Assembly: GCA_017550655.1 (NCBI GenBank)
Contig: JAFZOK010000024.1
Span: forward strand, 62,001 to 126,000
Source of the DNA: Bacteroidales bacterium
Lineage (GTDB): Bacteria > Bacteroidota > Bacteroidia > Bacteroidales > UBA932
Direction of reading: 5' to 3'
DNA: 64,000 nt
The position numbers were made by a program, and so were the translations under genes. Shown here piece after piece: positions 1 through 64,000 of this stretch (its first letter is position 1; every line of letters starts with the position of its first letter). The notes beneath the pieces were generated by a model. That model had not been told where the DNA came from. It made no database searches and saw only the letters and a program-made list of their open reading frames with translations.

Positions 1-25
1 ACGCGCATTTTTTTTGATACTAGTG

Positions 26-112
26 CGGAGAGATAGGGATTCGAACCCTAGTGACGGTTACCCGCCAACCCGCCCTCCAAACGGGCGCTTTAGACCACTC
101 AGCCATCTCTCC
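26..112 (-). tRNA. tRNA-Ser (anticodon GGA)
   Basis: Read on the minus strand, this folds as a class II tRNA. The 7-bp acceptor stem GGAGAGA/TCTCTCC is followed by discriminator G, and there is a long variable arm typical of serine. The T arm contains GGTTCGAATCC. The anticodon loop TTGGAGG sits on a five-pair stem and places anticodon GGA at 76-78, so it reads UCC and UCU codons. The 3' CCA is not encoded, so it would have to be added by a CCA-adding enzyme, which is itself encoded at 9-11 kb in this window. Confidence 0.96.
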
Positions 113-214
113 TGAGGTTTGTTTGGGAGTGCGAATATACTATATTTTTTGTTACGTTGTTACATTAACGGGCAAAAAAGTTATTCCCAGTATAAAATGC
201 TGTCAATATGAGGG

Positions 215-233
215 TTGTGAATATTGTTTACAA
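215..233. promoter_or_regulatory. Possible FNR/CRP-family operator upstream of nrdD
   Basis: This is a 19-bp imperfect palindrome (TTGT..A...T..ACAA) about 50-70 bp upstream of the predicted nrdD -7 element. Its shape and position fit a class I activator site for a CRP/FNR-family regulator. That would make sense for an anaerobic ribonucleotide reductase, but the regulator is not in view and the match is partial. Confidence 0.3.
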
Positions 234-282
234 CTTGTTGATTTCTTTGGCTGCAAGTATTTTTACTGACGGGTATAATTCT

Positions 283-290
283 TACATTTG
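283..290 (+). promoter_or_regulatory. Bacteroidota -7 promoter element for nrdDG
   Basis: TACATTTG matches the Bacteroidota -7 consensus TAnnTTTG. A T-rich tract stands in for the -33 TTTG about 19 bp upstream. It predicts a leader of roughly 75-80 nt before the nrdD ATG at 371. Confidence 0.5.
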
Positions 291-370
291 TGATGCGCAA
301 TACCCCCCAAGGGCATTGCTTTTTTACTCAAACCTAGATTTTAAATATTGATATTTTATTGTTGAACACT

Positions 371-2566
371 ATGTCAGCCACCCAAATTTCTATTGTCAAG
401 AGGGACGGAAAACAGGAGCTGTTTTCGATTGAGAAGATTAAGAACGCAATTAGAAAGGCTTTCCTTGCAACAGGAAGCTTCGCATCGGACGAAGACCTGA
501 CAATTATTCTTTCACACGTAGCTATCCGCAACGGGATGAGCGTAGAGGAGATTCAGAACCAGGTGGAAGTTGCATTGATGAAGGAGAAATACTACCAGAT
601 TGCAAAGAACTACATGCTCTATCGCCAGAGGCACACTGAGGACCGTGATGTTAGGGACCGTCTGGACTTCCTGGTAAACTACTGCAAGGCAGACAATGCC
701 GCAACCGGCAGCAAGTACGATGCTAACGCAAACGTAGAGCACAAGAATATAGCCACTCTCATCGGAGAGATTCCAAAGGCCGGATTCATCCGTCTTAACA
801 GGCGTCTGCTTACAGACCGTCTGAAGGATATGTATGGAAAGGACTTTGCAGACAAATATATCAGCCTGCTGAGCAAGCATTTCATCTACAAGAACGACGA
901 GACTTCCCTGGCAAACTACTGCGCCAGCATCACGATGTATCCTTGGCTGTTGAACGGTACCCTGAGCATAGGAGGAAACTCCACCAAGCCAACTAACCTG
1001 AAGAGTTTCTGCGGAGGATTCGTAAACCTCGTGTTCATTGTATCGTCCATGCTCAGCGGCGCTTGCGCAACTCCTGAGTTCCTGATGTATATGAACTACT
1101 TCCTGCAGAAGGAGTACGGAGAAGATTACTACAAGAGGGGAAGCCAGATCGTTGACCTTAGCGTTAAGCAGAGGAGCATAGAGAAGGTTATCACGGACTG
1201 CTTTGAGCAGGTGGTATATTCCATCAACCAGCCGACCGGAGCAAGAAACTTCCAGGCAGTGTTCTGGAATGTGGCATATTACGACAAGTACTACTTCGAG
1301 AGCCTGTTCGGAGAGTTCCGCTTCCCGGACGGAAGCGCTCCTCACTGGGAATCGCTGAGCTGGCTGCAGAAGCTGTTTATGAAGTGGTTCAACGCAGAGA
1401 GGCTGAAGACTCCTCTGACCTTCCCTGTAGAGACTATGGCTCTGCTCACCGAGAACGGAGACGTGAAGGACAAGGAGTGGGGAGATTTCACAGCCCAGAT
1501 GTACAGCGAGGGCCACTCGTTCTTCACATACCTGTCTGACAACGCTGACTCTCTGTCCAGCTGCTGCCGTCTGAGAAACGAGATCCAGGACAACGGTTTC
1601 AGCTACACCCTCGGCGCCGGCGGAGTTTCCACCGGAAGCAAGAGCGTGCTCACAATCAACCTTAACCGCTGCATCCAGTATGCCGTCAAGCACAAGATGG
1701 ATTATATGGAGTTCCTCGGCGAAGTGATTGACCTTGTACACAAGGTTCAGCTAGCTTATAACGAGAACCTTAAGGATCTCCAGGCAAAGGGAATGCTTCC
1801 TTTGTTCGATGCCGGTTACATCAACATCGGAAGGCAGTACCTGACAGTGGGAATCAACGGTCTGGTAGAGGCTGCTGAATTCCTGGGCTACAAGATCGAC
1901 GACAATCCTGAGTACGCAAACTACGTTCAGGAAGTTCTTGGACTGGTGGAGAAGTACAACAAGAAGTACCGCACCAAGGACACGATGTTCAACTGCGAGA
2001 TGATTCCTGCAGAGAACGTTGGAGTAAAGCACGCAAAGTGGGATCGCGAGGACGGATACTTTGTACCGAGAGACTGCTACAACAGCTACTTCTACATCGT
2101 TGAGGACAAGACTCTCAATATCGTGGACAAGTTCAAGCTCCACGGAAAGAAATATATAGAGCACCTTACCGGCGGAAGCGCCCTTCACATGAACCTGGAG
2201 GAGCATCTTTCACAGGCCCAGTACCGCCAGCTTCTGAAGGTGGCCGCCAAGGAAGGCTGCAACTATTTCACCTTCAACATTCCTAACACAATCTGCAACG
2301 ACTGCGGACATATAGACAAGCGCTACCTGAAGGAGTGCCCTCACTGCCACAGCACCAACGTGGACTATATGACACGTATCATCGGCTACATGAAGAGGGT
2401 AAGCAACTTCTCGGCTCCAAGGCAGAAGGAGGCAGCCCGCCGCTATTATGCCAAGGATCACGGAGAGATAGCTTCCGCCCTGACAATGGCCGACGTTGAA
2501 AAGCTGGAGCAGACCGCAAAGGCAGAGCAGGTGGCTCAGGAAGAGAAGGCTCACGTTGAGGTATAA
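371..2566 (+). CDS. nrdD: Anaerobic (class III) ribonucleoside-triphosphate reductase
   Basis: This cytoplasmic glycyl-radical enzyme reduces ribonucleoside triphosphates to deoxy forms without oxygen. The roughly 730-residue protein has an N-terminal ATP-cone (about residues 1-95, starting ISIVKRDGKQ) for allosteric control. The catalytic barrel carries conserved cysteines. Near the C-terminus a zinc site CNDCGH...CPHC is followed by RIIGYMKR, whose glycine should carry the radical. The ATG at 371 was chosen over an in-frame TTG at 359. Its activase gene nrdG follows 9 nt later. It supports DNA synthesis in an anaerobe; no oxygen-dependent reductase is seen in this window. Confidence 0.97.
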   Translation: MSATQISIVKRDGKQELFSIEKIKNAIRKAFLATGSFASDEDLTIILSHVAIRNGMSVEEIQNQVEVALMKEKYYQIAKNYMLYRQRHTEDRDVRDRLDFLVNYCKADNAATGSKYDANANVEHKNIATLIGEIPKAGFIRLNRRLLTDRLKDMYGKDFADKYISLLSKHFIYKNDETSLANYCASITMYPWLLNGTLSIGGNSTKPTNLKSFCGGFVNLVFIVSSMLSGACATPEFLMYMNYFLQKEYGEDYYKRGSQIVDLSVKQRSIEKVITDCFEQVVYSINQPTGARNFQAVFWNVAYYDKYYFESLFGEFRFPDGSAPHWESLSWLQKLFMKWFNAERLKTPLTFPVETMALLTENGDVKDKEWGDFTAQMYSEGHSFFTYLSDNADSLSSCCRLRNEIQDNGFSYTLGAGGVSTGSKSVLTINLNRCIQYAVKHKMDYMEFLGEVIDLVHKVQLAYNENLKDLQAKGMLPLFDAGYINIGRQYLTVGINGLVEAAEFLGYKIDDNPEYANYVQEVLGLVEKYNKKYRTKDTMFNCEMIPAENVGVKHAKWDREDGYFVPRDCYNSYFYIVEDKTLNIVDKFKLHGKKYIEHLTGGSALHMNLEEHLSQAQYRQLLKVAAKEGCNYFTFNIPNTICNDCGHIDKRYLKECPHCHSTNVDYMTRIIGYMKRVSNFSAPRQKEAARRYYAKDHGEIASALTMADVEKLEQTAKAEQVAQEEKAHVEV

Positions 2567-2575
2567 TTTACCGAA

Positions 2576-3043
2576 GTGATCAAGTGTTATAATTTTGATA
2601 TCGTATGTCAGGAGATTCCTGACCAGATAACCCTTGCCCTCAACATTTCGGGTTGTCCAAACCGGTGTCCCGGCTGCCATAGCCCGTGGCTCTGGAAAGA
2701 CGAGGGTGTGCCGCTCGACAACCATTTCCTTGCACTTCTGATAGAAAAGTACTCCTCAGGCATAACCTGCGTCTGCTTTATGGGCGGAGACCAGGCCCCG
2801 GAGGAGGTAAACTCCCTGGCCTCTTTTGTGAGAGAGAAGTTTCCGCACCTGAAAACTGCCTGGTATTCAGGCTTTGAGGATATACATGAGGCTATCAGCA
2901 TCTCCAACTTCGATTTCATAAAGGTGGGCCCTTACGTGGAAGAGAAAGGAGGCCTACGTTCCGCTACCACCAACCAGAAATTCTACATCGTAGAACAGGA
3001 CGGCAGCCTTACGCTCTATCATTTTCCTCCAAAGAACGGCTAA
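2576..3043 (+). CDS. nrdG: Anaerobic ribonucleotide reductase activating protein
   Basis: NrdG is a radical SAM enzyme that installs the glycyl radical on NrdD. The 155-residue length fits the family. Near residue 28 the motif CPNRCPGCHSPWLW supplies the CxxxCxxC cysteines that hold the 4Fe-4S cluster, and FMGGDQAP lies at about residue 63-70. The start is GTG. The tight spacing after nrdD shows an nrdDG operon. Confidence 0.96.
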   Translation: MIKCYNFDIVCQEIPDQITLALNISGCPNRCPGCHSPWLWKDEGVPLDNHFLALLIEKYSSGITCVCFMGGDQAPEEVNSLASFVREKFPHLKTAWYSGFEDIHEAISISNFDFIKVGPYVEEKGGLRSATTNQKFYIVEQDGSLTLYHFPPKNG

Positions 3044-3099
3044 ACGCAGGGTTTAGCATAATTTTTGTACTTTCATATCCTGAAACATATTTAAAGGTT

Positions 3100-4308
3100 A
3101 TGAAAAGGTTGTTTTTATTTTCAGCGATGGTTTTGTCCTGCGCCCTCTGCCTTGCACAGAACAAGACTTCTTATGCCGGGATATATTACTATGACTCATC
3201 CTCTTACGGGGTGATGGACCGCGACTCGGCAGACTATTACAGGGTTGTTGAAAACAACAACACTTTCAATGACTATTACGCCAAGGACAATGCCTTGAGG
3301 GCAAGCGGAGCTCTTTCATACGCAGACCCTTCCGATGACAGCAAGACGGTTTTTGAAGGTGCTTTCATAGCCTATTACCCTTCCGGAAAGGTTTGGATCA
3401 AGCAGTTCTTCAAGGGCGGAATCAACGACGGGGAATACACCGAGTATTTCGAGAACGGCCTGATGAAGCAGCACGAGTTCTACAAGATGGGAGTGCTGGA
3501 CGGCGTAAAGACCGTGTTTGAGGAGGACGGCAAGACCTGCAAGCAGTGGGAGTACAAGGATGGAGAACTGGTCAACGACTATTACACGGAGAGTGGGGGA
3601 GGCTATTCCGTTGACTATAACTCCACTACCAAAGAACCTATTTGGAGGGACGTTACAACTTCAGACCTCAATGTAATCAAGGACAAGAAGGGCAACACAA
3701 TCCAGGCATACGCAATCAACGGGCTTTATGTTTCTCTGGATGTTGCCTACAGGCATTACTTCGGCAAGTATTACGTTCTGCAGCTTTACATTCAGAACAA
3801 CTCTCCGGAGGACGCTTATTTCACCTTTGACGACGTTTCCATTGACAGCCCGAACGGAAAGATCAAGTTCTTCTCCAAGAGCGATTTCGAAAGGCGTATG
3901 AGCAGCCGCCAGGGATGGGCCCAGTTCGGCCTTCAGGCAGCAAGCTTTGCTACGGCCATTACTCTTGAAGCTTTAACGGACGAGGCGTTCTACCGCCAGA
4001 ACAGAAGGCATCACCGCACGTTCGGAAGGGATCTGGCTCACGATATGTCCGCCTTCCTTATCCGCCAGAGCGCTGTTGTGGGAAGTGTTCTGGTATCAGG
4101 TCTTTTCAACGAGGAGAACATGAAGGTCAGAAACGAGAATATCGGCTATCTGAGAAACTACCAGATCAAGCCTCATTCTTCAATCACCGGCTTTGCCTAC
4201 GCCAAGTACAGCCCAAGCGCAAAGATGATAATGGTTAACCTTCCGATAAACGGCAAGATTTACCAGTTCCCGGTGGATGTGACTCATCTGAAGAATATCG
4301 ACAACTAG
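3100..4308 (+). CDS. Exported protein with MORN/YwqK-like repeats, function unknown
   Basis: A signal peptide ([20 protein letters not shown]) predicts export from the cytoplasm. Residues about 85-165 contain three or four repeats of the type [16 protein letters not shown] / [21 protein letters not shown], the MORN-like repeat of YwqK-family proteins. The C-terminal half carries no motif I recognise beyond a possible hydrophobic stretch near residue 270-285. It is probably a periplasmic or surface structural protein. Its stop codon shares the palindrome CTAG with the convergent copA stop, so the two genes overlap by 4 nt. Confidence 0.75.
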
Positions 4309-6323
4309 ATCTTTCTGAAATTCAGCAGCAGCGAGTTGCTAACCACGCAAACGCTGGAGGCTGCCATTGCCGCTCCTGCAATCATAGGATTAAGCAGAAA
4401 ACCGTTTACCGGGAACAGAACCCCGGCGGCTATCGGTATTGCAATCACATTATAGACAAATGCCCAGAAAAGGTTCATTTTAACGGTCTTCACCGTTTGG
4501 CGGGATAGTCTTATCGCTGAGGAAAGTTTCCTTAAATCAGAGCCCGTGAGGGTGATTTTTGCGGCATCCATCGCGATGTCGCTTCCGCTACTCATAGCGA
4601 TGCTCACATCCGCCCTTGCAAGCGCGGCGGAATCGTTGATTCCGTCTCCGGCCATAGCCACTACCTTGCCTTCCTCCTGAAGGGTGCGGATAAACTTTTC
4701 CTTGTCTTCAGGGAGCATTCCGGAACGGACTTCCCTGATGCCGCATTCCCTTGCAATAGCCTCGGACGTTCGGGAGTTGTCTCCGGATAGCATCACCACT
4801 TCTATGCCCAGATCCTGAAGTTCCCTGACGGCCTGCCTTGACATTTCTTTCACCTTGTCAGCCACAGCAATTACGGCAAGCACTTTCTCATTGTCCGCAA
4901 AATAAACAACAGTCTTTGCCTGTTCTTCAAATTCTTTTGCTTTCTCCGCGATGGCATCTGGAATCTCAATCCCCTCCCTTTTCATCAGCGACGGGTTTCC
5001 GGCAAGGAATCTTGCGCCTGATTCCGAGCAAATTGCTCCCATTCCCGGAATGTTTTCCACGTTGGATACGCTGCCGTTTGGAAAATGCTTTGCAATGGCT
5101 TCTGCTACCGGATGCTGTGACAGGGATTCCATACCTCCTAGTATGCTCCTTAGCAGTTGCTTGTGATGCGGTTCATATTCCCAGAATTCATCAGTGACTT
5201 CCGGGTGCCCGGTGGTTAGGGTACCTGTCTTGTCCAGTGCCAAAACGTTAATCTTCCGGGCATTTTCCATAGCCTCGGCATCCTTGATGAGTATGCCGTT
5301 CTGGGCTCCCTTGCCGATACCCACCATAATGGCGGTAGGGGTTGCAAGCCCGAGTGCGCACGGACAGGCGATAACCAGTACAGTTACCAGTGCAAGTATG
5401 GAGTGCACGATGTAGTTGTTCCCCGTTGCATAGCCGCAGACATTCCATACTATGAACGCTATCAGTGCGATGCACATTACTGCAGGAACAAAGATGGAAG
5501 CAATCTTGTCTGCGAGCTTCTGGCTAGGGGCCCGGCTTCCCTGGGCTTCCCGCACAAGATTAATAATCCTTGCAAGATTGGTCTCTGAGCCTACCTTTTC
5601 CGCTCTGAACATAAAGCTTCCCGTCTGGTTGACCGTTCCGGAAAAGACCTTGCTTCCGGCCTTTTTCTCCACAGGAACGCTCTCTCCGGTAAGGGAACTT
5701 TCATCCACAAAGGATTCTCCTTCCAAAACAGTTCCGTCCACGGCAATACTCTCTCCGGGCTTCACGATGACCATATCTCCAACCACCACATCCTCAATGT
5801 TAATAACTGCATACCCGGAAACGTTCCCGGTCTGTGTATATTCTGTAGACTGGGAGCAAAAACGCCCGAAATCGTTCCCGGTCTGCGTATTTCCTGCAGG
5901 CTGGGAACACTCATAGGAATTGCAGTGTTTGCGTTTGAGGATAGTTACCGTCTTCGGCTGGAGGCCTGCAAGTTTCTTGATCGCTGAGGAAGTGGAATAT
6001 TTTGCCCTTTCTTCCAGCAGCCTTCCAAGCAGAATGAAGGCGATGATTACGGCGGCAGACTCAAAGTACACGTGGCTTTCAAGTCCCCGGCTTGTCCATA
6101 CGGATGGAAACAGGGTGTTGAACACGCTGAAAATATATGCCACTCCGGTGGATAGGGCTATCAGCGTATCCATATTAGCATGGCCGTGCTTGGCCTGTTT
6201 CCAGGCATTTATGTAGAAATCCCGACCAAAGAATACTATGGAGATTGTGGCCAGGGTCCACATTATGATATTGGCGGTGTTTTGCGGCAAAAAGAAATCA
6301 CCGGAATGCCCCATTGAAGACAT
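4305..6323 (-). CDS. copA: Copper-exporting P1B-type ATPase, main body (N-terminal part in another frame)
   Basis: The diagnostic P1B ATPase motifs are present: actuator TGES, the transmembrane metal site CPC ([15 protein letters not shown]), phosphorylation site DKTGT, the HP motif in [11 protein letters not shown], and the hinge [11 protein letters not shown]. It should export Cu(I) across the inner membrane. The first ATG of this frame (6323) lies inside transmembrane helix 1; the frame stays open upstream to about 6405 and encodes the missing start of that helix. The metal-binding domain is in the adjacent frame (6353-6646), and the two meet at an A10 run. The actuator loop holds an extra Cys/Thr-rich insert of about 40 residues encoded by a palindromic repeat doublet (5822-5909). 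It could be a frameshifted gene, programmed frameshifting, or a homopolymer sequencing error. Confidence 0.9.
5822..5909. repeat. Palindromic repeat doublet (37-14-37 nt) inside copA
   Basis: Two 37-nt units (5822-5858 and 5873-5909) are separated by the 14-nt spacer aaaacgcccgaaat. Each unit is an imperfect palindrome; the second has GTTCCC/GGGAAC ends and an inner CTGC/GCAG. The 51-nt period is exactly 17 codons, so the copA frame is kept. The same 37-14-37 layout, with similar termini and a similar spacer, recurs at 28494-28581. It looks like a REP/BIME-type interspersed element. Confidence 0.75.
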
Positions 6324-6352
6324 TCCGATGATAACGATAGGGATGGCGACGA

Positions 6353-6646
6353 TTATCGCCCCAACAGTTTTGCTAAGAAGCCTTTTGACTTTTTTTTTTC
6401 GTCTTCACCGTCTGCTGCTCCTGATAGCGGAGTGGTATCCATATCATAGCCGGCGGCAACTACGGCTTCCCTGATTGTTTGGGGATTAATCTTTTCAGAG
6501 TCGTATTCTATGAGGGCGCTGTTGGACGCGAGGTTAACGTTCACGTCCTTCACCCCGTCAAGGCCTTCAATGGCTTTCCTGACGTGGGCGACGCACATAG
6601 CGCACATCATATTCTTGACCGCAAAACTCTGCTTTACCGTTCCCAT
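6353..6646 (-). CDS. HMA copper-binding domain protein (N-terminal part of CopA, or stand-alone chaperone)
   Basis: This 97-residue product is a ferredoxin-like heavy-metal-associated domain with the Cu(I) site MMCAMC near residues 14-19, ending in an Asp/Glu/Lys linker. It ends at TAA about 35 nt past a run of ten A residues. A -1 shift on that run joins it in frame to the first transmembrane helix of the downstream ATPase. In Escherichia coli, copA uses programmed frameshifting to make both a small chaperone, CopA(Z), and the full ATPase; the layout here could do the same. It starts 1 nt after the aldo/keto reductase gene on the same strand. Confidence 0.85.
6390..6399 (-). other. A10 slippery homopolymer joining the HMA and ATPase frames
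   Basis: On the coding strand, GAC G is followed by ten A residues and GTC. The A-run contains the A AAA AAA heptamer on which tandem -1 slippage is possible, and runs of this length also promote RNA polymerase slippage. One extra A, or a -1 shift, fuses the two parts of CopA. In the ATPase frame a TGA lies just upstream of the run, so the ATPase frame cannot begin farther back. Confidence 0.7.
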
Positions 6647-6647
6647 A

Positions 6648-7970
6648 TCAGAATTCGCTGCTGATTCTTTCCATCAGGTCTGTAATTGGCAGATGCTGAG
6701 GGCATTTTGCAAGGCACTCCTGGCAGCCTGTGCAGGTGTCAGGTCCGCCGCCCTTGGCAAATTCCTTGCGGAAAGCATTGGCGAACGCGGCCTTCTTCTT
6801 TGCGTATTCGCTTTCGCTCTGGGCTTCCTTGTTTGGAACGTTTCCGTCCATAACCAGCTTGTTGTAAGTTGCAAACACAGACGGAATCTCCACATCGAAC
6901 GGGCAAGGCATGCAGTAGCGGCAGGCGGTGCAGTTTATTCTCTTGTAGCTCTGGTATTCCAGGATGGCCTTCTGGAGGGTGGTCTGCTCGTCGAGAGTAA
7001 GAGGCTTGAAGTTGGTGTAGCTCTTGAGGTTATCCACAAGATGCTCCATATAGGTCATTCCGCTCAGCGATACCAGCACGTTTGGAAGGCTTCCAAGATA
7101 CCTAAAGGCCCAGGAAGCTATGCTGAGATCCGGATTCTTGTCCTTGAGGATCTTGTTTGCGCTGTCTGACAGGCTGGCGAGCCTTCCGCCCAGCAGAGGT
7201 TCCATAATCACGGCCGGAATCTTCCTTTCAGCCAGGGAGTTGTAAAGGTACTCGCCGTCTTCTTTCCAGTCTATGTAGTTGAGCTGGATCTGCACGAAAT
7301 CCCACGGATGCTTGTCAATGACATAGTCCCAGCAGGCACGGTCCGCATGGAAGGAGAAACCGAGGTTTTTGATTCTTCCCTTGCGTTTCTGCTCCGCCAG
7401 ATACTCATATCCGCCAAAATCCTCGTAAACCTTTTCGTAGCTGCTCTGCTTGGAGATGGAGTGCAGGAGATAATAGTCGAAGTAATCCACCCCGCACCTC
7501 TGGAGCTGCTCCTCGAAGATTCTCGGAATGTCCTCTTTGCTGTTGATTGCAAACGTAGGCATCTTGTCTGCAAGCAGCCAGGTGTTTCTCGGATATTTCT
7601 TGAGAGCGTTGCCTATTACGCCTTCGCTTTTTCCTCCGTGGTAAATGTATGCGGTGTCGTAGTAGTTGATGCCGTGAGCGTATGCATAGTCCACCAGTTC
7701 TTCTGCCTTAGGTACATCTATAGGAGCGGTTCTGCCTTTTCCGATAGTAGGGAATCTCATGCATCCAAAACCGAGCATGGAAACCATTTCTCCGTTCTTG
7801 TAGTTTATCCTTTTGTCAACAGGGGTGATGTCTCCGTCCAGGGCCTTGGCCTGGAGGTTGGTCAGGAACGGGTTGTTCTTGAAGGAAACGGTGCTGGCCG
7901 CCAGTGCGGCTGCTCCCAAGCCCATAAGTTTCAGAGCCTTTCTTCTGCTGATGTCTTTGTTGTCTTTCAT
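6648..7970 (-). CDS. Tat-exported aldo/keto reductase with C-terminal 4Fe-4S domain
   Basis: The N-terminus carries a twin-arginine signal (ISRRKALKLMGLG), followed by an aldo/keto reductase barrel (about residues 50-330; GFGCMRFP, YDTAYIYHGG). The C-terminus has a two-cluster ferredoxin domain with CTACRYCMPCP and CTGCQECLAKCP. Such proteins are probable NAD(P)H-linked oxidoreductases with iron-sulfur electron transfer; the substrate is unknown. The Tat signal suggests export in folded form to the periplasm. It is probably co-transcribed with the copper genes 1 nt downstream, though a functional link is only inferred. Confidence 0.9.
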   Translation of the reverse strand: MKDNKDISRRKALKLMGLGAAALAASTVSFKNNPFLTNLQAKALDGDITPVDKRINYKNGEMVSMLGFGCMRFPTIGKGRTAPIDVPKAEELVDYAYAHGINYYDTAYIYHGGKSEGVIGNALKKYPRNTWLLADKMPTFAINSKEDIPRIFEEQLQRCGVDYFDYYLLHSISKQSSYEKVYEDFGGYEYLAEQKRKGRIKNLGFSFHADRACWDYVIDKHPWDFVQIQLNYIDWKEDGEYLYNSLAERKIPAVIMEPLLGGRLASLSDSANKILKDKNPDLSIASWAFRYLGSLPNVLVSLSGMTYMEHLVDNLKSYTNFKPLTLDEQTTLQKAILEYQSYKRINCTACRYCMPCPFDVEIPSVFATYNKLVMDGNVPNKEAQSESEYAKKKAAFANAFRKEFAKGGGPDTCTGCQECLAKCPQHLPITDLMERISSEF

Positions 7971-8017
7971 GGTGGATTATGATATTGGTGCTTATCTGCT
8001 GCAATTTAGCAAAAAAA

Positions 8018-8575
8018 TCAATCGGGGAGGATGGTTACAGGCATTCCCACCCAGGCATAGTTTTCCTTGAGGTGGATAATGTCCTCGTCGCGGAGGCGGA
8101 TACAGCCCTCGCTGCCACGTCCCGGCACGCTTTCCTCGTTATTGGTGCTGCCGTGGATGCCTATGCCGCTCCATTTGTATGTGTTGAGCCTGAGGAACCA
8201 CTTGCCATAGGAAAGAATGCTGCCGCGGCCGTCTCCAAAGTCGTGCTTCCAGTATCCGGAAGGCTGGATCTGGGAAATCTTGAAAGGCTTTCCCTCAGGC
8301 GATTCTGGAGTTCTCATATCTCCCTTCTTCTGCTTGTTGCCGGGATTCTTTCCTACACAAACAGGATACTCTGCGATGAGGGTTTTCTCTCCCTTGACTT
8401 TTGCATACACATAAAGCTTGAACTCCTTTTTGGAGATCACGATGTATGAAGTGCTTTTTGGGAATGTGCCGGTATAATGGACTATCCTTTCCACTTTCTT
8501 GTCTTGGGAAAAAGCGTTAAGGCTGCAGCACAGAAATGCCGCAGCCATAACGAACGCTTTTGAAATGAATTTCAT
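8018..8575 (-). CDS. L,D-transpeptidase (YkuD family)
   Basis: A signal peptide (through about residue 24) precedes a YkuD domain with the active-site signature HGSTN...GSEGCIRL, where the cysteine is the nucleophile. These periplasmic enzymes crosslink or anchor peptidoglycan through L,D bonds and resist most beta-lactams. At 185 residues it is a single-domain form. It lies between the aldo/keto reductase and the Spy-like gene, all on the minus strand. Confidence 0.93.
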   Translation of the reverse strand: MKFISKAFVMAAAFLCCSLNAFSQDKKVERIVHYTGTFPKSTSYIVISKKEFKLYVYAKVKGEKTLIAEYPVCVGKNPGNKQKKGDMRTPESPEGKPFKISQIQPSGYWKHDFGDGRGSILSYGKWFLRLNTYKWSGIGIHGSTNNEESVPGRGSEGCIRLRDEDIIHLKENYAWVGMPVTILPD

Positions 8576-8590
8576 TGATTGTAAATGACT

Positions 8591-9166
8591 TTAGTTGGCA
8601 GGCTGCTGAGGAGGACGCTGACCCTGAGGAGGGCGCTGTCCGCCAGGACGGTTACCGCCGTTTCTCATGTTCCTCATGCGGTCCATCATCTCTTTCTGCC
8701 GCTGTGCTTCAAATTCCTCATACCGGGCAAACTGTTCGTCTGTCAGAGCTTTCTTAATCTTCTTGTTGCACCTTTCTCTTGCGGCTTTGACTTGCTCCTG
8801 AGTACTGTTCATCTCGGTTCTTGGTGGCCTCTGGCCGTTCATTCCCTCAGGAGGTCTTACACCTCCACTTCCAGGACCCATTCCGCCAGGTCTCATTCCA
8901 CCGGGACGCATGCCTGGTCTTCCCTGAGGCATTAGGTTGGCCACTTCCTTCTCCCTGTTGAGGATGGCCTTGTAGACTTTCTTGTACTGCTTTTCATTAA
9001 GGTTAAGTTCCTTCTGGAGCCTGTCTGTCTGCATCTGGGCTCTTTCTTTTGGAGTCGTCTGTTTAGGGCGCTCTCCGCCTGGTCCAGGTCCCTGTGGTCT
9101 GTCCTGAGCCATTATCGCAGAGATAGACAATACCAGGGCAGCTGCCATCAAAATAAATCTTTTCAT
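8591..9166 (-). CDS. Exported Spy/CpxP-like protein, Pro/Gly/Arg-rich
   Basis: A clear signal peptide begins at the ATG at 9166 (MKRFILMAAALVLSISAIMA). Two helical segments, NLNEKQYKKVYKAILNREKEV and ALTDEQFARYEEFEAQRQKEM, resemble the LTxxQ-type helices of the Spy/CpxP periplasmic chaperone group. They are separated and followed by long Pro-Gly-Met-Arg and Gln-Pro-rich stretches. It is probably a periplasmic stress or chaperone-like protein; exact role not known. Confidence 0.7.
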   Translation of the reverse strand: MKRFILMAAALVLSISAIMAQDRPQGPGPGGERPKQTTPKERAQMQTDRLQKELNLNEKQYKKVYKAILNREKEVANLMPQGRPGMRPGGMRPGGMGPGSGGVRPPEGMNGQRPPRTEMNSTQEQVKAARERCNKKIKKALTDEQFARYEEFEAQRQKEMMDRMRNMRNGGNRPGGQRPPQGQRPPQQPAN

Positions 9167-9245
9167 TGTTTTTTTGTTTATGTGTTCATTTAAAATACAA
9201 TCGTTCTTTTGACTATAAACCAGGCTGTTTGTCAAATGGAAACGG

Positions 9246-11072
9246 TTATTTTTCCTTGTGGACAAGACCGAGTTCCGCTCCCTTTTCCTTCATCAGTTCA
9301 AAGGCCTGCTCAAAGTTGTTTTCAATCTTCCCGTCAAGTATGGCTTCCTTCACGTATTCCTTGATCTGGCCGATCAGGTTGCAAGGCTCTATGCCGTAAT
9401 ACTCCATCACAAGTTCTCCGGTAATCGGGTTCTTGAAGTTGCGGATGGCGTCCTTTTCCTCCACCTCCACGAGTTTCTGCCTTACCAGCTGGAAGTTGGA
9501 TTTCAGGCGGCGGACTTTTGCCTCGTTCTTGGAGGTTATGTCCGCGTTGCAGAGAATCATCAGGTCGTCGATATCATCTCCCGCATCAAACAGCAGCCTT
9601 CTTACCGCAGAATCCGTTACGGCATCTTCCACGAGGGCTATTGGCCTAAGATGCAGTGCCACAAGTTTCTGAACATATTTCATCTTCTCGTTAAGCGGCA
9701 TCTTCATCTGCTTGAAAATGCCGGGTACCATCCTGGCTCCCACAACTTCGTGACCATGGAATGTCCATCCGGCTCCGCTCTCGTATCTTTTGGTTGCTGG
9801 CTTTCCGATGTCGTGAAGCAGGGCCGCCCACCTGAGCCAGAGGTTATCGGATTGCTCCGCGACATTGTCCAGTACCTGGAGGGTGTGTGCAAAGTTCTCC
9901 TTGTGGCCCCTTCCTTCCATGGTCTCCACTCCCTGGAGGGCGGAAAGCTGCGGCAGGAACTCTTCCAGAAGTCCCGTCTGCTGCAGAAGGTTAAGGCCGA
10001 TTGACGGTTTTGGAGCAAGGAGTATCTTGTTCATTTCCTCGGCGATTCTTTCTCTGCTGAGTATCTCCAGCCTTCCCTTGTTTCTCTTTATGCTCTCGAT
10101 GGATTCCGGAACGATGGTGAAGTTAAGCTGGGTGGCAAATCTTATGGCGCGTATCATCCTCAGCGGATCATCGGAGTAGGTGATGTCCGGATCCAGAGGT
10201 GTCCTCAGCAGGCCTTTCTGAAGGTCGGCAACTCCCCCGAACGGATCCACGAGGTTTCCGTAATCTTCTTTCTGCAAGGAGAATGCGAGGGCGTTGACGG
10301 TGAAGTCCCTGCGCTTCTGGTCATCTTCCAGTGTTCCGTCTTCCACAATCGGCTTTCTGGAATTGCGGTTGTAGGATTCCTTCCTTGCTCCCACAAATTC
10401 AATCTCCACACCATTATTCCTGAGCATCGCGGTGCCGAAGTTCTTGAACACGCTGACCTTGCTGTGGACTTTCTCTCCAACCGCCTGGGCTATCTCTATG
10501 CCGCTTCCTTCAACCACCACATCTATGTCGTTTCTCGGCCTCTGGAGGAAGCAGTCACGGACAAAGCCTCCGATCACAAAGGCTCTGACGCCGTGCTCGG
10601 CGGCAGTCTCGGATATTACCCTGAATATCTTGTCTTTCAGGAATATGTCGTTTCCTCCGGTCATTGTTTCTTCTTTCTTTTCTTCAGCGTAAGCAGGTAT
10701 GTCGCCAATGAAAACATATTGCTTTTTTTCTCCGTCATAGCGGCAGGCAAAAGTCTCCTTGCCGTTTGTTGCCACAATGTATTCCACCTTGAGTATGAGG
10801 GCGTAGTTCCATATCTGCTCAAAGGTTCTGGAAGAAATCTTTACTGTGGGCCTCTTGCACTCCACAATCATCTTCGGACTAAGGTCCTTGCCGTAGCAGA
10901 CTATGTCGCATCTGAGCTTCACCTCGCCGATGGAGATTTCCGTCTCGCTGGCCATCATGTGCAGCGGCCAGAGGCGCTTTTCGTTCAGGTAGCGGATAAA
11001 CTGCTGGCGGACATTTTCCTCCGGCGTAAGGGCCACGTATTTCTTCCTCAGCGGGTCAAATACTTCTTCCAT
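9246..11072 (-). CDS. HsdR-N-like nuclease domain fused to tRNA CCA-adding enzyme
   Basis: Residues about 1-130 match the HsdR N-terminal-like (HSDR_N_2) family that usually stands alone in Bacteroidota: FDPLRKKYV.LTPEE, then D in RCDIVCYG and the E-x-K of VECKRP, the PD-(D/E)xK nuclease residues. The rest is a class II nucleotidyltransferase: VIGGFVRDCF, the DID active site in NDIDVVV, a poly(A)-polymerase head, the RRDFTVNALA motif, and an HD domain (LLHDIGKP). It should add or repair CCA on tRNAs, which the uncoded CCA of tRNA-Ser requires. An ATG at 11081 is an alternative start. It is divergent from holA, the usual neighbour of the stand-alone HsdR-N gene. Confidence 0.9.
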   Translation of the reverse strand: MEEVFDPLRKKYVALTPEENVRQQFIRYLNEKRLWPLHMMASETEISIGEVKLRCDIVCYGKDLSPKMIVECKRPTVKISSRTFEQIWNYALILKVEYIVATNGKETFACRYDGEKKQYVFIGDIPAYAEEKKEETMTGGNDIFLKDKIFRVISETAAEHGVRAFVIGGFVRDCFLQRPRNDIDVVVEGSGIEIAQAVGEKVHSKVSVFKNFGTAMLRNNGVEIEFVGARKESYNRNSRKPIVEDGTLEDDQKRRDFTVNALAFSLQKEDYGNLVDPFGGVADLQKGLLRTPLDPDITYSDDPLRMIRAIRFATQLNFTIVPESIESIKRNKGRLEILSRERIAEEMNKILLAPKPSIGLNLLQQTGLLEEFLPQLSALQGVETMEGRGHKENFAHTLQVLDNVAEQSDNLWLRWAALLHDIGKPATKRYESGAGWTFHGHEVVGARMVPGIFKQMKMPLNEKMKYVQKLVALHLRPIALVEDAVTDSAVRRLLFDAGDDIDDLMILCNADITSKNEAKVRRLKSNFQLVRQKLVEVEEKDAIRNFKNPITGELVMEYYGIEPCNLIGQIKEYVKEAILDGKIENNFEQAFELMKEKGAELGLVHKEK

Positions 11073-11082
11073 ACTCAACATA

Positions 11083-11090
11083 CAAATATA
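11083..11090 (-). promoter_or_regulatory. -7 promoter element for the HsdR-N/CCA gene
   Basis: On the minus strand TATATTTG matches TAnnTTTG. It ends only 10 nt before the ATG at 11072, so the mRNA leader should be very short or absent. This favours 11072 over 11081 as the start. Confidence 0.55.
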
Positions 11091-11110
11091 ACGAATCTGC
11101 TCCAATGATT

Positions 11111-11142
11111 TTTGGATTATTTGGCAAAACGGGTTAATTTTG
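11111..11142 (+). promoter_or_regulatory. Promoter of holA (TTTG-N20-TAATTTTG)
   Basis: TTTG at 11111-11114 and TAATTTTG at 11135-11142 give a full Bacteroidota promoter. It ends 4 nt before the holA ATG, implying a nearly leaderless transcript. Confidence 0.65.
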
Positions 11143-11146
11143 AGGT

Positions 11147-12190
11147 ATGGCACAGAAAGTGGACAAGGACGCATCGGTAAGGAAGTTTAATGAGATTATG
11201 GACAACATCCGCAATAAAAGGTTTGCACGGATGTATGTCCTGGCGGGCGAGGAGCCTTATTACTCGGATGTAATCATAGAAGCCCTCAACTCTACGGTTC
11301 TGGACGAGAGCCAGAAAGACTTCAACCTGAGCATTGTCTACGGCAACGAGACAGATGCGGGCCAGATTGTCTGCCTGTGCCGCAGATATCCTGTTGCCAG
11401 TCCTTACCAGCTGATTATCGTCAAGGAAGCCCAGCAGCTTTCCAGCCTTCAGCCTTTCGAGTATTACCTCAAGGTTCCTGCCCCGGACACCATTCTCGTT
11501 CTGAGTTTTACGGGCAAGAATCTGGACAAGCGCACAAGTTTCTACAAGAGCCTCAAGGACAAGGCTGAGGTTCTGGAATCCTATCCTCTGGACGAGTGGA
11601 AAGTTCCGCAGTGGATAACCGACTATGTGAAGGAAAAGGGCTATTCCATCGAGCCTGACGCGGCCCAGCTTCTGGCCCAGAGCGCTGGCTCGTCGCTGAG
11701 GAAAATCGTCCTTGAGATTGACAAGCTCTTCAAGGGCACAGACGGCACAACCATCAAGGTCAAGGATGTTGAGGTAAATATCGGCGTTTCCAGAGACTAC
11801 AATCCGTTCGAGCTTTGCAAGGCCATAAGCGAGAGGAATACATTGCGTGCTTTCTCGATCGCAGAGGTATTTGCTTCCAATCCCAAGAAATATCCTATCC
11901 AGGCTACTCTTGGTGCAATGTTCTTCTATTTCAACCAGCTTCTTACGGTTGAGGCTGAGCTGACAAGGGGAGAGAAGGATTTCTTCCAGGCTTGCCAGAG
12001 AGCCGGTGTTTTCGGAACTATGAGAGTCAGGGAATACCAGATAGCAGCCAGGAACTTCCCGCTTCAGAAAACAATGGGGATTATCTCATTCATCAAGGAT
12101 ACCGATCTCAAGTCCAAGAGCAACTACGGCGGAAACGCCACGGACGGCGCCCTTCTGAACGCCCTTCTTTCAAAACTCTTTGTAATCTAA
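11147..12190 (+). CDS. holA: DNA polymerase III delta subunit
   Basis: HolA opens the beta sliding clamp as part of the clamp loader. The 347-residue protein shows the family pattern: MYVLAGEEPYYSDVI near the N-terminus, a degenerate AAA+ fold, and the C-terminal collar with FFYFNQLLTVEAEL and later helices. Its divergent position next to an HsdR-N-domain gene is a common Bacteroidota arrangement. Confidence 0.93.
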   Translation: MAQKVDKDASVRKFNEIMDNIRNKRFARMYVLAGEEPYYSDVIIEALNSTVLDESQKDFNLSIVYGNETDAGQIVCLCRRYPVASPYQLIIVKEAQQLSSLQPFEYYLKVPAPDTILVLSFTGKNLDKRTSFYKSLKDKAEVLESYPLDEWKVPQWITDYVKEKGYSIEPDAAQLLAQSAGSSLRKIVLEIDKLFKGTDGTTIKVKDVEVNIGVSRDYNPFELCKAISERNTLRAFSIAEVFASNPKKYPIQATLGAMFFYFNQLLTVEAELTRGEKDFFQACQRAGVFGTMRVREYQIAARNFPLQKTMGIISFIKDTDLKSKSNYGGNATDGALLNALLSKLFVI

Positions 12191-12211
12191 CGGCGTCTAG
12201 GTTCAGTTCGG

Positions 12212-13237
12212 TTATCTGGTAGAAATGTCTCTAAAAGACAGAACTTCCTTTCCATGTTTTTCAAAGACCAAGGCGGTTAAATCGGAAGCGTCAAAATCGT
12301 TTGGGAATTCAAAATACGTGTTCTGTAAACCGAAAGTCCTTCCATAGCGCGAAAACCTTTCTGTTGCCTGATACTTTCTCCCGTGATTATCCGTCAGGTA
12401 AATCAGATATTTAGAATAATCCTTATACTTCAACACGCGTCTGCAGTCAACAACCCCCACTACGATTTTGCCCTCATACTTCAAGATATACCTCAACTCG
12501 TCTTTTTTAGAAGCGGAACAGGCTGGTTGTAGAATTAATAAACCATCCTTCTGTCCGGAAGTGCAGAATAACTTAAAAGCCGGTTCTTCATCGGATACGG
12601 CATAGTCTTGGTTATTCACCCTTACCCCAAATTTTCCAAGAGAGGAGTAAACCATAATAGGTATAATCTCTGAGAATGTAGAGCGGGATTTAAGGGAGAT
12701 CGAAGATGACCATAAATCCTTTCCGGATGAATTATAAGCCTTAATACCGAGGTTAGCGGAGGCAAGCACTACCTGGGAGTGCTCGGATGAATATACCTGA
12801 GAGACATCTCTGCCATTTTGAAAAGTTACGGGAGCAACATTTTCCATATTCTTGTTTCGGGTAATCATTAAGACACCCGAGCCATAACCTTTTACCGAAG
12901 AACTGGAATAACCTCCACCGTTTCTTGACCATTCTTCACTTATCTTGGCATTAAAATCAAAATCAACGACATAGTCAGATTCCTCTTTAGAGGTAACCTG
13001 AATACCTCCCTGTAATTCAAGGGCTTTTGCTAAAAACTGGGCACAATTCAGATAATCTCTGTAAGATGAGTTCAGGACAGAACTTTCCGAATTGATTTCT
13101 GAAGAATCCTTTATCGCGATATAGAACTTCTTTCCCCTGAGATCATAATTCCCCTCTGATTTTATGAAAACCCTATATGAAGAGGAATATAGGCAGGAGC
13201 TAGTAAAAATAAGTAATAGAAATAATAACCGTTTCAT
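12212..13237 (-). CDS. Predicted exported lipoprotein, paralogue A of a tandem pair
   Basis: The N-terminus is MKRLLFLLLIFTSSC, a plausible lipoprotein signal with the cysteine near residue 15. I do not recognise the family. It is homologous to the upstream gene: GNYDLRGKKFYIAI, a YRDYLNCAQFLAKALELQG-type helix, and the C-terminal FEFPNDFDASDLTALVFEKHG each have a counterpart there. Codon use is AT-richer than the neighbouring housekeeping genes. It lies 30 nt downstream of its paralogue and converges with holA. Confidence 0.7.
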   Translation of the reverse strand: MKRLLFLLLIFTSSCLYSSSYRVFIKSEGNYDLRGKKFYIAIKDSSEINSESSVLNSSYRDYLNCAQFLAKALELQGGIQVTSKEESDYVVDFDFNAKISEEWSRNGGGYSSSSVKGYGSGVLMITRNKNMENVAPVTFQNGRDVSQVYSSEHSQVVLASANLGIKAYNSSGKDLWSSSISLKSRSTFSEIIPIMVYSSLGKFGVRVNNQDYAVSDEEPAFKLFCTSGQKDGLLILQPACSASKKDELRYILKYEGKIVVGVVDCRRVLKYKDYSKYLIYLTDNHGRKYQATERFSRYGRTFGLQNTYFEFPNDFDASDLTALVFEKHGKEVLSFRDISTR

Positions 13238-13267
13238 AATTATAAAATAATATTGTTGACCGATGCC

Positions 13268-14329
13268 TTAACCGGTGATGGAATACTTTGGTTTGTCTGC
13301 TCGTCCAGGCTTATGGAAGATAAGATCTATTTTCTCAACATCTCCTTCTATCGCAGGAAATTCAATAGTCAGTAATCTAGTGAAGATAATATGTGGTACG
13401 CCATAAGATACTTTTGTACTATTTATAATCTTGTCTCCTACGCGCAAAGAAGGAACTATGTCTCTGCCTTTATCATCCAAGGCCAGACAGTTCTTGTCCT
13501 CAATAACCAAGACTAACTTATCAGACTTTTTTTCTATCAAAAATAGTCCGACTTTCTTACTGGAAGACACTCCATCGGGTGAGTAGCACAAAGAGAGGCC
13601 TGGTTCCAGATTTTTGAAAAGATTGTAATAAACATCACTAGGTGCAACTACCAATCTCTTCTCCTTGATTTTACGGCCATAGGATCCAGACAGGGCAAAT
13701 AGCATAAATTCGTCTGGTGACAAAAATTTGAAATCTCCTTTATCTTCAAAAGCTTCACTGGTAAACAATGTCCGCTCTGTTCCACCGGCAGTTGAATAGG
13801 CCTCAACGGATATTTGCTTAAAACAACTCTTAGAAGTTTTAGGATAGCGCAGCTTTCCGTTTACGACATAGGTTTTGCCCTTGTGTGTTTCTGTAACAGT
13901 TATAATGTCTGACTTGTCACCTGAAGGATTGTAAAGATGGGCTTCATTGGCTGGTTCCCTGCTTTCCCATTTTTTGTTTGTCAACTGAAAATATTCTGAA
14001 GAGGCGTCTCCATAATTAACTGTTACACGAACGAAAAAATCTGCAGCCAAGCTGTCTATAGTCCGAGTAGCTCCTCTCAAGGCAAAAGACGCCTCTAAAT
14101 ATTCCTCAAACTTTGATTTCTGTTTATAATAGTCATTCGGAGACAAAGAACTGTAAGATAGTTCTGCCAAATAATATTTCTTTCCACCAATTTCGAAATT
14201 CCCTGAAGAAACCACACTGGAACTAAGAAACGGAGGGGTATCGTATGGCTGGGCTGTTAATGAACCTCCCAGAAATATCAGGCAAACGGTGATTCGCCTG
14301 AAGATAGAGGTAACTCGTTTGCTATTCAT
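13268..14329 (-). CDS. Predicted exported protein, paralogue B of a tandem pair
   Basis: A signal peptide ends near residue 27 (SLTAQ). The segments GNFEIGGKKYYLAEL, FEEYLEASFALRG and IEFPAIEGDVEKIDLIFHKPG align with paralogue A, indicating tandem duplication followed by strong divergence. No catalytic motif is visible; the content is mainly beta-strand-like. Base composition is AT-richer than the surroundings, so this 12.2-14.3 kb block may be acquired DNA. Confidence 0.7.
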   Translation of the reverse strand: MNSKRVTSIFRRITVCLIFLGGSLTAQPYDTPPFLSSSVVSSGNFEIGGKKYYLAELSYSSLSPNDYYKQKSKFEEYLEASFALRGATRTIDSLAADFFVRVTVNYGDASSEYFQLTNKKWESREPANEAHLYNPSGDKSDIITVTETHKGKTYVVNGKLRYPKTSKSCFKQISVEAYSTAGGTERTLFTSEAFEDKGDFKFLSPDEFMLFALSGSYGRKIKEKRLVVAPSDVYYNLFKNLEPGLSLCYSPDGVSSSKKVGLFLIEKKSDKLVLVIEDKNCLALDDKGRDIVPSLRVGDKIINSTKVSYGVPHIIFTRLLTIEFPAIEGDVEKIDLIFHKPGRADKPKYSITG

Positions 14330-14480
14330 AATTGATAATGTTTATATGGTTTATTACGTTTGTAACACACTTGTTATATTCTGTCACAGAGGACACTGCC
14401 TCCGGTTGCAAAATAAAAAAAAACAGCATTTTACAAATGTTTGAACAAAAAAATCTCCAGAACTATTTCTAGGAGACTAA

Positions 14481-14543
14481 CCTGAATCGCGGAGCAAAAT
14501 TCCAGGATTCGCCAAAGAAAAACCTGGATTAACAAAATTGTTT
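14481..14543. repeat. Three imperfect 21-bp tandem repeats
   Basis: Units start at 14481, 14502 and 14523 with the forms CCTGAATCGCGG, CCAGGATTCGCC and CCTGGATTAAC, each followed by an A-rich tail. They lie in the 279-bp gap between the divergent paralogue B and xre genes. I see no gene in this gap; the remainder is AT-rich promoter-type sequence. Confidence 0.45.
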
Positions 14544-14572
14544 CGTGTAAAGACAAGATTATTAAGTATAAC

Positions 14573-14588
14573 TTTACATCTATGTAAA
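14573..14588. promoter_or_regulatory. Palindromic operator upstream of the xre gene
   Basis: TTTACAT-CT-ATGTAAA is a perfect 7+7 bp inverted repeat placed just upstream of the -7 element of the XRE gene. It is the likely self-binding site for the dimeric regulator encoded 20 nt downstream. Confidence 0.6.
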
Positions 14589-14596
14589 ACTTTTAT

Positions 14597-14604
14597 TATT
14601 TTTG
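14597..14604 (+). promoter_or_regulatory. -7 promoter element of the xre gene
   Basis: TATTTTTG matches TAnnTTTG and ends 4 nt before the ATG at 14609, predicting a leaderless or nearly leaderless mRNA. The operator overlaps the -33 to -15 region, a layout suited to repression. Confidence 0.5.
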
Positions 14605-14608
14605 TGCA

Positions 14609-14950
14609 ATGAAAAAGAAAGCTACGTTGGAGTTGGTTGAACAATCCGAGAAGGTTAGACTTAGAAGACAAAACATATTTGATATGAAACACAATGAACG
14701 GTTCCGGTCCCAATTAGAAAAAGTGTCTCCCGCCATAAGACGGGAGATGGAATGGTCTTGCGCGATTGTGGATAAAATAGATGAGATTATTAAAAGGGAT
14801 GGGATTACTCAAAGGGATCTGGCCGTCAGAATAGGTTGTAATGAAACACAGATTGTACGCTGGACTAGAGGATTCCCGAACTTTACTCTTGCCTCGTTGG
14901 CCAAATTATCTGAAGCGCTTGGGGAAGATTTAATAAGAGTCGGATTGTAA
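14609..14950 (+). CDS. XRE-family helix-turn-helix regulator
   Basis: The 113-residue DNA-binding protein has an XRE/Cro helix-turn-helix in its C-terminal half (ITQRDLAVRIGCNETQIVRW, then FTLASLAKLSEALGEDL). Its N-terminal helices (RFRSQLEKVSPAIRREMEWS) resemble antitoxin-type HigA/XRE proteins. No toxin gene is adjacent, so it may be a solitary regulator. A palindrome at its own promoter suggests autorepression. Confidence 0.85.
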   Translation: MKKKATLELVEQSEKVRLRRQNIFDMKHNERFRSQLEKVSPAIRREMEWSCAIVDKIDEIIKRDGITQRDLAVRIGCNETQIVRWTRGFPNFTLASLAKLSEALGEDLIRVGL

Positions 14951-14958
14951 CGTTAAAA

Positions 14959-14991
14959 AGAAAGAGCTCGGTAGATTGCCGGGCTCTTTCT
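14959..14991. terminator. Bidirectional terminator between xre and alr
   Basis: A 13-bp stem (AGAAAGAGCTCGG with CCGGGCTCTTTCT, one G-T pair) and a 7-nt loop lie between the convergent genes, with A- and T-rich flanks on both sides. Confidence 0.8.
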
Positions 14992-15013
14992 CTTTCAAAG
15001 TTATTGCCTTGTG

Positions 15014-16120
15014 CTATTTTACAACTACCCTCTTGACTCTTCTGGCGATGGAGGTGTAGACTTCATAAGGGATGGTCTGGAGGACCTTGGCCTGGTCTAT
15101 GGCGGTTGGCTTGTCTCCGAAGACGGTTACTATGTCTCCGACTTTTACATCCTTGACGCCTGTTACGTCTATCATGCACATATCCATGCAGATGTTGCCG
15201 ATGGTTGGAACAAGCTTGCCGTTAACGCAGAACTTTGTATTGCCTCTGCCCAGGTGGCGGTTGATGCCGTCTGCGTAGCCGAGAGGAAGGGTTGCGATCT
15301 TGGTTTTTCTTGTAATCTTGCCGTGGCGGCCGTAGCCCACTGTTCCGTCTTCAGGAGTAAGCTCCTTGATCTGGAGGATGCGGCACTTCAGGCTTGCAAC
15401 AGGCATCACATTCTTCTGGTTTACAGCACTTACGCCGTAGATGCCGATGCCGAGCCTAACCATATCCTTCTGGAACTGGGAGAAACGCTCGATTCCTGCA
15501 GAGTTGAGGATGTGGTGGATAGGATGGTATCCGACGGCCTCGTCTATCTGTGGAGCCATCTTGTCATAGAGGGCAATCTGGCCGAGGGTGAACTTGTCCC
15601 ACTTCTTCTCGTCTGAAGCGGCAAGGTGGGAGTAGATGCTCTGGACCTTGATCTCCTTGTGGGACTTCAGGAATTTGATGAGTTCCGGAAGCTCTTTTTC
15701 CATAAAGCCAAGGCGGTGCATTCCGGTATCGAGTTTGATGTGCACAGGATAGGTGTCCACGCCGAGTTTCTTGACCATGGCGTCGAACTTCTTCAGGGAG
15801 TACAGGTTAGGAATGCCCGGCTCCAGGCCGTTTTCTATGATTTCCTTGTAGTAGTCCGTTCCGGTGGTAAGAACAATGATAGGGGTGTTGATTCCTCCTT
15901 CGCGGAGTTCAATGCCTTCTATCGGATGGGCAACTGCAAAGTAGTCTGCCCCAGCCTTTTCCATTAATTTTGCAAAATCCACTGCCCCATGGCCGTAAGA
16001 ATTGGCTTTGATGAGGATCAGAAGCTTGGTTTCCTTCTTTAGGTAGCTTCTGAAATACTTGAAGTTATGGAGAGCAGCCTTGGTGCTTATCTCCATCTGT
16101 GCAAATGTCTCTTTTTCCAT
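15014..16120 (-). CDS. alr: Alanine racemase
   Basis: This PLP enzyme makes D-alanine for peptidoglycan. The lysine that binds PLP lies in LILIKANSYGHGA near residue 40. GTVGYGRHGK holds the C-terminal catalytic tyrosine region, and IGNICMDMCMIDV is the conserved C-terminal signature. Length is 368 residues from the ATG at 16120, which is the start that begins a normal N-terminus. It is the last gene of the envelope operon, 13 nt after the epimerase gene. Confidence 0.95.
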   Translation of the reverse strand: MEKETFAQMEISTKAALHNFKYFRSYLKKETKLLILIKANSYGHGAVDFAKLMEKAGADYFAVAHPIEGIELREGGINTPIIVLTTGTDYYKEIIENGLEPGIPNLYSLKKFDAMVKKLGVDTYPVHIKLDTGMHRLGFMEKELPELIKFLKSHKEIKVQSIYSHLAASDEKKWDKFTLGQIALYDKMAPQIDEAVGYHPIHHILNSAGIERFSQFQKDMVRLGIGIYGVSAVNQKNVMPVASLKCRILQIKELTPEDGTVGYGRHGKITRKTKIATLPLGYADGINRHLGRGNTKFCVNGKLVPTIGNICMDMCMIDVTGVKDVKVGDIVTVFGDKPTAIDQAKVLQTIPYEVYTSIARRVKRVVVK

Positions 16121-16133
16121 TTTATTAAGGACT

Positions 16134-17111
16134 TTAACTAATCTTGTAAAACGCTTTGTACCAGTTATAGAACTCGGCGATGCCTTTTTCAAGAGGAGTG
16201 TCGGGACGGAAGGCATAGTCTTCTTCCAGGGCCAAAGTAGATGCAAATGTAGTGTAAACATCGCCTGGTTGCATTCCCTTCATCACTTTTTTTGCCTTCT
16301 TTCCGGCGGTGTTCTCGATGGTCCTGATGAAGTCCATAAGGCCTACTGGACGGCTGTTTCCGATGTTGTAGACAGGGCGATTGGACTTGTTCGGGCCTTC
16401 AATCACGGCCACGATGCCTTTGACGATGTCATCTATGTAGCTGAAGTCACGGCTCAGTTTTCCTTTGTTATAGACATCTATAGGCTCGTCGCCGAGGATT
16501 TTCTTCATGAACTTGAAAGGAGCCATATCAGGCCTTCCCCAAGGGCCGTAAACGGTGAAGAACCTCAGGCCGGTGCAGCTGAGGCCTCTCTGGTGCATAT
16601 AGACGTGGGCCATCAGCTCGTTGGATTTCTTGGTTGCGGCATATAGGCTCTGAGGATCGTCCGTGCGGTCGTCCTCGCTGAACGGAACCTTGGCGTTGTT
16701 GCCGTAAACGCTGGAAGAACTAGCATATACAAGGTGCTTTACCTTGTATTTGCAGCAGAGTTCCAGGATGTTGAAAAAGCCGATGATGTTGCAGTGGATG
16801 TAGCTTGAGGGATTCTCGAATGAGTATCTCACTCCGGCCTGGGCAGCCAGGTTGCAGACCTTGTCGAACTTATGGGTCTTGAAGATCTTTTCCATTGCAC
16901 TGAGGTCAGCGATATCTTTCTCGGAGAAAGAGAACTTGCCCTTTGCGGTTCTGGCGCATTTTCTGACCCAGGAGAGCCTGGCCTTTTTCAGGCTAGGGTC
17001 GTAGTAGGAGTTCATGTTGTCCACTCCCACAACGTTATGGCCTCTTCTGAGAAGTTCGACTGCCGTGTGCGAGCCTATGAAGCCCGCTGCCCCTGTCAAT
17101 AGTATATTCAT
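16134..17111 (-). CDS. UDP-glucuronate 4-epimerase-like NAD-dependent epimerase
   Basis: This short-chain dehydrogenase/epimerase has the Rossmann motif TGAAGFIGSH, then DNMNSYYDPSLKKARLSWV as in the UDP-glucuronate 4-epimerase (GAE) group. The catalytic residues lie in YASSSSVYG and YAATKKSNE (YxxxK). It should interconvert UDP-glucuronate and UDP-galacturonate in the cytoplasm. Its ATG overlaps the stop of the GT39 gene, so it probably supplies the sugar donor for the glycosyltransferases of this operon. Confidence 0.9.
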   Translation of the reverse strand: MNILLTGAAGFIGSHTAVELLRRGHNVVGVDNMNSYYDPSLKKARLSWVRKCARTAKGKFSFSEKDIADLSAMEKIFKTHKFDKVCNLAAQAGVRYSFENPSSYIHCNIIGFFNILELCCKYKVKHLVYASSSSVYGNNAKVPFSEDDRTDDPQSLYAATKKSNELMAHVYMHQRGLSCTGLRFFTVYGPWGRPDMAPFKFMKKILGDEPIDVYNKGKLSRDFSYIDDIVKGIVAVIEGPNKSNRPVYNIGNSRPVGLMDFIRTIENTAGKKAKKVMKGMQPGDVYTTFASTLALEEDYAFRPDTPLEKGIAEFYNWYKAFYKIS

Positions 17112-18763
17112 TGCTCTGTCTTTTTTTCTTCTATGTTCCAGTCTTTTTCCACTGAGAAATCTGCATAGCAGACATTGTCGCCGAGCTTTACATAATCCTT
17201 GCCTTCAAGAACGCTCCTGAGGGTGGAATCTTTTTTGAGCCTCCTTTCCTTGAAGAACAGGATTCCTTCAAACGAGCTGAGCTGTTCTTTGCTTATCTCT
17301 CTGATAAACAGGCCTTCCTGCTTGAAGTAATAGTCCATGTTCGGAGCCGCGCTGAAGTCGTAGAAAAGCAGCGGGCTGTCTTTTTCCTGAGATATCTTTA
17401 TGGCCTGCTTGCATCCGTCTTTCACACCGGTCATCTTGTTTATTTCCTTCATCGAGAAGCTGCCCAGGAATATGGTCACGAAAATGGAAGCCGAAATGAT
17501 TGAAATTGCCAGCGGAGTATGCTTTTCTTTCAGGGCTTTGAGGGCGAGCAGACCGCCCAGAACCATCGGGAGGAGAATAACCCAGAAAGGAGCCCAGAGT
17601 TCAGGAAGAGTCTCAGCGATTTTTTCCGGAATGACGAACTTCTTGAAAATGGCGGCTATTCCGATAACAATGAACAGCCAGGCTATGAGGGCCACGAGTC
17701 CCTTAATCAGCCTGTCATCCTTTAAGTATGGCAGCATAAGCGCTCCGCTGTAGATGAAGAACGGAATGGCAGGAAGAAGGTATATCGCGATCTTGGAACT
17801 TACCAGAGAGAGCATTATGAGAATGGTCAGGGCAGTGGTAATCATCAGCTTGATTCTGATGCCCCCAAGGAAACGGTTTCTCCATCCCTTGATTATCAGG
17901 ACAACGCACAGCAGGCTCCATACGGCTGCAATCCACCAGTAGCCGGCCAGATAGTACCAGAAAGGAGCCTTGTGGTGGAACGAGTTCACTCCGCGATCCA
18001 CCGTCTGGTGGAAAAGGAGGTTGTTGAGATATGTCTTGCCGCCTTCCAGATATACGCCTGTCCACCAGAGGCCGCAAAGGACAATCAGGATGAGCCAGAA
18101 TCTCCAGCCGAGATATTTTCCTATTCTCAGATCCTTGTCGGCGACAAGGAAAACCAGTATGCAAATTACAGGGGCCAGGAAACCAACGGCTCCCTTGGAG
18201 AATATGGCAAAGAACACGTACACAGGAAGAAGGATGCGGTCTCTGCGGAAAAGGCCCGCTTCGTGGGACTGAATCTTCATCTTGGCTTCACGCGCCCCCT
18301 TCTTGTTGGCGTACATCTTCCCGAAAGTGTACATCGCCAGTACAATGAACATGCACATCAGCATATCCATTCTCAGCACAATGGAAGCGGCCAGGAACAT
18401 CACGCTGCTGTGCAGCATCAGAAGTGCCGCCGTGCTTTCCTCTCCGTCCAGCTTGTTTTCTGTCCAGCGGTCCATCACCCAGCCTGTTACGAATGCAGGA
18501 ACCAGGCTGAGAAGGAAACTGAGCAGGAACATGGAGTGGTATCCGAAGACTTTCTTCAGCAGCATTGCCACCCAGAAATACAGCGGCGGCTTGTCCGCGT
18601 AAACCTGTCCGTGGTCGTAGAAGGTGAAAAAGTTGCCGTTCGCCAGGGCGTCATCCACGATGTTGAGGTACCTCAGCTCGTTGGCCGGGGTGAACTCCCT
18701 CATAAGCAGAAGAGGGAGCAGCATCGCGAAGATGAAAAGGAATATGACGGTTCTCCTTGTCAT
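17108..18763 (-). CDS. GT39/ArnT-like membrane glycosyltransferase
   Basis: The 551-residue protein has about a dozen hydrophobic segments. An early extracytoplasmic loop contains FTPANELRYLNIVDDAL and YADKPPLYFWV, the acidic and DKPP features of the PMT/ArnT family. Such enzymes transfer a sugar from a polyprenyl-phosphate carrier to lipid A or other acceptors on the periplasmic face. It overlaps both neighbours by 4 nt (ATGA), showing translational coupling with the LAB_N and epimerase genes. Confidence 0.88.
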   Translation of the reverse strand: MTRRTVIFLFIFAMLLPLLLMREFTPANELRYLNIVDDALANGNFFTFYDHGQVYADKPPLYFWVAMLLKKVFGYHSMFLLSFLLSLVPAFVTGWVMDRWTENKLDGEESTAALLMLHSSVMFLAASIVLRMDMLMCMFIVLAMYTFGKMYANKKGAREAKMKIQSHEAGLFRRDRILLPVYVFFAIFSKGAVGFLAPVICILVFLVADKDLRIGKYLGWRFWLILIVLCGLWWTGVYLEGGKTYLNNLLFHQTVDRGVNSFHHKAPFWYYLAGYWWIAAVWSLLCVVLIIKGWRNRFLGGIRIKLMITTALTILIMLSLVSSKIAIYLLPAIPFFIYSGALMLPYLKDDRLIKGLVALIAWLFIVIGIAAIFKKFVIPEKIAETLPELWAPFWVILLPMVLGGLLALKALKEKHTPLAISIISASIFVTIFLGSFSMKEINKMTGVKDGCKQAIKISQEKDSPLLFYDFSAAPNMDYYFKQEGLFIREISKEQLSSFEGILFFKERRLKKDSTLRSVLEGKDYVKLGDNVCYADFSVEKDWNIEEKKTEQ

Positions 18764-19464
18764 TTCTCTTCCTCCTTTTCCGCCTCCCTTTTCTTCTGCT
18801 TCTGCAGAATCATCAGGTTTCTTGTATATGAGATGAATCCTGTGCTCTGGCCAAGGGCAAGAACAGGGTCTTTTCTGATAATTGCGTAGGAAACTATGCA
18901 GGCGCTGCCGATTAGGCTTATGATCCAGAATCCGGCAGGAAGATGGCTCTCGTTACGCTTTTTGGAGTAGAAGAACTGGTATACGAATCTCAGTGTAAAG
19001 ATTATCTGCCCCAGAGAGCCGAAAATCACCAGCCACATCGGGATATCGCTGTTCTGGAATACCTGCTGCTTGAAGCCCTCCAGGTCTGTGAGTATGTATC
19101 CGATCCCCACCACCGGAGTTATCAGGAGAATGGTAAGCAGAGGGGCTTTCCACCAGATGTTTCCTGTGGACCCCTCCATTTGGCCGTCTTTGGAAATGCT
19201 CCATACTCCCTTGATTTTCAGGTTCCACATATAGATGTAGTAGGAAATAACCTGGCCGAACATTATGGCAAAGTCGTTCCTCAGCCATCCGTAAATGAAG
19301 AACAGGTAGGAGGCTATCAGGCTCAGAACCCAGAAGATGGTGGGGGAAACCACCTTCTTCTTTCTCTCGGACATAATCCACTGGACCAGTATCCTGGCGG
19401 AGAAAAGCCCCTGCGCCAGAAATCCGATGCCGAATATGATCCATTGGCTGAGAGTCCTTTCCAT
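18760..19464 (-). CDS. LAB_N-domain membrane protein (lipid A disaccharide synthase N-terminal-like)
   Basis: Two copies of a small three-helix membrane domain are visible: residues about 5-80 (FLAQGLFSARILVQWIMSE, then GWLRNDFAIMFGQ) and about 140-220 (LGQIIFTLRFVYQFFYS, then YAIIRKDPVLALGQ). This LAB_N domain often accompanies GT2 glycosyltransferases and may help move or hold polyprenyl-linked sugars. The exact activity is not established. It lies between the GT2 and GT39 genes in a coupled operon. Confidence 0.88.
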   Translation of the reverse strand: MERTLSQWIIFGIGFLAQGLFSARILVQWIMSERKKKVVSPTIFWVLSLIASYLFFIYGWLRNDFAIMFGQVISYYIYMWNLKIKGVWSISKDGQMEGSTGNIWWKAPLLTILLITPVVGIGYILTDLEGFKQQVFQNSDIPMWLVIFGSLGQIIFTLRFVYQFFYSKKRNESHLPAGFWIISLIGSACIVSYAIIRKDPVLALGQSTGFISYTRNLMILQKQKKREAEKEEEK

Positions 19465-19469
19465 TTAGG

Positions 19470-20204
19470 CTACAGGTTATTGTCCTTGAATGAGTAGTTG
19501 ATGTATCTCTTTTTCATCCAGCGATAGGCGAAGCAGTCCTTCATAGGGCCGATGAGCCTGTTCCATACATTGTACTTGGACACTCCGGCAACTCTTGGGA
19601 AGTGCCTTACCGGAACCTGCTTCATCTTGCCGCCTTCCTGAAGCTGGATAAGTGCAGGGAAGAAGCGGTGCATACCCGTGAACATCGGGACTCTCTTGGC
19701 GTAATCCGTGTGGAGAATCTTCAGAGGGCAGCCGGTGTCCGTTGCGCCGTCGTGGGTGAACATCTTGCGGAAGCCGTTTGCAAACCTGCTCTGGAAGTTT
19801 TTCCAGGCGGAATCCTTGCGGTTTGCCCTGATTCCCATAACCAGCGGGTATTCGTCTGCGTATGGGAGCAGAAGGTCAAAGTCCTCCGGAGTTGTCTGAA
19901 GGTCCGCGTCTATGTATCCGACAAGAGGGGAGAAGGTGTTGTCGAAACCTGCCTTGATGGCTCCGCTGAGTCCGGTACGCTTTTCAAGGGAGAGATAGTA
20001 GAAGTTCTTCCTTCTGGAGCACTCGTCCTTAATCATTTCCAGAGACTTGTCCGCACTGCCGTCGTTGACGAAAAGCACACATGCGCCCTTGTCCTCTGCA
20101 GAATTGATGTACTTGTCCAGAGTTTCTGCCAGCCTCGCGATGTTTCCCTCCTCGTTGAATACCGGAGAGATTATGGTAAAACGGTAATTTGCTGTCTTGT
20201 TCAT
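19470..20204 (-). CDS. GT2 glycosyltransferase (DPM1/ArnC-like, polyprenyl-phosphate sugar transferase)
   Basis: The GT-A fold shows SPVFNEEGNI, VNDGSADKSLE and the DxD metal site in YIDADLQTTPED. At 244 residues it lacks the two C-terminal membrane helices of ArnC and resembles soluble DPM1-type enzymes. It probably loads a sugar from a nucleotide donor onto undecaprenyl phosphate for the GT39 enzyme encoded downstream. ATG 20204 was chosen; the in-frame TTG at 20213 lies inside the -7 promoter element. Confidence 0.9.
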   Translation of the reverse strand: MNKTANYRFTIISPVFNEEGNIARLAETLDKYINSAEDKGACVLFVNDGSADKSLEMIKDECSRRKNFYYLSLEKRTGLSGAIKAGFDNTFSPLVGYIDADLQTTPEDFDLLLPYADEYPLVMGIRANRKDSAWKNFQSRFANGFRKMFTHDGATDTGCPLKILHTDYAKRVPMFTGMHRFFPALIQLQEGGKMKQVPVRHFPRVAGVSKYNVWNRLIGPMKDCFAYRWMKKRYINYSFKDNNL

Positions 20205-20210
20205 AACCCA

Positions 20211-20218
20211 CAAATATA
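20211..20218 (-). promoter_or_regulatory. -7 promoter element of the envelope operon
   Basis: On the minus strand TATATTTG matches TAnnTTTG and ends 6 nt before the ATG at 20204, so the transcript start lies almost at the start codon. Confidence 0.5.
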
Positions 20219-20248
20219 AGAAATCTCCCGTACATCCCCTTAGGACAA

Positions 20249-20279
20249 TAAAAAAAGGATGACCTGGTGGCCATCCTTT
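20249..20279 (-). terminator. Rho-independent terminator after the histone H1-like gene
   Basis: On the minus strand a stem of AAAGGATG and CATCCTTT around a short GC inner pair is followed by a run of T residues. It ends transcription of the small gene at 20301-20477 before the envelope operon promoter. Confidence 0.8.
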
Positions 20280-20300
20280 CTGTCCTTTCAGTTCAGTTGA

Positions 20301-20477
20301 TTACTTCTTAGCAGCCTCAACGGAAGCCTTTCTGAAGTCCTTCATCAGCTTGGTGATTTCCAAAGCAGCCTTTCTTGCGCGGGTTCCGGCAGCCTTGTTG
20401 CCCTTTACGATCTGTGCCTCAGCGTCCTTGTTGAAAGCCTCAAACTGAGCCTGAATGTTCTTGAATATTTTTTCCAT
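20301..20477 (-). CDS. Histone H1-like (Hc1-type) DNA-binding protein
   Basis: This 58-residue basic protein starts MEKIFKNIQAQFEAFNKDAE and ends in RKAALEITKLMKDFRKASVE followed by AAKK. It is rich in Lys and Ala and helical. It matches the Hc1-type histone-like proteins common in Bacteroidota, which bind and compact DNA. It has its own terminator and is probably monocistronic. Confidence 0.82.
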   Translation of the reverse strand: MEKIFKNIQAQFEAFNKDAEAQIVKGNKAAGTRARKAALEITKLMKDFRKASVEAAKK

Positions 20478-20579
20478 AATAAAAATGTTAAAAATTAATT
20501 ATTGTGTTACATAGTCATCAAATTCAAACATAAAAATAGCAATAATTATTTCAATGTCCAAAAAAACTTGGCAAAATCG

Positions 20580-21932
20580 CTATTTCTTTATGTATGCGCC
20601 GGTAAATCCGTCCTCAAGATCAAGCTCTTTGCCCTGAGATGCCTTGGTGGCCTTTGTTCCCGGAAGATCCGGATAGGTTCCCGTAGCGATGTGCATCAGG
20701 CAGGCCTTGATAAGGTCTTCCTCTCCTGAGAAATCGTGATAAAGGTCATCGTACCTCTTGTTATTCGGGGTGATGCCGTTGTCATAATCTGCCTTGCCCA
20801 GAGAGTTCATGCAGTAGAAGCAGATTGGCAGGAAGGCATAGTCTATGTCCTTTTCCTTTGCCTTAGGAGGGTAGAGGAAAACATACATTCCGTTAGGCTT
20901 GCCGTAAGTCTGGCCTCCAACGGTTATGACTTCCATATAAGGGCTCAGGCAGTTGATCATGCTCTCTGAAGCGGATGCGGTCCTGGCTCCGGTAATGATG
21001 TAGAGTCTGCCAAGGTCCAGAGAGTTGGCGGTGCGCTTTATGCTGTAGCTCTTGTCTTCTTTCTTGTTTGCAAGATTATGGGAGAGGGTTACAAAGTCCT
21101 TTCCGTCTGCGGAAGCCGGAGCCAGATATCCTGCAATGTCTGTACATACGTCAAGGTCTCCGCCGCCGTTGTACCTGAGATCCAGGATAAAGTCTGTGAT
21201 GCCCTGGGATTTCATCTGGGTAAGGGCGCTTACAATCTCGTTCTTCATGTTGGAGTTGAAGGTGGTATAGAGAATGTATCCGACCTTGGCTCCCTTGGAG
21301 AGCTTGTCGCAGTCCGCCGCCGTGAAAACCTTGGACAATGTTACTGAATTGCTCTGGTAGGAAGTCTGGGAGAGGTTCAGCACCACGGATGTTTCGTCCG
21401 GTTTCCTGAAGGTAAAACTGTTGGAGGTCTTTCCTATCTCATCGTAGAACTGGTCGTTCTTTATGAGCGTTTCCACATTGGTTCCGCCGATTTGGGCAAG
21501 CTGCCAGCCTCTTGTTACTCCGGCCTTTGCCAGAGGGGAATTCTTGTCCACATACTGGATGTACACGTCATAATCCTTGAAATGCTCGATCGGCTGGGCG
21601 ATGTGGAATCCGTAGGATGTGGAGATTCCGGTTTCCATCGAATTGTAGGACAGTCCGTTCATCATCCAGCTCCAGCGGTCTTTCTTTACGAGGCGGGACT
21701 GGAAATACTGCTGCACGCTGTTTCCTTTCATTGTAGAGGATGAAGGCATCTGGTCTGCCCAGTAATAGTACTGCTTCATCAGCTGGTCCACATAAGACTT
21801 GACTGTGGTGGAATCCTTGTCCATCTTATCATCCTTGCTGTCGCTGTCAAAGATGCAGGATGACATTGTAAAGCTAATCGAAAGCCAAACCAGAGAAACG
21901 GCTATGAGGGAACTGCTGAAAAATTTTTTCAT
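20580..21932 (-). CDS. S41-family peptidase lipoprotein
   Basis: A lipoprotein signal (ATG at 21932, MSSC) anchors the protein in the envelope. A PDZ-like region (about residues 115-185; SPLAKAGVTRGWQLAQIGG) precedes the C-terminal-processing peptidase core. LRYNGGGD is conserved, GARTASASES holds the catalytic serine, and GGQTYGKPNG the lysine. It is expected to degrade or process envelope proteins. Length is 450 residues. Confidence 0.9.
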   Translation of the reverse strand: MKKFFSSSLIAVSLVWLSISFTMSSCIFDSDSKDDKMDKDSTTVKSYVDQLMKQYYYWADQMPSSSTMKGNSVQQYFQSRLVKKDRWSWMMNGLSYNSMETGISTSYGFHIAQPIEHFKDYDVYIQYVDKNSPLAKAGVTRGWQLAQIGGTNVETLIKNDQFYDEIGKTSNSFTFRKPDETSVVLNLSQTSYQSNSVTLSKVFTAADCDKLSKGAKVGYILYTTFNSNMKNEIVSALTQMKSQGITDFILDLRYNGGGDLDVCTDIAGYLAPASADGKDFVTLSHNLANKKEDKSYSIKRTANSLDLGRLYIITGARTASASESMINCLSPYMEVITVGGQTYGKPNGMYVFLYPPKAKEKDIDYAFLPICFYCMNSLGKADYDNGITPNNKRYDDLYHDFSGEEDLIKACLMHIATGTYPDLPGTKATKASQGKELDLEDGFTGAYIKK

Positions 21933-22009
21933 AACAATCTGTTTATTCAACGATAGGCCAGGTTGCAATAATGAGGCCAACTTGTAAGGCAAAAATACGC
22001 TATTTTTAT

Positions 22010-22017
22010 TAAATTTG
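22010..22017 (+). promoter_or_regulatory. -7 promoter element of the AGCS symporter gene
   Basis: TAAATTTG matches TAnnTTTG 19 nt upstream of the ATG at 22037. I see no good -33 TTTG at the right distance. Confidence 0.4.
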
Positions 22018-22036
22018 TAAAAATGTTAGAGTGTTT

Positions 22037-23470
22037 ATGGAAGCCTTAGACCAAATTTCCTCCGCCGTCAGTTCGTTTATCTGGGGGTGGCCGATGATAA
22101 TCCTACTTCTTGGAACCCACATTTTCCTGACCATCCGTCTGCGGTTTCCGCAGAAGTCCATATTCAAGGCAATCGGGATTTCTTTCCGCAGAGACAAGAA
22201 TGCGGCCGGAGACGTGAGCCAGTTCGGCGCTCTTACGACATCCCTTGCCGCTACCATCGGTACGGGAAACATCATAGGCGTTGCCACTGCGGTTTCCCTT
22301 GGAGGGCCGGGGGCTGTGCTGTGGTGCTGGCTGACAGGCCTACTGGGTATAGCCACCAAGTACGGTGAGGGGCTTCTGGCAATAAAGTATAGGGTAAAGA
22401 CCGCAAAGGGCACGATGCTCGGCGGCCCTATGTACGCCCTTGAAAGGGGATTGGGCAGCAAGTTCCTGGCAGTGCTGTTCTGCGTATTCGCCGCACTTGC
22501 CGCTTTCGGTATCGGAGACACCGTTCAGGCAAACGCAATATCCACTCTTCTGGACCAGGAAGGGCTGTTTGGCCCTTCGTTTACAGGCATTCCAAAGGAA
22601 TATACGGGCCTTGCCGTGGCTTTTCTGGTGATGCTGGTAACCTTCTTCGGAATTAAGGGAATCGCCAGGGTTTGCGGCCTTCTGGTGCCGTTTATGGCTA
22701 TTTTCTACATAGTGGGATGCTTTATCATACTTGGAATGAACTGGAGTGTTCTCGGCGATACGGTTTCACTAATCTGCCAGTCTGCATTTTCCGCCAAGGC
22801 AGGTCTCGGAGGCCTTGCAGGAGCCACGGTTATGATGGCCTGCCGTTACGGTATTGCAAGGGGACTGTTCTCCAACGAGTCCGGTATGGGATCGGCTCCG
22901 ATTGCCGCCGCGGCCGCACAGACAAAGAATCCTGTGCGCCAGGCACTGGTGTCTTCTACCGGAACGTTCTGGGATACTGTTGTGGTGTGCGCACTTACCG
23001 GCCTGGTGCTGGTTTCCAGCATCATTTCCAACCCGAGCATCGACTACAAGGACGGGGCCAAGCTCACTCAGCTGGCATTCGGACAGATTCCGTATGTGGG
23101 CTCCATTGTCCTTACTGTAAGCCTTGCAACATTTGCTTTCTCCACAATTCTTGGCTGGAGCTACTATGCGGAGCGCAGCGTGGAATACCTTGCAGGAAGA
23201 AAGACAGTTTTCCTGTACCGCATAATATGGGTTATTCTGGTGTATGTGGGTGCCGTGATGAACCTTACGGTTGTCTGGAACTTTGCGGATATCCTGAACG
23301 CCCTGATGGCAATTCCGAATATCATCGCCCTCTTACTGCTTAGCGGAGTAATCGTGTCCGAGACCAGAAAATACCTTTGGAACAATAAACTGGATATGGA
23401 GTCAGACGAGGAGATTCCTATCCTTACCGGCAAACGCGCCGCCAGGGCAGATATTACAAAAGACATTTAA
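22037..23470 (+). CDS. Sodium:alanine (AGCS-family) symporter
   Basis: This inner-membrane transporter of about 477 residues has ten or more hydrophobic helices. Family signatures include TTSLAATIGTGNIIGVATA near residue 70, GLFSNESGMGSAPIAAAAA near residue 277, and GWSYYAERSVEYLAG. It should import alanine or glycine with Na+. The ATG at 22037 was preferred to a GTG six bases upstream. Confidence 0.95.
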   Translation: MEALDQISSAVSSFIWGWPMIILLLGTHIFLTIRLRFPQKSIFKAIGISFRRDKNAAGDVSQFGALTTSLAATIGTGNIIGVATAVSLGGPGAVLWCWLTGLLGIATKYGEGLLAIKYRVKTAKGTMLGGPMYALERGLGSKFLAVLFCVFAALAAFGIGDTVQANAISTLLDQEGLFGPSFTGIPKEYTGLAVAFLVMLVTFFGIKGIARVCGLLVPFMAIFYIVGCFIILGMNWSVLGDTVSLICQSAFSAKAGLGGLAGATVMMACRYGIARGLFSNESGMGSAPIAAAAAQTKNPVRQALVSSTGTFWDTVVVCALTGLVLVSSIISNPSIDYKDGAKLTQLAFGQIPYVGSIVLTVSLATFAFSTILGWSYYAERSVEYLAGRKTVFLYRIIWVILVYVGAVMNLTVVWNFADILNALMAIPNIIALLLLSGVIVSETRKYLWNNKLDMESDEEIPILTGKRAARADITKDI

Positions 23471-23529
23471 CCATCATAACCGCACGGTTTTTGTATATTG
23501 AATTTTAAAAGTGAAAAAGTTATAGCCTT

Positions 23530-24003
23530 ATGAATAAGTTCCGTTTTATCTCGGCGGTATTGCTGATAGCCGCAGTTCCTGTTCTTATGTCCTGCTCAAA
23601 GAAATCTTCCTCTGGAGAGGAGGATACGACTGAGACCTTCCAGACTATCAATGCAAAGTTCTATTATTCAAATGGTTCTCTGGCCCCGGAGAACATAGCT
23701 ATGGAAACAGGCGGCAACATTGAACTTTATGTGGGAAGCGGATCCTCTAAAGCCATTTTCAACGGACCTGTTAAATGGACAGCTACCGGCTCAGGAGAAC
23801 TCGGTCTTTCCGCTGTTCAGAAAACTGTTGGACAAGCCCCGTTAACCAAGGCGGGATACGATTACAACACTACCAGTGCTACCACAAACGCCACATCGGT
23901 ATTGAGGATTAACGGCAAATCAGACGGAATAGTTTCCCTTAGGGCCGCTGACCCTGCGGGTAACATCAAAGTCGTGATGGTGACTGTATATGCCAAGGAA
24001 TAG
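23530..24003 (+). CDS. Small lipoprotein of unknown function
   Basis: The N-terminus is a lipoprotein signal (AAVPVLMSC) followed by a Ser/Glu linker. The remaining 130 residues look like one beta-sandwich, Ig-like in pattern (GGNIELYVGSG, GPVKWTATGSGELGLS, then VSLRAADPAGN). Some Big-type domains look like this, but I cannot name a family. It is convergent with the MBL-fold gene. Confidence 0.6.
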   Translation: MNKFRFISAVLLIAAVPVLMSCSKKSSSGEEDTTETFQTINAKFYYSNGSLAPENIAMETGGNIELYVGSGSSKAIFNGPVKWTATGSGELGLSAVQKTVGQAPLTKAGYDYNTTSATTNATSVLRINGKSDGIVSLRAADPAGNIKVVMVTVYAKE

Positions 24004-24025
24004 AATCCGAGAGTTTTCCTTTTAA

Positions 24026-25150
24026 TCAGTTTGAACGGTAGAGGTAAAGCTCCACCCGTTCTCCCCAAGCCATAACGATAGACGGGATGCCGGTAGACAT
24101 CTTGTCTATTTTATATTGCGTGAGCCAATAAGCCTCGCGATGGTCTATCGTGTGGCCAAGTTCGTTCTCGTGCCCGAAGATAACGTATGCCGGGGCAAAA
24201 CCCTTTATCATAGCCTCAAGATTCATGGCCCAGCAATCTATCAGCAGGACATCCACGGTTTTGTTTACTTTTTGCTTTATCTCTTTCAGCCACTGTACGT
24301 CTTCTTTCTTCCACTGGTCTCCGAAATGGACGACCGTCCTCTTTTCCGGAAGAGTAATCATCCAGATGTTGTTCTGGAGCTCGTCCTGATGCCCGGGAAT
24401 GGCAATCGCCTCAATCTTCTTTTCGGATTTCAGCGTCAATTCCATCTCATTGAAATCATCTGAACGGCAGCCCTTGACATAATCTATTCCCGTGTCTTGC
24501 GGGCCAAAGACAGGAACGCCAAGTCTCTTCGCGATTTCAATGACTCTCCTGTCGCAATGGTCAGGGTCTTTATGGGAGATGAAAAGGGCGTCGCAGAGTT
24601 TGAGTAATTTCTCAATATAATTGTCCTGAAGCATTTTCTGCTCTCCCGCTGTAAAGCAAAGGTCAAAGCCAAGGGTTACACTTTCGCTGCGGACAATGAA
24701 ACCGTCGTTGTAGAGCTTTATTACCTCCACGGCTTCGGGCTTTGCGTGCTGGTGAGGGCTCTGGTCCGGATGGTGTACTTGAGTTTCTGCCAGATGTTTA
24801 AGGGCATCTGACAGACGACCGTTTACATACACCTGGAGAAATGTGGAAATCAGCCTTGCGGTATCGTGTGCGGCAGCATCAATGGCAGAGAGGGCAAGTT
24901 GCCTGGCATCAGAAGGCTTTGCACTCGGCCCTTCTTGATCCAGTACCTTCCCCGCCAATATGAGCAAATTGCCGTTCTGCTGAAAAAGATACTTGTCCGT
25001 ATTGCCCCAGTATTCCCGGATCACTCCGTTCTCCTTTATCTTGGGCAGCGAATCGATGTGCTGCCCACCAATGTAGCCCTGGGCCAGGCAAATGGAGCAG
25101 GACAAAACAAGCATTATCGCCGAGGCGAAAAATATCCGGAATGATTTCAT
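24026..25150 (-). CDS. Exported metallo-beta-lactamase-fold hydrolase
   Basis: A signal peptide ends near residue 23. The metal site SHKDPDHCD (an HxDxDH-like motif) lies near residue 193, with IPGHQDE and VVHFGDQW further on, as in the MBL fold. The substrate is unknown. It starts 1 nt after the esterase gene on the same strand, within a minus-strand run of exported hydrolases (DPP III, esterase, this protein). Confidence 0.8.
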   Translation of the reverse strand: MKSFRIFFASAIMLVLSCSICLAQGYIGGQHIDSLPKIKENGVIREYWGNTDKYLFQQNGNLLILAGKVLDQEGPSAKPSDARQLALSAIDAAAHDTARLISTFLQVYVNGRLSDALKHLAETQVHHPDQSPHQHAKPEAVEVIKLYNDGFIVRSESVTLGFDLCFTAGEQKMLQDNYIEKLLKLCDALFISHKDPDHCDRRVIEIAKRLGVPVFGPQDTGIDYVKGCRSDDFNEMELTLKSEKKIEAIAIPGHQDELQNNIWMITLPEKRTVVHFGDQWKKEDVQWLKEIKQKVNKTVDVLLIDCWAMNLEAMIKGFAPAYVIFGHENELGHTIDHREAYWLTQYKIDKMSTGIPSIVMAWGERVELYLYRSN

Positions 25151-25151
25151 A

Positions 25152-26450
25152 TTACTCAGACTGCATGTTGAACTGTGATTTCAGCCATTTGAGGGCTTCT
25201 TCGCTTTGCCACGGGTAAAGCCAGTGGCCGGTATCACGGGCCAGGCACAGTGTTTTAGGAGCTGTTATGACATTGTATGCCGAGAATGTGGAGGACGGGC
25301 AGCAGACAATGTCGTTGAATCCCCAGGCATAGAAGCCCGGCTGGGAAAGGAAGCGTGCAAAGTTTACTACATCATAGTATTTGGATACGGCAACCTTTTG
25401 CTCTATGAGGGGATCGCTCTTGTCAAGGAAAAGATGCGGCCAGCCGCCGCTGCGGCCATAGTAGTAGCCGGTTACATCGCAGAATGCCGGGAAATAGGCG
25501 AAGAGAGCACTGATGCGTTTGTCCATGGCGGCCGTCACTATGGAGAGCATGCCGCCCTGGCTGCCTCCGTAGCAGGCGATTCTGGTCTGGTCCACGTCCT
25601 CGCGGCTGCACAGGTAATCCACAGCACGTACGCATCCGAGATATGTCCGCTTGTAATAATAACTGTCGCGGTTCTCAAGGCCTTTCAGCACATATCCGGA
25701 CATAGCCCCGTTTTCCAGTTGCTTGTAAATCTCGCTGTCCTGGTCAACAGGAATGCCGTGGACTCCAATATTCAGCACCACGAAGCCTTCGTATGCCAGC
25801 GGATCCGCTCCGCTGAACTTGCGTACGGCGGCACCAGGCAGACGGAGAATGGCCGGTTTTCTGCCTTCCGTCTTCGGCACTGTCAGCACACCGTAAACAT
25901 AATTGCCTGCTTTGTATGACTGGATGCGGACGTAATAGACATCCACACGGTCGTTGCTCTCTTCCTCAGAATGCCTTATGCGTGTAAGCATCGGCACCTT
26001 GGCGGCCTTTTCCTTGGCGTTATCCCAGAATGACTCGAAGTCTTCCGGAAGAGATGTGGTCGGTTCTATCTTGTAAGGGTCAAAGCCGATATTGGTCTGG
26101 CTGCTGTAGCGCTTGCCGTTGAAGGTGACGCTGACGTTAACTGTCGTGAATCCAGGAACTTTGCGTCCGGGCACGGTAATGCGGGCAAAGCCGTCCTTTC
26201 CGGTAGTTACAGTCCCTGTCTTTTCCGCCTTCAGTTTCTCCGGACCGTAGCTGTAGGAGATTTCGGTTAGGGGCATCCTCTCGTTTTCCTTCACGGCATA
26301 GAGGGTGAACACAGCCTTTTCCCCGCAGGAATAAACCCAGTCGGAATGGTCAGGTTCCGCATAAACGGTAATGAATTGTTTAGATGGCTGCCCAAGAACT
26401 GAAGTTATTGCCAGCAATGTGGCAGCAAGTATGCAAATCGCTCTTTTCAT
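25152..26450 (-). CDS. Acetyl xylan esterase/AXE1-type (CE7-like) exported hydrolase
   Basis: A signal peptide is followed by an N-terminal beta-domain (residues about 25-130) and an alpha/beta hydrolase of the AXE1 type (FDPYKIEPTTSLPEDFESFW at the domain border). The nucleophile is in YGGSQGG, and the late RDTGHWLYPWQ provides the histidine. It probably deacetylates plant polysaccharides or oligosaccharides in the periplasm. It overlaps the end of the DPP III gene by 1 nt. Confidence 0.88.
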   Translation of the reverse strand: MKRAICILAATLLAITSVLGQPSKQFITVYAEPDHSDWVYSCGEKAVFTLYAVKENERMPLTEISYSYGPEKLKAEKTGTVTTGKDGFARITVPGRKVPGFTTVNVSVTFNGKRYSSQTNIGFDPYKIEPTTSLPEDFESFWDNAKEKAAKVPMLTRIRHSEEESNDRVDVYYVRIQSYKAGNYVYGVLTVPKTEGRKPAILRLPGAAVRKFSGADPLAYEGFVVLNIGVHGIPVDQDSEIYKQLENGAMSGYVLKGLENRDSYYYKRTYLGCVRAVDYLCSREDVDQTRIACYGGSQGGMLSIVTAAMDKRISALFAYFPAFCDVTGYYYGRSGGWPHLFLDKSDPLIEQKVAVSKYYDVVNFARFLSQPGFYAWGFNDIVCCPSSTFSAYNVITAPKTLCLARDTGHWLYPWQSEEALKWLKSQFNMQSE

Positions 26451-28459
26451 TATTCGAAGGAGTATTTCTTGCCGTATTCCATCATCTGCTTCAGGTAGTC
26501 GTCGTTATAGACGATCTTGTAGTCAACCACCTTGCCGTTCTTTTCAACCGGAACAATGTCAGGATTGATGAAGCCCTTGTAAGGCTTGAGGTTGAGGGCG
26601 GCGTAGCGCTCCAGTACTTCCTTGTGGAGTTCAGGGTCTATGTCAACGGCATATTTCTCTATCAGAGCCTTGCCAGCCTTGTAGTCTCCCTCGGACTTGA
26701 TTCTCTGAATCTCAGCAAGTAGTTCTCCGAACAGGCCCCTGAGCTTTTCGAAATCGTTGATTACGAAATATGTCTTGCCGTTCCTGGTCTTTTTCTCGAT
26801 GACATTGTCCTTTGCCCCGTGCTCGTATGCCCATTCGGCCACGAGTTTGCGGTTCTGCATGTGGGCCTCGGTGTTTTTCTTTCCGAGCTCGATGCGGGTG
26901 AACTGGGTGAACAGGCCATTGCGGATATAGGTCATGTATTCTGCCTTGTAGGCATCGCTGTCAGGAAGAAGTCCCATCTCCACCAGTTTAGGGTCTGCAA
27001 GATAGTAGAGTGCAAAAAGGTCTGCCCTTGCCTCTTCAAGAGCGGAGTTGAACTCCTTCAGGGCGTTCTCCTTTACGTTTGGAAGAAGCTGGCCGGAAGC
27101 GTGTCCCAGGCACTCGTGCAGGTCTGTATGGAGGTTGTCTGTCATAACTCCGTACTTCTTGCACATGTCTATCTCGTCCTGGTCCCAGGCAAATTCAGTC
27201 AGGATGCTTTTCGGCATTTCGTCCGCAGCCTTGTCGTAAGCCTCGGTTATGTTGTTGATGGTAACGCTTTTTGAACCGTATTCCTTTCGGATCCAGTTGG
27301 CGTTAGGAAGGTTGATTCCGATAGGGGTGGAAGGATAGCAGGCTCCGCCCAGCGCGGTTACGTTGATAACCTTTGCGCTCACGCCCTTGACGTTCTCCTT
27401 CTTGAAACGCTTGTCCACAGGAGAATTGTCCTCAAACCACTGGGCCTCGGCACTGATGGCCTCGGTCCTTCGGCTTGCGCCCAAATCCTTGAAGTTGGCG
27501 ATTCCTTCCCAGGTAGCCTTTCTTCCCAGAGGATCGTCATAATCCTCGATAAAGCCGTTGGTGAAGTCCACAACCTTTGCCCCGTCGTCAACCCACTGGA
27601 TGTTGTAGGCGTCCCAATCCCGCAAATCTCCTGTGGTGTAGTACTTCACAAGAAGATCTATGGTCTTCTTCTGGCCGTCTGTCTCTGCATATTCCTTTGC
27701 CTTGTTGAGGTTCTCGATAATCTTCTCGATGGACTTGGAATAGAGGCCGCCCACCTTCCAGACTTCCTCCGTGATTGTTCCGTCCTCGTGCTTTACGAGT
27801 TTGGAATTCAGGCCGTAGGAAATCGGATGCGGATCCTTCGGGTCTTCCATCTTGTCGTAGAAACCGTTGACCTCTTCCTGGGTAAGGTCTCCCTCGTAGA
27901 AGTTTACGGCGGAGTTCTTGACCATATCAACCCTGGTATCGTTGCATCTTCTCATAGGAAGGATCCAGGTCTCGTACATCACAGGCAGAAGCTCTTCGCA
28001 GAGTTCTCCCTGGCCGGTTGCCTCCATCAGGCTCCTGAAATAGTCCGGAGAGCAGGCTGGATAGAATTTGTCCTCTGCATAGTGATGGTAGATTCCGTTG
28101 GAGAAGAAAACTCTCTTTGCATAGACGATAAATTCTTTATAGTCCTGGCATTCAGTGTCTCCCTTATATTCGTCGATAATCTTTTCAATGACTTTGCGGA
28201 TTCGGAGATTGTATTTTCCCATCTGGTCGAACATAATGTCCCTTCCGCATTTTGCGGCCTCCGATGTGTAGTAGAGGAAGGCCTTGTTCTCAAAGCTCAG
28301 CGAATCCCAGTCCGGAATCTGGTAGCGCAGGATCTGAAGGTCCGCGAATTCATCCACGATGTATGTGAAAGGCTTGTCGCTTTCCGCCTTTTTATCTTCC
28401 GTGCAGCCCATTGCCAGCGCTGCCATTGAGATAACAATCATTACTGTTAGTTTTTTCAT
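26450..28459 (-). CDS. Dipeptidyl peptidase III (M49) lipoprotein
   Basis: This zinc peptidase removes dipeptides from peptide N-termini. The zinc site HECLGH is the five-residue variant form known from Bacteroides DPP III, followed by EEARADLFALYYLAD with the glutamate ligand. The N-terminus has a lipoprotein signal (AALAMGC), so it is envelope-anchored, unlike cytosolic DPP III of eukaryotes. The length of 669 residues fits. The ATG at 28459 is used; a TTG lies 9 nt upstream. Confidence 0.95.
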   Translation of the reverse strand: MKKLTVMIVISMAALAMGCTEDKKAESDKPFTYIVDEFADLQILRYQIPDWDSLSFENKAFLYYTSEAAKCGRDIMFDQMGKYNLRIRKVIEKIIDEYKGDTECQDYKEFIVYAKRVFFSNGIYHHYAEDKFYPACSPDYFRSLMEATGQGELCEELLPVMYETWILPMRRCNDTRVDMVKNSAVNFYEGDLTQEEVNGFYDKMEDPKDPHPISYGLNSKLVKHEDGTITEEVWKVGGLYSKSIEKIIENLNKAKEYAETDGQKKTIDLLVKYYTTGDLRDWDAYNIQWVDDGAKVVDFTNGFIEDYDDPLGRKATWEGIANFKDLGASRRTEAISAEAQWFEDNSPVDKRFKKENVKGVSAKVINVTALGGACYPSTPIGINLPNANWIRKEYGSKSVTINNITEAYDKAADEMPKSILTEFAWDQDEIDMCKKYGVMTDNLHTDLHECLGHASGQLLPNVKENALKEFNSALEEARADLFALYYLADPKLVEMGLLPDSDAYKAEYMTYIRNGLFTQFTRIELGKKNTEAHMQNRKLVAEWAYEHGAKDNVIEKKTRNGKTYFVINDFEKLRGLFGELLAEIQRIKSEGDYKAGKALIEKYAVDIDPELHKEVLERYAALNLKPYKGFINPDIVPVEKNGKVVDYKIVYNDDYLKQMMEYGKKYSFE

Positions 28460-28493
28460 ATAGTTCAATGATTACTTTAATTTCCCGTTCAGG

Positions 28494-28581
28494 TGCTCCT
28501 ACCCTCCATTTTTTAGGGACGATGGGAGCATTTTAGGCCTTTTTTGCTCCCACTGGCACATAAAATGGGACGATGGGAGCA
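28494..28581. repeat. Intergenic palindromic repeat doublet (37-14-37 nt)
   Basis: Two 37-nt units (28494-28530, 28545-28581) flank the 14-nt spacer ttttaggccttttt. The second unit has perfect 8-bp ends TGCTCCCA/TGGGAGCA; the first has TGCTCC/GGAGCA and CCCT/AGGG. Both end in the identical GGGACGATGGGAGCA. The architecture matches the doublet inside copA. It lies between the DPP III and holin-like genes and could form strong hairpins in RNA. Confidence 0.78.
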
Positions 28582-28589
28582 CTTTCTCC

Positions 28590-29207
28590 TTAGAATTGGT
28601 TGGCCTGGTAGTTATCCTGTCCATTGTCCTTCGGACCGTCTTCCGGGCGGATATCCGTGTCGGGATTTTCTTCAGCATCTGCCTTTCCCTTGAAAATATC
28701 GCGGATCTTGTCCACCACAAGGCCTACATAGTGGAGAGGGTTGAGCATGTTCTTGAGCATCTGGTACTCGATGGCGATATCCTCTTCCTTGTCCTTGATT
28801 TCAGTTTCCACAAACTGCTGCTTGAGGTTGAGTTCCTTCATGCTGGAGAGTTTGTCGTCGCCGAGGAGCATTCCGGTGTAGAACCTTGCCATCTGGTTGG
28901 CAAACAGCTTCTTGCGCAGAAGCCAGATAACCACTCCAATTATCAGGGCAAGAGCGGCGGCGCAGAGGAATCCCAATGCGTTGTTTCCGAAAAGCTCTCC
29001 GAGGAAAAAGCCTGCGGCAAGGCACAGCAGCATCAAAACCACAGTGCCGATAAGAAGAAGTATGGTTGTCGCGATTACCCTGTTAGAAACTACCGACATT
29101 TTCTCGGCGCCTTTGAGGGCAGCCCTGTCCACCTGCATATACAGATATTTCTTGATTGAAGAACCGAGGCCCTCGTCAACCGGTCTTGTAAAATTGTTCT
29201 TTTCCAT
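28590..29207 (-). CDS. Membrane protein resembling phage-holin/DUF1469 family
   Basis: Two strongly hydrophobic helices (about residues 45-70 and 78-98) sit between an amphipathic N-terminal segment and a charged C-terminal tail ending in Asp/Glu/Asn-rich sequence. The helix hairpin ends in WLLRKKLFANQMARFY. This pattern resembles the holin-superfamily III membrane proteins of Bacteroidota, whose role is unknown. The start is the ATG at 29207. Confidence 0.7.
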   Translation of the reverse strand: MEKNNFTRPVDEGLGSSIKKYLYMQVDRAALKGAEKMSVVSNRVIATTILLLIGTVVLMLLCLAAGFFLGELFGNNALGFLCAAALALIIGVVIWLLRKKLFANQMARFYTGMLLGDDKLSSMKELNLKQQFVETEIKDKEEDIAIEYQMLKNMLNPLHYVGLVVDKIRDIFKGKADAEENPDTDIRPEDGPKDNGQDNYQANQF

Positions 29208-29243
29208 TGTCTTGCGGTTTAATTTGAAAGAAACTATCAGATA

Positions 29244-29251
29244 CAAATATA
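29244..29251 (-). promoter_or_regulatory. -7 promoter element of the holin-like gene
   Basis: On the minus strand TATATTTG matches TAnnTTTG 36 nt upstream of the ATG at 29207. Confidence 0.45.
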
Positions 29252-29304
29252 ACAAGAACCAGACAGTATTTGGCATGGAAAGTGCTGCATATTAATAAAA
29301 ATTG

Positions 29305-29312
29305 TACTTTTG
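29305..29312 (+). promoter_or_regulatory. -7 promoter element of the C11 protease gene
   Basis: TACTTTTG matches TAnnTTTG 30 nt upstream of the ATG at 29343, back to back with the promoter of the divergent holin-like gene. Confidence 0.45.
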
Positions 29313-29342
29313 TCTTTTCAGGAAGTTATTCATAGACGGATT

Positions 29343-30608
29343 ATGAAGATATTCAGATATATTGTTGCCATTTGCGCTGTAGCCTTGACGGTGTTGCCTT
29401 CCTGTTCCAAGGTGGAACCGAAGGACGTGGTGTTTGAGGAAAGGGAAAAGACGGTGCTTCTGTATTTCGCATCTCACAACAACCTCTCTATGGACGCATC
29501 GGCGAACATCAGCAAGATCATTCAGGGATATGTTCCTTCAGACGGCAACATTGTGCTGTACTGCAACAACTTTGACCTGTCCACCAAGCAGATGAAGGAT
29601 ACCCTTCCGCTGCTTGTCAACATTTCCAGAAACAAGAAGGGCGATGTGCAGATAGATACCATCTACAAGTTCCCTTACATTAATTCCTGCACCAAGAATC
29701 AGATGAAATCCGTCCTGAACATAACCAAGACCATCTGTCCGGCAAGGCATTACGGTCTGGTTCTCTGGTCTCACGGAACCGGATGGCTTCCGGTCAGCTA
29801 CTATAAAGACCATGCCTTCACTTCTTCTTCCACCTCCTCCGAGAAAGTGATGTACAGCCACCAGAGGTCTCTTTTCCCGGCTCCTCCAGGCGGCGTGGAC
29901 CCTTATGCCCACATGGTAAAGTCTTTCGGCAGCGAGCTTGGAACGGAAATGTCCATTTTCGACGTTCAGGAAGCCATAGGGGACACTCATTTTGATTTCG
30001 TCGCTATGGATGCCTGCTTTATGGGAGGCGTAGAGGTTGCATACCAGATAAAGGACTGCTGCGACTATTTCATAGGTTCACCTGCAGAGATTCTGACGGA
30101 CAGTTATCCGTACGATACAGTCATTGAGAAGATGTTCAACGGAGACTACACTGGGGTTTCCCGGGCAATTTACGATTACTATAACGCCCAGAGCGGCGAT
30201 TACAAGTCTGTAACCATAGCCACCGTAAAGTGCTCCGAGCTGGCAGAGGTTGCAAATGAAGCCAAGGCCCTGTTCGCAAAATACAGGGATGGCATTCCTT
30301 CTCTGGACGTTACTTCAGTTCAGCGATATTTCAGGTATGACGACCACTGGTTCTATGACCTGAAGGATTTCCTGGACAACCTTTGCGGAGCATCAGAGAC
30401 GGCCGCCTTAACTTCCACCCTCCACAATGCGGTCATTGCCAAATACACTACCGGAAAGTTGATTAACCTCGATATCAATCCCGCCAAGTTCTCGGGCCTT
30501 AGCACCTATATTCCTGACGTTGAGGAAACCACATTGACAGCATACTATCCGAAATTCGCCTGGAACGATGATGTCCAGATGATAGTTCCAGCCACCTCAT
30601 CGGAATAG
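29343..30608 (+). CDS. Clostripain-family (C11) cysteine protease lipoprotein
   Basis: The N-terminal signal ends in LPSC, indicating an envelope-anchored lipoprotein. The C11/clostripain dyad is visible: the histidine in LWSHGTGW and the cysteine in AMDACFMGG. These peptidases cleave after basic residues and are common in gut Bacteroidales. The length of 421 residues is usual. A strong terminator follows. Confidence 0.93.
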   Translation: MKIFRYIVAICAVALTVLPSCSKVEPKDVVFEEREKTVLLYFASHNNLSMDASANISKIIQGYVPSDGNIVLYCNNFDLSTKQMKDTLPLLVNISRNKKGDVQIDTIYKFPYINSCTKNQMKSVLNITKTICPARHYGLVLWSHGTGWLPVSYYKDHAFTSSSTSSEKVMYSHQRSLFPAPPGGVDPYAHMVKSFGSELGTEMSIFDVQEAIGDTHFDFVAMDACFMGGVEVAYQIKDCCDYFIGSPAEILTDSYPYDTVIEKMFNGDYTGVSRAIYDYYNAQSGDYKSVTIATVKCSELAEVANEAKALFAKYRDGIPSLDVTSVQRYFRYDDHWFYDLKDFLDNLCGASETAALTSTLHNAVIAKYTTGKLINLDINPAKFSGLSTYIPDVEETTLTAYYPKFAWNDDVQMIVPATSSE

Positions 30609-30647
30609 TCCGTGGCGGACAAATCGCTGAAAATAAGAGAGATATAC

Positions 30648-30682
30648 AAATGAGGGGGTGTTAAATACGCACCCCCTCATTT
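30648..30682. terminator. Bidirectional terminator between C11 protease and rubrerythrin
   Basis: A perfect 13-bp stem (AAATGAGGGGGTG/CACCCCCTCATTT) with a 9-nt loop lies between convergent genes. T-runs occur on both exits. Confidence 0.9.
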
Positions 30683-30721
30683 GTTTTATACCCTGAGAAT
30701 CAGGAAATTGCCCGTCACGCG

Positions 30722-31276
30722 TTATTTCTTGAACAGGCGGTTGTAGATGCCTTCGAAGCCCTGTCCGTGGCGAGCCTCGTCCTTGCACATCTCGTGAACG
30801 GTGTCGTGGATGGCGTCATAGTTGAGCTGCTTTGCCTTGGTGGCAATCTTCTTCTTGCCTTCGCAGGCGCCTCTTTCGGCCTCGATTCTCTTCTCGAGGT
30901 TGGTCTTGGTGTCCCAAACCATCTCGCCGAGGAGCTCGCAGAATCTTGCAGCGTGGTCTGCCTCTTCCAAAGCATATCTTCTGAAAGCGTCTGCTGCCTC
31001 AGGATAGCCTTCGCGGTCTGCCTGGCGGCTCATTGCCAGATACATTCCAACCTCGGTGCATTCTCCGATGAAGTTGGCTTTCAGGCCTTCCCAGATCTCA
31101 GGATCGCAGCCCTTGGCAACGCCGATAACGTGCTCGTCTGCCCAGGCCTTCTTGTTCTCTTCCTCTACAACCTCGACGAATTTCTCTCTTGGCTGCTTGC
31201 ACTGAGGGCATCTCTCCGGAGGTTCCGGTCCTTCGTGGATATATCCACAAACTGTACATCTGAATTTCTTGATCAT
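30722..31276 (-). CDS. Rubrerythrin with N-terminal rubredoxin domain (reverse rubrerythrin)
   Basis: Residues 1-35 form a rubredoxin-like iron site (CTVCGYIH...CPQC). Residues about 50-184 form the ferritin-like di-iron domain ([45 protein letters not shown]). Rubrerythrins reduce hydrogen peroxide in anaerobes. The rubredoxin-first order matches the reverse rubrerythrins described in Clostridium, rather than the classical order. The ATG at 31276 starts right at the rubredoxin domain. Confidence 0.95.
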
Positions 31277-31333
31277 AAGTGTAAAAGGTATTTGTTTGTA
31301 TTGTTCGTGTCTTAAGTCCAATCTTAAAACAAT

Positions 31334-31364
31334 CAAAGATAATCATTATTGGCATACGGGCAAC
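31334..31364 (-). promoter_or_regulatory. Promoter of the rubrerythrin gene
   Basis: On the minus strand TATCTTTG (31334-31341) matches TAnnTTTG, with GTTG at the -33 position 19 bp upstream. The leader would be about 55 nt. Confidence 0.55.
31339..31349. promoter_or_regulatory. PerR/Fur-like operator overlapping the rubrerythrin promoter
   Basis: ATAATCATTAT is a perfect 5-1-5 palindrome identical to the core of the PerR box (ATAATnATTAT). It overlaps the -7 element of the rubrerythrin gene, where a peroxide-sensing repressor would block transcription. No regulator gene is nearby; the call rests on the sequence and the target gene. Confidence 0.5.
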
Positions 31365-31378
31365 ATCGTTGAGGAAGG

Positions 31379-31409
31379 TTTGCACAAGTGGCAAAAATGT
31401 TTATCTTTG
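31379..31409 (+). promoter_or_regulatory. Promoter of rplY (TTTG-N19-TATCTTTG)
   Basis: TTTG at 31379-31382 and TATCTTTG at 31402-31409 give an exact Bacteroidota consensus with 19-bp spacing. It predicts an 80-odd nt leader before rplY. Confidence 0.75.
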
Positions 31410-31421
31410 CACCCGCATTTC

Positions 31422-31474
31422 GCCCGACGGGATTCGGGCTCGGTGCAATGGGGTCCCCATAAAGGTGGACTGAG
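31422..31474 (+). promoter_or_regulatory. Structured 5' leader of rplY (candidate autoregulatory RNA)
   Basis: The leader can form GCCCGA/TCGGGC (31422-31439), then TCGGT/ACTGA (31440-31444 with 69-73) enclosing a 3x8 internal loop and the hairpin ATGGG/CCCAT (31448-31460). The inner hairpin resembles the TGGGGTCTCCCCAT arm of 5S rRNA, next to which L25 binds. This suggests, but does not prove, feedback control by the L25 protein. Confidence 0.4.
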
Positions 31475-31495
31475 TAACACTTAAAACTTACAATT

Positions 31496-32089
31496 ATGCA
31501 GATTATCACACTGAACGCTGCCGAGCGTAAAATCGGCACCAAGCAGGACCTTAAGAAGATCCGCAGGGCAGGAAACGTTCCTTGCATCATTTACGGCAAC
31601 GGAACCCAGCATCTGGACATCGCCATTCCACTGGCAGACATCAAGAAGATTACGGACACTCCTAAGTCTTACATTATCCACGTAAATCTCAACGGTGAGA
31701 TTCATCCTTGCATCCTTCACGATGCTCAGTATGATCCTATCACTGACGACGCTATCCACATCGACTTCCTCGCCATTTCTGAGGACAAGCCGGTTGAGAT
31801 CGCCGTTCCTGTAAACGTTTTCGGTAACGCCGAGGGTGTAAAGCAGGGTGGCCGTCTGAGAATTGGCGTCAGAAAGGTTAAGGTTTGCGGTCCTATGGAC
31901 AAGCTTCCGGACCAGATAGACGTGGACATCACCACTCTTGGAGTTGGTAAGGCTATCTATGCAGGCGAGCTCAACGTGGCTGACTGCAAGGTTACTTCCC
32001 CTAAGAAGCTGATGGTTTGCGAGATCAAGCGTACCCGCGCTGCCGCTGCCGCTGCAGCAGCAGAGGCTGAGAACACCGAGGCAAAGTAA
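31496..32089 (+). CDS. rplY: Ribosomal protein L25, Ctc-type (5S rRNA-binding)
   Basis: Residues about 1-95 form the L25 domain that binds 5S rRNA (KIRRAGNVPCIIYGNG). Residues about 96-180 form the extra TL5/Ctc beta domain (VFGNAEGVKQGGRL). The C-terminus is an alanine-rich tail. The long Ctc form (197 residues) is normal for Bacteroidota. It has a strong promoter, a structured leader and its own terminator. pth follows, as in many bacteria. Confidence 0.96.
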   Translation: MQIITLNAAERKIGTKQDLKKIRRAGNVPCIIYGNGTQHLDIAIPLADIKKITDTPKSYIIHVNLNGEIHPCILHDAQYDPITDDAIHIDFLAISEDKPVEIAVPVNVFGNAEGVKQGGRLRIGVRKVKVCGPMDKLPDQIDVDITTLGVGKAIYAGELNVADCKVTSPKKLMVCEIKRTRAAAAAAAAEAENTEAK

Positions 32090-32130
32090 TTTGACTCTCA
32101 CAGTCAGCCTGGTATCAGGGTGTTTGAAAC

Positions 32131-32160
32131 AAGAGGATGGCCAAATTTGGTCATCCTCTT
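32131..32160 (+). terminator. Terminator after rplY
   Basis: AAGAGGATG/CATCCTCTT forms a 9-bp stem capped by CCAAATTTGG, followed by T-rich sequence. The pth gene must therefore have its own promoter or rely on read-through. Confidence 0.8.
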
Positions 32161-32247
32161 TAACTTTCTTATCTTGCAACTGGATTTTGGCTGTTCTACC
32201 GCGGTTGATTAAGGAAAGTGTTTATCGCGACAAGTTTAGAAATTAAA

Positions 32248-32988
32248 ATGGCAGGTAAGTATCTCATAGCGGGTCTTGGAAACATTGGTGCCGAATATGC
32301 CGGCACCCGTCATAACATCGGGTTTATGGTTGTGGATTACCTCGCCGGGGAATCCGGAGCCGTTTTCAGTGCCGGCAGGCTGGGAAGCACCGCAGAGATC
32401 TCTTATCGCGGAAGCAAACTCATCCTCCTTAAGCCTTCCACCTATATGAACCTCAGCGGAAGAGCCGTCAACTACTGGATGCAGGAGGAAAATATACCAT
32501 TGGAGCATCTTCTTGTCATCTGCGATGACCTTGCACTTCCGTTTGGAAGCGTGCGTATGCGCAAGAAGGGCAGCGACGGTGGCCACAACGGCCTGGCGCA
32601 CATAAACCAGACTTTGGGCAGCTCTGACTACTGCCGCATCCGTGTAGGTATCGGGAACGGTTTCCCTAAAGGCGGTCAGGTGGATTATGTCCTGGGAAAA
32701 ATCGAGGGAGAGGAAAAGGAGCAGCTACCGCCAATCCTCAAGCGTGCCGCCCAGGGTGTCAAGGACTTTACCTTTATGGGGCCGGACAGGGCAATGAATA
32801 TCTGCAATACGGATCCCAAGAAGGCCGAGCCGAAGGAAACTCCCGCCAAACAGGAAACACCCGTAACTCCACAACCGGAGAAGGCAGTTACTGAAGTCCC
32901 GGCCCCGGATAGTGTCGAGGATGAGCCAAAAGAATTGTCTTTCAGGGAAAAACTCCGGAATCTCTTCAGGAAGTACAGCAAGGAATAA
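32248..32988 (+). CDS. pth: Peptidyl-tRNA hydrolase with an acidic/proline C-terminal extension
   Basis: Pth frees tRNAs from stalled peptidyl-tRNA. Motifs are LIAGLGNIGAEYAGTRHNIGF (catalytic His in TRHN), KPSTYMNLSG, and the conserved GSDGGHNGL. The normal domain ends near residue 188. About 58 further residues are rich in Pro, Glu, Lys and Thr (ETPAKQETPVTPQPEKAV) and end in a basic helix (SFREKLRNLFRKYSKE). The ATG at 32248 begins a standard N-terminus. Confidence 0.95.
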   Translation: MAGKYLIAGLGNIGAEYAGTRHNIGFMVVDYLAGESGAVFSAGRLGSTAEISYRGSKLILLKPSTYMNLSGRAVNYWMQEENIPLEHLLVICDDLALPFGSVRMRKKGSDGGHNGLAHINQTLGSSDYCRIRVGIGNGFPKGGQVDYVLGKIEGEEKEQLPPILKRAAQGVKDFTFMGPDRAMNICNTDPKKAEPKETPAKQETPVTPQPEKAVTEVPAPDSVEDEPKELSFREKLRNLFRKYSKE

Positions 32989-32989
32989 A

Positions 32990-33367
32990 TCAGAAACCGT
33001 CCATCAGGCGGTCGATATCGCGGCGTTCCTTCTTTGTAGGGCGGCCGCTTCCACGTTCCCTTTTAAGGAAAATCGTTTCAACAGGAGCTATAAGTTTATC
33101 CAGCTCGCTTTGCGGGGTGGTGTTTTCCGCGTATTGGTCCACGAGCTTTGCTCCCTGGCGCTTGTCGACAGGCTCAATTACCGTGTAGCTGAAGTGGACC
33201 GCGCCTTTTCTGACTTCGATGGAATCTCCGGCCTTGATTTCCCTGGAGGATTTGGCCTGGGCGCCGTTTACGTAGACCTTGCCGGTACGGCAGGCCTCGG
33301 CGGCTTCGCTGCGTGTCTTGAACACTCTGATTGCCCAGAGATATTTGTCTATCCTAATATTTTCCAT
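32990..33367 (-). CDS. S4-domain RNA-binding protein (Hsp15-like)
   Basis: The 125-residue protein starts with an S4 RNA-binding domain (RIDKYLWAIRVFKTRSEAAEACRTGKVYVNG), followed by a basic tail (RGSGRPTKKERRDIDRLM). It matches the HslR/Hsp15 family that binds 50S subunits with stranded nascent chains. It overlaps the upstream gene by 1 nt and converges with pth. Confidence 0.92.
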   Translation of the reverse strand: MENIRIDKYLWAIRVFKTRSEAAEACRTGKVYVNGAQAKSSREIKAGDSIEVRKGAVHFSYTVIEPVDKRQGAKLVDQYAENTTPQSELDKLIAPVETIFLKRERGSGRPTKKERRDIDRLMDGF

Positions 33368-34335
33368 CAGTGGCAGTCTTCGTCATCGTGGTGGTGATGT
33401 CCGCATCCGCACTCCTCGTCATCGCAATCGTGATGATGATGTTCATCTTCTTCCTCATCTTCTTCTTTCGGAGGTTCGGGGATGTTGCACATATAGATGC
33501 GTAGGAAGGATGAAGTAGGGTTGTCGCCATCCTGGCTCGGAGTGATTGTCAGTTCCTGGATGTCGTGCGGAACGAGAGCAAGCGGGAACTTGGAGTCAAG
33601 TTCAATGCAGGTCTCGTCAGAGATGTCCGTGTAACCCCTTAAGTCTTTTACCTTCAGCGATGTCTGGTTGTCCAGGTTGAAAATGGCCATGAAGCTTTCC
33701 GTCTGGTCCGGGGCAATCGTCTGAGGCTTGGTGATGGCAACCCTCTCCATTCTGAAAAGGCAATCTTCTGGAGCAACATATTCCGGATTGGTGGCGTTCA
33801 GGTTGATGAAATCGAGAGCCTCTACAAGCTGGTCCGTTTCCCCGATATTGAAATCGCACGGGGAGTTTTGGGCCACTTCCACATATCTCACGCCTTCTCC
33901 GATGCGGAACGGAACGCCCGGGCGGATGTAGAAAGTCTCTCCCTCTTCAGGTCCGATTTCGTTCATTGTCTCCAGAATGGTTCCGCTTTGGCTTCTTTCG
34001 TAGATATCCGTTGCAGTAAGGCCTTTTTTGAAACCGATCCAGATGGAGGAGTCTTCCTTGGCGGAAAGTATGTAGAGCATCCTCTCCTTGCCCCAGTTGC
34101 CGTAGCGCGGAAGTGCGGTCTCGTCGTCCGGAGAAACGGTTATGTGCCCCGGTTCATCGCAGAGCTTTACTGTTATGGGCAGATTACCCTGGAAAAAGCT
34201 GAATACCTTGTCGCCGAGCAAATTGCCCATATAGGTGTCTATGAGGTCTTCCAGAGAGTTGTCCTTGAGGAAACCGTTGAGGGCGGCGCTTTCAGGTGTT
34301 ATGCTGTCCAGCAGAAGGGGATATATCTTTTTCAT
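33367..34335 (-). CDS. Divergent class I phosphomannose isomerase-like protein with His/Asp-rich tail
   Basis: The fold pattern of class I mannose-6-phosphate isomerase is visible: LPITVKLCDEPGHITVSPDD, YGNWGKERMLYILSA, and EGETFYIRPGVPFRIGEGV. The key metal-binding histidines of the true enzyme are replaced: HPDD reads SPDD, and the PAGTxHA motif reads RPGVPFR. The C-terminal 30 residues are almost only His, Asp, Glu and Cys (EEDEHHHHDCDDEE). It is probably not an active isomerase and may bind metal ions through the tail; the role is unknown. There is no signal peptide, so it is cytoplasmic. Confidence 0.7.
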   Translation of the reverse strand: MKKIYPLLLDSITPESAALNGFLKDNSLEDLIDTYMGNLLGDKVFSFFQGNLPITVKLCDEPGHITVSPDDETALPRYGNWGKERMLYILSAKEDSSIWIGFKKGLTATDIYERSQSGTILETMNEIGPEEGETFYIRPGVPFRIGEGVRYVEVAQNSPCDFNIGETDQLVEALDFINLNATNPEYVAPEDCLFRMERVAITKPQTIAPDQTESFMAIFNLDNQTSLKVKDLRGYTDISDETCIELDSKFPLALVPHDIQELTITPSQDGDNPTSSFLRIYMCNIPEPPKEEDEEEDEHHHHDCDDEECGCGHHHHDDEDCH

Positions 34336-34410
34336 TTCAAGAATAATGTCTTGTTTTAAAACTCTGTAACCAATTGTCTGTCCTGTCGCGGATAAAAACC
34401 GGTGGCAAAA

Positions 34411-35367
34411 CTACTGCGGGTTAGCAGTGCTGTTTTTGTTTGATGTGTCTGCCAGCAGAATTTCTTTTGGCTTGAAGCTTTGAGGGTTCTTAGGCAGGTA
34501 CTTGTGGAGCAGGATGATGCCCACAACAACAATCAGCGCGCCTGTGCCTACCAGCACCCAGTACCACATGTCGGTTCCGGTAAGCTGGACCATGTTCTCC
34601 CTTGAGGATGCGTCCGGATCCATATCCGGGAATGCCCAGAACAGCATGATTGAGGAGAAGTTGTTTACAAAGTGCATGAAGATCACGGCCCAGATGCTGT
34701 GGCTTCTGTAGTAAACCCATCCGAAGAGGCATCCCAGGACAAATGCCGGAATCGCCTGCCAGAGATTCATGTGCATCGCTCCGAACAGAAGGGCGGACCA
34801 GAGTATGGCCACGGCCGCAGAACCCTTTGACAGCAAGCCTCTTTCTATGGTGCCTCTCATTATGAACTCCTCGAACAGCGGGGCCATTATGGCAACGGAA
34901 ACTATGGTGTCCACAGGCCTGGTGGCTATGCTCTCGAACATATCCTTGAAGTTTTCCGGCATCGGGAAGTTGCTGGTTGCGGGATCAAGAGCCCAGCTCA
35001 GGCCCAATGTCATCAGCATTAGCAAAATGCCCAGTGTCAGCCAGTTGAACTTGCCAATATGCGGAGCGTCCACCTTTACTGGAGCGCACAGCGGATTATG
35101 GCTATTGGCGTTGCCCACCAGCCAGATGAAAATCACCGGGATAATCATCTGGGCAAAATATACAAGGCTCAGTCTTCCGGTCAGGATGCTGGAAAGTCCA
35201 ACAGGATCGGCCTGCGCTAGCTGCGACAGTTCCCCGTTTATAGCTGCGGCAATGAATGCGGCAACTACGGAAAAGACGGATCCCAGAAGAAACAATATCA
35301 GAAGGATCAGGAGGCTTCCTCCTATTCCCGGCCTGTAATAAGCTGGTTTAGATAAAAACTTGCTCAT
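34411..35367 (-). CDS. CPBP-family intramembrane metalloprotease
   Basis: About seven or eight membrane helices are present. The CAAX/CPBP motifs are in order: EEFIMRG (about residue 190), FGAMHMN (about residue 219) and HFVNN (about residue 256). The two glutamates and histidines form the metal site. These proteins are Rce1-like intramembrane proteases of unknown substrate in most bacteria. It lies 4 nt downstream of the nucleotidyltransferase gene. Confidence 0.92.
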   Translation of the reverse strand: MSKFLSKPAYYRPGIGGSLLILLILFLLGSVFSVVAAFIAAAINGELSQLAQADPVGLSSILTGRLSLVYFAQMIIPVIFIWLVGNANSHNPLCAPVKVDAPHIGKFNWLTLGILLMLMTLGLSWALDPATSNFPMPENFKDMFESIATRPVDTIVSVAIMAPLFEEFIMRGTIERGLLSKGSAAVAILWSALLFGAMHMNLWQAIPAFVLGCLFGWVYYRSHSIWAVIFMHFVNNFSSIMLFWAFPDMDPDASSRENMVQLTGTDMWYWVLVGTGALIVVVGIILLHKYLPKNPQSFKPKEILLADTSNKNSTANPQ

Positions 35368-35371
35368 TGTT

Positions 35372-36277
35372 CTAGAATAATGGTGAAGGGTAGGTTCCGT
35401 CCTCTGCCATTTCCTTAAGGCGGGCAACGACTTTTTCGCGATCCTCCTTGTAAGTTACTCCGAACCAGGCGGATGGAGTTGAGAGAACCTTTACGTTCGC
35501 CTTGCCCTCCTCAATCATCCGGCTTACAACGGAAGGAACATAGAATTCCTTCTTTGGCTCGTCGATATTCTGCTTGAGGAACTCCTTGAAGAGAACATCG
35601 GATTCTTCCATATAGTCCGGGGTGAAGCCCCACATATTCATAGATGTGCAGGTCTTTGCAGGAAGGGAATGCTCAACTCCTGCAAGGTTTTCTCCCAGAA
35701 TCTTGCGGCCTTCCTTACGGATGTTGCCGTGCTCTTCCACCTTTACAAGATGGTCCTTGCTGTCCAGCGTGCAGATTCCCCTGGAAACGCTTCCGCTTTC
35801 GGACAGGGTGTTTTTCAGGTAGAAGCCCACCATGCAGAACTTGCCCTTCTGGCCTTTCCGGATCTTGCCAAGGTATTCTGCCAGGCATTTGAAAGATTCC
35901 CTTCCGTAGAAGTCATCCGAGTTGATGACGGCAAACGGCCTGGTTATCACATCCTTTGCGCTGAGAACCGCCTGCCCTGTTCCCCAAGGCTTCTCCCTTG
36001 GAGTCTTTGGACGGAATCCCCTTGGAAGCTTGTCCGGCTCCTGGGTTACTATGGTGTATTTGATTTTGCCTTTGAATTTGGAAGCAACCTTCTCCTCAAA
36101 CTCTGCGCGGAACTTCTCTCTAACCACGAACACAACGTCTGCAAACCCTGCGAGGATAGCATCGTAGATAGAAAAATCCATTATTGTCTCCCCTTTAGGT
36201 CCCACGCCGTCAAGTTGTTTGAGCCCTCCGTACCTGCTGCCCATGCCGGCAGCCATAATCAGAAGTGTTGGTTTCAT
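35372..36277 (-). CDS. Sugar-nucleotidyltransferase-like NTP transferase
   Basis: The N-terminus has the nucleotide-binding signature MAAGMGSRYGGLKQLDGVGP. The metal-binding NSDDFYG lies near residue 110, and GTGQAVLSA is also typical. It is a single-domain enzyme of 301 residues related to sugar-1-phosphate nucleotidyltransferases; the sugar is not known. The ATG at 36277 is the natural start of the Rossmann fold. Confidence 0.88.
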   Translation of the reverse strand: MKPTLLIMAAGMGSRYGGLKQLDGVGPKGETIMDFSIYDAILAGFADVVFVVREKFRAEFEEKVASKFKGKIKYTIVTQEPDKLPRGFRPKTPREKPWGTGQAVLSAKDVITRPFAVINSDDFYGRESFKCLAEYLGKIRKGQKGKFCMVGFYLKNTLSESGSVSRGICTLDSKDHLVKVEEHGNIRKEGRKILGENLAGVEHSLPAKTCTSMNMWGFTPDYMEESDVLFKEFLKQNIDEPKKEFYVPSVVSRMIEEGKANVKVLSTPSAWFGVTYKEDREKVVARLKEMAEDGTYPSPLF

Positions 36278-36301
36278 TTTATTTCTTAAATTTGTAAAGT
36301 T

Positions 36302-36415
36302 TTCGAGGTGCAAAGATAGTGCAAGCCGAGCGAAAAGCAAACAAAGTTTGCTTATCCGAGGCGCAGCCTATCTTGCGAGCGAAGCGAGAAAGATAGTGCA
36401 AATCGAGGCTTAATC
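36302..36415. repeat. Intergenic palindromic repeat (AAGATAGTGCAA element)
   Basis: AAGATAG (36313-36319) pairs with CTATCTT (about 36368-36374). Inside lies AGCAAAC-AAA-GTTTGCT, a 7-bp hairpin. A second direct copy of AAAGATAGTGCAA follows at about 36389-36401. Sequences of this kind are found between many Bacteroidales genes. It fills the gap between the nucleotidyltransferase and the ftsB-like gene. Confidence 0.7.
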
Positions 36416-36433
36416 AACTAAAAATTTACGGCA

Positions 36434-36766
36434 GTGAGCTTCTTTGGCAGACTAAGTGAAAAGCCCGGATTCAGGCAAGTGTTCAAGGTATTGAAGAACA
36501 AGTACTTCATAGTCACGGCTGCGTTCCTGATATGGATATTCTTCTTCGACACCAACAACCTCATATCCTGGTACAGGGATCTCAAGCAGCTTGCATGGCA
36601 GAACCGCCAGAAGGTTTATTACCAGGAAGCCATACGCCAGGCGGACGAGAAACTCAACGAGCTTACATCCAACAAGGACTCCCTGGAAAAGTTTGCCCGG
36701 GAGCAGTTCCTTTTCCACGAAGCGGGAGAGGATATCTATGTGGTTGATGACCAGTCAGAAGACTGA
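36434..36766 (+). CDS. Septum formation initiator (FtsB/DivIC-like)
   Basis: The 110-residue protein has a short cytoplasmic N-terminus, one transmembrane helix (FIVTAAFLIWIFFF, about residues 25-38), and a coiled-coil (AIRQADEKLNELTSNKDSLEKF), then FAREQFLFHEAGEDIYVV. This is the FtsB/DivIC pattern of the divisome complex with FtsL and FtsQ. The start is GTG. Confidence 0.9.
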   Translation: MSFFGRLSEKPGFRQVFKVLKNKYFIVTAAFLIWIFFFDTNNLISWYRDLKQLAWQNRQKVYYQEAIRQADEKLNELTSNKDSLEKFAREQFLFHEAGEDIYVVDDQSED

Positions 36767-36774
36767 TTTCAGGG

Positions 36775-38124
36775 TTAGATTCCAGTATAGTTCTGAGGCG
36801 TGACGGAAAGCATCTCTTTCTTCACGCTTTCTTTTATTTTCAGGCCATTGACAAACTCAGCGATGCTTTCCCTTGTGATCTTGGTGTTGACTCTGGTCAG
36901 CTCCTTGAGCGTCTCGTACGGGTGCGGATAGCCTTCTCTGCGGAGGATTGTCTGCATAGCCTCGGCCACAACGGCCCAGTTGTCTTCCAGGTCGGCATTC
37001 AGCTTCTCCTTGTTGAGGATCAGCTTTCCAAGGCCTTTCTTCAGCGATTTGAGTGCAATGACCGTATGTGCCAACGGAACTCCGACATTCCTGAGGACGG
37101 TGGAGTCTGTAAGGTCTCTCTGCATCCTGGAAACCGGGAGCTTTGCACTCAGATGCTCGAATACGGCGTTAGCCACTCCGAGGTTGCCCTCCGCGTTCTC
37201 AAAGTCAATAGGATTGACCTTGTGCGGCATCGCTGAGGAACCGACTTCTCCTGCCTTGATCTTCTGCTTGAAGTATTCCATTGAGATGTAAGTCCATACA
37301 TCACGGCAGAGGTCTATCAGTATCGTGTTGATTCTCTTGAGATTGTCGAACAGGGCGGCAAGGTTGTCGTAATGCTCTATCTGTGTTGTTGGATAGGAGC
37401 GGACAAGACCGAAGGCATCCTTTTGGAATGTGGTGGCGAACTTGTTCCAGTCGATATCCGGATAGGCCACCTTGTGGGCGTTCATGCCTCCGGTTGCGCC
37501 TCCGAATTTGGAGGAATAAGGCACGGTCTTAAGAAGCTTGAGCTGCTTGTCCAGCCTTTCCACGAATACCTTGATCTCCTTGCCCAGGCGGGTAGGGGAA
37601 GCCGGCTGTCCGTGGGTATGGGCCAGCAACGGAACATCCTTCCACTCCTTTGCATATCCTTCCAGAATCTTCTTTACTTCCAGAAGCTGAGGAAGATACA
37701 CATTCTCCACGCCCTCTTTCAGGCTCAAAGGCACGGCCGTGTTGTTAATGTCCTGGCTGGTCAGCCCGAAGTGCACGAACTCGGAATACTTCTCAATCTT
37801 CAGCCTCTTGAATTCTTCCTTGATGAAGTATTCAACGGCCTTCACGTCGTGGTTTGTGATCTTCTCGATATCCTTGACTTTCTGCGCCTGCTCTACCGTA
37901 AGATCATTATAAATCTTTCTCAGCGATGAGAACTTACCCTTAGGGAAGCCCTTCAGCTGAGGAAGAGGGATGCTGCAAAGGGCGATGAAATATTCGATTT
38001 CCACCCTTACGCGGTATCTTATGAGAGCATACTCTGAGAAATAATCGCTGAGGATTTCTACTTTGTCACGATATCTCCCGTCTATTGGAGAAACTGCCGT
38101 AAGTGCCTGAAATGCCTTATCCAT
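36775..38124 (-). CDS. purB: Adenylosuccinate lyase
   Basis: PurB acts twice in purine synthesis (SAICAR to AICAR and adenylosuccinate to AMP). Recognisable parts are SPIDGRYRDKV at the N-terminus, HFGLTSQDINNTA with the catalytic region, AHTHGQPASPT, and the fumarase/lyase signature GSSAMPHKVNPIDFEN. The 449-residue length is of the long form. The ATG at 38124 is the natural start. Confidence 0.97.
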   Translation of the reverse strand: MDKAFQALTAVSPIDGRYRDKVEILSDYFSEYALIRYRVRVEIEYFIALCSIPLPQLKGFPKGKFSSLRKIYNDLTVEQAQKVKDIEKITNHDVKAVEYFIKEEFKRLKIEKYSEFVHFGLTSQDINNTAVPLSLKEGVENVYLPQLLEVKKILEGYAKEWKDVPLLAHTHGQPASPTRLGKEIKVFVERLDKQLKLLKTVPYSSKFGGATGGMNAHKVAYPDIDWNKFATTFQKDAFGLVRSYPTTQIEHYDNLAALFDNLKRINTILIDLCRDVWTYISMEYFKQKIKAGEVGSSAMPHKVNPIDFENAEGNLGVANAVFEHLSAKLPVSRMQRDLTDSTVLRNVGVPLAHTVIALKSLKKGLGKLILNKEKLNADLEDNWAVVAEAMQTILRREGYPHPYETLKELTRVNTKITRESIAEFVNGLKIKESVKKEMLSVTPQNYTGI

Positions 38125-38176
38125 ATAACTGAAATTTTGACTCACAAAGATAATGTTTTTATGCGAAGGGCGAGTG

Positions 38177-39028
38177 TCAAAAGGTACCATCGCCCCGGAG
38201 GCTCATCTTTTCATAAAGTTTAGCCACATGGACGGCTTCTTTCACGTCGTGTACCCGGAGGATGGTGGCTCCTTTCTGCAAAGCCCTGAAGTTCAGCACG
38301 CAGGTTGCCGGAAGGCTTTCTTCAGGAGTAATTCCCAGAAGCTTGTAGATCATGGACTTTCTGGAAAGTCCCGCCAGAACCGGCCGTTCCAGGCTCTGGA
38401 ACTGGTCCAACCCTTCTAAAAGCTCGTAATTCTGCTCAACGGTCTTGGCAAAACCGAATCCGGGATCCAGAATCCAGTCTTCTATCCCGAACTTCTCCGC
38501 TTTCTCCGCGAATTCCTCAAAATACCGCTTTACCTCAGCGACGACTCCCTTGGGATAATCCGTCATAGACTGCATAGTATCCGGCGTACCCCGCTTGTGC
38601 ATTGCGATGTAGGTCAATCCATAATCCGCAACGGTGGATAGCATTTCAGGATCATCTTCCCCGGTGGAAATATCGTTGACAATAACAGGCCCCATAATAT
38701 CACAAACCTTTCTGACTATCTCGCTTCTGAACGTGTCTATGGAGATTTCCGGAACGGTATTCCCCTCGCAGAACCTTTCCGAGGCAATTTCCGCCAGCCT
38801 TTCCAGCGGCTTTTCCAGATATTCCCATTCCTGCTCAAGGGTGACAGGAGTGCTGCCCGGACGGGTGGAGCAGGCTCCGATATCAATGATATCCGCCCCG
38901 TCCTCAATCATCTGGAGATAGGCTTTTTCCACATCCTCAACGGTTATCCTGCGGCTCTTCCCGTAGAAAGACTCGTTGTTGATGTTGATGATTCCCATCA
39001 CCCGGATGTTAACTTTGTTTTTACTCAT
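38177..39028 (-). CDS. folP: Dihydropteroate synthase
   Basis: FolP joins pABA with the pterin pyrophosphate in folate synthesis and is the sulfonamide target. Motifs are MGIININNESFYGKSR (pterin-binding loop; the family usually has NxTPDSF), DIGACSTRPGS, and DPGFGFAKT. The final segment carries RVHDVKEAV. The loop-1 variant NNESFYG is a common Bacteroidota form. The ATG at 39028 is used rather than a TTG 9 nt upstream. Confidence 0.95.
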   Translation of the reverse strand: MSKNKVNIRVMGIININNESFYGKSRRITVEDVEKAYLQMIEDGADIIDIGACSTRPGSTPVTLEQEWEYLEKPLERLAEIASERFCEGNTVPEISIDTFRSEIVRKVCDIMGPVIVNDISTGEDDPEMLSTVADYGLTYIAMHKRGTPDTMQSMTDYPKGVVAEVKRYFEEFAEKAEKFGIEDWILDPGFGFAKTVEQNYELLEGLDQFQSLERPVLAGLSRKSMIYKLLGITPEESLPATCVLNFRALQKGATILRVHDVKEAVHVAKLYEKMSLRGDGTF

Positions 39029-39223
39029 CTTTTTCAAGAATCATTGTATAGCAATGACAAATGCAAAGATAATGGTTGAAATGATGTGTTATAGTCAGTA
39101 ATCCCATAATTTCATCAATGATAATGATATTTTTCTTACTTTAGCAGAAACAAAATACTATGTTTTAATGCGGGTTAAAAAATATCTAAAAGGAATATTG
39201 TTTTATGATAAAGTTGCTCAAAA

Positions 39224-39796
39224 ATGAAAAGATTACTAAAATATTTCATTGCTCTAGTTATTTCAATTTTGGGCATTAAACTATGTGTTATAATTGTGAA
39301 GTTAGTGTTAATTCCTATTCATTTTTTCTTTATAGATTACAACATGGATCCGTACATAAACAATCTTTCTAGTAAAGATTCAGCCTTTACGAAAACTGCG
39401 AACTATTTTATTAAACTAATTCCGTCTAATTATAAATATGAATATGCGTTATTATACAAAAAGAACAGTCGTAGAAAACGAACAATAATTCTAAGGGCAG
39501 AAGATTCTGATGATGAATCGTTTATTATAAAAAACGTTTCATATCGCAGCAGGGATTTTGACAGTTTTTTGAATTGTATAGGTATTCAAAAGAATCAAAT
39601 AGACACACTAGACACATATATGAGTAATATAAAGTGCAACTATATTGAGTGGTTGAATAATAGCAATGGCAATCCTTCCGTAAAAATGAAAATGAAAGAG
39701 AGCGATATTTATTCATATTTATATTATGACTCGTTACAGGTTATAAACCATTGCTCATATGATTCAATTACGCATATCAGAATCAAGGGTCTATAG
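39224..39796 (+). CDS. Unknown membrane-anchored protein, AT-rich orphan
   Basis: I do not recognise it. A single hydrophobic N-terminal helix (about residues 6-35) anchors it. The rest is rich in Lys, Asn, Ser and Tyr with no known motif. Its base composition is far more AT-rich than the flanking folP and tmk genes, and the upstream 195 bp is likewise AT-rich and without features, so the block from about 39.04 to 39.85 kb may be recently acquired. Confidence 0.6.
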   Translation: MKRLLKYFIALVISILGIKLCVIIVKLVLIPIHFFFIDYNMDPYINNLSSKDSAFTKTANYFIKLIPSNYKYEYALLYKKNSRRKRTIILRAEDSDDESFIIKNVSYRSRDFDSFLNCIGIQKNQIDTLDTYMSNIKCNYIEWLNNSNGNPSVKMKMKESDIYSYLYYDSLQVINHCSYDSITHIRIKGL

Positions 39797-39908
39797 GACA
39801 AAAAGGTATTTTTTTATGCTTAGAAAATAATATTTAGAGTGGCTTTAAGTGAACAGATTTCCAGACACACTTTTTGAAACACTACCTCCAAAACAAAATG
39901 AACCATTT

Positions 39909-40583
39909 ATGCTGATAGTTATAGAAGGACTGGACGGTGCCGGAAAGAGCACCCAGGTCAAAAGGCTCAAGGAATACATCGTTGAAAAGGGATATGATCT
40001 GGAATACCTCCATTTCCCGAGGTATGAGGCTCCCATTTACGGAGATCTGGTAGGGGAGTTCCTAAGGGGAGGATTCGGAGATTTGAACCAGGTGCATCCG
40101 AAACTTGTGGCACTGCTCTATGCGCTTGACAGGCAGGATGCTGCAGCATCGCTGAGGAAGGCTCTGAAGGCAGGTAAGACTGTCCTTCTGGACAGGTATG
40201 TTTATTCCAACATCGCATATCAGTGCTCCAAGATAACAGACAGGGAAGAGAGGGAGAAGCTCCGCAGCTGGATATTCTCTCTGGAGTATGAATTCTACAA
40301 GATTCCGCGCCCGGACGTGAACATTTACCTTAACGTGCCTCTGGATTTTATTGCTTCCCGCCTGGCTTCTTCCCGCAGCGAGGACTCTGACCGCGACTAC
40401 CTCAACGGGCAGAGGGATATCCACGAGGAGAGGATCAGTTTCCAGGAAGGCGTAAGGAAGATGTATCTTGAAGAATGTGAAAGAGATGCTGATTTCCAGA
40501 AAGTTGAATGTATGGCGGAGGATGGCTCCATGCTTCCTCCGGACGAGATATTTGAACGCATAAAGGAAAAACTGCCATTGTGA
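39909..40583 (+). CDS. tmk: Thymidylate kinase
   Basis: Tmk phosphorylates dTMP to dTDP. The P-loop is EGLDGAGKST, the base-binding region is DRYVYSNIAYQ, and the LID region contains SSRSEDSDRDY. The 224-residue length is normal. The ATG at 39909 begins the standard N-terminus. Confidence 0.96.
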   Translation: MLIVIEGLDGAGKSTQVKRLKEYIVEKGYDLEYLHFPRYEAPIYGDLVGEFLRGGFGDLNQVHPKLVALLYALDRQDAAASLRKALKAGKTVLLDRYVYSNIAYQCSKITDREEREKLRSWIFSLEYEFYKIPRPDVNIYLNVPLDFIASRLASSRSEDSDRDYLNGQRDIHEERISFQEGVRKMYLEECERDADFQKVECMAEDGSMLPPDEIFERIKEKLPL

Positions 40584-40681
40584 TCGTTGATTGATATTAT
40601 TCTCCTGGTGTTATACGGGAAAGATTACATGCTACCTTTTATTGAAAAATTGCAGATGCTGATAGTGGAACCCTTGGTATT

Positions 40682-42016
40682 ATGTTTTGGAAGTTGTTGA
40701 GAAAAGCGGCCCGTTACCTGGTGGGAATCGTGTTCATCGCTTCGGGATTCCTGAAGGGAGTGGATCCGGTCGGCACATCGCTGAAGGTAAAGGAATATTT
40801 CCACGCCTTCCTTGGGATGGATCCGGGGCACTGGGCTCTGTGGCTGGGGATTGCGCTTTGCGCCGTGGAGTTCCTGACGGGAGTCTGCATTCTCAAGGTC
40901 ATCAAGTTCCGCTTTTTCTCCCTGATAGCCCTCCTTATGAGCCTGTTCTTTGCGGGGGTTACACTCTATTCCGCCATTACCGGGAAGGTTGAGGACTGCG
41001 GCTGTTTCGGAGACGTTATCCATCTGGAACCTTGGCCGTCTTTCTACAAGAACATTGTGCTTGTGGTTCTTACGACATACCTATACAGCCAGAGGCACAG
41101 GGCCCGTCCGATAGCCGGCAACTTCTGGCAGTGGGCTTTTATGCTTGGATATGCCATATTCATCGTTGGAGTGGCGTTGTATTCAATGAGGGAACTTCCT
41201 CCGGCAGACCTGACTGATTTCCGCCCGGGAAGAGACCTCTTCAAGGGAGATTCCACGGCTCTTGTCAAATACAAGACAGAGATAATCTACTCCAAGGATG
41301 GAGTCCGCAAGTCTTTCAGCCTCAACCACCTTCCGGATTCAACCTGGAAATACGAGGAAACCGTATCCACCGTTGTGGAAGGCAGCGAGAAGGTTGCCAG
41401 GCAGATGCCTTTCCTCCTTAAGAATTCCTTTGGAGAAGATGTAACCCAGGCTGTTCTGAAGTCCGAATCTCCTGTTGTTTTCATCTCTTTCTACGATGCT
41501 TCCGGAATCACTCACGATGATCTTGGCAAGCTGAAGAATCTCGGCGATTCACTCAACTTTGGACGCCATCGTGCTGATGTCTATGTGCTCAGCGCAATGA
41601 CTGAGGATGAAACTGTCAAAAGCCTTCAGCCAATCGCCGACGCTATTGAAAATGAGGCGATCTCAGACGTGTTCTCCTCTTCCTACACTCAAAGGAGCCT
41701 GCCTTTCGGCATAGTCTATTCCGATTTCAAGTCTGTTATCACCTTCAACCGCTCCAACGGCGGTGCCACCTATGTCAACAAGGGCATCATCGTGAAGAAA
41801 TGGAGCGCCGCCAAATATTCCAACAGCAAGATCATTTCCGCCATAACCAAGAATCCTTATATGCTTACCAGGGGCAGCGAGGGGCATTCAAGGGTATTCC
41901 TGATAGTCTCCCTGGCAATCATTATCGGTATGGCTATGATAATAAGGTTAATATTCAAAGCCCTCTACAAGACCGTCAAAGGCACCGTAGACGTTCTTGA
42001 AGATATGGGCGAGTAA
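40682..42016 (+). CDS. DoxX/MauE-type membrane protein of the BT_3928 family
   Basis: The N-terminal third has four membrane helices with FLKGVDP and the cysteine motif EDCGCFGD seen in MauE-like redox membrane domains. A fifth helix precedes an extracytoplasmic region, with thioredoxin-like spacing in SPVVFISFYDASG but no CxxC. A last helix lies near residue 405-425. This combination is known as the BT_3928 family; function is not established. The next gene is 17 nt downstream. Confidence 0.85.
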   Translation: MFWKLLRKAARYLVGIVFIASGFLKGVDPVGTSLKVKEYFHAFLGMDPGHWALWLGIALCAVEFLTGVCILKVIKFRFFSLIALLMSLFFAGVTLYSAITGKVEDCGCFGDVIHLEPWPSFYKNIVLVVLTTYLYSQRHRARPIAGNFWQWAFMLGYAIFIVGVALYSMRELPPADLTDFRPGRDLFKGDSTALVKYKTEIIYSKDGVRKSFSLNHLPDSTWKYEETVSTVVEGSEKVARQMPFLLKNSFGEDVTQAVLKSESPVVFISFYDASGITHDDLGKLKNLGDSLNFGRHRADVYVLSAMTEDETVKSLQPIADAIENEAISDVFSSSYTQRSLPFGIVYSDFKSVITFNRSNGGATYVNKGIIVKKWSAAKYSNSKIISAITKNPYMLTRGSEGHSRVFLIVSLAIIIGMAMIIRLIFKALYKTVKGTVDVLEDMGE

Positions 42017-42033
42017 TCATACAAGGCTCAATT

Positions 42034-42834
42034 ATGAAAAAATCTTTTATAGTCCTCTTGTGCGCTCTGCTGGCAGTTTCATGCGGAGTTAACGGAAACT
42101 TAGCCTCTTATCATTTTCACTACGACGATCTCTTCGGTTCCCCTCAGGATGTTACCTTCGTTGAAATCAATCCCAGGAAGTATAAATTCTTGGTGGTTGA
42201 CCACAAGGCTCTGAAAAGAACTTCAGAGGTGGCTGCGGAGGTGGGGGCTGTTGCCGCAATAAACGGAACATTCTACAATATGAAAAAGGGCGGAAGCGTT
42301 TGCTATCTCCAGATAGACGGGGTTGTAGCTGATACCACAAAAGGTAGTGATATGAAATTACGGACGAATGGTGCCGTAGTAGTCAGAAAGGGGAAACTCT
42401 CAGTAGAACCTTGGAGTCGGGAAAAAGAAAAGAGATTCATTAATAAACCAGGCAGGCGTACATCTGTTATGGCCACGATGCCGCTTTTGATAAAAGACGG
42501 ATATGCCGTTGAACTGCCTTATTACAAGGGATTTTCAGACAAGCGCCATCCACGCAGCGTGGTGTTCGAGAAAGACGGTAAGATCTGCTTAATGGTGATT
42601 GACGGCCGCAGCAAGGGCAATGCCGCCGGAATGACTCTGGATGAAGTTCAGCGATATCTCCTTTCCATGGATGGCGGCAAGGGCTGCCAAAACGCTGTGA
42701 ATCTTGATGGCGGCGGCTCCTCCACCCTCTGGATAGTGAAGGAAGGAGTCCTGAATCACCCGTCAGACAACAGTAAGTTTGACCATAAAGGAGAAAGGCG
42801 TGTAGCCAATAGCATACACGCCCTTCCACGATAG
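42034..42834 (+). CDS. Phosphodiester glycosidase (NAGPA-domain) lipoprotein
   Basis: A lipoprotein signal (LLAVSC) is followed by the phosphodiester glycosidase/NAGPA domain: VAAINGTFYNM, RRTSVMAT, GMTLDEVQRYLLSM, and the typical AVNLDGGGSSTLW near the C-terminus. Such enzymes cleave sugar-phosphodiester links. Its last codons contain the terminator hairpin for the convergent infB. Confidence 0.92.
   Translation: MKKSFIVLLCALLAVSCGVNGNLASYHFHYDDLFGSPQDVTFVEINPRKYKFLVVDHKALKRTSEVAAEVGAVAAINGTFYNMKKGGSVCYLQIDGVVADTTKGSDMKLRTNGAVVVRKGKLSVEPWSREKEKRFINKPGRRTSVMATMPLLIKDGYAVELPYYKGFSDKRHPRSVVFEKDGKICLMVIDGRSKGNAAGMTLDEVQRYLLSMDGGKGCQNAVNLDGGGSSTLWIVKEGVLNHPSDNSKFDHKGERRVANSIHALPR
42797..42822 (-). 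terminator. Terminator of infB embedded in the NAGPA gene
   Basis: On the minus strand GGCGTGTA/TACACGCC forms an 8-bp stem with a 10-nt loop, followed by TTTCTCCTTT. It lies inside the last 40 nt of the convergent coding region. Confidence 0.6.
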
Positions 42835-42848
42835 TTCTGAGATTCTTT

Positions 42849-45539
42849 TTACAAAGTTCTCTTGATTTCCTCGATCTTGTAGGCTTCGATAACGTCTCCT
42901 TCCTTGATATCGTTGAAGTTCTCGATACCAAGACCGCAGTCGTAGCCGGAAGCTACTTCCTTGACGTCGTCCTTGCCTCTCTTGAGGGATGCCAGAACAC
43001 CTTCCTTGATAACGATACCGTCTCGGATGACCCTGATCTTGGCGGTTCTTGTAATCTTGCCCTCCTTGACCATACAGCCGGCGATTGTACCTACCTTGGA
43101 AATCTTGAATGTCTGCCTTACTTCCAGAGTTGAGGTGACAACCTCTTTCTCCACAGGTGCAAGCATACCCTCGATACCGCTCTTGACTTCGTTGATTGCA
43201 TCGTAGATGACTGAGTAGAGGCGGATTTCGATTTCCTCCTTCTCTGCCATCTTCCTGGCGTTCATACTTGGACGAACCTGGAAGCCGATGATGATGGCCT
43301 CGGATGCCTCGGCGAGCAGAACGTCGCTCTCGGAGATTTCTCCAACGGCCTTGTGGATGACGTTCACCCTTACCTCCTCGGTAGAGAGCTTGATCAGGGA
43401 ATCGGACAGGGCCTCGATAGAGCCGTCCACGTCTCCCTTGACGATGATGTTGAGTTCCTTGAAGTTGCCGATGGCGATTCTTCTTCCGAGCTCTTCCAGG
43501 GTGATGTGCTTCTGGGTTCTCAGGCCCTGGATTCGGAGAAGCTGCTCACGCTTGTTGGCAATCTCGCGGGCATCCCTCTCGTTATCGAAGATGTTAAATG
43601 TGTCGCCAGCCTGAGGGGCTCCGTTAAGGCCGAGTACGGAAACAGGAACTGAAGGGCCAGCCTCCTTGATCTTCTGGCCTCTTTCGTTGAACATTGCCTT
43701 TACCTTTCCGGTGTACATTCCGGAAAGCATAATGTCTCCGGTGTGGAGAGTTCCGCCCTGGACCAGAAGGGTGGCCAGATAGCCTCGACCCTTATCCAGA
43801 GAGGACTCGATAACGGTTCCAACTGCTTTCTTGTGAGGATTTGCCTTAAGGTCGAGCATATCGGCCTCGAGCAGAACCTTGTCCAGAAGGTCGGAAACAC
43901 CAATTCCCTTCTTTGCGGAGATTTCCTGGCACTGGTACTTTCCGCCCCAGTCCTCAACGAGGATGTTCATCTGGGAGAGCTGCTCGCGGATCTTGTCTGG
44001 CATTGCACCCGGCTTGTCTATCTTGTTGATGGCGAAAATCATCGGAACGCCGGCAGCCTGGGCGTGGTTGATGGCCTCGATTGTCTGCGGCATCACTGCG
44101 TCGTCTGCAGCAACGATGATAATTGCAAGGTCCGTCATCTTGGCACCACGGGCACGCATAGCGGTAAACGCCTCGTGACCAGGGGTGTCCAGGAAGGTAA
44201 TCCTTCTTCCGTTAGGAAGCTTCACGTTGTAGGCTCCGATGTGCTGGGTAATACCGCCGGCCTCTCCGGCAATCACGTTGGACTGGCGGATGTAGTCCAG
44301 CAGGGAAGTCTTACCGTGGTCCACGTGACCCATAACGGTAACGATAGGGGCTCTTGGCTCCATATCCTCCGGCTTGTCCTCCTCAGTTTCCTCCTTGATG
44401 GCTTCCTGAATCTCTGCGGAAACAAACTCGATTTTGTAACCGAAATCTTCAGCTACGAGAGTAAGTGCATCGGCATCCAGCCTCTGGTTGATGGAAACCA
44501 TAAGTCCGAGGTTCATGCAGGCGCTGATAACCTTGGTGACAGGCTGGTCTATCATCACGGCCAAATCGTTGACCGTAACAAACTCGGTGACCTTGAGGAT
44601 ATTGCTCTCCAAACCTCTGCGCTGGATCTCCTCCTCTCTCTTTTCCTCGGCGATTTCTCTCTTTTCCCTTCTGTACTTGGAGCCCTTGGTCTTGCCCTTG
44701 CCCTCTACCATCCTCTGATAGGTCTCCTTGATCTGCTTCTGTACCTCGTCCTCGTCAACCTCGTTGCGGATTGGCTTGAATCCCTTCTTGCCCTTCTTGT
44801 CCTTTGCCTTCTTGGCTGCCTCGCGGTTCTGGTTGGTCTCCTTGGTGATATCCACCTTCTCCTTGGTGTTCTTCTTGATCCTTTCCCTCTTTCCGGCGCT
44901 CTTCTTCTTAGGAGTCTCGAACTTGGAGAGGTCAATCCTCTGGCCGGTATCCTTAGGACCTTGGAGCTGCTCGACCTTGGTCTCGATGAAGTTGCTTGGA
45001 GTTTCCTCTTTCTTCTCAGGCTCAGGCTGTTCAGCAAGCTTCTCCTCTTTTGTCTCAACTACAGGCTTTTCTTCTTTCTTGGCTTCCTCCTTCTTCTTGG
45101 ATGTAGCCTTTGGAGCCTTTTCCTCCTTCTTCTTATCCGGAGCCTTTTCCTCTGCAGCAGGTGCTTCTTCCTTCTTAGGATCAGCTTTTTCCTTCTTGCC
45201 GGAAATCTTGTCGAGGTCTATCTTGCCAATGACGGTAAGTGCCTTAGGAGTTTCTACGGCAGTCTCTATGAAGTTGTCCTTCGGCTTTTCTTCCTTTTCC
45301 AGCTGGTATGTCTTCTTGTCGCTTTCAGATATCCTCAGCGACCCGGCTATTTTCTTTGCGTCTTCTTTCACCTGCTGCTGCCCAAGGAATTCCTTCTGCA
45401 CCAGGGCGAGGGTCTCCTCGTCGAGCTTCGCATTAGGATTGGCCTCCACCGTCTTTCCCTTCTTTTCAAGGAAATTGATGAGGGTGCTCATTCCTATGTT
45501 GAAGTCCTTGAGGACTTTACTTATTCTCATTCCTGCCAT
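42849..45539 (-). CDS. infB: Translation initiation factor IF-2
   Basis: This 896-residue GTPase delivers initiator tRNA to the 30S subunit. A long Lys/Glu/Ala/Pro-rich N-terminal region (about residues 60-330) precedes the core. GTPase motifs are [20 protein letters not shown] and NKID. Domains II-IV follow, ending in the C2 domain with [21 protein letters not shown]. It is encoded 28 nt downstream of nusA in the usual nusA-infB operon. Confidence 0.98.
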
Positions 45540-45567
45540 TTACTGTCTCCTTTTTTTCGTTTAAAAA

Positions 45568-46821
45568 TTATTCTTCCATCGGGTCTTCAAACTCGGCCTG
45601 GAGTATTTTCTTCACTTCCTCCACGGTCTCGAGGTCGAGATCGGCCCTTTCCATAATGTCCTCGTTGCTCATGCGGAGAACGTCCTTGGCGGTATCGAAG
45701 CCAACCTTGCGGAGAGCGTCGATTACCCACTGGTCGATCTCGTCGTTGAATGAGCTCAGGAGAACGTCGTCGTCATCGGCACCCTGGACATCCCTGAAGA
45801 TTTCGATGTCCATACCGATCATAAGCTCTGCCAGGCGGATGTTGCTTCCGTTCTTGCCCACTGCCAGGGAAACCTGGGATGAATCCATGGTGATGAGGGC
45901 CTTGTTTTCCTCTTCGTTGATCTTGATTGTAGAAATCTTTGCAGGGGAGAGGGCTCTCTGGATAAGGAGCTGGGTGTTTGTAGTCCAGCTGATTACGTCT
46001 ATGCTCTCGTTGCGGAGCTCGCGTACGATACCGTGAATACGGCTTCCCTTAACTCCCACGCATGCTCCTACAGGATCGATGCGGTCGTCGTATGACTCAA
46101 CTGCAACCTTGGCCCTGTCGCCAGGAATGCGGACAATCTTCTTGATGGTAATCAGACCGTCGAAAATCTCAGGAACCTCCTGCTCGAACAGTCTCTCCAG
46201 GAATACGCTGGCGGTTCTGGAAAGGATGATGCTCGGGTTGTTGTTCTTCATCTCGACCTTTGCAACCACAGCTTTGACGGAATCTCCCTTGCGGAAAAAG
46301 TCGGACGGAATCTGCTCGCTCTTAGGCAGAACCAGCTCGTTGTCTGCATCGTCGCGGACCAGGACTTCCTTCTTCCATACCTGGTAAACTTCACCGACTA
46401 CAACCTCGCCGATCTTGTCCTTGTAGTAGTTGAACAGGTTGGCCTTGTCGATATCCATAATCCTTCCGGAAAGGTTCTGGCGGAGGTTCAGCACTGCCCT
46501 TCTTCCAAAGGAAGCCAGAGGGATTTCCTCTGTGTAATCCTCACCGATTTCAAAGTCGTTGTCCGGTTCCTTTTCGTCAACCTCAGCCTTGGAGATTTCC
46601 AGCATAGGATCCTCAACCTCCTCGACGATGGTGCGGTTGCGCCAGATCTGGAGGTCTCCCTTGTCGATGTTGATGATGATGTCGAAATTGTCAGCCGTTC
46701 CGTAAGTCTTGGCCAGCTGTGTGCGGAAGATGTCTTCCAAAACGCTCATCAGGGTTGCCCTGTCGATACCTTTGCCCTCTTTGAACTCGGCAAAGAACTG
46801 GGCTAAATTTAATCCTTCCAT
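45568..46821 (-). CDS. nusA: Transcription elongation/termination factor NusA
   Basis: NusA binds RNA polymerase and RNA. In order there is an N-terminal polymerase-binding domain, an S1 domain (about residues 135-205; GEVVVGEVYQVWK), a first KH domain with the conserved VGACVGVKGSRI, and a second KH domain (SLAVGKNGSNIRLAELM). The acidic end (DEIDQWVIDALRKVG) follows. The gene normally found upstream, rimP, is absent here; lpxD is divergent instead. Confidence 0.97.
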   Translation of the reverse strand: MEGLNLAQFFAEFKEGKGIDRATLMSVLEDIFRTQLAKTYGTADNFDIIINIDKGDLQIWRNRTIVEEVEDPMLEISKAEVDEKEPDNDFEIGEDYTEEIPLASFGRRAVLNLRQNLSGRIMDIDKANLFNYYKDKIGEVVVGEVYQVWKKEVLVRDDADNELVLPKSEQIPSDFFRKGDSVKAVVAKVEMKNNNPSIILSRTASVFLERLFEQEVPEIFDGLITIKKIVRIPGDRAKVAVESYDDRIDPVGACVGVKGSRIHGIVRELRNESIDVISWTTNTQLLIQRALSPAKISTIKINEEENKALITMDSSQVSLAVGKNGSNIRLAELMIGMDIEIFRDVQGADDDDVLLSSFNDEIDQWVIDALRKVGFDTAKDVLRMSNEDIMERADLDLETVEEVKKILQAEFEDPMEE

Positions 46822-46947
46822 ATTTGTGTATTTTATAATTTTCTCATTTCCAGGCAACAAAGAAGGGAACCGTCTGGTCCCCTGTCTCACTTGCCTTTTC
46901 TGGAGTGCAAAAGTATGTAATTTCAGCCAAAATACCAAAAAAATGAG

Positions 46948-46955
46948 TATATTTG
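46948..46955 (+). promoter_or_regulatory. -7 promoter element of the lpxD operon
   Basis: TATATTTG matches TAnnTTTG 23 nt upstream of the lpxD ATG; TTTC stands near the -33 position. Confidence 0.45.
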
Positions 46956-46978
46956 AAAATTATTAGACATAATGTGTT

Positions 46979-47983
46979 ATGGAAGTTACAGCGGAAAGAA
47001 TTGCGCAGCATCTTAAGGGAGAAATCATCGGCGATCCCAATGTTAAGGTCAGAATGGTAGCCAAGATCGAGCACGGCAAACCGAACGAGGTATGTATCCT
47101 TCACAACGACAAATACAAGGAGTATCTTCTTACATCAAATGCGGGAATAGTAATAGTCAGCCGCCATCTGGTTCCGGAGCAGAAGGTTAAGCCTACGCTC
47201 ATCGTGATGGAGGACGCTCATCCTGCTTTCGCCTCCCTGCTGGAACTGCTGAACACCATCAAGAAGAGCCAGAAGAAAGGCCACAGCCTTCTGTCCTACA
47301 GGGCCTGGTCCAGCAAGATCGGCAAGAAGGTCTATATCGGAAAGTTCAGCTACATCGGTTCAAAATCCGTTGTGGGCAACGGATGCCAGATACATCCTCA
47401 GGTTTATATCGGCAACAATGTGAAGATTGGAGAAAACTGCATTTTATACCCTGGCGTCAAAATCTACGACGATTGTGTTATAGGGAACAACTGCATACTT
47501 CACGCGAATGTGGTGATTGGTTCGGACGGTTTCGGATTTGCTCCGGTGGAGGACGGCAGTTACAAGAAGATACCTCAGACAGGAAACGTGATTCTGGAAG
47601 ACGATGTGGAAATTGGTTCCAACACTGTTGTGGACCGTGCAGCAATGGAATCCACGATTATCCGCAAGGGAGTTAAGCTGGATAACCTCATCCAGATAGC
47701 CCACAATGTGGAAATCGGGGAGAATACGGTGATTGCAGCCCAGAGCGGCGTTGCAGGAAGCACAAGGATAGGGAAGAACTGCCAGCTTGGCGGACAGGTC
47801 GGAGTCGTTGGCCACATAACGGTTGGAGACGGAACCATAGTTAACGCCCAGAGCGGAATCCAGGGCTCGGTCAAGAGCGAGCTCGGCCAGAAGGGACTTA
47901 TGGGAAGCCCTGCAATTCTTATGAGCCAGTATCTGAGATGCTACGCCAAGTTCCGCCACCTGGCAGACCCGGAGAAAAAATAA
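46979..47983 (+). CDS. lpxD: UDP-3-O-acylglucosamine N-acyltransferase
   Basis: LpxD adds the second acyl chain in lipid A synthesis. An N-terminal uridine-binding domain (residues about 1-100) is followed by left-handed beta-helix hexapeptide repeats ([19 protein letters not shown]). The catalytic histidine lies in [12 protein letters not shown]. The 334-residue length is normal. It heads the lipid A cluster lpxD-lpxC-fabZ-lpxA. Confidence 0.97.
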
Positions 47984-48021
47984 TTTTCGTACATTTGTCA
48001 AATACCAAAACCAAAGCCTAT

Positions 48022-48963
48022 ATGTACACAAACCAGCATACTCTCAAAGGCAGATATGAGTTCGAGGGAAAGGGTCTTCACACCGGAAAGAAAGTTCACA
48101 TGATGGTGGAGCCGGCCCCGAAGAACTTTGGAATCCAGTTCAAACGTTCTGATTTGGGAGAAAGCGCTCCACTGGTGGAAGCCTGCGTAGATTACGTAAG
48201 CGCTACTGCCCGTGGCACCACACTTGACAAACAGGGAGTTACAGTTCTCACCCTGGAGCATCTTATGGGCGCTCTTTACGGAATGCACATAGACAACGCC
48301 CTCATTACCCTGGACGCTCCGGAGGTTCCGATTCTGGACGGTAGCGCCAAGCCTTATGCAGACGCGTTCTCCAAGGACGGTCTCCAGGAGCAGAACGCTC
48401 CGAGGAAATATCTGGTGCTGGACCGCAAGGTGGTATGCCGCAACGAGAAGGGAAGCGAGATGGTTGTCCTGCCTGACGATCATTTCTCCATAGACGTGAT
48501 GATAGACTACAACTCCAAGGTGGTTGGCTGCCAGTACGCAAGATACGAGGCGGATACGGATTTTGTCAAGGAGATTGCCCCGTGCCGTACCTTTGTGTTC
48601 CTTCACGAGCTCGAGCCGCTGTTCAAGTATAACCTGATAAAGGGCGGAGACCTTGACAACGCACTTGTGATCGTTGAGCATCCCGTTCCTCAGGAGGAAC
48701 TGGACCGTCTGGCCGGCATATTCAACGTGACGAGGCTGGAAAGGGTTCCGGAAGGATACCTTTCACATACATCGCTGAGATTCCAGAACGAGTGCGCAAG
48801 GCATAAATTGCTGGATGTGCTCGGCGATTTCTCTCTGGTGGGCTATCCTATCAAGGGAAAGGTGATTGCCTACAAGAGCGGGCACTCCATCAATTCAACG
48901 ATTGCGCGTGAACTCCGCACCTTGGCGCTCAAGCAGTTCCGCCGCCGCTGGAACGAACAGTAG
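48022..48963 (+). CDS. lpxC: UDP-3-O-acyl-N-acetylglucosamine deacetylase (LpxC half of the usual LpxC-FabZ fusion)
   Basis: LpxC is the committed zinc deacetylase of lipid A synthesis. Motifs are GKGLHTGKKV, TLEHLMGALYG (zinc His), VPILDGSA, and KLLDVLGDF for the later metal region. In most Bacteroidota this protein continues into FabZ. Here the reading frame ends in a single TAG at 48961; the same frame stays open for seven codons and then starts fabZ at 48985. The ATG at 48022 is the natural start. Confidence 0.96.
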   Translation: MYTNQHTLKGRYEFEGKGLHTGKKVHMMVEPAPKNFGIQFKRSDLGESAPLVEACVDYVSATARGTTLDKQGVTVLTLEHLMGALYGMHIDNALITLDAPEVPILDGSAKPYADAFSKDGLQEQNAPRKYLVLDRKVVCRNEKGSEMVVLPDDHFSIDVMIDYNSKVVGCQYARYEADTDFVKEIAPCRTFVFLHELEPLFKYNLIKGGDLDNALVIVEHPVPQEELDRLAGIFNVTRLERVPEGYLSHTSLRFQNECARHKLLDVLGDFSLVGYPIKGKVIAYKSGHSINSTIARELRTLALKQFRRRWNEQ

Positions 48964-48984
48964 AAACCTATAATTCTGAACAAA

Positions 48985-49494
48985 ATGGATATTGAGAAAA
49001 TCAAGGAAGTAAAACAGAGACTTTCCGAAGCTCCGAAGTATGATCCGGATGCAGCACCAGTTTATGACGTTCTTGGAATCCAGAAGCTTCTGCCTCACCG
49101 TCCTCCTTTCCTGATGGTGGACAGGATTACGGAAGTAGACTCAGATTCCATTGTCGGCATCAAGACCATAGGCGTTAACGAGTATTATTTCAGGGGGCAT
49201 TTCCCTACAGAACCTGTTGTTCCCGGAGTATTGCTGGTGGAGGCTATGGCACAGGTGGGAGGGATACTGGTTCTCCGCAATGTGGATGAACCTGAAAAGT
49301 ACTCCACATACTTTGCCAAGATAGACGGCTTCAAGTTCCGCCGCAAGGTGGTTCCGGGAGACGTTGTAGTATTCAAGCTCATTATCACCCAGCCGCTCGA
49401 GCACTCTCTGGTTTGCATGAGGGGAAAGGCCTGGGTAGGCAATTCCGTTGCCTGCGAGGGAGATATGGTAGCACAGGTAATCAAGAACAAGTAA
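48985..49494 (+). CDS. fabZ: 3-hydroxyacyl-ACP dehydratase (FabZ half of the usual fusion)
   Basis: FabZ dehydrates 3-hydroxyacyl-ACP in fatty-acid elongation. The active site is LLPHRPPFLMVDRI (catalytic His), with FRGHFPTEPVVPGVLLVEA (Glu) following. The N-terminus carries the extra linker EAPKYDPDAAPVYDVLGI that normally connects LpxC to FabZ, which indicates descent from a fused gene. It is in the same frame as lpxC, 21 nt after its stop, so TAG read-through would produce the fusion. Confidence 0.96.
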   Translation: MDIEKIKEVKQRLSEAPKYDPDAAPVYDVLGIQKLLPHRPPFLMVDRITEVDSDSIVGIKTIGVNEYYFRGHFPTEPVVPGVLLVEAMAQVGGILVLRNVDEPEKYSTYFAKIDGFKFRRKVVPGDVVVFKLIITQPLEHSLVCMRGKAWVGNSVACEGDMVAQVIKNK

Positions 49495-49511
49495 CATCAA
49501 AAGAATACAGA

Positions 49512-50306
49512 ATGGAAAACGCAAATGTCCACCCGAATGCGAAAATCGGGAAGAACGTTGTCATAAGTCCTTTTGTCACAATCGCGGAACACGTTGAGAT
49601 CGGTGACAATTGCTGGATAGGCCCTTGCGCCGCTATCAACGATTACGTGAAAATCGGCAACAACTGCAAGATTTTCAACGGCGCCGTTATCGGCGGCCTT
49701 CCTCAGGATCTCAAGTTCCAGGGAGAGGAGTCCTGGGTTGAAATCGGAAACAACGTAACCATCAGGGAATACTGCACCGTCAGCCGCGGAACCGCAGCTA
49801 GCGGAAAGAACAAGACCATAATCGGAGACGACACCTTCCTTATGGCATACGTTCACGTGGCTCACGACTGCCGCATAGGAAGCCACTGTATCCTTGTCAG
49901 TTATGTGGGCCTTGCCGGAGAGACGGACGTGGACGACTGGGCTATCATCGGAGGTTCTTCCGCTGTTCACCAGTTCACCCATATCGGAACTCACGCAATG
50001 ATTTCCGGAGGCTCTTTCCTCAGCAAGGATGTTCCTCCTTATGCAATTGTTGGAGACCGCCCTGTTACCTTCTCAGGTATCAATGTGGTGGGCCTGCGCA
50101 GAAGAGGCTTCACTATGGAGCAGATAGACAGGATGAGAGACGTTTACAGGATAATCTACATGAACGGCCTGAACGTGTCCGATGCCTGCCGCGCAGCCGA
50201 GGCCGAGCTTCCTGAATCTCCAGAGAAGAGAGTCATCCTGGACTTCATAGAGAACAGCAAGAGAGGTATCGTAAGGTACAATCCTCTCAAATCAACACAG
50301 GAATAG
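49512..50306 (+). CDS. lpxA: UDP-N-acetylglucosamine acyltransferase
   Basis: LpxA catalyses the first acylation of lipid A. Hexapeptide repeats fill the N-terminal two thirds (IGKNVVISPFVTIAEHVEIG). The catalytic histidine lies in YVHVAHDCRIG, and the C-terminal helical part starts at GLRRRGFTMEQI. Length is 264 residues, as usual. It directly abuts wbqC (the next start immediately follows the stop). Confidence 0.97.
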   Translation: MENANVHPNAKIGKNVVISPFVTIAEHVEIGDNCWIGPCAAINDYVKIGNNCKIFNGAVIGGLPQDLKFQGEESWVEIGNNVTIREYCTVSRGTAASGKNKTIIGDDTFLMAYVHVAHDCRIGSHCILVSYVGLAGETDVDDWAIIGGSSAVHQFTHIGTHAMISGGSFLSKDVPPYAIVGDRPVTFSGINVVGLRRRGFTMEQIDRMRDVYRIIYMNGLNVSDACRAAEAELPESPEKRVILDFIENSKRGIVRYNPLKSTQE

Positions 50307-50936
50307 ATGCGGCTGTTGCTCAGCAGCGCCTATCTTCCTCCAGTGGAGTATTTTGCGGCAATTGCAAGATACGGTGGAGCGTTGGTGGAGGCCTGCGAAA
50401 ACTACCAGAAGCAGTCATACAGAAACCGTTGCACCATCCTTACAGCCAACGGAAAGATGAACCTGAATATCCCCGTCCTGCGTGGCGGGGATGACTGTAC
50501 CCACAGCCTTCCCATAACCGAAATAGAAATAGATTACCAGGAGAACTGGCCGATCCGTCACGTCAGGGCAATGGAAGCGGCCTACAGGAATTCTCCTTTC
50601 TTCGAGTATTACATTGATGATATCTCTGCGATTCTGCTGAGGAAGGAAAAGAGCCTTTTCAAGTTGAACCTCGAGCTGACCAGACTTCTTCTGGGCTTCT
50701 GCGGGATAAAGGCGGAATTGGGCCTTACAGAAGATTTTGTCGCCGATTATAAAGACGATGCGGTAGATCTGAGAAACCGCATCCACCCCAAGAGCAAGCT
50801 TCCTTCCGTCATGAAGGAATGGAGCATAGAAAAACCCTGGTGGCAGGTATTTGCTCCCCAGGGTTTTGTCTCAGGCCTCAGCGTCGTGGACCTTCTCTTC
50901 AACGAAGGACCTAACGCCATTTCCTTTCTTGTCTAG
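50307..50936 (+). CDS. WbqC-family protein
   Basis: The protein carries the WbqC pattern: SSAYLPPVEYFAAIARYG at the start, and NWPIRHVRAMEAAYRNSPFFEYY in the middle. WbqC-like proteins are linked to O-antigen or amino-sugar biosynthesis, but the reaction is not firmly known. It is the last gene of the lpx operon. A terminator-type inverted repeat lies inside its 3' part. Confidence 0.9.
   Translation: MRLLLSSAYLPPVEYFAAIARYGGALVEACENYQKQSYRNRCTILTANGKMNLNIPVLRGGDDCTHSLPITEIEIDYQENWPIRHVRAMEAAYRNSPFFEYYIDDISAILLRKEKSLFKLNLELTRLLLGFCGIKAELGLTEDFVADYKDDAVDLRNRIHPKSKLPSVMKEWSIEKPWWQVFAPQGFVSGLSVVDLLFNEGPNAISFLV
50831..50867. terminator. Inverted repeat inside wbqC, likely terminator of the convergent porin gene
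   Basis: AAAACCCTGG and CCAGGGTTTT form a perfect 10-bp stem with a 17-nt loop and T-runs on both exits. It lies within the last third of wbqC, 66 nt beyond the stop of the convergent OmpP1/FadL-like gene, and could terminate that transcript. Confidence 0.6.
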
Positions 50937-52489
50937 AATCTCCAGCCGAAAGTAGCCAGAACCTTTACGGTAGAACGCTCCATTGTAGCGTACTTAGGAT
51001 CTCCAAGAACATAGTCTGCTGCAGGCTCGGTGTCCAGGAAAGGAACCGTGCTCTTCTTCAGGCTGGCTGCAACAGCAAGGTCCAGATAGAAGCCGCCGCC
51101 GAATGTCATTCCCACTCCAACGCTGCCGGTATAGTTCTGGATAGCAGTGTTCATCAGATCCTTCTTGATGCCGTTGTCAGCATACTGGAATCCGGCTCTC
51201 AGGGCAACATTCTGTACAGGATAAACCTCGGCTCCAACCCTGAGCTTGTTAGCCATCTTGAAGTTCTCGGTCATCCAGTCGTTTTCGGCCCTGTAGTCTG
51301 AGTAATCGATGGAGTTGACGTCTTCGCGGTTGCGGAGTCTGGCCTGTGAAACGTTGCTTCCCTCATAGTCCACGCTGAAGCTTCCGCCCTTGAATACGGT
51401 GGCAAAGCCAAGATTGTAGTGGAACGGAGTGTTTACCCTATAGTCATAAACTCCCTCAGGAGAGTGCAGGCTGGCCTTGTAGCCGTCATCGAACGATACG
51501 TCGGTATCCCAGTAGTACTTGTCTGTCAGAGAGTACCAGGTAGGGGTGGAAACGCTGGCTCCAATCCTGAAGTTGTAGCTTGGCGCCCAGATGAAACCGA
51601 ACTTAAGGTTGATACCGGCTCCGGTAGTCCTCAGATTATAGTACTGGTCCATATAGCCGAAATGGCCTTCAGTATCAGTATAGGAAGTGGTGTTGTCTTC
51701 AGAGTAAATCTCCTCAACCTTGTTCCATACGGTAAACATTCCCAAGTTCATTCCAACATAGAACTGGTCGCTGAAATTTACACCGAAATTCAAGTCATAC
51801 TCGCCGATTGAGCCAAAGCTTTTTCTGGAAAGCAGCTGGGATGAACTGTAACCGTCAACATCTATGGAGCCTGTTGGCCTAAAGTCGCGGGCATTGCTAA
51901 CGGTGTCCATCAGGCTGCCGTTCCATCCCAGAACAACAGGCCAGTAATAGCTGCCGTAGCTGAACGGATCCGGATTGGCGTTGTCGTCAAAATCGTAGCC
52001 GGTCAATCCGCTGCCTCTTGCGATTGAGGCAAGTTTAGACGTGTAACTGTCGTCAACACCGTCTGCACCGGCCTTGATTAGAGCGTTGAAGTTATTGTGC
52101 TTGTTGTATGCGAAACCTAAGGATATGCTGCGCACTCCGCCTCTTGAGCCGGTAGGCATAACGGCAACTCCACCAATGTTGGCAATGCCGAAAGAAGCGC
52201 GGTTGGCGCTGGTGCCCACTCCAAGATACTTGCTGTCTGTCTTTACGCTGGTGACAGCAGGCGTGAAGGAGAACTCGTTGAACTTGAACACGGCAGATGC
52301 CGCCGGGTTGATGGCTATCGCGCCCATATCTCCTCCGAGGGCTGTCATGGCGTTACCCATCGCAACGCTTCTTGCCGTGCCTTCTCTCTGGAAGTCAGAC
52401 AACTCGTATGCCGTGGATATGCTCTGGCCGAAAACCTGGCCAAGCGCAACTGTACAAACAGCAATGGCTGTTAGAATAATTCTTTTCAT
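50933..52489 (-). CDS. FadL/OmpP1-family outer-membrane protein
   Basis: After a signal peptide (through about residue 22) the mature protein starts with the FadL-type pattern TAYELSDFQREGTARSVAMGNAMTALGGDMGAIAINPAA. It is followed by many beta-strand segments and ends in an aromatic residue (ATFGWRF), as outer-membrane barrels do. It may transport hydrophobic compounds. The 518-residue length fits. It overlaps wbqC by 4 nt at the 3' end. Confidence 0.88.
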   Translation of the reverse strand: MKRIILTAIAVCTVALGQVFGQSISTAYELSDFQREGTARSVAMGNAMTALGGDMGAIAINPAASAVFKFNEFSFTPAVTSVKTDSKYLGVGTSANRASFGIANIGGVAVMPTGSRGGVRSISLGFAYNKHNNFNALIKAGADGVDDSYTSKLASIARGSGLTGYDFDDNANPDPFSYGSYYWPVVLGWNGSLMDTVSNARDFRPTGSIDVDGYSSSQLLSRKSFGSIGEYDLNFGVNFSDQFYVGMNLGMFTVWNKVEEIYSEDNTTSYTDTEGHFGYMDQYYNLRTTGAGINLKFGFIWAPSYNFRIGASVSTPTWYSLTDKYYWDTDVSFDDGYKASLHSPEGVYDYRVNTPFHYNLGFATVFKGGSFSVDYEGSNVSQARLRNREDVNSIDYSDYRAENDWMTENFKMANKLRVGAEVYPVQNVALRAGFQYADNGIKKDLMNTAIQNYTGSVGVGMTFGGGFYLDLAVAASLKKSTVPFLDTEPAADYVLGDPKYATMERSTVKVLATFGWRF

Positions 52490-52522
52490 AGTATCCGTAT
52501 TGTTAAATATTAACCGAATAAA

Positions 52523-53953
52523 TTACCTTCTGCTGGAAGATCCGCCAGAACGGCCTCCGCTAGAGTGAGATCCGCCACTGGAGTGAGAGCTGCCACCGGA
52601 AGAACGGCTGCCGCCGGAAGAAGAGTAACTTCCGCTGGAGCGGCTACTGCCGCTTGAGGAATAGCTTCCACTTGAACGGCTGCTGCTTGAGGAAGAATAG
52701 CTCCTTCCGCTGTTGCCGGAACTTGAACGGGTTACGCTGGCCGGTCTGCCGGATGGCTTTGAACTCTGCCTGTAAACGGTTCCATTGCTTCCGCCGGCTC
52801 TGGACATGGATGGTCTGCCGGAGTTTCCGCTGCTTCTGTAGTCTCCGCCTGAAGACGGCCTGTTGTATCCGCCGCTTCTGGAGACGGAGCCATTATGGTT
52901 GGACGGGTTCCCGTATCTTACGCCACCGTTTGAGCTGCGGTTCATTGATGCATTGCGGTCGGAAGAATGGCTGCGGCTCATAGTAGCGTTGCGGTCAGGA
53001 GAAGAGTGGCGGCTGACTGCGGCATTGCGGCCAGGGGCAACGTTGCGGTTGCCTGTTGCGTGACCTCTGGAAACCGTTCCTCTTGAGTAAGAGTTGCCTC
53101 TTGCATTGCCAATGGTAGGGGTTCTGCGGTATGAGCTGCCAACTGCCCTGCGGTCTGCAGCGCCTCTTGGGGTTACACCGGTAGCGCGGCCCATATTCAC
53201 TCCTCCTCTCTCGTTTATGCCTCCTCTGCGGGTGTAGTAGGCTCCGTGTCCGCGATGATAGTCATAGTATGGCCTGTGCCAGCTTCCAGCCCAGTGGTGA
53301 TGGTGGTATGGACGGTAATATCCTCCGTAGTACCACGGATCGTGCCATCCCCATCCCCAGCTCCAGGAATACCAGAACCTGTCATACCAATTCCATCCGT
53401 AGCCCCACGGGTCCCTCCAGCCCCATCTCCAGCTGTACCAGTCGTTCCAGTAGATTGAACTGTGGTAACCGTAGCGGTATCTGTAATACGGATAGCTCCA
53501 GTTCCATGCAAAAGGATTGTACCATGCCAGGTCCCAAGGATCCACCACAACGTTTACCGTGTAGGTAGGGCTGTCGAATTTTCTCAGTCTTGCCTCATAG
53601 CTCTCGTCGTCATCTGCAATGACGTAGGTTGTCTGAGGGTTGTATTCTACGTTTACAATGTTTTCGTCGCCGACAAAGATTGTGTCTGTATAACCGGTGG
53701 AGGCGAATACGTTGCTGTTGGAGTTCAGTATCGCCGTAGTCCGGGTTTTGAGCTGATTAACGTCCTGACTGTTTGAGACCGTCGTGTAGGTTGTCGGGCT
53801 CACCTGGTCAGACGCACCAGGAACTGCATCGGAGGAGGTGTAGTAGATACTGTTCATATATCCTCCGTTGCCGTTTGCAGAGTAGGTACCTGTTCCACAA
53901 GAAACAAGTGCCAGACTTACTGCAACTAAGATAGATACGCTAATGTTTTTCAT
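52523..53953 (-). CDS. Lipoprotein with Trp/Tyr/His-rich core and Ser/Gly/Arg-rich tail
   Basis: A lipoprotein signal (SLALVSC) is followed by a soluble region of about 110 residues (YVIADDDESYEARLRKF). A core at about residues 140-240 consists mostly of Trp, Tyr, Gly, Asp and His (WNWYDRFWYSWSWGWGWHD). A 220-residue low-complexity tail of Ser, Gly, Arg and Asn follows (GSYSSSGSSRSSG). I do not know its function. The composition suggests a surface, aggregating or polyanion-binding protein. Confidence 0.75.
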   Translation of the reverse strand: MKNISVSILVAVSLALVSCGTGTYSANGNGGYMNSIYYTSSDAVPGASDQVSPTTYTTVSNSQDVNQLKTRTTAILNSNSNVFASTGYTDTIFVGDENIVNVEYNPQTTYVIADDDESYEARLRKFDSPTYTVNVVVDPWDLAWYNPFAWNWSYPYYRYRYGYHSSIYWNDWYSWRWGWRDPWGYGWNWYDRFWYSWSWGWGWHDPWYYGGYYRPYHHHHWAGSWHRPYYDYHRGHGAYYTRRGGINERGGVNMGRATGVTPRGAADRRAVGSSYRRTPTIGNARGNSYSRGTVSRGHATGNRNVAPGRNAAVSRHSSPDRNATMSRSHSSDRNASMNRSSNGGVRYGNPSNHNGSVSRSGGYNRPSSGGDYRSSGNSGRPSMSRAGGSNGTVYRQSSKPSGRPASVTRSSSGNSGRSYSSSSSSRSSGSYSSSGSSRSSGSYSSSGGSRSSGGSSHSSGGSHSSGGRSGGSSSRR

Positions 53954-53982
53954 TGTTGCCTCCTGCGTTAAATAAATTTTGT

Positions 53983-53990
53983 ATTTTTGT
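53983..53990 (+). promoter_or_regulatory. -7 promoter element of proS
   Basis: TATTTTTG matches TAnnTTTG 54 nt upstream of the proS ATG. No convincing -33 TTTG is at the right distance. Confidence 0.4.
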
Positions 53991-54044
53991 GCGGTTCTAT
54001 TTTAATAACAAATGTATCAAAAATTATTCCAAAGATAGAAGGGT

Positions 54045-55523
54045 ATGGCAAAGCAGATAACGTCAAGACAGGAAAACTACTCTCAATGGTATAACGATCT
54101 GGTCGTAAAAGCCGGACTGGCAGAGAATTCCGCTGTCAGGGGATGTATGGTAATCAAGCCGTGGGGCTATGCTATCTGGGAGAAGATGCAGCGCCAGCTG
54201 GACAAGATGTTCAAGGAGACCGGTCACGAGAACGCATATTTCCCGCTTTTCATCCCGAAATCCTTCCTCAGCAAGGAGGCGGAGCATGTAGAAGGGTTTG
54301 CAAAGGAATGCGCTGTGGTAACCCACCACAGGCTGATGACCAATCCGGACGGTCCGGGCGTGGTGGTTGACCCGTCAGCAAAACTCGAGGAAGAACTGGT
54401 TGTAAGACCGACATCGGAGACAATAATCTGGAACACATATAAGAACTGGATAAGTTCCTACAGGGATCTTCCTATCCTTGTTAACCAGTGGGCAAACGTG
54501 GTAAGATGGGAGATGAGGACCCGTCTGTTCCTCCGCACCGCAGAGTTTCTGTGGCAGGAAGGCCACACGGCACACGCCACCCAGGCTGAGGCTATCGCCG
54601 AGACTGAAAAAATGGTAGGCGTTTATGCGGATTTCGCCCGCAACTACATGGCCCTTCCGGTTATCGTGGGCCACAAGACAGAAAGCGAGAGGTTCGCTGG
54701 AGCGCTGGATACCCTCTGCATCGAGGCTATGATGCAGGACGGAAAGGCCCTCCAGGCCGGAACTTCACACTTCCTTGGCCAGAACTTCGCAAAGGCCTTC
54801 GACGTGAAGTATCAGAGCAAGGACGGTGCCCTGGAATATGTGTGGGCAACTTCCTGGGGCGTTTCCACAAGGCTTATGGGCGCGCTGATCATGGCTCACG
54901 GAGACGACAACGGACTGGTGCTTCCTCCAAACCTGGCTCCTATCCAGGTGGTTATGGTTCCGATTTTCAACAAGCCGGAGCAGCTGGATGCCGTTCTGGA
55001 GAAGATGCGCTCCATCAAGGCCGGACTGGACAAGCTGGGCATCAGCGTGAAGATAGACGACAGGGAAAATGTGCGCAGCGGATTCAAGTTTGCGGAATGG
55101 GAGCTGAAGGGAGTTCCGGTAAGGCTTGCCATCGGCCCTCGTGACCTCGAGAACAACACGGTGGAGGTTGCCAGAAGAGACACTCTCACCAAGGAGAGCC
55201 TGAGCATAGACGGCATCGAGGACTATGTAAAGAATCTCTTGGACGAGATAGAGAAGAACATATATGCCAAGGCTCTGGCCTTCAGGGACGAGCATATTAT
55301 TAAGGTGGACACCTGGGAAGACTTCAAGACTCAGATCGAGAAGGGCGGATTCCTTCTCTGCCACTGGGACGGCACTGCCGAGACCGAGGCAAAGATCCAG
55401 GAGGAGACCAAGGCAACTATCCGCTGCATCCCGATCGATTCCTGCGTATGCGAGGAGGAGGGCAAGTGCGTTTACAGCGGAAAGCCTTCTCATCGCAGAG
55501 TAGTATTTGCAAGAGCATATTAA
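54045..55523 (+). CDS. proS: Prolyl-tRNA synthetase
   Basis: This class II synthetase charges tRNA-Pro. Motif 2 (the [14 protein letters not shown] region, with TSETIIW before it), the anticodon-binding domain after about residue 290 ([13 protein letters not shown]), and the C-terminal zinc-type domain are seen. The 492-residue length without an editing insert matches the archaeal/eukaryote-like ProS type 3 found in Bacteroidota. Confidence 0.97.
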
Positions 55524-55549
55524 CAGACACTAAGACAATAGATTAAGAT

Positions 55550-56266
55550 ATGGACAACGACCAGCCTTTGTCGCCCAACAAGCAATTGGTTGAGGCGCTC
55601 AGTGGAAAATCCAACACCAAGTCTCTGATATTCGACAGGGCCCTGGAAGTATTCAACAGCCTCAAGGAACTGCTGGCAGAAATCAGCAACGACCTGGACG
55701 AGGCTCTGGATGAGATCAAAGATTCCGGCACGCCTCTCAGCCGCCGCGTGAAATTGGAGTACAGAGACAAGGGAAAACTGGAAGCCGAGGTAAGGTTCGC
55801 CGATGACGTTCTGGTGTTCAGCCTCCTTCCGGACGTTTACCAGTTTGACAGGGACCACGCTGTGTGGAAGAATCCTTACTCCACACAGGAGAAGTTCAAC
55901 ACTTATTGCGGTGTGATAACTGTCCACAATTTCCTCTACGAGTCAGTCAAGCTCAACCGCGACTGCGACCCTGGTTACCTGGTAGCCAGGCTGTTCATCA
56001 ACCGCGAGGGTTATTTCTTCGTTGAGGGAAAGAGGCAGCCGAGAAACAAGATCTCCGATTTCGGAAAGGTGCTCCTGGACAAGAAAGAGCTCCGCGATTT
56101 CATTGAGAACGCGATGCTCTACGCCATCAGCTTCGACCTTCTGGTTCCTCCGTTCGGGGAGGTGAAGACCATTACCGTAGGGGACAAGGATTCAGACGAC
56201 TACAGGATTCCTACCGGAAAGCGTAACGGTTTCGGATACAATACAGACGATGTTCTGAATGACTAG
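55550..56266 (+). CDS. Conserved cytoplasmic protein of unknown function
   Basis: The protein has no signal peptide or membrane helix. It starts with an alpha-helical region (ALEVFNSLKELLAEISNDLDEAL) and then an alpha/beta part (YLVARLFINREGYFFVEGKRQP). I do not recognise a family. It lies 26 nt downstream of proS and overlaps the DUF3078 gene by 8 nt, which suggests a proS-operon protein conserved in the phylum, although I cannot verify this. Confidence 0.6.
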   Translation: MDNDQPLSPNKQLVEALSGKSNTKSLIFDRALEVFNSLKELLAEISNDLDEALDEIKDSGTPLSRRVKLEYRDKGKLEAEVRFADDVLVFSLLPDVYQFDRDHAVWKNPYSTQEKFNTYCGVITVHNFLYESVKLNRDCDPGYLVARLFINREGYFFVEGKRQPRNKISDFGKVLLDKKELRDFIENAMLYAISFDLLVPPFGEVKTITVGDKDSDDYRIPTGKRNGFGYNTDDVLND

Positions 56267-57293
56267 AAAGCTCAACATATTGCTTTTGGCCCTGACCTTT
56301 GGCTTGTTCTGCCAGAGCGGATACTCCCAGGTGAAGATCGGATTCTGGGGAGACACTATCCGCAACAAGAAGGTGGAACCAATCCAGAGCGGGCTCAGCA
56401 AGGAGCAGGAACTGGTAAGGCTTATCGGCCTGAACTTCCCGACTCCTGAGCCTGACTATGGAGGACCTTCTCCAAAGTTCTGGACCATAGGTCTTAACGA
56501 TGAGCTTATCTTTTCACAGGTTTCCCTTACCAACTGGGCTGCCGGCGGTAGCGGTTCCATCGCCTTCAACGCCTATATGAACGGTATGGCAAACTATGCC
56601 AAGGGCAAGATCTTCTGGGATAACCGTGCCCAGCTGGGCTACGGCTTTGTCCAGAACTACGATGTGGGCTACCGCAAGAGCGAGGACCGCATCATCCTGG
56701 ACAGCAAGTGGGGGTACCAGGCCTACAAGAAGATTTATTTCTCAGCATTCATGAACTTCAAGAGCCAGTTCTCTCCAGGATTCGACTACAACAAGAACAA
56801 CGAGGCCAAGATGAAGTCCAAGTTCTTGGCTCCGGGTTACTTGACTCTCGGTCTCGGTATGGACTGGAAGCCCGGGAACGGAAAGGTTTTCTCCCTGAAC
56901 TTTGCTCCATTGACCGGTAGCATGGCAATAGTTGCCGCAGACAGCGCCCTCAGAGTCAGGTACGGAAACAAGTACAACAGGCCTATCCGCTGGGAACTCG
57001 GTGCGCAGCTCAAGGCAGTCTTTTCCAAGGCCCTTACCAAGGACTTCAAGGTAGCATCCCAGCTTTCGCTGTTCTCCGATTACATGAAGACTCCTTCCAA
57101 CATCGTGGTTTACTGGGATGTGCAGGCAGACTACACGCTTAACAAATACTTCAAGGCATCGCTGAGGACCAACCTCATCTACGACGACAAGATCAAGATT
57201 GCCAACAAGGAAGGGCATGAGGCCGCCCGAGTCCAGTTCAAGGAGATATTTGGCCTCAGTTTCTCCTATACCATAGGTACATACAAGAAATGA
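56259..57293 (+). CDS. DUF3078 outer-membrane protein
   Basis: A signal peptide (ending at about residue 23, SGYSQ) is followed by a beta-rich protein with VSLTNWAAGGSGSIAFNAY near residue 88, typical of the DUF3078 family. Repeated amphipathic strands and an aromatic-rich end (GLSFSYTIGTYKK) suggest an outer-membrane barrel. Function is unknown. It overlaps tilS by 4 nt (ATGA). Confidence 0.88.
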   Translation: MTRKLNILLLALTFGLFCQSGYSQVKIGFWGDTIRNKKVEPIQSGLSKEQELVRLIGLNFPTPEPDYGGPSPKFWTIGLNDELIFSQVSLTNWAAGGSGSIAFNAYMNGMANYAKGKIFWDNRAQLGYGFVQNYDVGYRKSEDRIILDSKWGYQAYKKIYFSAFMNFKSQFSPGFDYNKNNEAKMKSKFLAPGYLTLGLGMDWKPGNGKVFSLNFAPLTGSMAIVAADSALRVRYGNKYNRPIRWELGAQLKAVFSKALTKDFKVASQLSLFSDYMKTPSNIVVYWDVQADYTLNKYFKASLRTNLIYDDKIKIANKEGHEAARVQFKEIFGLSFSYTIGTYKK

Positions 57294-58708
57294 GCGCCGT
57301 TTCTGAGAAAGTTGCTTCATTTCTGTCCCGGCAAAAGATTTCAGGTTCTTTGCTTCTGGCAGTCAGCGGGGGAATTGATTCTTCCGTGATGGCCCACGCT
57401 GTTTTTGAATTCGGGAACAGTTTCAAAAGGATAGGGGTGGCGCACGTGAATTTCCACCTCAGGGGAGAGGACTCAAACAGAGACCAGGAGTTTGTACGGA
57501 ATCTTTCTCAGCGATATGGCTTTGAGTTATTTACCGCTGATTTTGACACTCTTGCATACGCCAAAGATCATAAAGTCTCAGTAGAGATTGCAGCCCGGGA
57601 ACTCCGCTACAACTGGTTCCGGGAACTTGCCCAAAAGGAAGGCTTTGACTTTCTCCTAACCGCCCATAATGCCAATGACAATGCGGAAACTCTTCTGCTG
57701 AACCTCATCCGGGGAACCGGCCGCCAGGGCCTTGGAGCAATCCGCCCATACGGCCCGCTTGGAGAAATACTTTATGTGGCCCGCCCTCTGCTTGAAGTTG
57801 AACGTTCTGAAATCGAGGAATATGCGCGGGAGAACAAACTCGAATATTGCATAGACAAAACCAACTCCCAAAACGAATACTCCCGCAACAAAATCCGCAA
57901 CCAGGTCATCCCGCTACTGCAGGAAATCAATCCGTCAGTTGTCAAAACCCTGACAAAAGACATTGAACGGTTCCGTTCATTAAACAAGGAGGTTGACAGG
58001 TTTTGCGGAGAAAAATTATTAAATCTCGAGGCAAAATCAACGGCAAGCAGTACCGCTATACCATATTGTTTGTCAGGAAAATACATTATATGCCGCATTT
58101 CTTTGGAAAAACTAAAAGAAAACGGGAATCCGGAATTTTGGCTATCTGAACTTTTCCGCTCTCACATAATTCCGTTGAGCGAAGACGCAATTGACAATAT
58201 CGTTTCAGCTCTAAATACTGCAGATGAAACATCTCTGACAATACCGATGTCTTCCCATAGTGCTACTGTAGAGAGGGGAGAACTGATTATTTACGATTCA
58301 TCTTTCAATGAATGTGATTTCAGTCCCGTCCAGATAGATGCTTGCGGAAGTTATTCTTTCGGCCCTTATTCAATAGGGTTTGAAGAAACGGATGCAGAAG
58401 GGTTTGATATCCAGGATGCAGTAAGGAACGGTCTCAGCGTACTGGATGCGGCAAAAGTTTCTTTCCCATTGACAGTAAGCACAATGCGGCCTGGCGACAG
58501 GTTCTCTCCGTTCGGCCTGAAAGGAAGCAAGAGCGTGGCTGATTTTCTCAATTCCAGAAAAGTTGACCTTCTGTTCAAGGATATCATCCCTGTAATAAAA
58601 GACAAGGACGGAAAGATTGTTTGTCTTCCGTCCCTGGAAATCGATGACCATTTCAAGGTCACATCGCAGAGCAAAAAAATCCTTATTGTTTCCGCTTCCT
58701 TAAAATAG
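57290..58708 (+). CDS. tilS: tRNA(Ile)-lysidine synthase
   Basis: TilS modifies C34 of tRNA-Ile2 to lysidine, allowing AUA decoding. The PP-loop SGGIDSS lies near residue 25, HNANDNAETLLLNLIRGTGRQG follows, and the C-terminal TilS domain contains STMRPGDRFSPFGLKGSKSV. The 472-residue length is that of the full two-domain form. Its 3' end overlaps the convergent fic gene by 26 nt. Confidence 0.95.
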   Translation: MSAVSEKVASFLSRQKISGSLLLAVSGGIDSSVMAHAVFEFGNSFKRIGVAHVNFHLRGEDSNRDQEFVRNLSQRYGFELFTADFDTLAYAKDHKVSVEIAARELRYNWFRELAQKEGFDFLLTAHNANDNAETLLLNLIRGTGRQGLGAIRPYGPLGEILYVARPLLEVERSEIEEYARENKLEYCIDKTNSQNEYSRNKIRNQVIPLLQEINPSVVKTLTKDIERFRSLNKEVDRFCGEKLLNLEAKSTASSTAIPYCLSGKYIICRISLEKLKENGNPEFWLSELFRSHIIPLSEDAIDNIVSALNTADETSLTIPMSSHSATVERGELIIYDSSFNECDFSPVQIDACGSYSFGPYSIGFEETDAEGFDIQDAVRNGLSVLDAAKVSFPLTVSTMRPGDRFSPFGLKGSKSVADFLNSRKVDLLFKDIIPVIKDKDGKIVCLPSLEIDDHFKVTSQSKKILIVSASLK

Positions 58709-59831
58709 CTTTACCCTTATCGGTGAGATAATATTTCTGCCTAGGATGCCGCGGGGATTCAGGGTATAGCATTGCTATATAACCTTTTGATATCGCAGGC
58801 TTTAGGTAAAGGCTTAAGAAATTATCGCGACCGGAAAGGCCTAATGATTCCATCATAGATTTTACAGACAGTTCTTGATTACTTACTGCTTTCAAAAGAC
58901 GAAGGATATCAGAATGGTCTTCACTTGTCCTGTACTTGTCCTGTACTTGTCCTGTACTTGTCCTGTTTGCGAGGTTTGGCTGGACTGTCCATTCCACTGT
59001 AGGATGGATGTGGAGATAGCGGCTTCTCAGATCCCATTTCTGGCCGTTGAGCAGATTCTGGAAGAAGCGTTCAAGATACAGGGTGGTTGAGGCGATGCTC
59101 TTTGGATTATTGTTGTAATTGGCTCTAACCAAGGCATTACGGAAATACCAGGAATGCTTTGCAAACATTTCGTTGTTTACCTGGAATCCCCGTGATTGCA
59201 GATATTTTATCACAAATACTGCAGTAGCCCTGGTGTTTCCTTCCCCGAAAGGATGAATCTGCCACAGGCCGGAAATGAACTTGGCCAGATGAGAGATTGT
59301 CTGATTGATATCCAGGTGGGCATAGCTGAAAGCTTTCTCCTGCTGAAGATCATACTCCACTGCACGTTTTATATCGGTAGCCGGAACATACAGTACGGTA
59401 TCTCCCTCAAGAACCCACTCCTGTTTTGTGATATTATAATCCCGAATTCTTCCGGCAAACTTGAAAACCCCTTCGAATATTCTCTTGTGGATGCTCACAA
59501 ATCCTGGAAGAGAGAAGGCAAATGTCTTTTCTTTCAGAATCTTGGCTATATTCGCCGATGCCTTGTCCGCCTCTATCTGGTTGCTGTCCGCATTGCGGTT
59601 TTCCCTGGCGTTGTAATAGGAAGTTATAAGCTTTTGCGCCTGGTCAATCGTAATGTCTCCCTCGATGTTCCTTTTTGCTGTCTGTTTAAGGTAATCGGAT
59701 GTCTTTAATCCGTCAACATCCTGAAGGCCGATGGCAGTACGCCAGATTTCGGCCTTCTCTTTTTTGCCGGGCTCTCCCTGCCGGAGATACTCGTCAAAAT
59801 TCAGGATATGGACATTTTTACCTTTTGCCAT
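58683..59831 (-). CDS. Fic-domain AMPylator-type protein with C-terminal winged helix
   Basis: The Fic core motif reads HPFGEGNTRA (usually HPFxxGNGRxxR; the second G is T here, but the final R is kept). An N-terminal segment AKRNIEGDITIDQAQKLI resembles the built-in inhibitory helix of Fic proteins. The C-terminal part (about residues 300-382) looks like a winged helix (LRLLKAVSNQELSVKSMM). Four perfect 11-bp repeats (58923-58966) lie in the coding region and could change the reading frame. It is encoded 3 nt after sppA. Confidence 0.92.
   Translation of the reverse strand: MAKGKNVHILNFDEYLRQGEPGKKEKAEIWRTAIGLQDVDGLKTSDYLKQTAKRNIEGDITIDQAQKLITSYYNARENRNADSNQIEADKASANIAKILKEKTFAFSLPGFVSIHKRIFEGVFKFAGRIRDYNITKQEWVLEGDTVLYVPATDIKRAVEYDLQQEKAFSYAHLDINQTISHLAKFISGLWQIHPFGEGNTRATAVFVIKYLQSRGFQVNNEMFAKHSWYFRNALVRANYNNNPKSIASTTLYLERFFQNLLNGQKWDLRSRYLHIHPTVEWTVQPNLANRTSTGQVQDKYRTSEDHSDILRLLKAVSNQELSVKSMMESLGLSGRDNFLSLYLKPAISKGYIAMLYPESPRHPRQKYYLTDKGKAILRKRKQ
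58923..58966. repeat. Four tandem 11-bp repeats inside the fic gene
   Basis: The unit acttgtcctgt occurs four times without change. Eleven is not a multiple of three, so gain or loss of one unit would shift the reading frame and truncate or restore the C-terminal winged-helix part of the Fic protein. Confidence 0.85.
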
Positions 59832-59834
59832 TTG

Positions 59835-61646
59835 CTAGTAGGAGATCTGGAGGGTGTAAGGCATTCTGGCGTAGGTCTTAACGCCCTTGCTCTTCTGGAA
59901 ATCTTCTGCCAGTTCGCTGAGGTTAGACTTGCCGAAGAATTTGTTTATAAGAGCGTTCTCTTCTGACTGGCCTGTAAAGCTCTCCATCAGGAGTTCCATC
60001 TGAGTCTTTACCTTAGGATACTCTACAACCTTGAACTCGGAATAGTCTACATCGCGGTAGTTATTGTCAGGCTCCTTGCCGAGGGCGATGCAGGCTGCGT
60101 ACTTGATGGCGTCGTCTATGCCGCCGATCTTGTCCACGATGCCCACTTCAACTCCCTGGGTACCAGTCCATACTCTTCCCTGGGCGATTGAATCAACCTC
60201 TGCGACGCTCATCTTTCTTCCGTCTGCAACAATGTTCATGAACTTGTCGTAGATGTGCTCGACGAGCTTCTGGTTGTATTCTATTTCAACATTGTCAAGA
60301 GGGCGGGTTCCGCTTGCCATTGTGGAGTGGCGGTGGGTTCCGATTTCAACAGGGTTGATCTTCAGGTGCTTCTTGAGGCCGTCGCCGTAATTTATTGCAA
60401 GAGAGAATACTCCGATGGATCCCGTAAGAGTTGTTTCATCCGAGAATATCTTCTGAGCCTGTGCGGAAATCCAGTATCCGCCGCTGGCTGCATACTCTCC
60501 GAAGCTGCATACCAGAGGCTTGGCCATAGCCAATGCCTGGAGCTCTTCCCTGATAAGCTCTGCGGCCTGGGCGTCTCCACCAGGAGAGTTGACTCTGAGG
60601 ACTACTGCATCAATCTTGTCATCCTTTGCAATCTTGCGTATCTGCTTGACAATCTTGCTAGAAGCGATCCCGCTGCCGGTCTGGGCGATTTCTCCCTCCG
60701 CATAGAGGACTGCCACTGTTACCTTGCCCTTCAGAGATGGAGTCAAGGTCTTTGCGTATGAAGAGAGGGTTATGACATTGAGCTCGTCCTCCTTCTCAAC
60801 ACCTGCGAGGGCGCAGATCTTCTGCACATATCTGTCTGTTGTAAGTGCCGAATCTACAAGAGAATTCATCATTGCGCTTTCTCCGTCGCCGATTTCGAGA
60901 TTATCAATTGCCTTGTTGAAATCATTGATATCTATTCCGCGGCTTTGGCAGATTCTTTCTGAGAAGCTCTTCCAGATGGAATTCAGCATCTCCATATTCT
61001 GCTGGCGGTTCTCAGGACTGATGTCGTTCTTGATATACTGCTCGGCAGCTGCCTTGAATTTTCCGTGGCGGATGAGCTGGAAGTTAACTCCGAGCATATC
61101 CAGGGCATCCTTGAAGAACAGCATGCTTCCGCCCAGACCGGTAAGGGAAATCATACCGTCCTGGTGCATATAAATCTTATCTGCTGCGCTGGCTACGAAA
61201 TAACCACCTGTGGAGTAGTTCATTCCATAGGCAACCACCGGCTTTCCGCTGGTGTGGAATCTCTCCACGGCGTTCCTGAGCTCTTCCAGGGCGGAAACAC
61301 TGCTGGTGCCGGTTCCCTTGTCGGTTATCAGCAGCATGGAAATCCTGTCGTCAGTGGCGGCTTTGTCAAGAGCCTTAATGGCATCGTAGATGCCCAGAGA
61401 AGGCTGAGGCATGCTGACGAAAGGAATGGACATATCGCCTCCCATTCCCTCCTGGGTTCTTTCCCCAATGGTCTGGGAGAGGTCTATCTTAAGAATCGAA
61501 TTGGATTTAACGGTCGGACCGGTTTGTCCTCCTCCGCCTGCAGACGCGGCAATTGCGCCAATGAGCATGAAGAACAGGAGAAGGTTGAGGATCAGGGCCA
61601 CAAGACATCCCAGAAGTGCGGCCAAAAAGGTTTTCCAGAAATTCAT
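59835..61646 (-). CDS. sppA: Signal peptide peptidase SppA (long form)
   Basis: The 603-residue protein has one N-terminal membrane helix (LLGCLVALILNLLLFFMLIG) and two tandem SppA/ClpP-like domains. The catalytic lysine lies in LIRHGKFKAAAE in the N-terminal half, and the serine in GEYAASGGYW in the C-terminal half. It degrades leftover signal peptides in the membrane. It is followed by fic on the same strand. Confidence 0.95.
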   Translation of the reverse strand: MNFWKTFLAALLGCLVALILNLLLFFMLIGAIAASAGGGGQTGPTVKSNSILKIDLSQTIGERTQEGMGGDMSIPFVSMPQPSLGIYDAIKALDKAATDDRISMLLITDKGTGTSSVSALEELRNAVERFHTSGKPVVAYGMNYSTGGYFVASAADKIYMHQDGMISLTGLGGSMLFFKDALDMLGVNFQLIRHGKFKAAAEQYIKNDISPENRQQNMEMLNSIWKSFSERICQSRGIDINDFNKAIDNLEIGDGESAMMNSLVDSALTTDRYVQKICALAGVEKEDELNVITLSSYAKTLTPSLKGKVTVAVLYAEGEIAQTGSGIASSKIVKQIRKIAKDDKIDAVVLRVNSPGGDAQAAELIREELQALAMAKPLVCSFGEYAASGGYWISAQAQKIFSDETTLTGSIGVFSLAINYGDGLKKHLKINPVEIGTHRHSTMASGTRPLDNVEIEYNQKLVEHIYDKFMNIVADGRKMSVAEVDSIAQGRVWTGTQGVEVGIVDKIGGIDDAIKYAACIALGKEPDNNYRDVDYSEFKVVEYPKVKTQMELLMESFTGQSEENALINKFFGKSNLSELAEDFQKSKGVKTYARMPYTLQISY

Positions 61647-61721
61647 ATCGTCGTATTTTTAATATTTGTCGCTAATAAGACGTAAAGGTAGGGCAAATAA
61701 CTACAAAAACAAAGTATTTAT

Positions 61722-61729
61722 TATATTTG
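61722..61729 (+). promoter_or_regulatory. -7 promoter element of the GH9 gene
   Basis: TATATTTG matches TAnnTTTG 32 nt upstream of the ATG at 61762. Confidence 0.4.
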
Positions 61730-61761
61730 TATGATAGGATAAAATCACATTCCGGACGATT

Positions 61762-64000
61762 ATGAAAAGAGTATTTCTCCTGCTTGCCTTTGTGTGCGCA
61801 ACCGTTGCGCTGACCGCTCAGAAACATATCAGAATCAACTATGTGGGATATCTCCCGAAGAGCATTAAAGTAGCCGTTTATTTTGAGGAAAAAAGTCTGG
61901 ACGCGCCTTTAGACAGAGATGGCCTGGACGTTCAGGTGAGTGCATCCGGACAGACGGCCTGGACAAGGCGGCCCGGAAAGGTAGAAGTGGATGTTCCGTT
62001 TATTGGGCAGGAATGGATGCCGGAAGAGTTTGTGGTTTTTGATGCCGTCACCGACCTTCCTGTTTTCACCGGCCGTGCCGAGGGTGCCGATGGCAGCAAA
62101 TGGGCTGTGGAAAGTGCTTTCAGGCTTAATTTTTCCGCTCTGGAAAAGCCGGGAGGGTATTATATAAGATTCAGGGATACATATTCTCCGGTATTCAAGA
62201 TTGGGGCGGATGTGTATGACGGGGCGGCTGATCTCCTGTTATACTATATGAGGCAGCAGCAGTGCGGCTACAATCCTTTCACGGACACCCTTTGCCATCA
62301 GCTGGACGGATACATCGTGGACCATCCGGAACGTAACGGAGAACGGATTGATGTTACCGGAGGTTGGCACGATGCTTCAGACTACCTTCAGTATCAGACC
62401 ACAAGCGCTACCGCAACATATCATATGATGTTCGCCTGGAAGTGGATAGAGGACAAGAGCGTGTTCAAGGACAGGTTCCAGGCAGACGGAAAACCGGGGG
62501 CCAACGGCATTCCGGACATTCTGGACCAGGCCCGATGGGGACTTGACTGGCTGGTGAAAATGAATCCTGAGGACAGGGTGATGTTTACACAGATCGCCGA
62601 TGACAGGGACCATATCGGATTCAAGCCGCCGCAGTTCGATGTTGCGGATTACGGCTGGGGCCCCGGAAACGGACGCCCGGTTTACTTTCTTACCGGCAAG
62701 CCTCAGGGAATGGGCAAGTTCGGCAAGAACCGCACCACCGGAGTAAGCTCCGCGGCGGCCAAGTTTGCATCCTCTTTCGCTCTTGGAGGAGAAGTTTTCT
62801 CCGCGATAGATCCTGACTTTGCAAAGAAGATTGCGGCCAAGGCTCCGGACGCTTATGAATATGCCAAGGAGGTTCCGGGCAACACCCAGACCGCCTGCTA
62901 TGTTTCCAGATATTTCTACGAGGAAGATACCTGGGTGGATGATGTCGAGCTTGCCGCAGCTACATTGTATGAAACCACTAAGATGCCTGCATATCAGGAA
63001 GAAGCAGACTATTACGGAGAGCAGGAGCCTGTTTCTCCGTGGATGGAACTCGGAAGGGGAAGGCACTACCAGTTCTATCCGTTCATTAATCTCGGGCACT
63101 TCCTGCAGGCAGAAAGCGGAGATGAAGGTTTGAGGCTCAAATACACTGAGTTTATGAAAGAGGGGCTTCAGGACCTTAAGGACAGGGCCGCTCTGGATCC
63201 GTTTATGCACGGCGTTCCATATCTGTGGTGCTCAAACAACCTGACAAGTGCCGCCGTTACCCAGGCCCAGCTGTATCGCCGCCTCACCGGTGATACTTCA
63301 TACGAGGAAATGGAAGCTGCTTTGAGGGACTGGCTCTTTGGTTGCAATCCTTGGGGAGTTTCGATGATAATCGGCTATCCGAAGGGCGGTTTTCTTCCAA
63401 CCGATCCGCATTCCGCTTTCACACTGGAACACAGGGAGATAACCGGTGGTCTGATAGACGGTCCGGTATATAATTTCATCTTCTCGTCAAGAGCAGGCGG
63501 CGGACTGCGCCAGCCGGACAAGACTCCTGCCCTCAACCGAGGAATAGCAGTCTATCACAACGATATTGGCGACTATGCCACCAACGAGCCTACTATGGAC
63601 GGAACAGCGGGCCTGACCTATTACTTTGCCACCCTGGAGCAGGAAGGAAACCGCCAGAAAAAGGAGGTTGAGCCATCCATTGCCAACGTTGTAAAAGACC
63701 GCTACGGAGTCATCCGCAGAATCGATCCTTCCAAGAAGGAAATCTACCTGATTTTCTCTGCGGACGATATGTTCAATGGTGGTGAGAAAATCCTCCAGAG
63801 TCTGAAGAAAGAAAAGATAAAGGGATCCTTCTTCTTTACCGGCAATGCTCTCCGCAAGCCTGAATTCCAGGATATTATCCGCCAGATTGTAGATGAGGGC
63901 CATTATGTAAGCGGCCATTCGGACAAGCATCTGCTCTATGCTCCTTGGGACGGCAACAGAGATTCTATGCTCATCAGCAAAGACAGCATCCTCGCCGATA
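61762..64000 (+). CDS. GH9 glycosidase fused to a polysaccharide deacetylase (NodB) domain, 3' end cut by window
   Basis: The frame is open from the ATG at 61762 to the window end (746 codons, no stop). A signal peptide (MKRVFLLLAFVCATVALTAQ) is followed by an Ig-like cellulase N-domain (INYVGYLPKSIKVAVYF) and a GH9 catalytic domain. GGWHDASDYLQY holds the nucleophile region (usually DAGDxxKY), and TNEPTMDGTAG resembles the end with the acid/base glutamate. From about residue 655 a NodB-like domain begins: IYLIFSADDM (instead of TFDDGP), GSFFFTGNALRKPEFQ, and EGHYVSGHSDKH. It should attack beta-glucans such as cellulose or acetylated plant polymers outside the cytoplasm. Confidence 0.9.
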   Translation, partial: MKRVFLLLAFVCATVALTAQKHIRINYVGYLPKSIKVAVYFEEKSLDAPLDRDGLDVQVSASGQTAWTRRPGKVEVDVPFIGQEWMPEEFVVFDAVTDLPVFTGRAEGADGSKWAVESAFRLNFSALEKPGGYYIRFRDTYSPVFKIGADVYDGAADLLLYYMRQQQCGYNPFTDTLCHQLDGYIVDHPERNGERIDVTGGWHDASDYLQYQTTSATATYHMMFAWKWIEDKSVFKDRFQADGKPGANGIPDILDQARWGLDWLVKMNPEDRVMFTQIADDRDHIGFKPPQFDVADYGWGPGNGRPVYFLTGKPQGMGKFGKNRTTGVSSAAAKFASSFALGGEVFSAIDPDFAKKIAAKAPDAYEYAKEVPGNTQTACYVSRYFYEEDTWVDDVELAAATLYETTKMPAYQEEADYYGEQEPVSPWMELGRGRHYQFYPFINLGHFLQAESGDEGLRLKYTEFMKEGLQDLKDRAALDPFMHGVPYLWCSNNLTSAAVTQAQLYRRLTGDTSYEEMEAALRDWLFGCNPWGVSMIIGYPKGGFLPTDPHSAFTLEHREITGGLIDGPVYNFIFSSRAGGGLRQPDKTPALNRGIAVYHNDIGDYATNEPTMDGTAGLTYYFATLEQEGNRQKKEVEPSIANVVKDRYGVIRRIDPSKKEIYLIFSADDMFNGGEKILQSLKKEKIKGSFFFTGNALRKPEFQDIIRQIVDEGHYVSGHSDKHLLYAPWDGNRDSMLISKDSILAD

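Follow-up and report, generated by a model that had tools for sequence, protein, structure and literature searches.

Sequence evidence for a probably recoded copA in Bacteroidales with a putative copper chaperone as the unshifted product and the pump as the shifted one

The window analyzed here is a 64,000-nucleotide stretch of a Bacteroidales genome. Its reverse strand carries an HMA open reading frame of 97 residues (6353..6646), listed as an ORF and taken as the 0 frame, and a CopA-type (P1B-1) Cu(+) ATPase in the -1 frame relative to it (4305..6389, stop included, same strand). At their junction lies the proposed slip site, a run of ten A residues (A10; 6390..6399, reverse strand) that is bordered by G on either side and is read in the 0 frame as GAA AAA AAA AAG, and both the A_AAA_AAA and the A_AAA_AAG heptamers are readable in that frame. 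The first-pass annotation had put the HMA stop about 35 nt past the ten A residues and joined the frames by a -1 shift. The letters bear this out: the 0-frame TAA (6355-6353) starts 34 nt past the end of the run, and the ATPase frame has no internal stop and stays open upstream across the run. Entry into the ATPase frame needs a -1 shift, or one additional nucleotide in the RNA, at the run. The reverse-strand overlap at 6353..6389 is dual-coded, holding the tail of the putative chaperone and its stop in the 0 frame and the ATPase N-terminus, leading into helix 1, in the -1 frame. Upstream of the HMA ORF and in the same direction lies a gene for an aldo/keto reductase with a 4Fe-4S domain (6648..7970, reverse strand). 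Its stop directly precedes the HMA ATG, and the layout suggests that this gene and copA may be carried on one transcript.

The 97-residue product, the proposed copper chaperone, scores as an HMA domain (PF00403, 66.9 bits against a cut-off of 24.8) and falls below the cut-offs of the CopZ and copper-ion-binding models (NF033794, 65.9 against 95; TIGR00003, 56.3 against 62). It carries an M-x-C-x-x-C motif (MMCAMC) followed by a Lys-rich basic tail. AlphaFold, run on an alignment of 16 chaperone homologs, predicts the ferredoxin-like HMA fold (beta-alpha-beta-beta-alpha-beta) with a pLDDT of about 97 over residues 11-70, and predicts the tail to be disordered (pLDDT below 60). An amphipathic helix was considered for the tail, where AlphaFold confidence is low. 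The ATPase lies well above the cut-off of the copper-translocating subfamily model (TIGR01511, 590.6 bits against 397), and its best PDB match is the copper efflux ATPase 3rfu (E 1.4e-160). CPC, DKTGTLT and C-terminal MxxSS are motifs of the P1B-1 copper-transporting ATPases (CopA), and all three are visible in its translation. A stretch of copA at 5816-5911 (reverse strand), lying between residues 152 and 194 of the ATPase query, resembles a dispersed repeat. It has five more matches in its own genome, of which one lies at C15:283598 and four form a cluster at C30:336083-336308, spaced about 51 bp from start to start, and many genus homologs lack the stretch, showing a gap at about query residues 152 to 194.

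How the ATPase frame is entered is central to the reading of this locus. The earlier claim that this frame has no good start that keeps helix 1 holds: in the window, no ATG, GTG or TTG occurs in the ATPase frame from its opening to 32 nt past the HMA stop, where the ATPase as a listed ORF begins. This first ATG of the frame (6321..6323, reverse strand; start at 6323) sits at the end of helix 1. If the locus were two separate genes, in which the HMA gene ends at its stop and reinitiation or coupling within the overlap starts the ATPase on its own, ATG 6323 would be a candidate start. All 17 genus homologs described below have it, at a plausible coupling distance from the stop, and a further ATG occurs at +20 in five of 16 genus loci. 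A start at ATG 6323 loses helix 1, however, and 42 of the 44 ordinary fused CopAs compared carry Met at the same position, which marks it as a family-wide residue rather than as evidence of a start. Across the interval that opens 60 nt ahead of the HMA stop and closes at +19, moreover, all 22 split loci of the two clades described below lack an ATG, GTG or TTG in the ATPase frame. Separate initiation also leaves unexplained both the conserved A-run and the intact, conserved helix 1 that precedes the Met, and we consider it quite improbable. Because no usual start codon lies near the junction and the first ATG encodes a family Met, the pump most likely arises from a frame transition.

We examined 39 genomes of the genus; the HMA query finds a match in 28 of them, and a close homolog is present in 17. 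The first-pass annotation had proposed searching relatives for the same split at an A-run, and this search came out in its favor: the split is kept, in the same direction, in 16 of the 17 homologs, and the run has at least nine A residues in all of them (A10 in 14, A11 in two and A9 in one). The 0-frame stop is at the identical place in all 16 split homologs, and the base that follows the run varies between G, T, C and another A. In L121, which has A11, the split is preserved since the third Lys codon is AAA, and both L121 and the A9 homolog L127 owe their kept frame to substitution rather than to an indel. The sole exception in the genus is G003 (locus L122, the same as L006 and L090), in which A11 gives one continuous frame and the neighboring frame retains an intact chaperone tail. 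Its A11 could be a real variant or a homopolymer error, both of which fit the assembly. The counter-evidence envisaged by the first-pass annotation, namely nine or eleven A residues or relatives with one frame and no A-run, did not appear within the clade, apart from this continuous A11 frame.

The first-pass annotation had also allowed that an error in the A-run, or a disabling mutation, would look the same. The assemblies are indeed draft and errors are commonest in homopolymers. The identical split nevertheless recurs in separate named assemblies, including some from the rumen or omasum of goat, yak and buffalo (seven of the eight close loci L002-L009, a set that overlaps with the genus set), as well as in a one-contig genome (G034/L125). 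Given these recurrences and the constraint on both frames described below, an assembly or sequencing error, or a recent disabling mutation, is very improbable.

Within the 2.26-Mb assembly, A10 occurs twice with both strands counted, and the second occurrence sits just past an ORF stop. Among the 18 distinct runs of at least nine A residues, the copA run alone joins two long frames (91 codons before it and about 500 after). Because A10 is rare, because this junction is unique among such runs and because the split is kept in the genus, the split of the copA frame at A10 is more than chance.

If both products are used, the DNA between the run and the stop should bear the marks of two reading frames. 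For 16 homologs in which the ATPase frame spans 280 codons or more (15 split homologs and G003/L122; L127, with only 145 codons, was dropped), we aligned this frame and counted changes by codon position with a Fitch test on a FastTree tree. Third positions of the ATPase frame changed on average 1.0 times in the 12 overlap codons versus 4.2 times in the other 451 columns. With Met and Trp columns excluded, third positions are unchanged in eight of 11 overlap codons and in none of 435 outside; a narrower nine-codon window, picked after inspection of the stop positions, gives seven of eight. The contrast persists among columns with an invariant residue, where all three in the overlap lack a third-position change versus none of 158 outside. 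In the HMA part upstream of the run, a hand count over 15 sequences (L127 and L122 dropped) found none of 73 such columns unchanged. The freeze stops at the chaperone stop codon, and the next ATPase codon has four changes. A third position of the ATPase frame is a second position in the chaperone frame, so these positions should freeze if the chaperone tail is selected. The Glu/Gln codon and the two Lys codons of the run retain A in each of 15 sequences, and Lys codons elsewhere in the HMA part are AAG 61 times and AAA 32 times. Judged from these substitution patterns, both frames between the run and the stop are under selection. A nucleotide signal in the overlap, rather than the protein tail, could conceivably cause the freezing; a shared RNA structure that could explain it was not found over the 17 junctions.

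The same constraint bears on phase variation, in which A10 would be a contingency locus, other run lengths would make the pump and the sequenced form would be mostly OFF. Homopolymer runs mutate readily, and G003 supplies an A11 form with a continuous frame. Against this, 22 of the 23 loci of the two clades are in the same frame, the lengths span only 9-11, the A11 of L121 and the A9 of L127 are compensated by substitution, and the 0-frame tail is itself under selection. We regard phase variation as quite unlikely, a little more so than separate initiation.

Outside the genus clade, none of 100 loci has a split copA, and all 100, each with a readable N-terminus, are in one frame by a lenient test, for which a CxxC anywhere in the N-terminal part of the ATPase's own ORF was enough. 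This count left out L034, L039, L053, L066, L096 and L100, which are cut by contig ends, and L102 and L135-L141, which gave no row. A class-level search (E cut-off 1e-8) matched 123 of 395 genomes and returned short frames at three places besides the window; those in G1138 and G1342 showed no split when the sequence was read, and the third is in G1299. Five further short-frame loci, among the matches listed, run off the contig or hit a stop after 242 codons and have no split at a run, and L292, also among the short-frame matches listed, has no motif.

An order-wide search (393 genomes, E cut-off 1e-12, 23 matched) uncovered two short frames in another family, f113, and a search of that family (200 genomes, 80 matched) added four more split loci. 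In all six loci of this second clade the A10 run is followed by G and a TAA or TAG stop, and the ATPase lies in the -1 frame. Their stop thus comes right after the run, whereas in the window it starts 34 nt past the run, behind a dual-coded tail. Gln at the run is CAA in all six, although CAG outnumbers CAA 72 to 11 elsewhere. The other f113 loci read in one frame in 22 of 22 cases (L247 and L256, of 24, gave no row). Each of the two split clades forms one branch in a 90-row ATPase tree, with support of 99 and 100, and the split label changes twice; a 39-row ATPase tree also separates the two clades. An AU test against a single joined clade gave a marginal rejection (p 0.043). Two independent origins of the split copA are, on these trees, likely but not certain. 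Over all 23 loci (17 from the genus and six from f113) the run is A10 in 20, A11 in two and A9 in one; the direction of the shift is the same in 22, and the heptamer A_AAA_AAA can be read in the 0 frame of each of the 22 split loci.

The gene is thus very probably a recoded copA, with an unshifted chaperone and a shifted pump. This programmed frame transition, proposed in the first-pass annotation, gains support from 16 of 17 genus homologs, from all six f113 loci and from the dual-coding constraint. Unshifted expression would yield the 97-residue copper chaperone, an HMA domain with a basic tail ended by the 0-frame stop. On some occasions, A10 would be misread by -1 by the ribosome or copied with one extra A by RNA polymerase, and the frame transition would yield the CopA pump with the same HMA domain at its N-terminus. 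In this way one gene would set how much chaperone is made relative to the pump. We infer from sequence the production of both proteins, their ratio and their function. No second HMA domain was found at E 0.001 in 11 of the 16 split genomes, assemblies of the genus being draft, mostly metagenomic and 73-96% complete, so that this does not prove a second chaperone to be missing; the other five have two to five. It is suggestive only that split genomes may depend on the recoded gene for their chaperone.

Which machine slips is a closer question. RNA polymerase slippage is favored because the run has at least nine A residues in 23 of 23 loci, because no conserved stimulator was found over the 17 junctions and because of the G003 case. 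Ribosomal -1 frameshifting is favored because the A_AAA_AAA and A_AAA_AAG heptamers are in frame and the direction is constant in 22 of 23 loci; constant direction among orthologs is treated as a sign of ribosomal frameshifting in a passage of PMC3711429. Bacterial slippage is described on runs of nine A or T in a passage of PMC5009743. RNAalifold on the 17 junctions gave three pairs, none covarying, and no conserved downstream stem-loop, pseudoknots being outside its model. The window's own junction RNA folds well (z -3.8). A 16-bp stem lies in the helix-1 region (window 6275-6345, reverse strand), about 57 nt past the run, and is not conserved over the 17 junctions. An upstream stimulator of the Shine-Dalgarno type is not expected, because Bacteroidia rarely use Shine-Dalgarno sequences (excerpts of PMC8710568). 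We lean slightly to RNA polymerase, which we give an even chance of being the slipping machine, over the ribosome, for which the case falls somewhat short of even; both may act.

Recoding of copA as such is already known. Programmed -1 ribosomal frameshifting in E. coli copA, producing CopA(Z), was reportedly described by Meydan et al. in 2017. The E. coli frameshift uses a pseudoknot and the nascent chain as stimulators, whereas here no conserved structure was found and the slip site is A10. In both systems a single copA yields, or here would yield, both an HMA chaperone and a P1B ATPase, the frameshift lying in the 5' part of copA. The polarity is reversed: the E. coli 0 frame encodes the pump and the -1 frame the chaperone, and here the 0 frame would encode the chaperone and the -1 frame the pump. 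Passages of PMC5009743 and PMC9548414 give the E. coli products as a 70-residue chaperone on -1 frameshifting and an 834-residue pump when no shift occurs.

The slip site itself resembles that of dnaX. Excerpts of PMC3711429 describe programmed transcriptional realignment at A-runs, both in Thermus thermophilus dnaX (A9) and in two-ORF dnaX genes with ten As. As here, an A9-A10 run that ends at a conserved place joins overlapping ORFs, and the unshifted product is shorter or frame-dependent (same excerpts). The dnaX case differs in being another gene, and in our loci the slip direction is nearly constant and polymerase slippage is only a candidate. In reporters, the same source has the shift rising with run length, from 10% at 7 As to 40% at 9 As and 63% at 11 As. 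It also presents a chelatase frameshift cluster that shares the poly-A run, the -1 direction and the metal-related gene with our loci, and that differs in being another protein family and in lacking the chaperone-plus-pump logic. The main text of PMC3711429 never mentions ATPase, copper or heavy metal. Our literature searches turned up no report of a split copA in Bacteroidales or of a reversed copA, and prior mention in Meydan et al. 2017 or Sharma et al. 2011 is possible. Put most fully, and held tentatively at somewhat less than an even chance, our proposal is that two Bacteroidales lineages independently made copA slip-dependent with reversed polarity, the chaperone being the default and the pump requiring a slip of RNA polymerase or the ribosome on A10, with a selected dual-coded tail in the first lineage.

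Genes of this kind are split or cut short by gene-finding programs, and annotations of the pump therefore probably lack its metal-binding domain. As naturally conserved A-runs, the loci could serve as a test case in which to tell ribosomal from transcriptional slippage in Bacteroidota. If the slip is made by RNA polymerase, the ratio of chaperone to pump would be fixed at transcription, in the mRNA itself. If the proposal is true, the coupling of chaperone and pump by recoding would have arisen more than once, with either product as the default.
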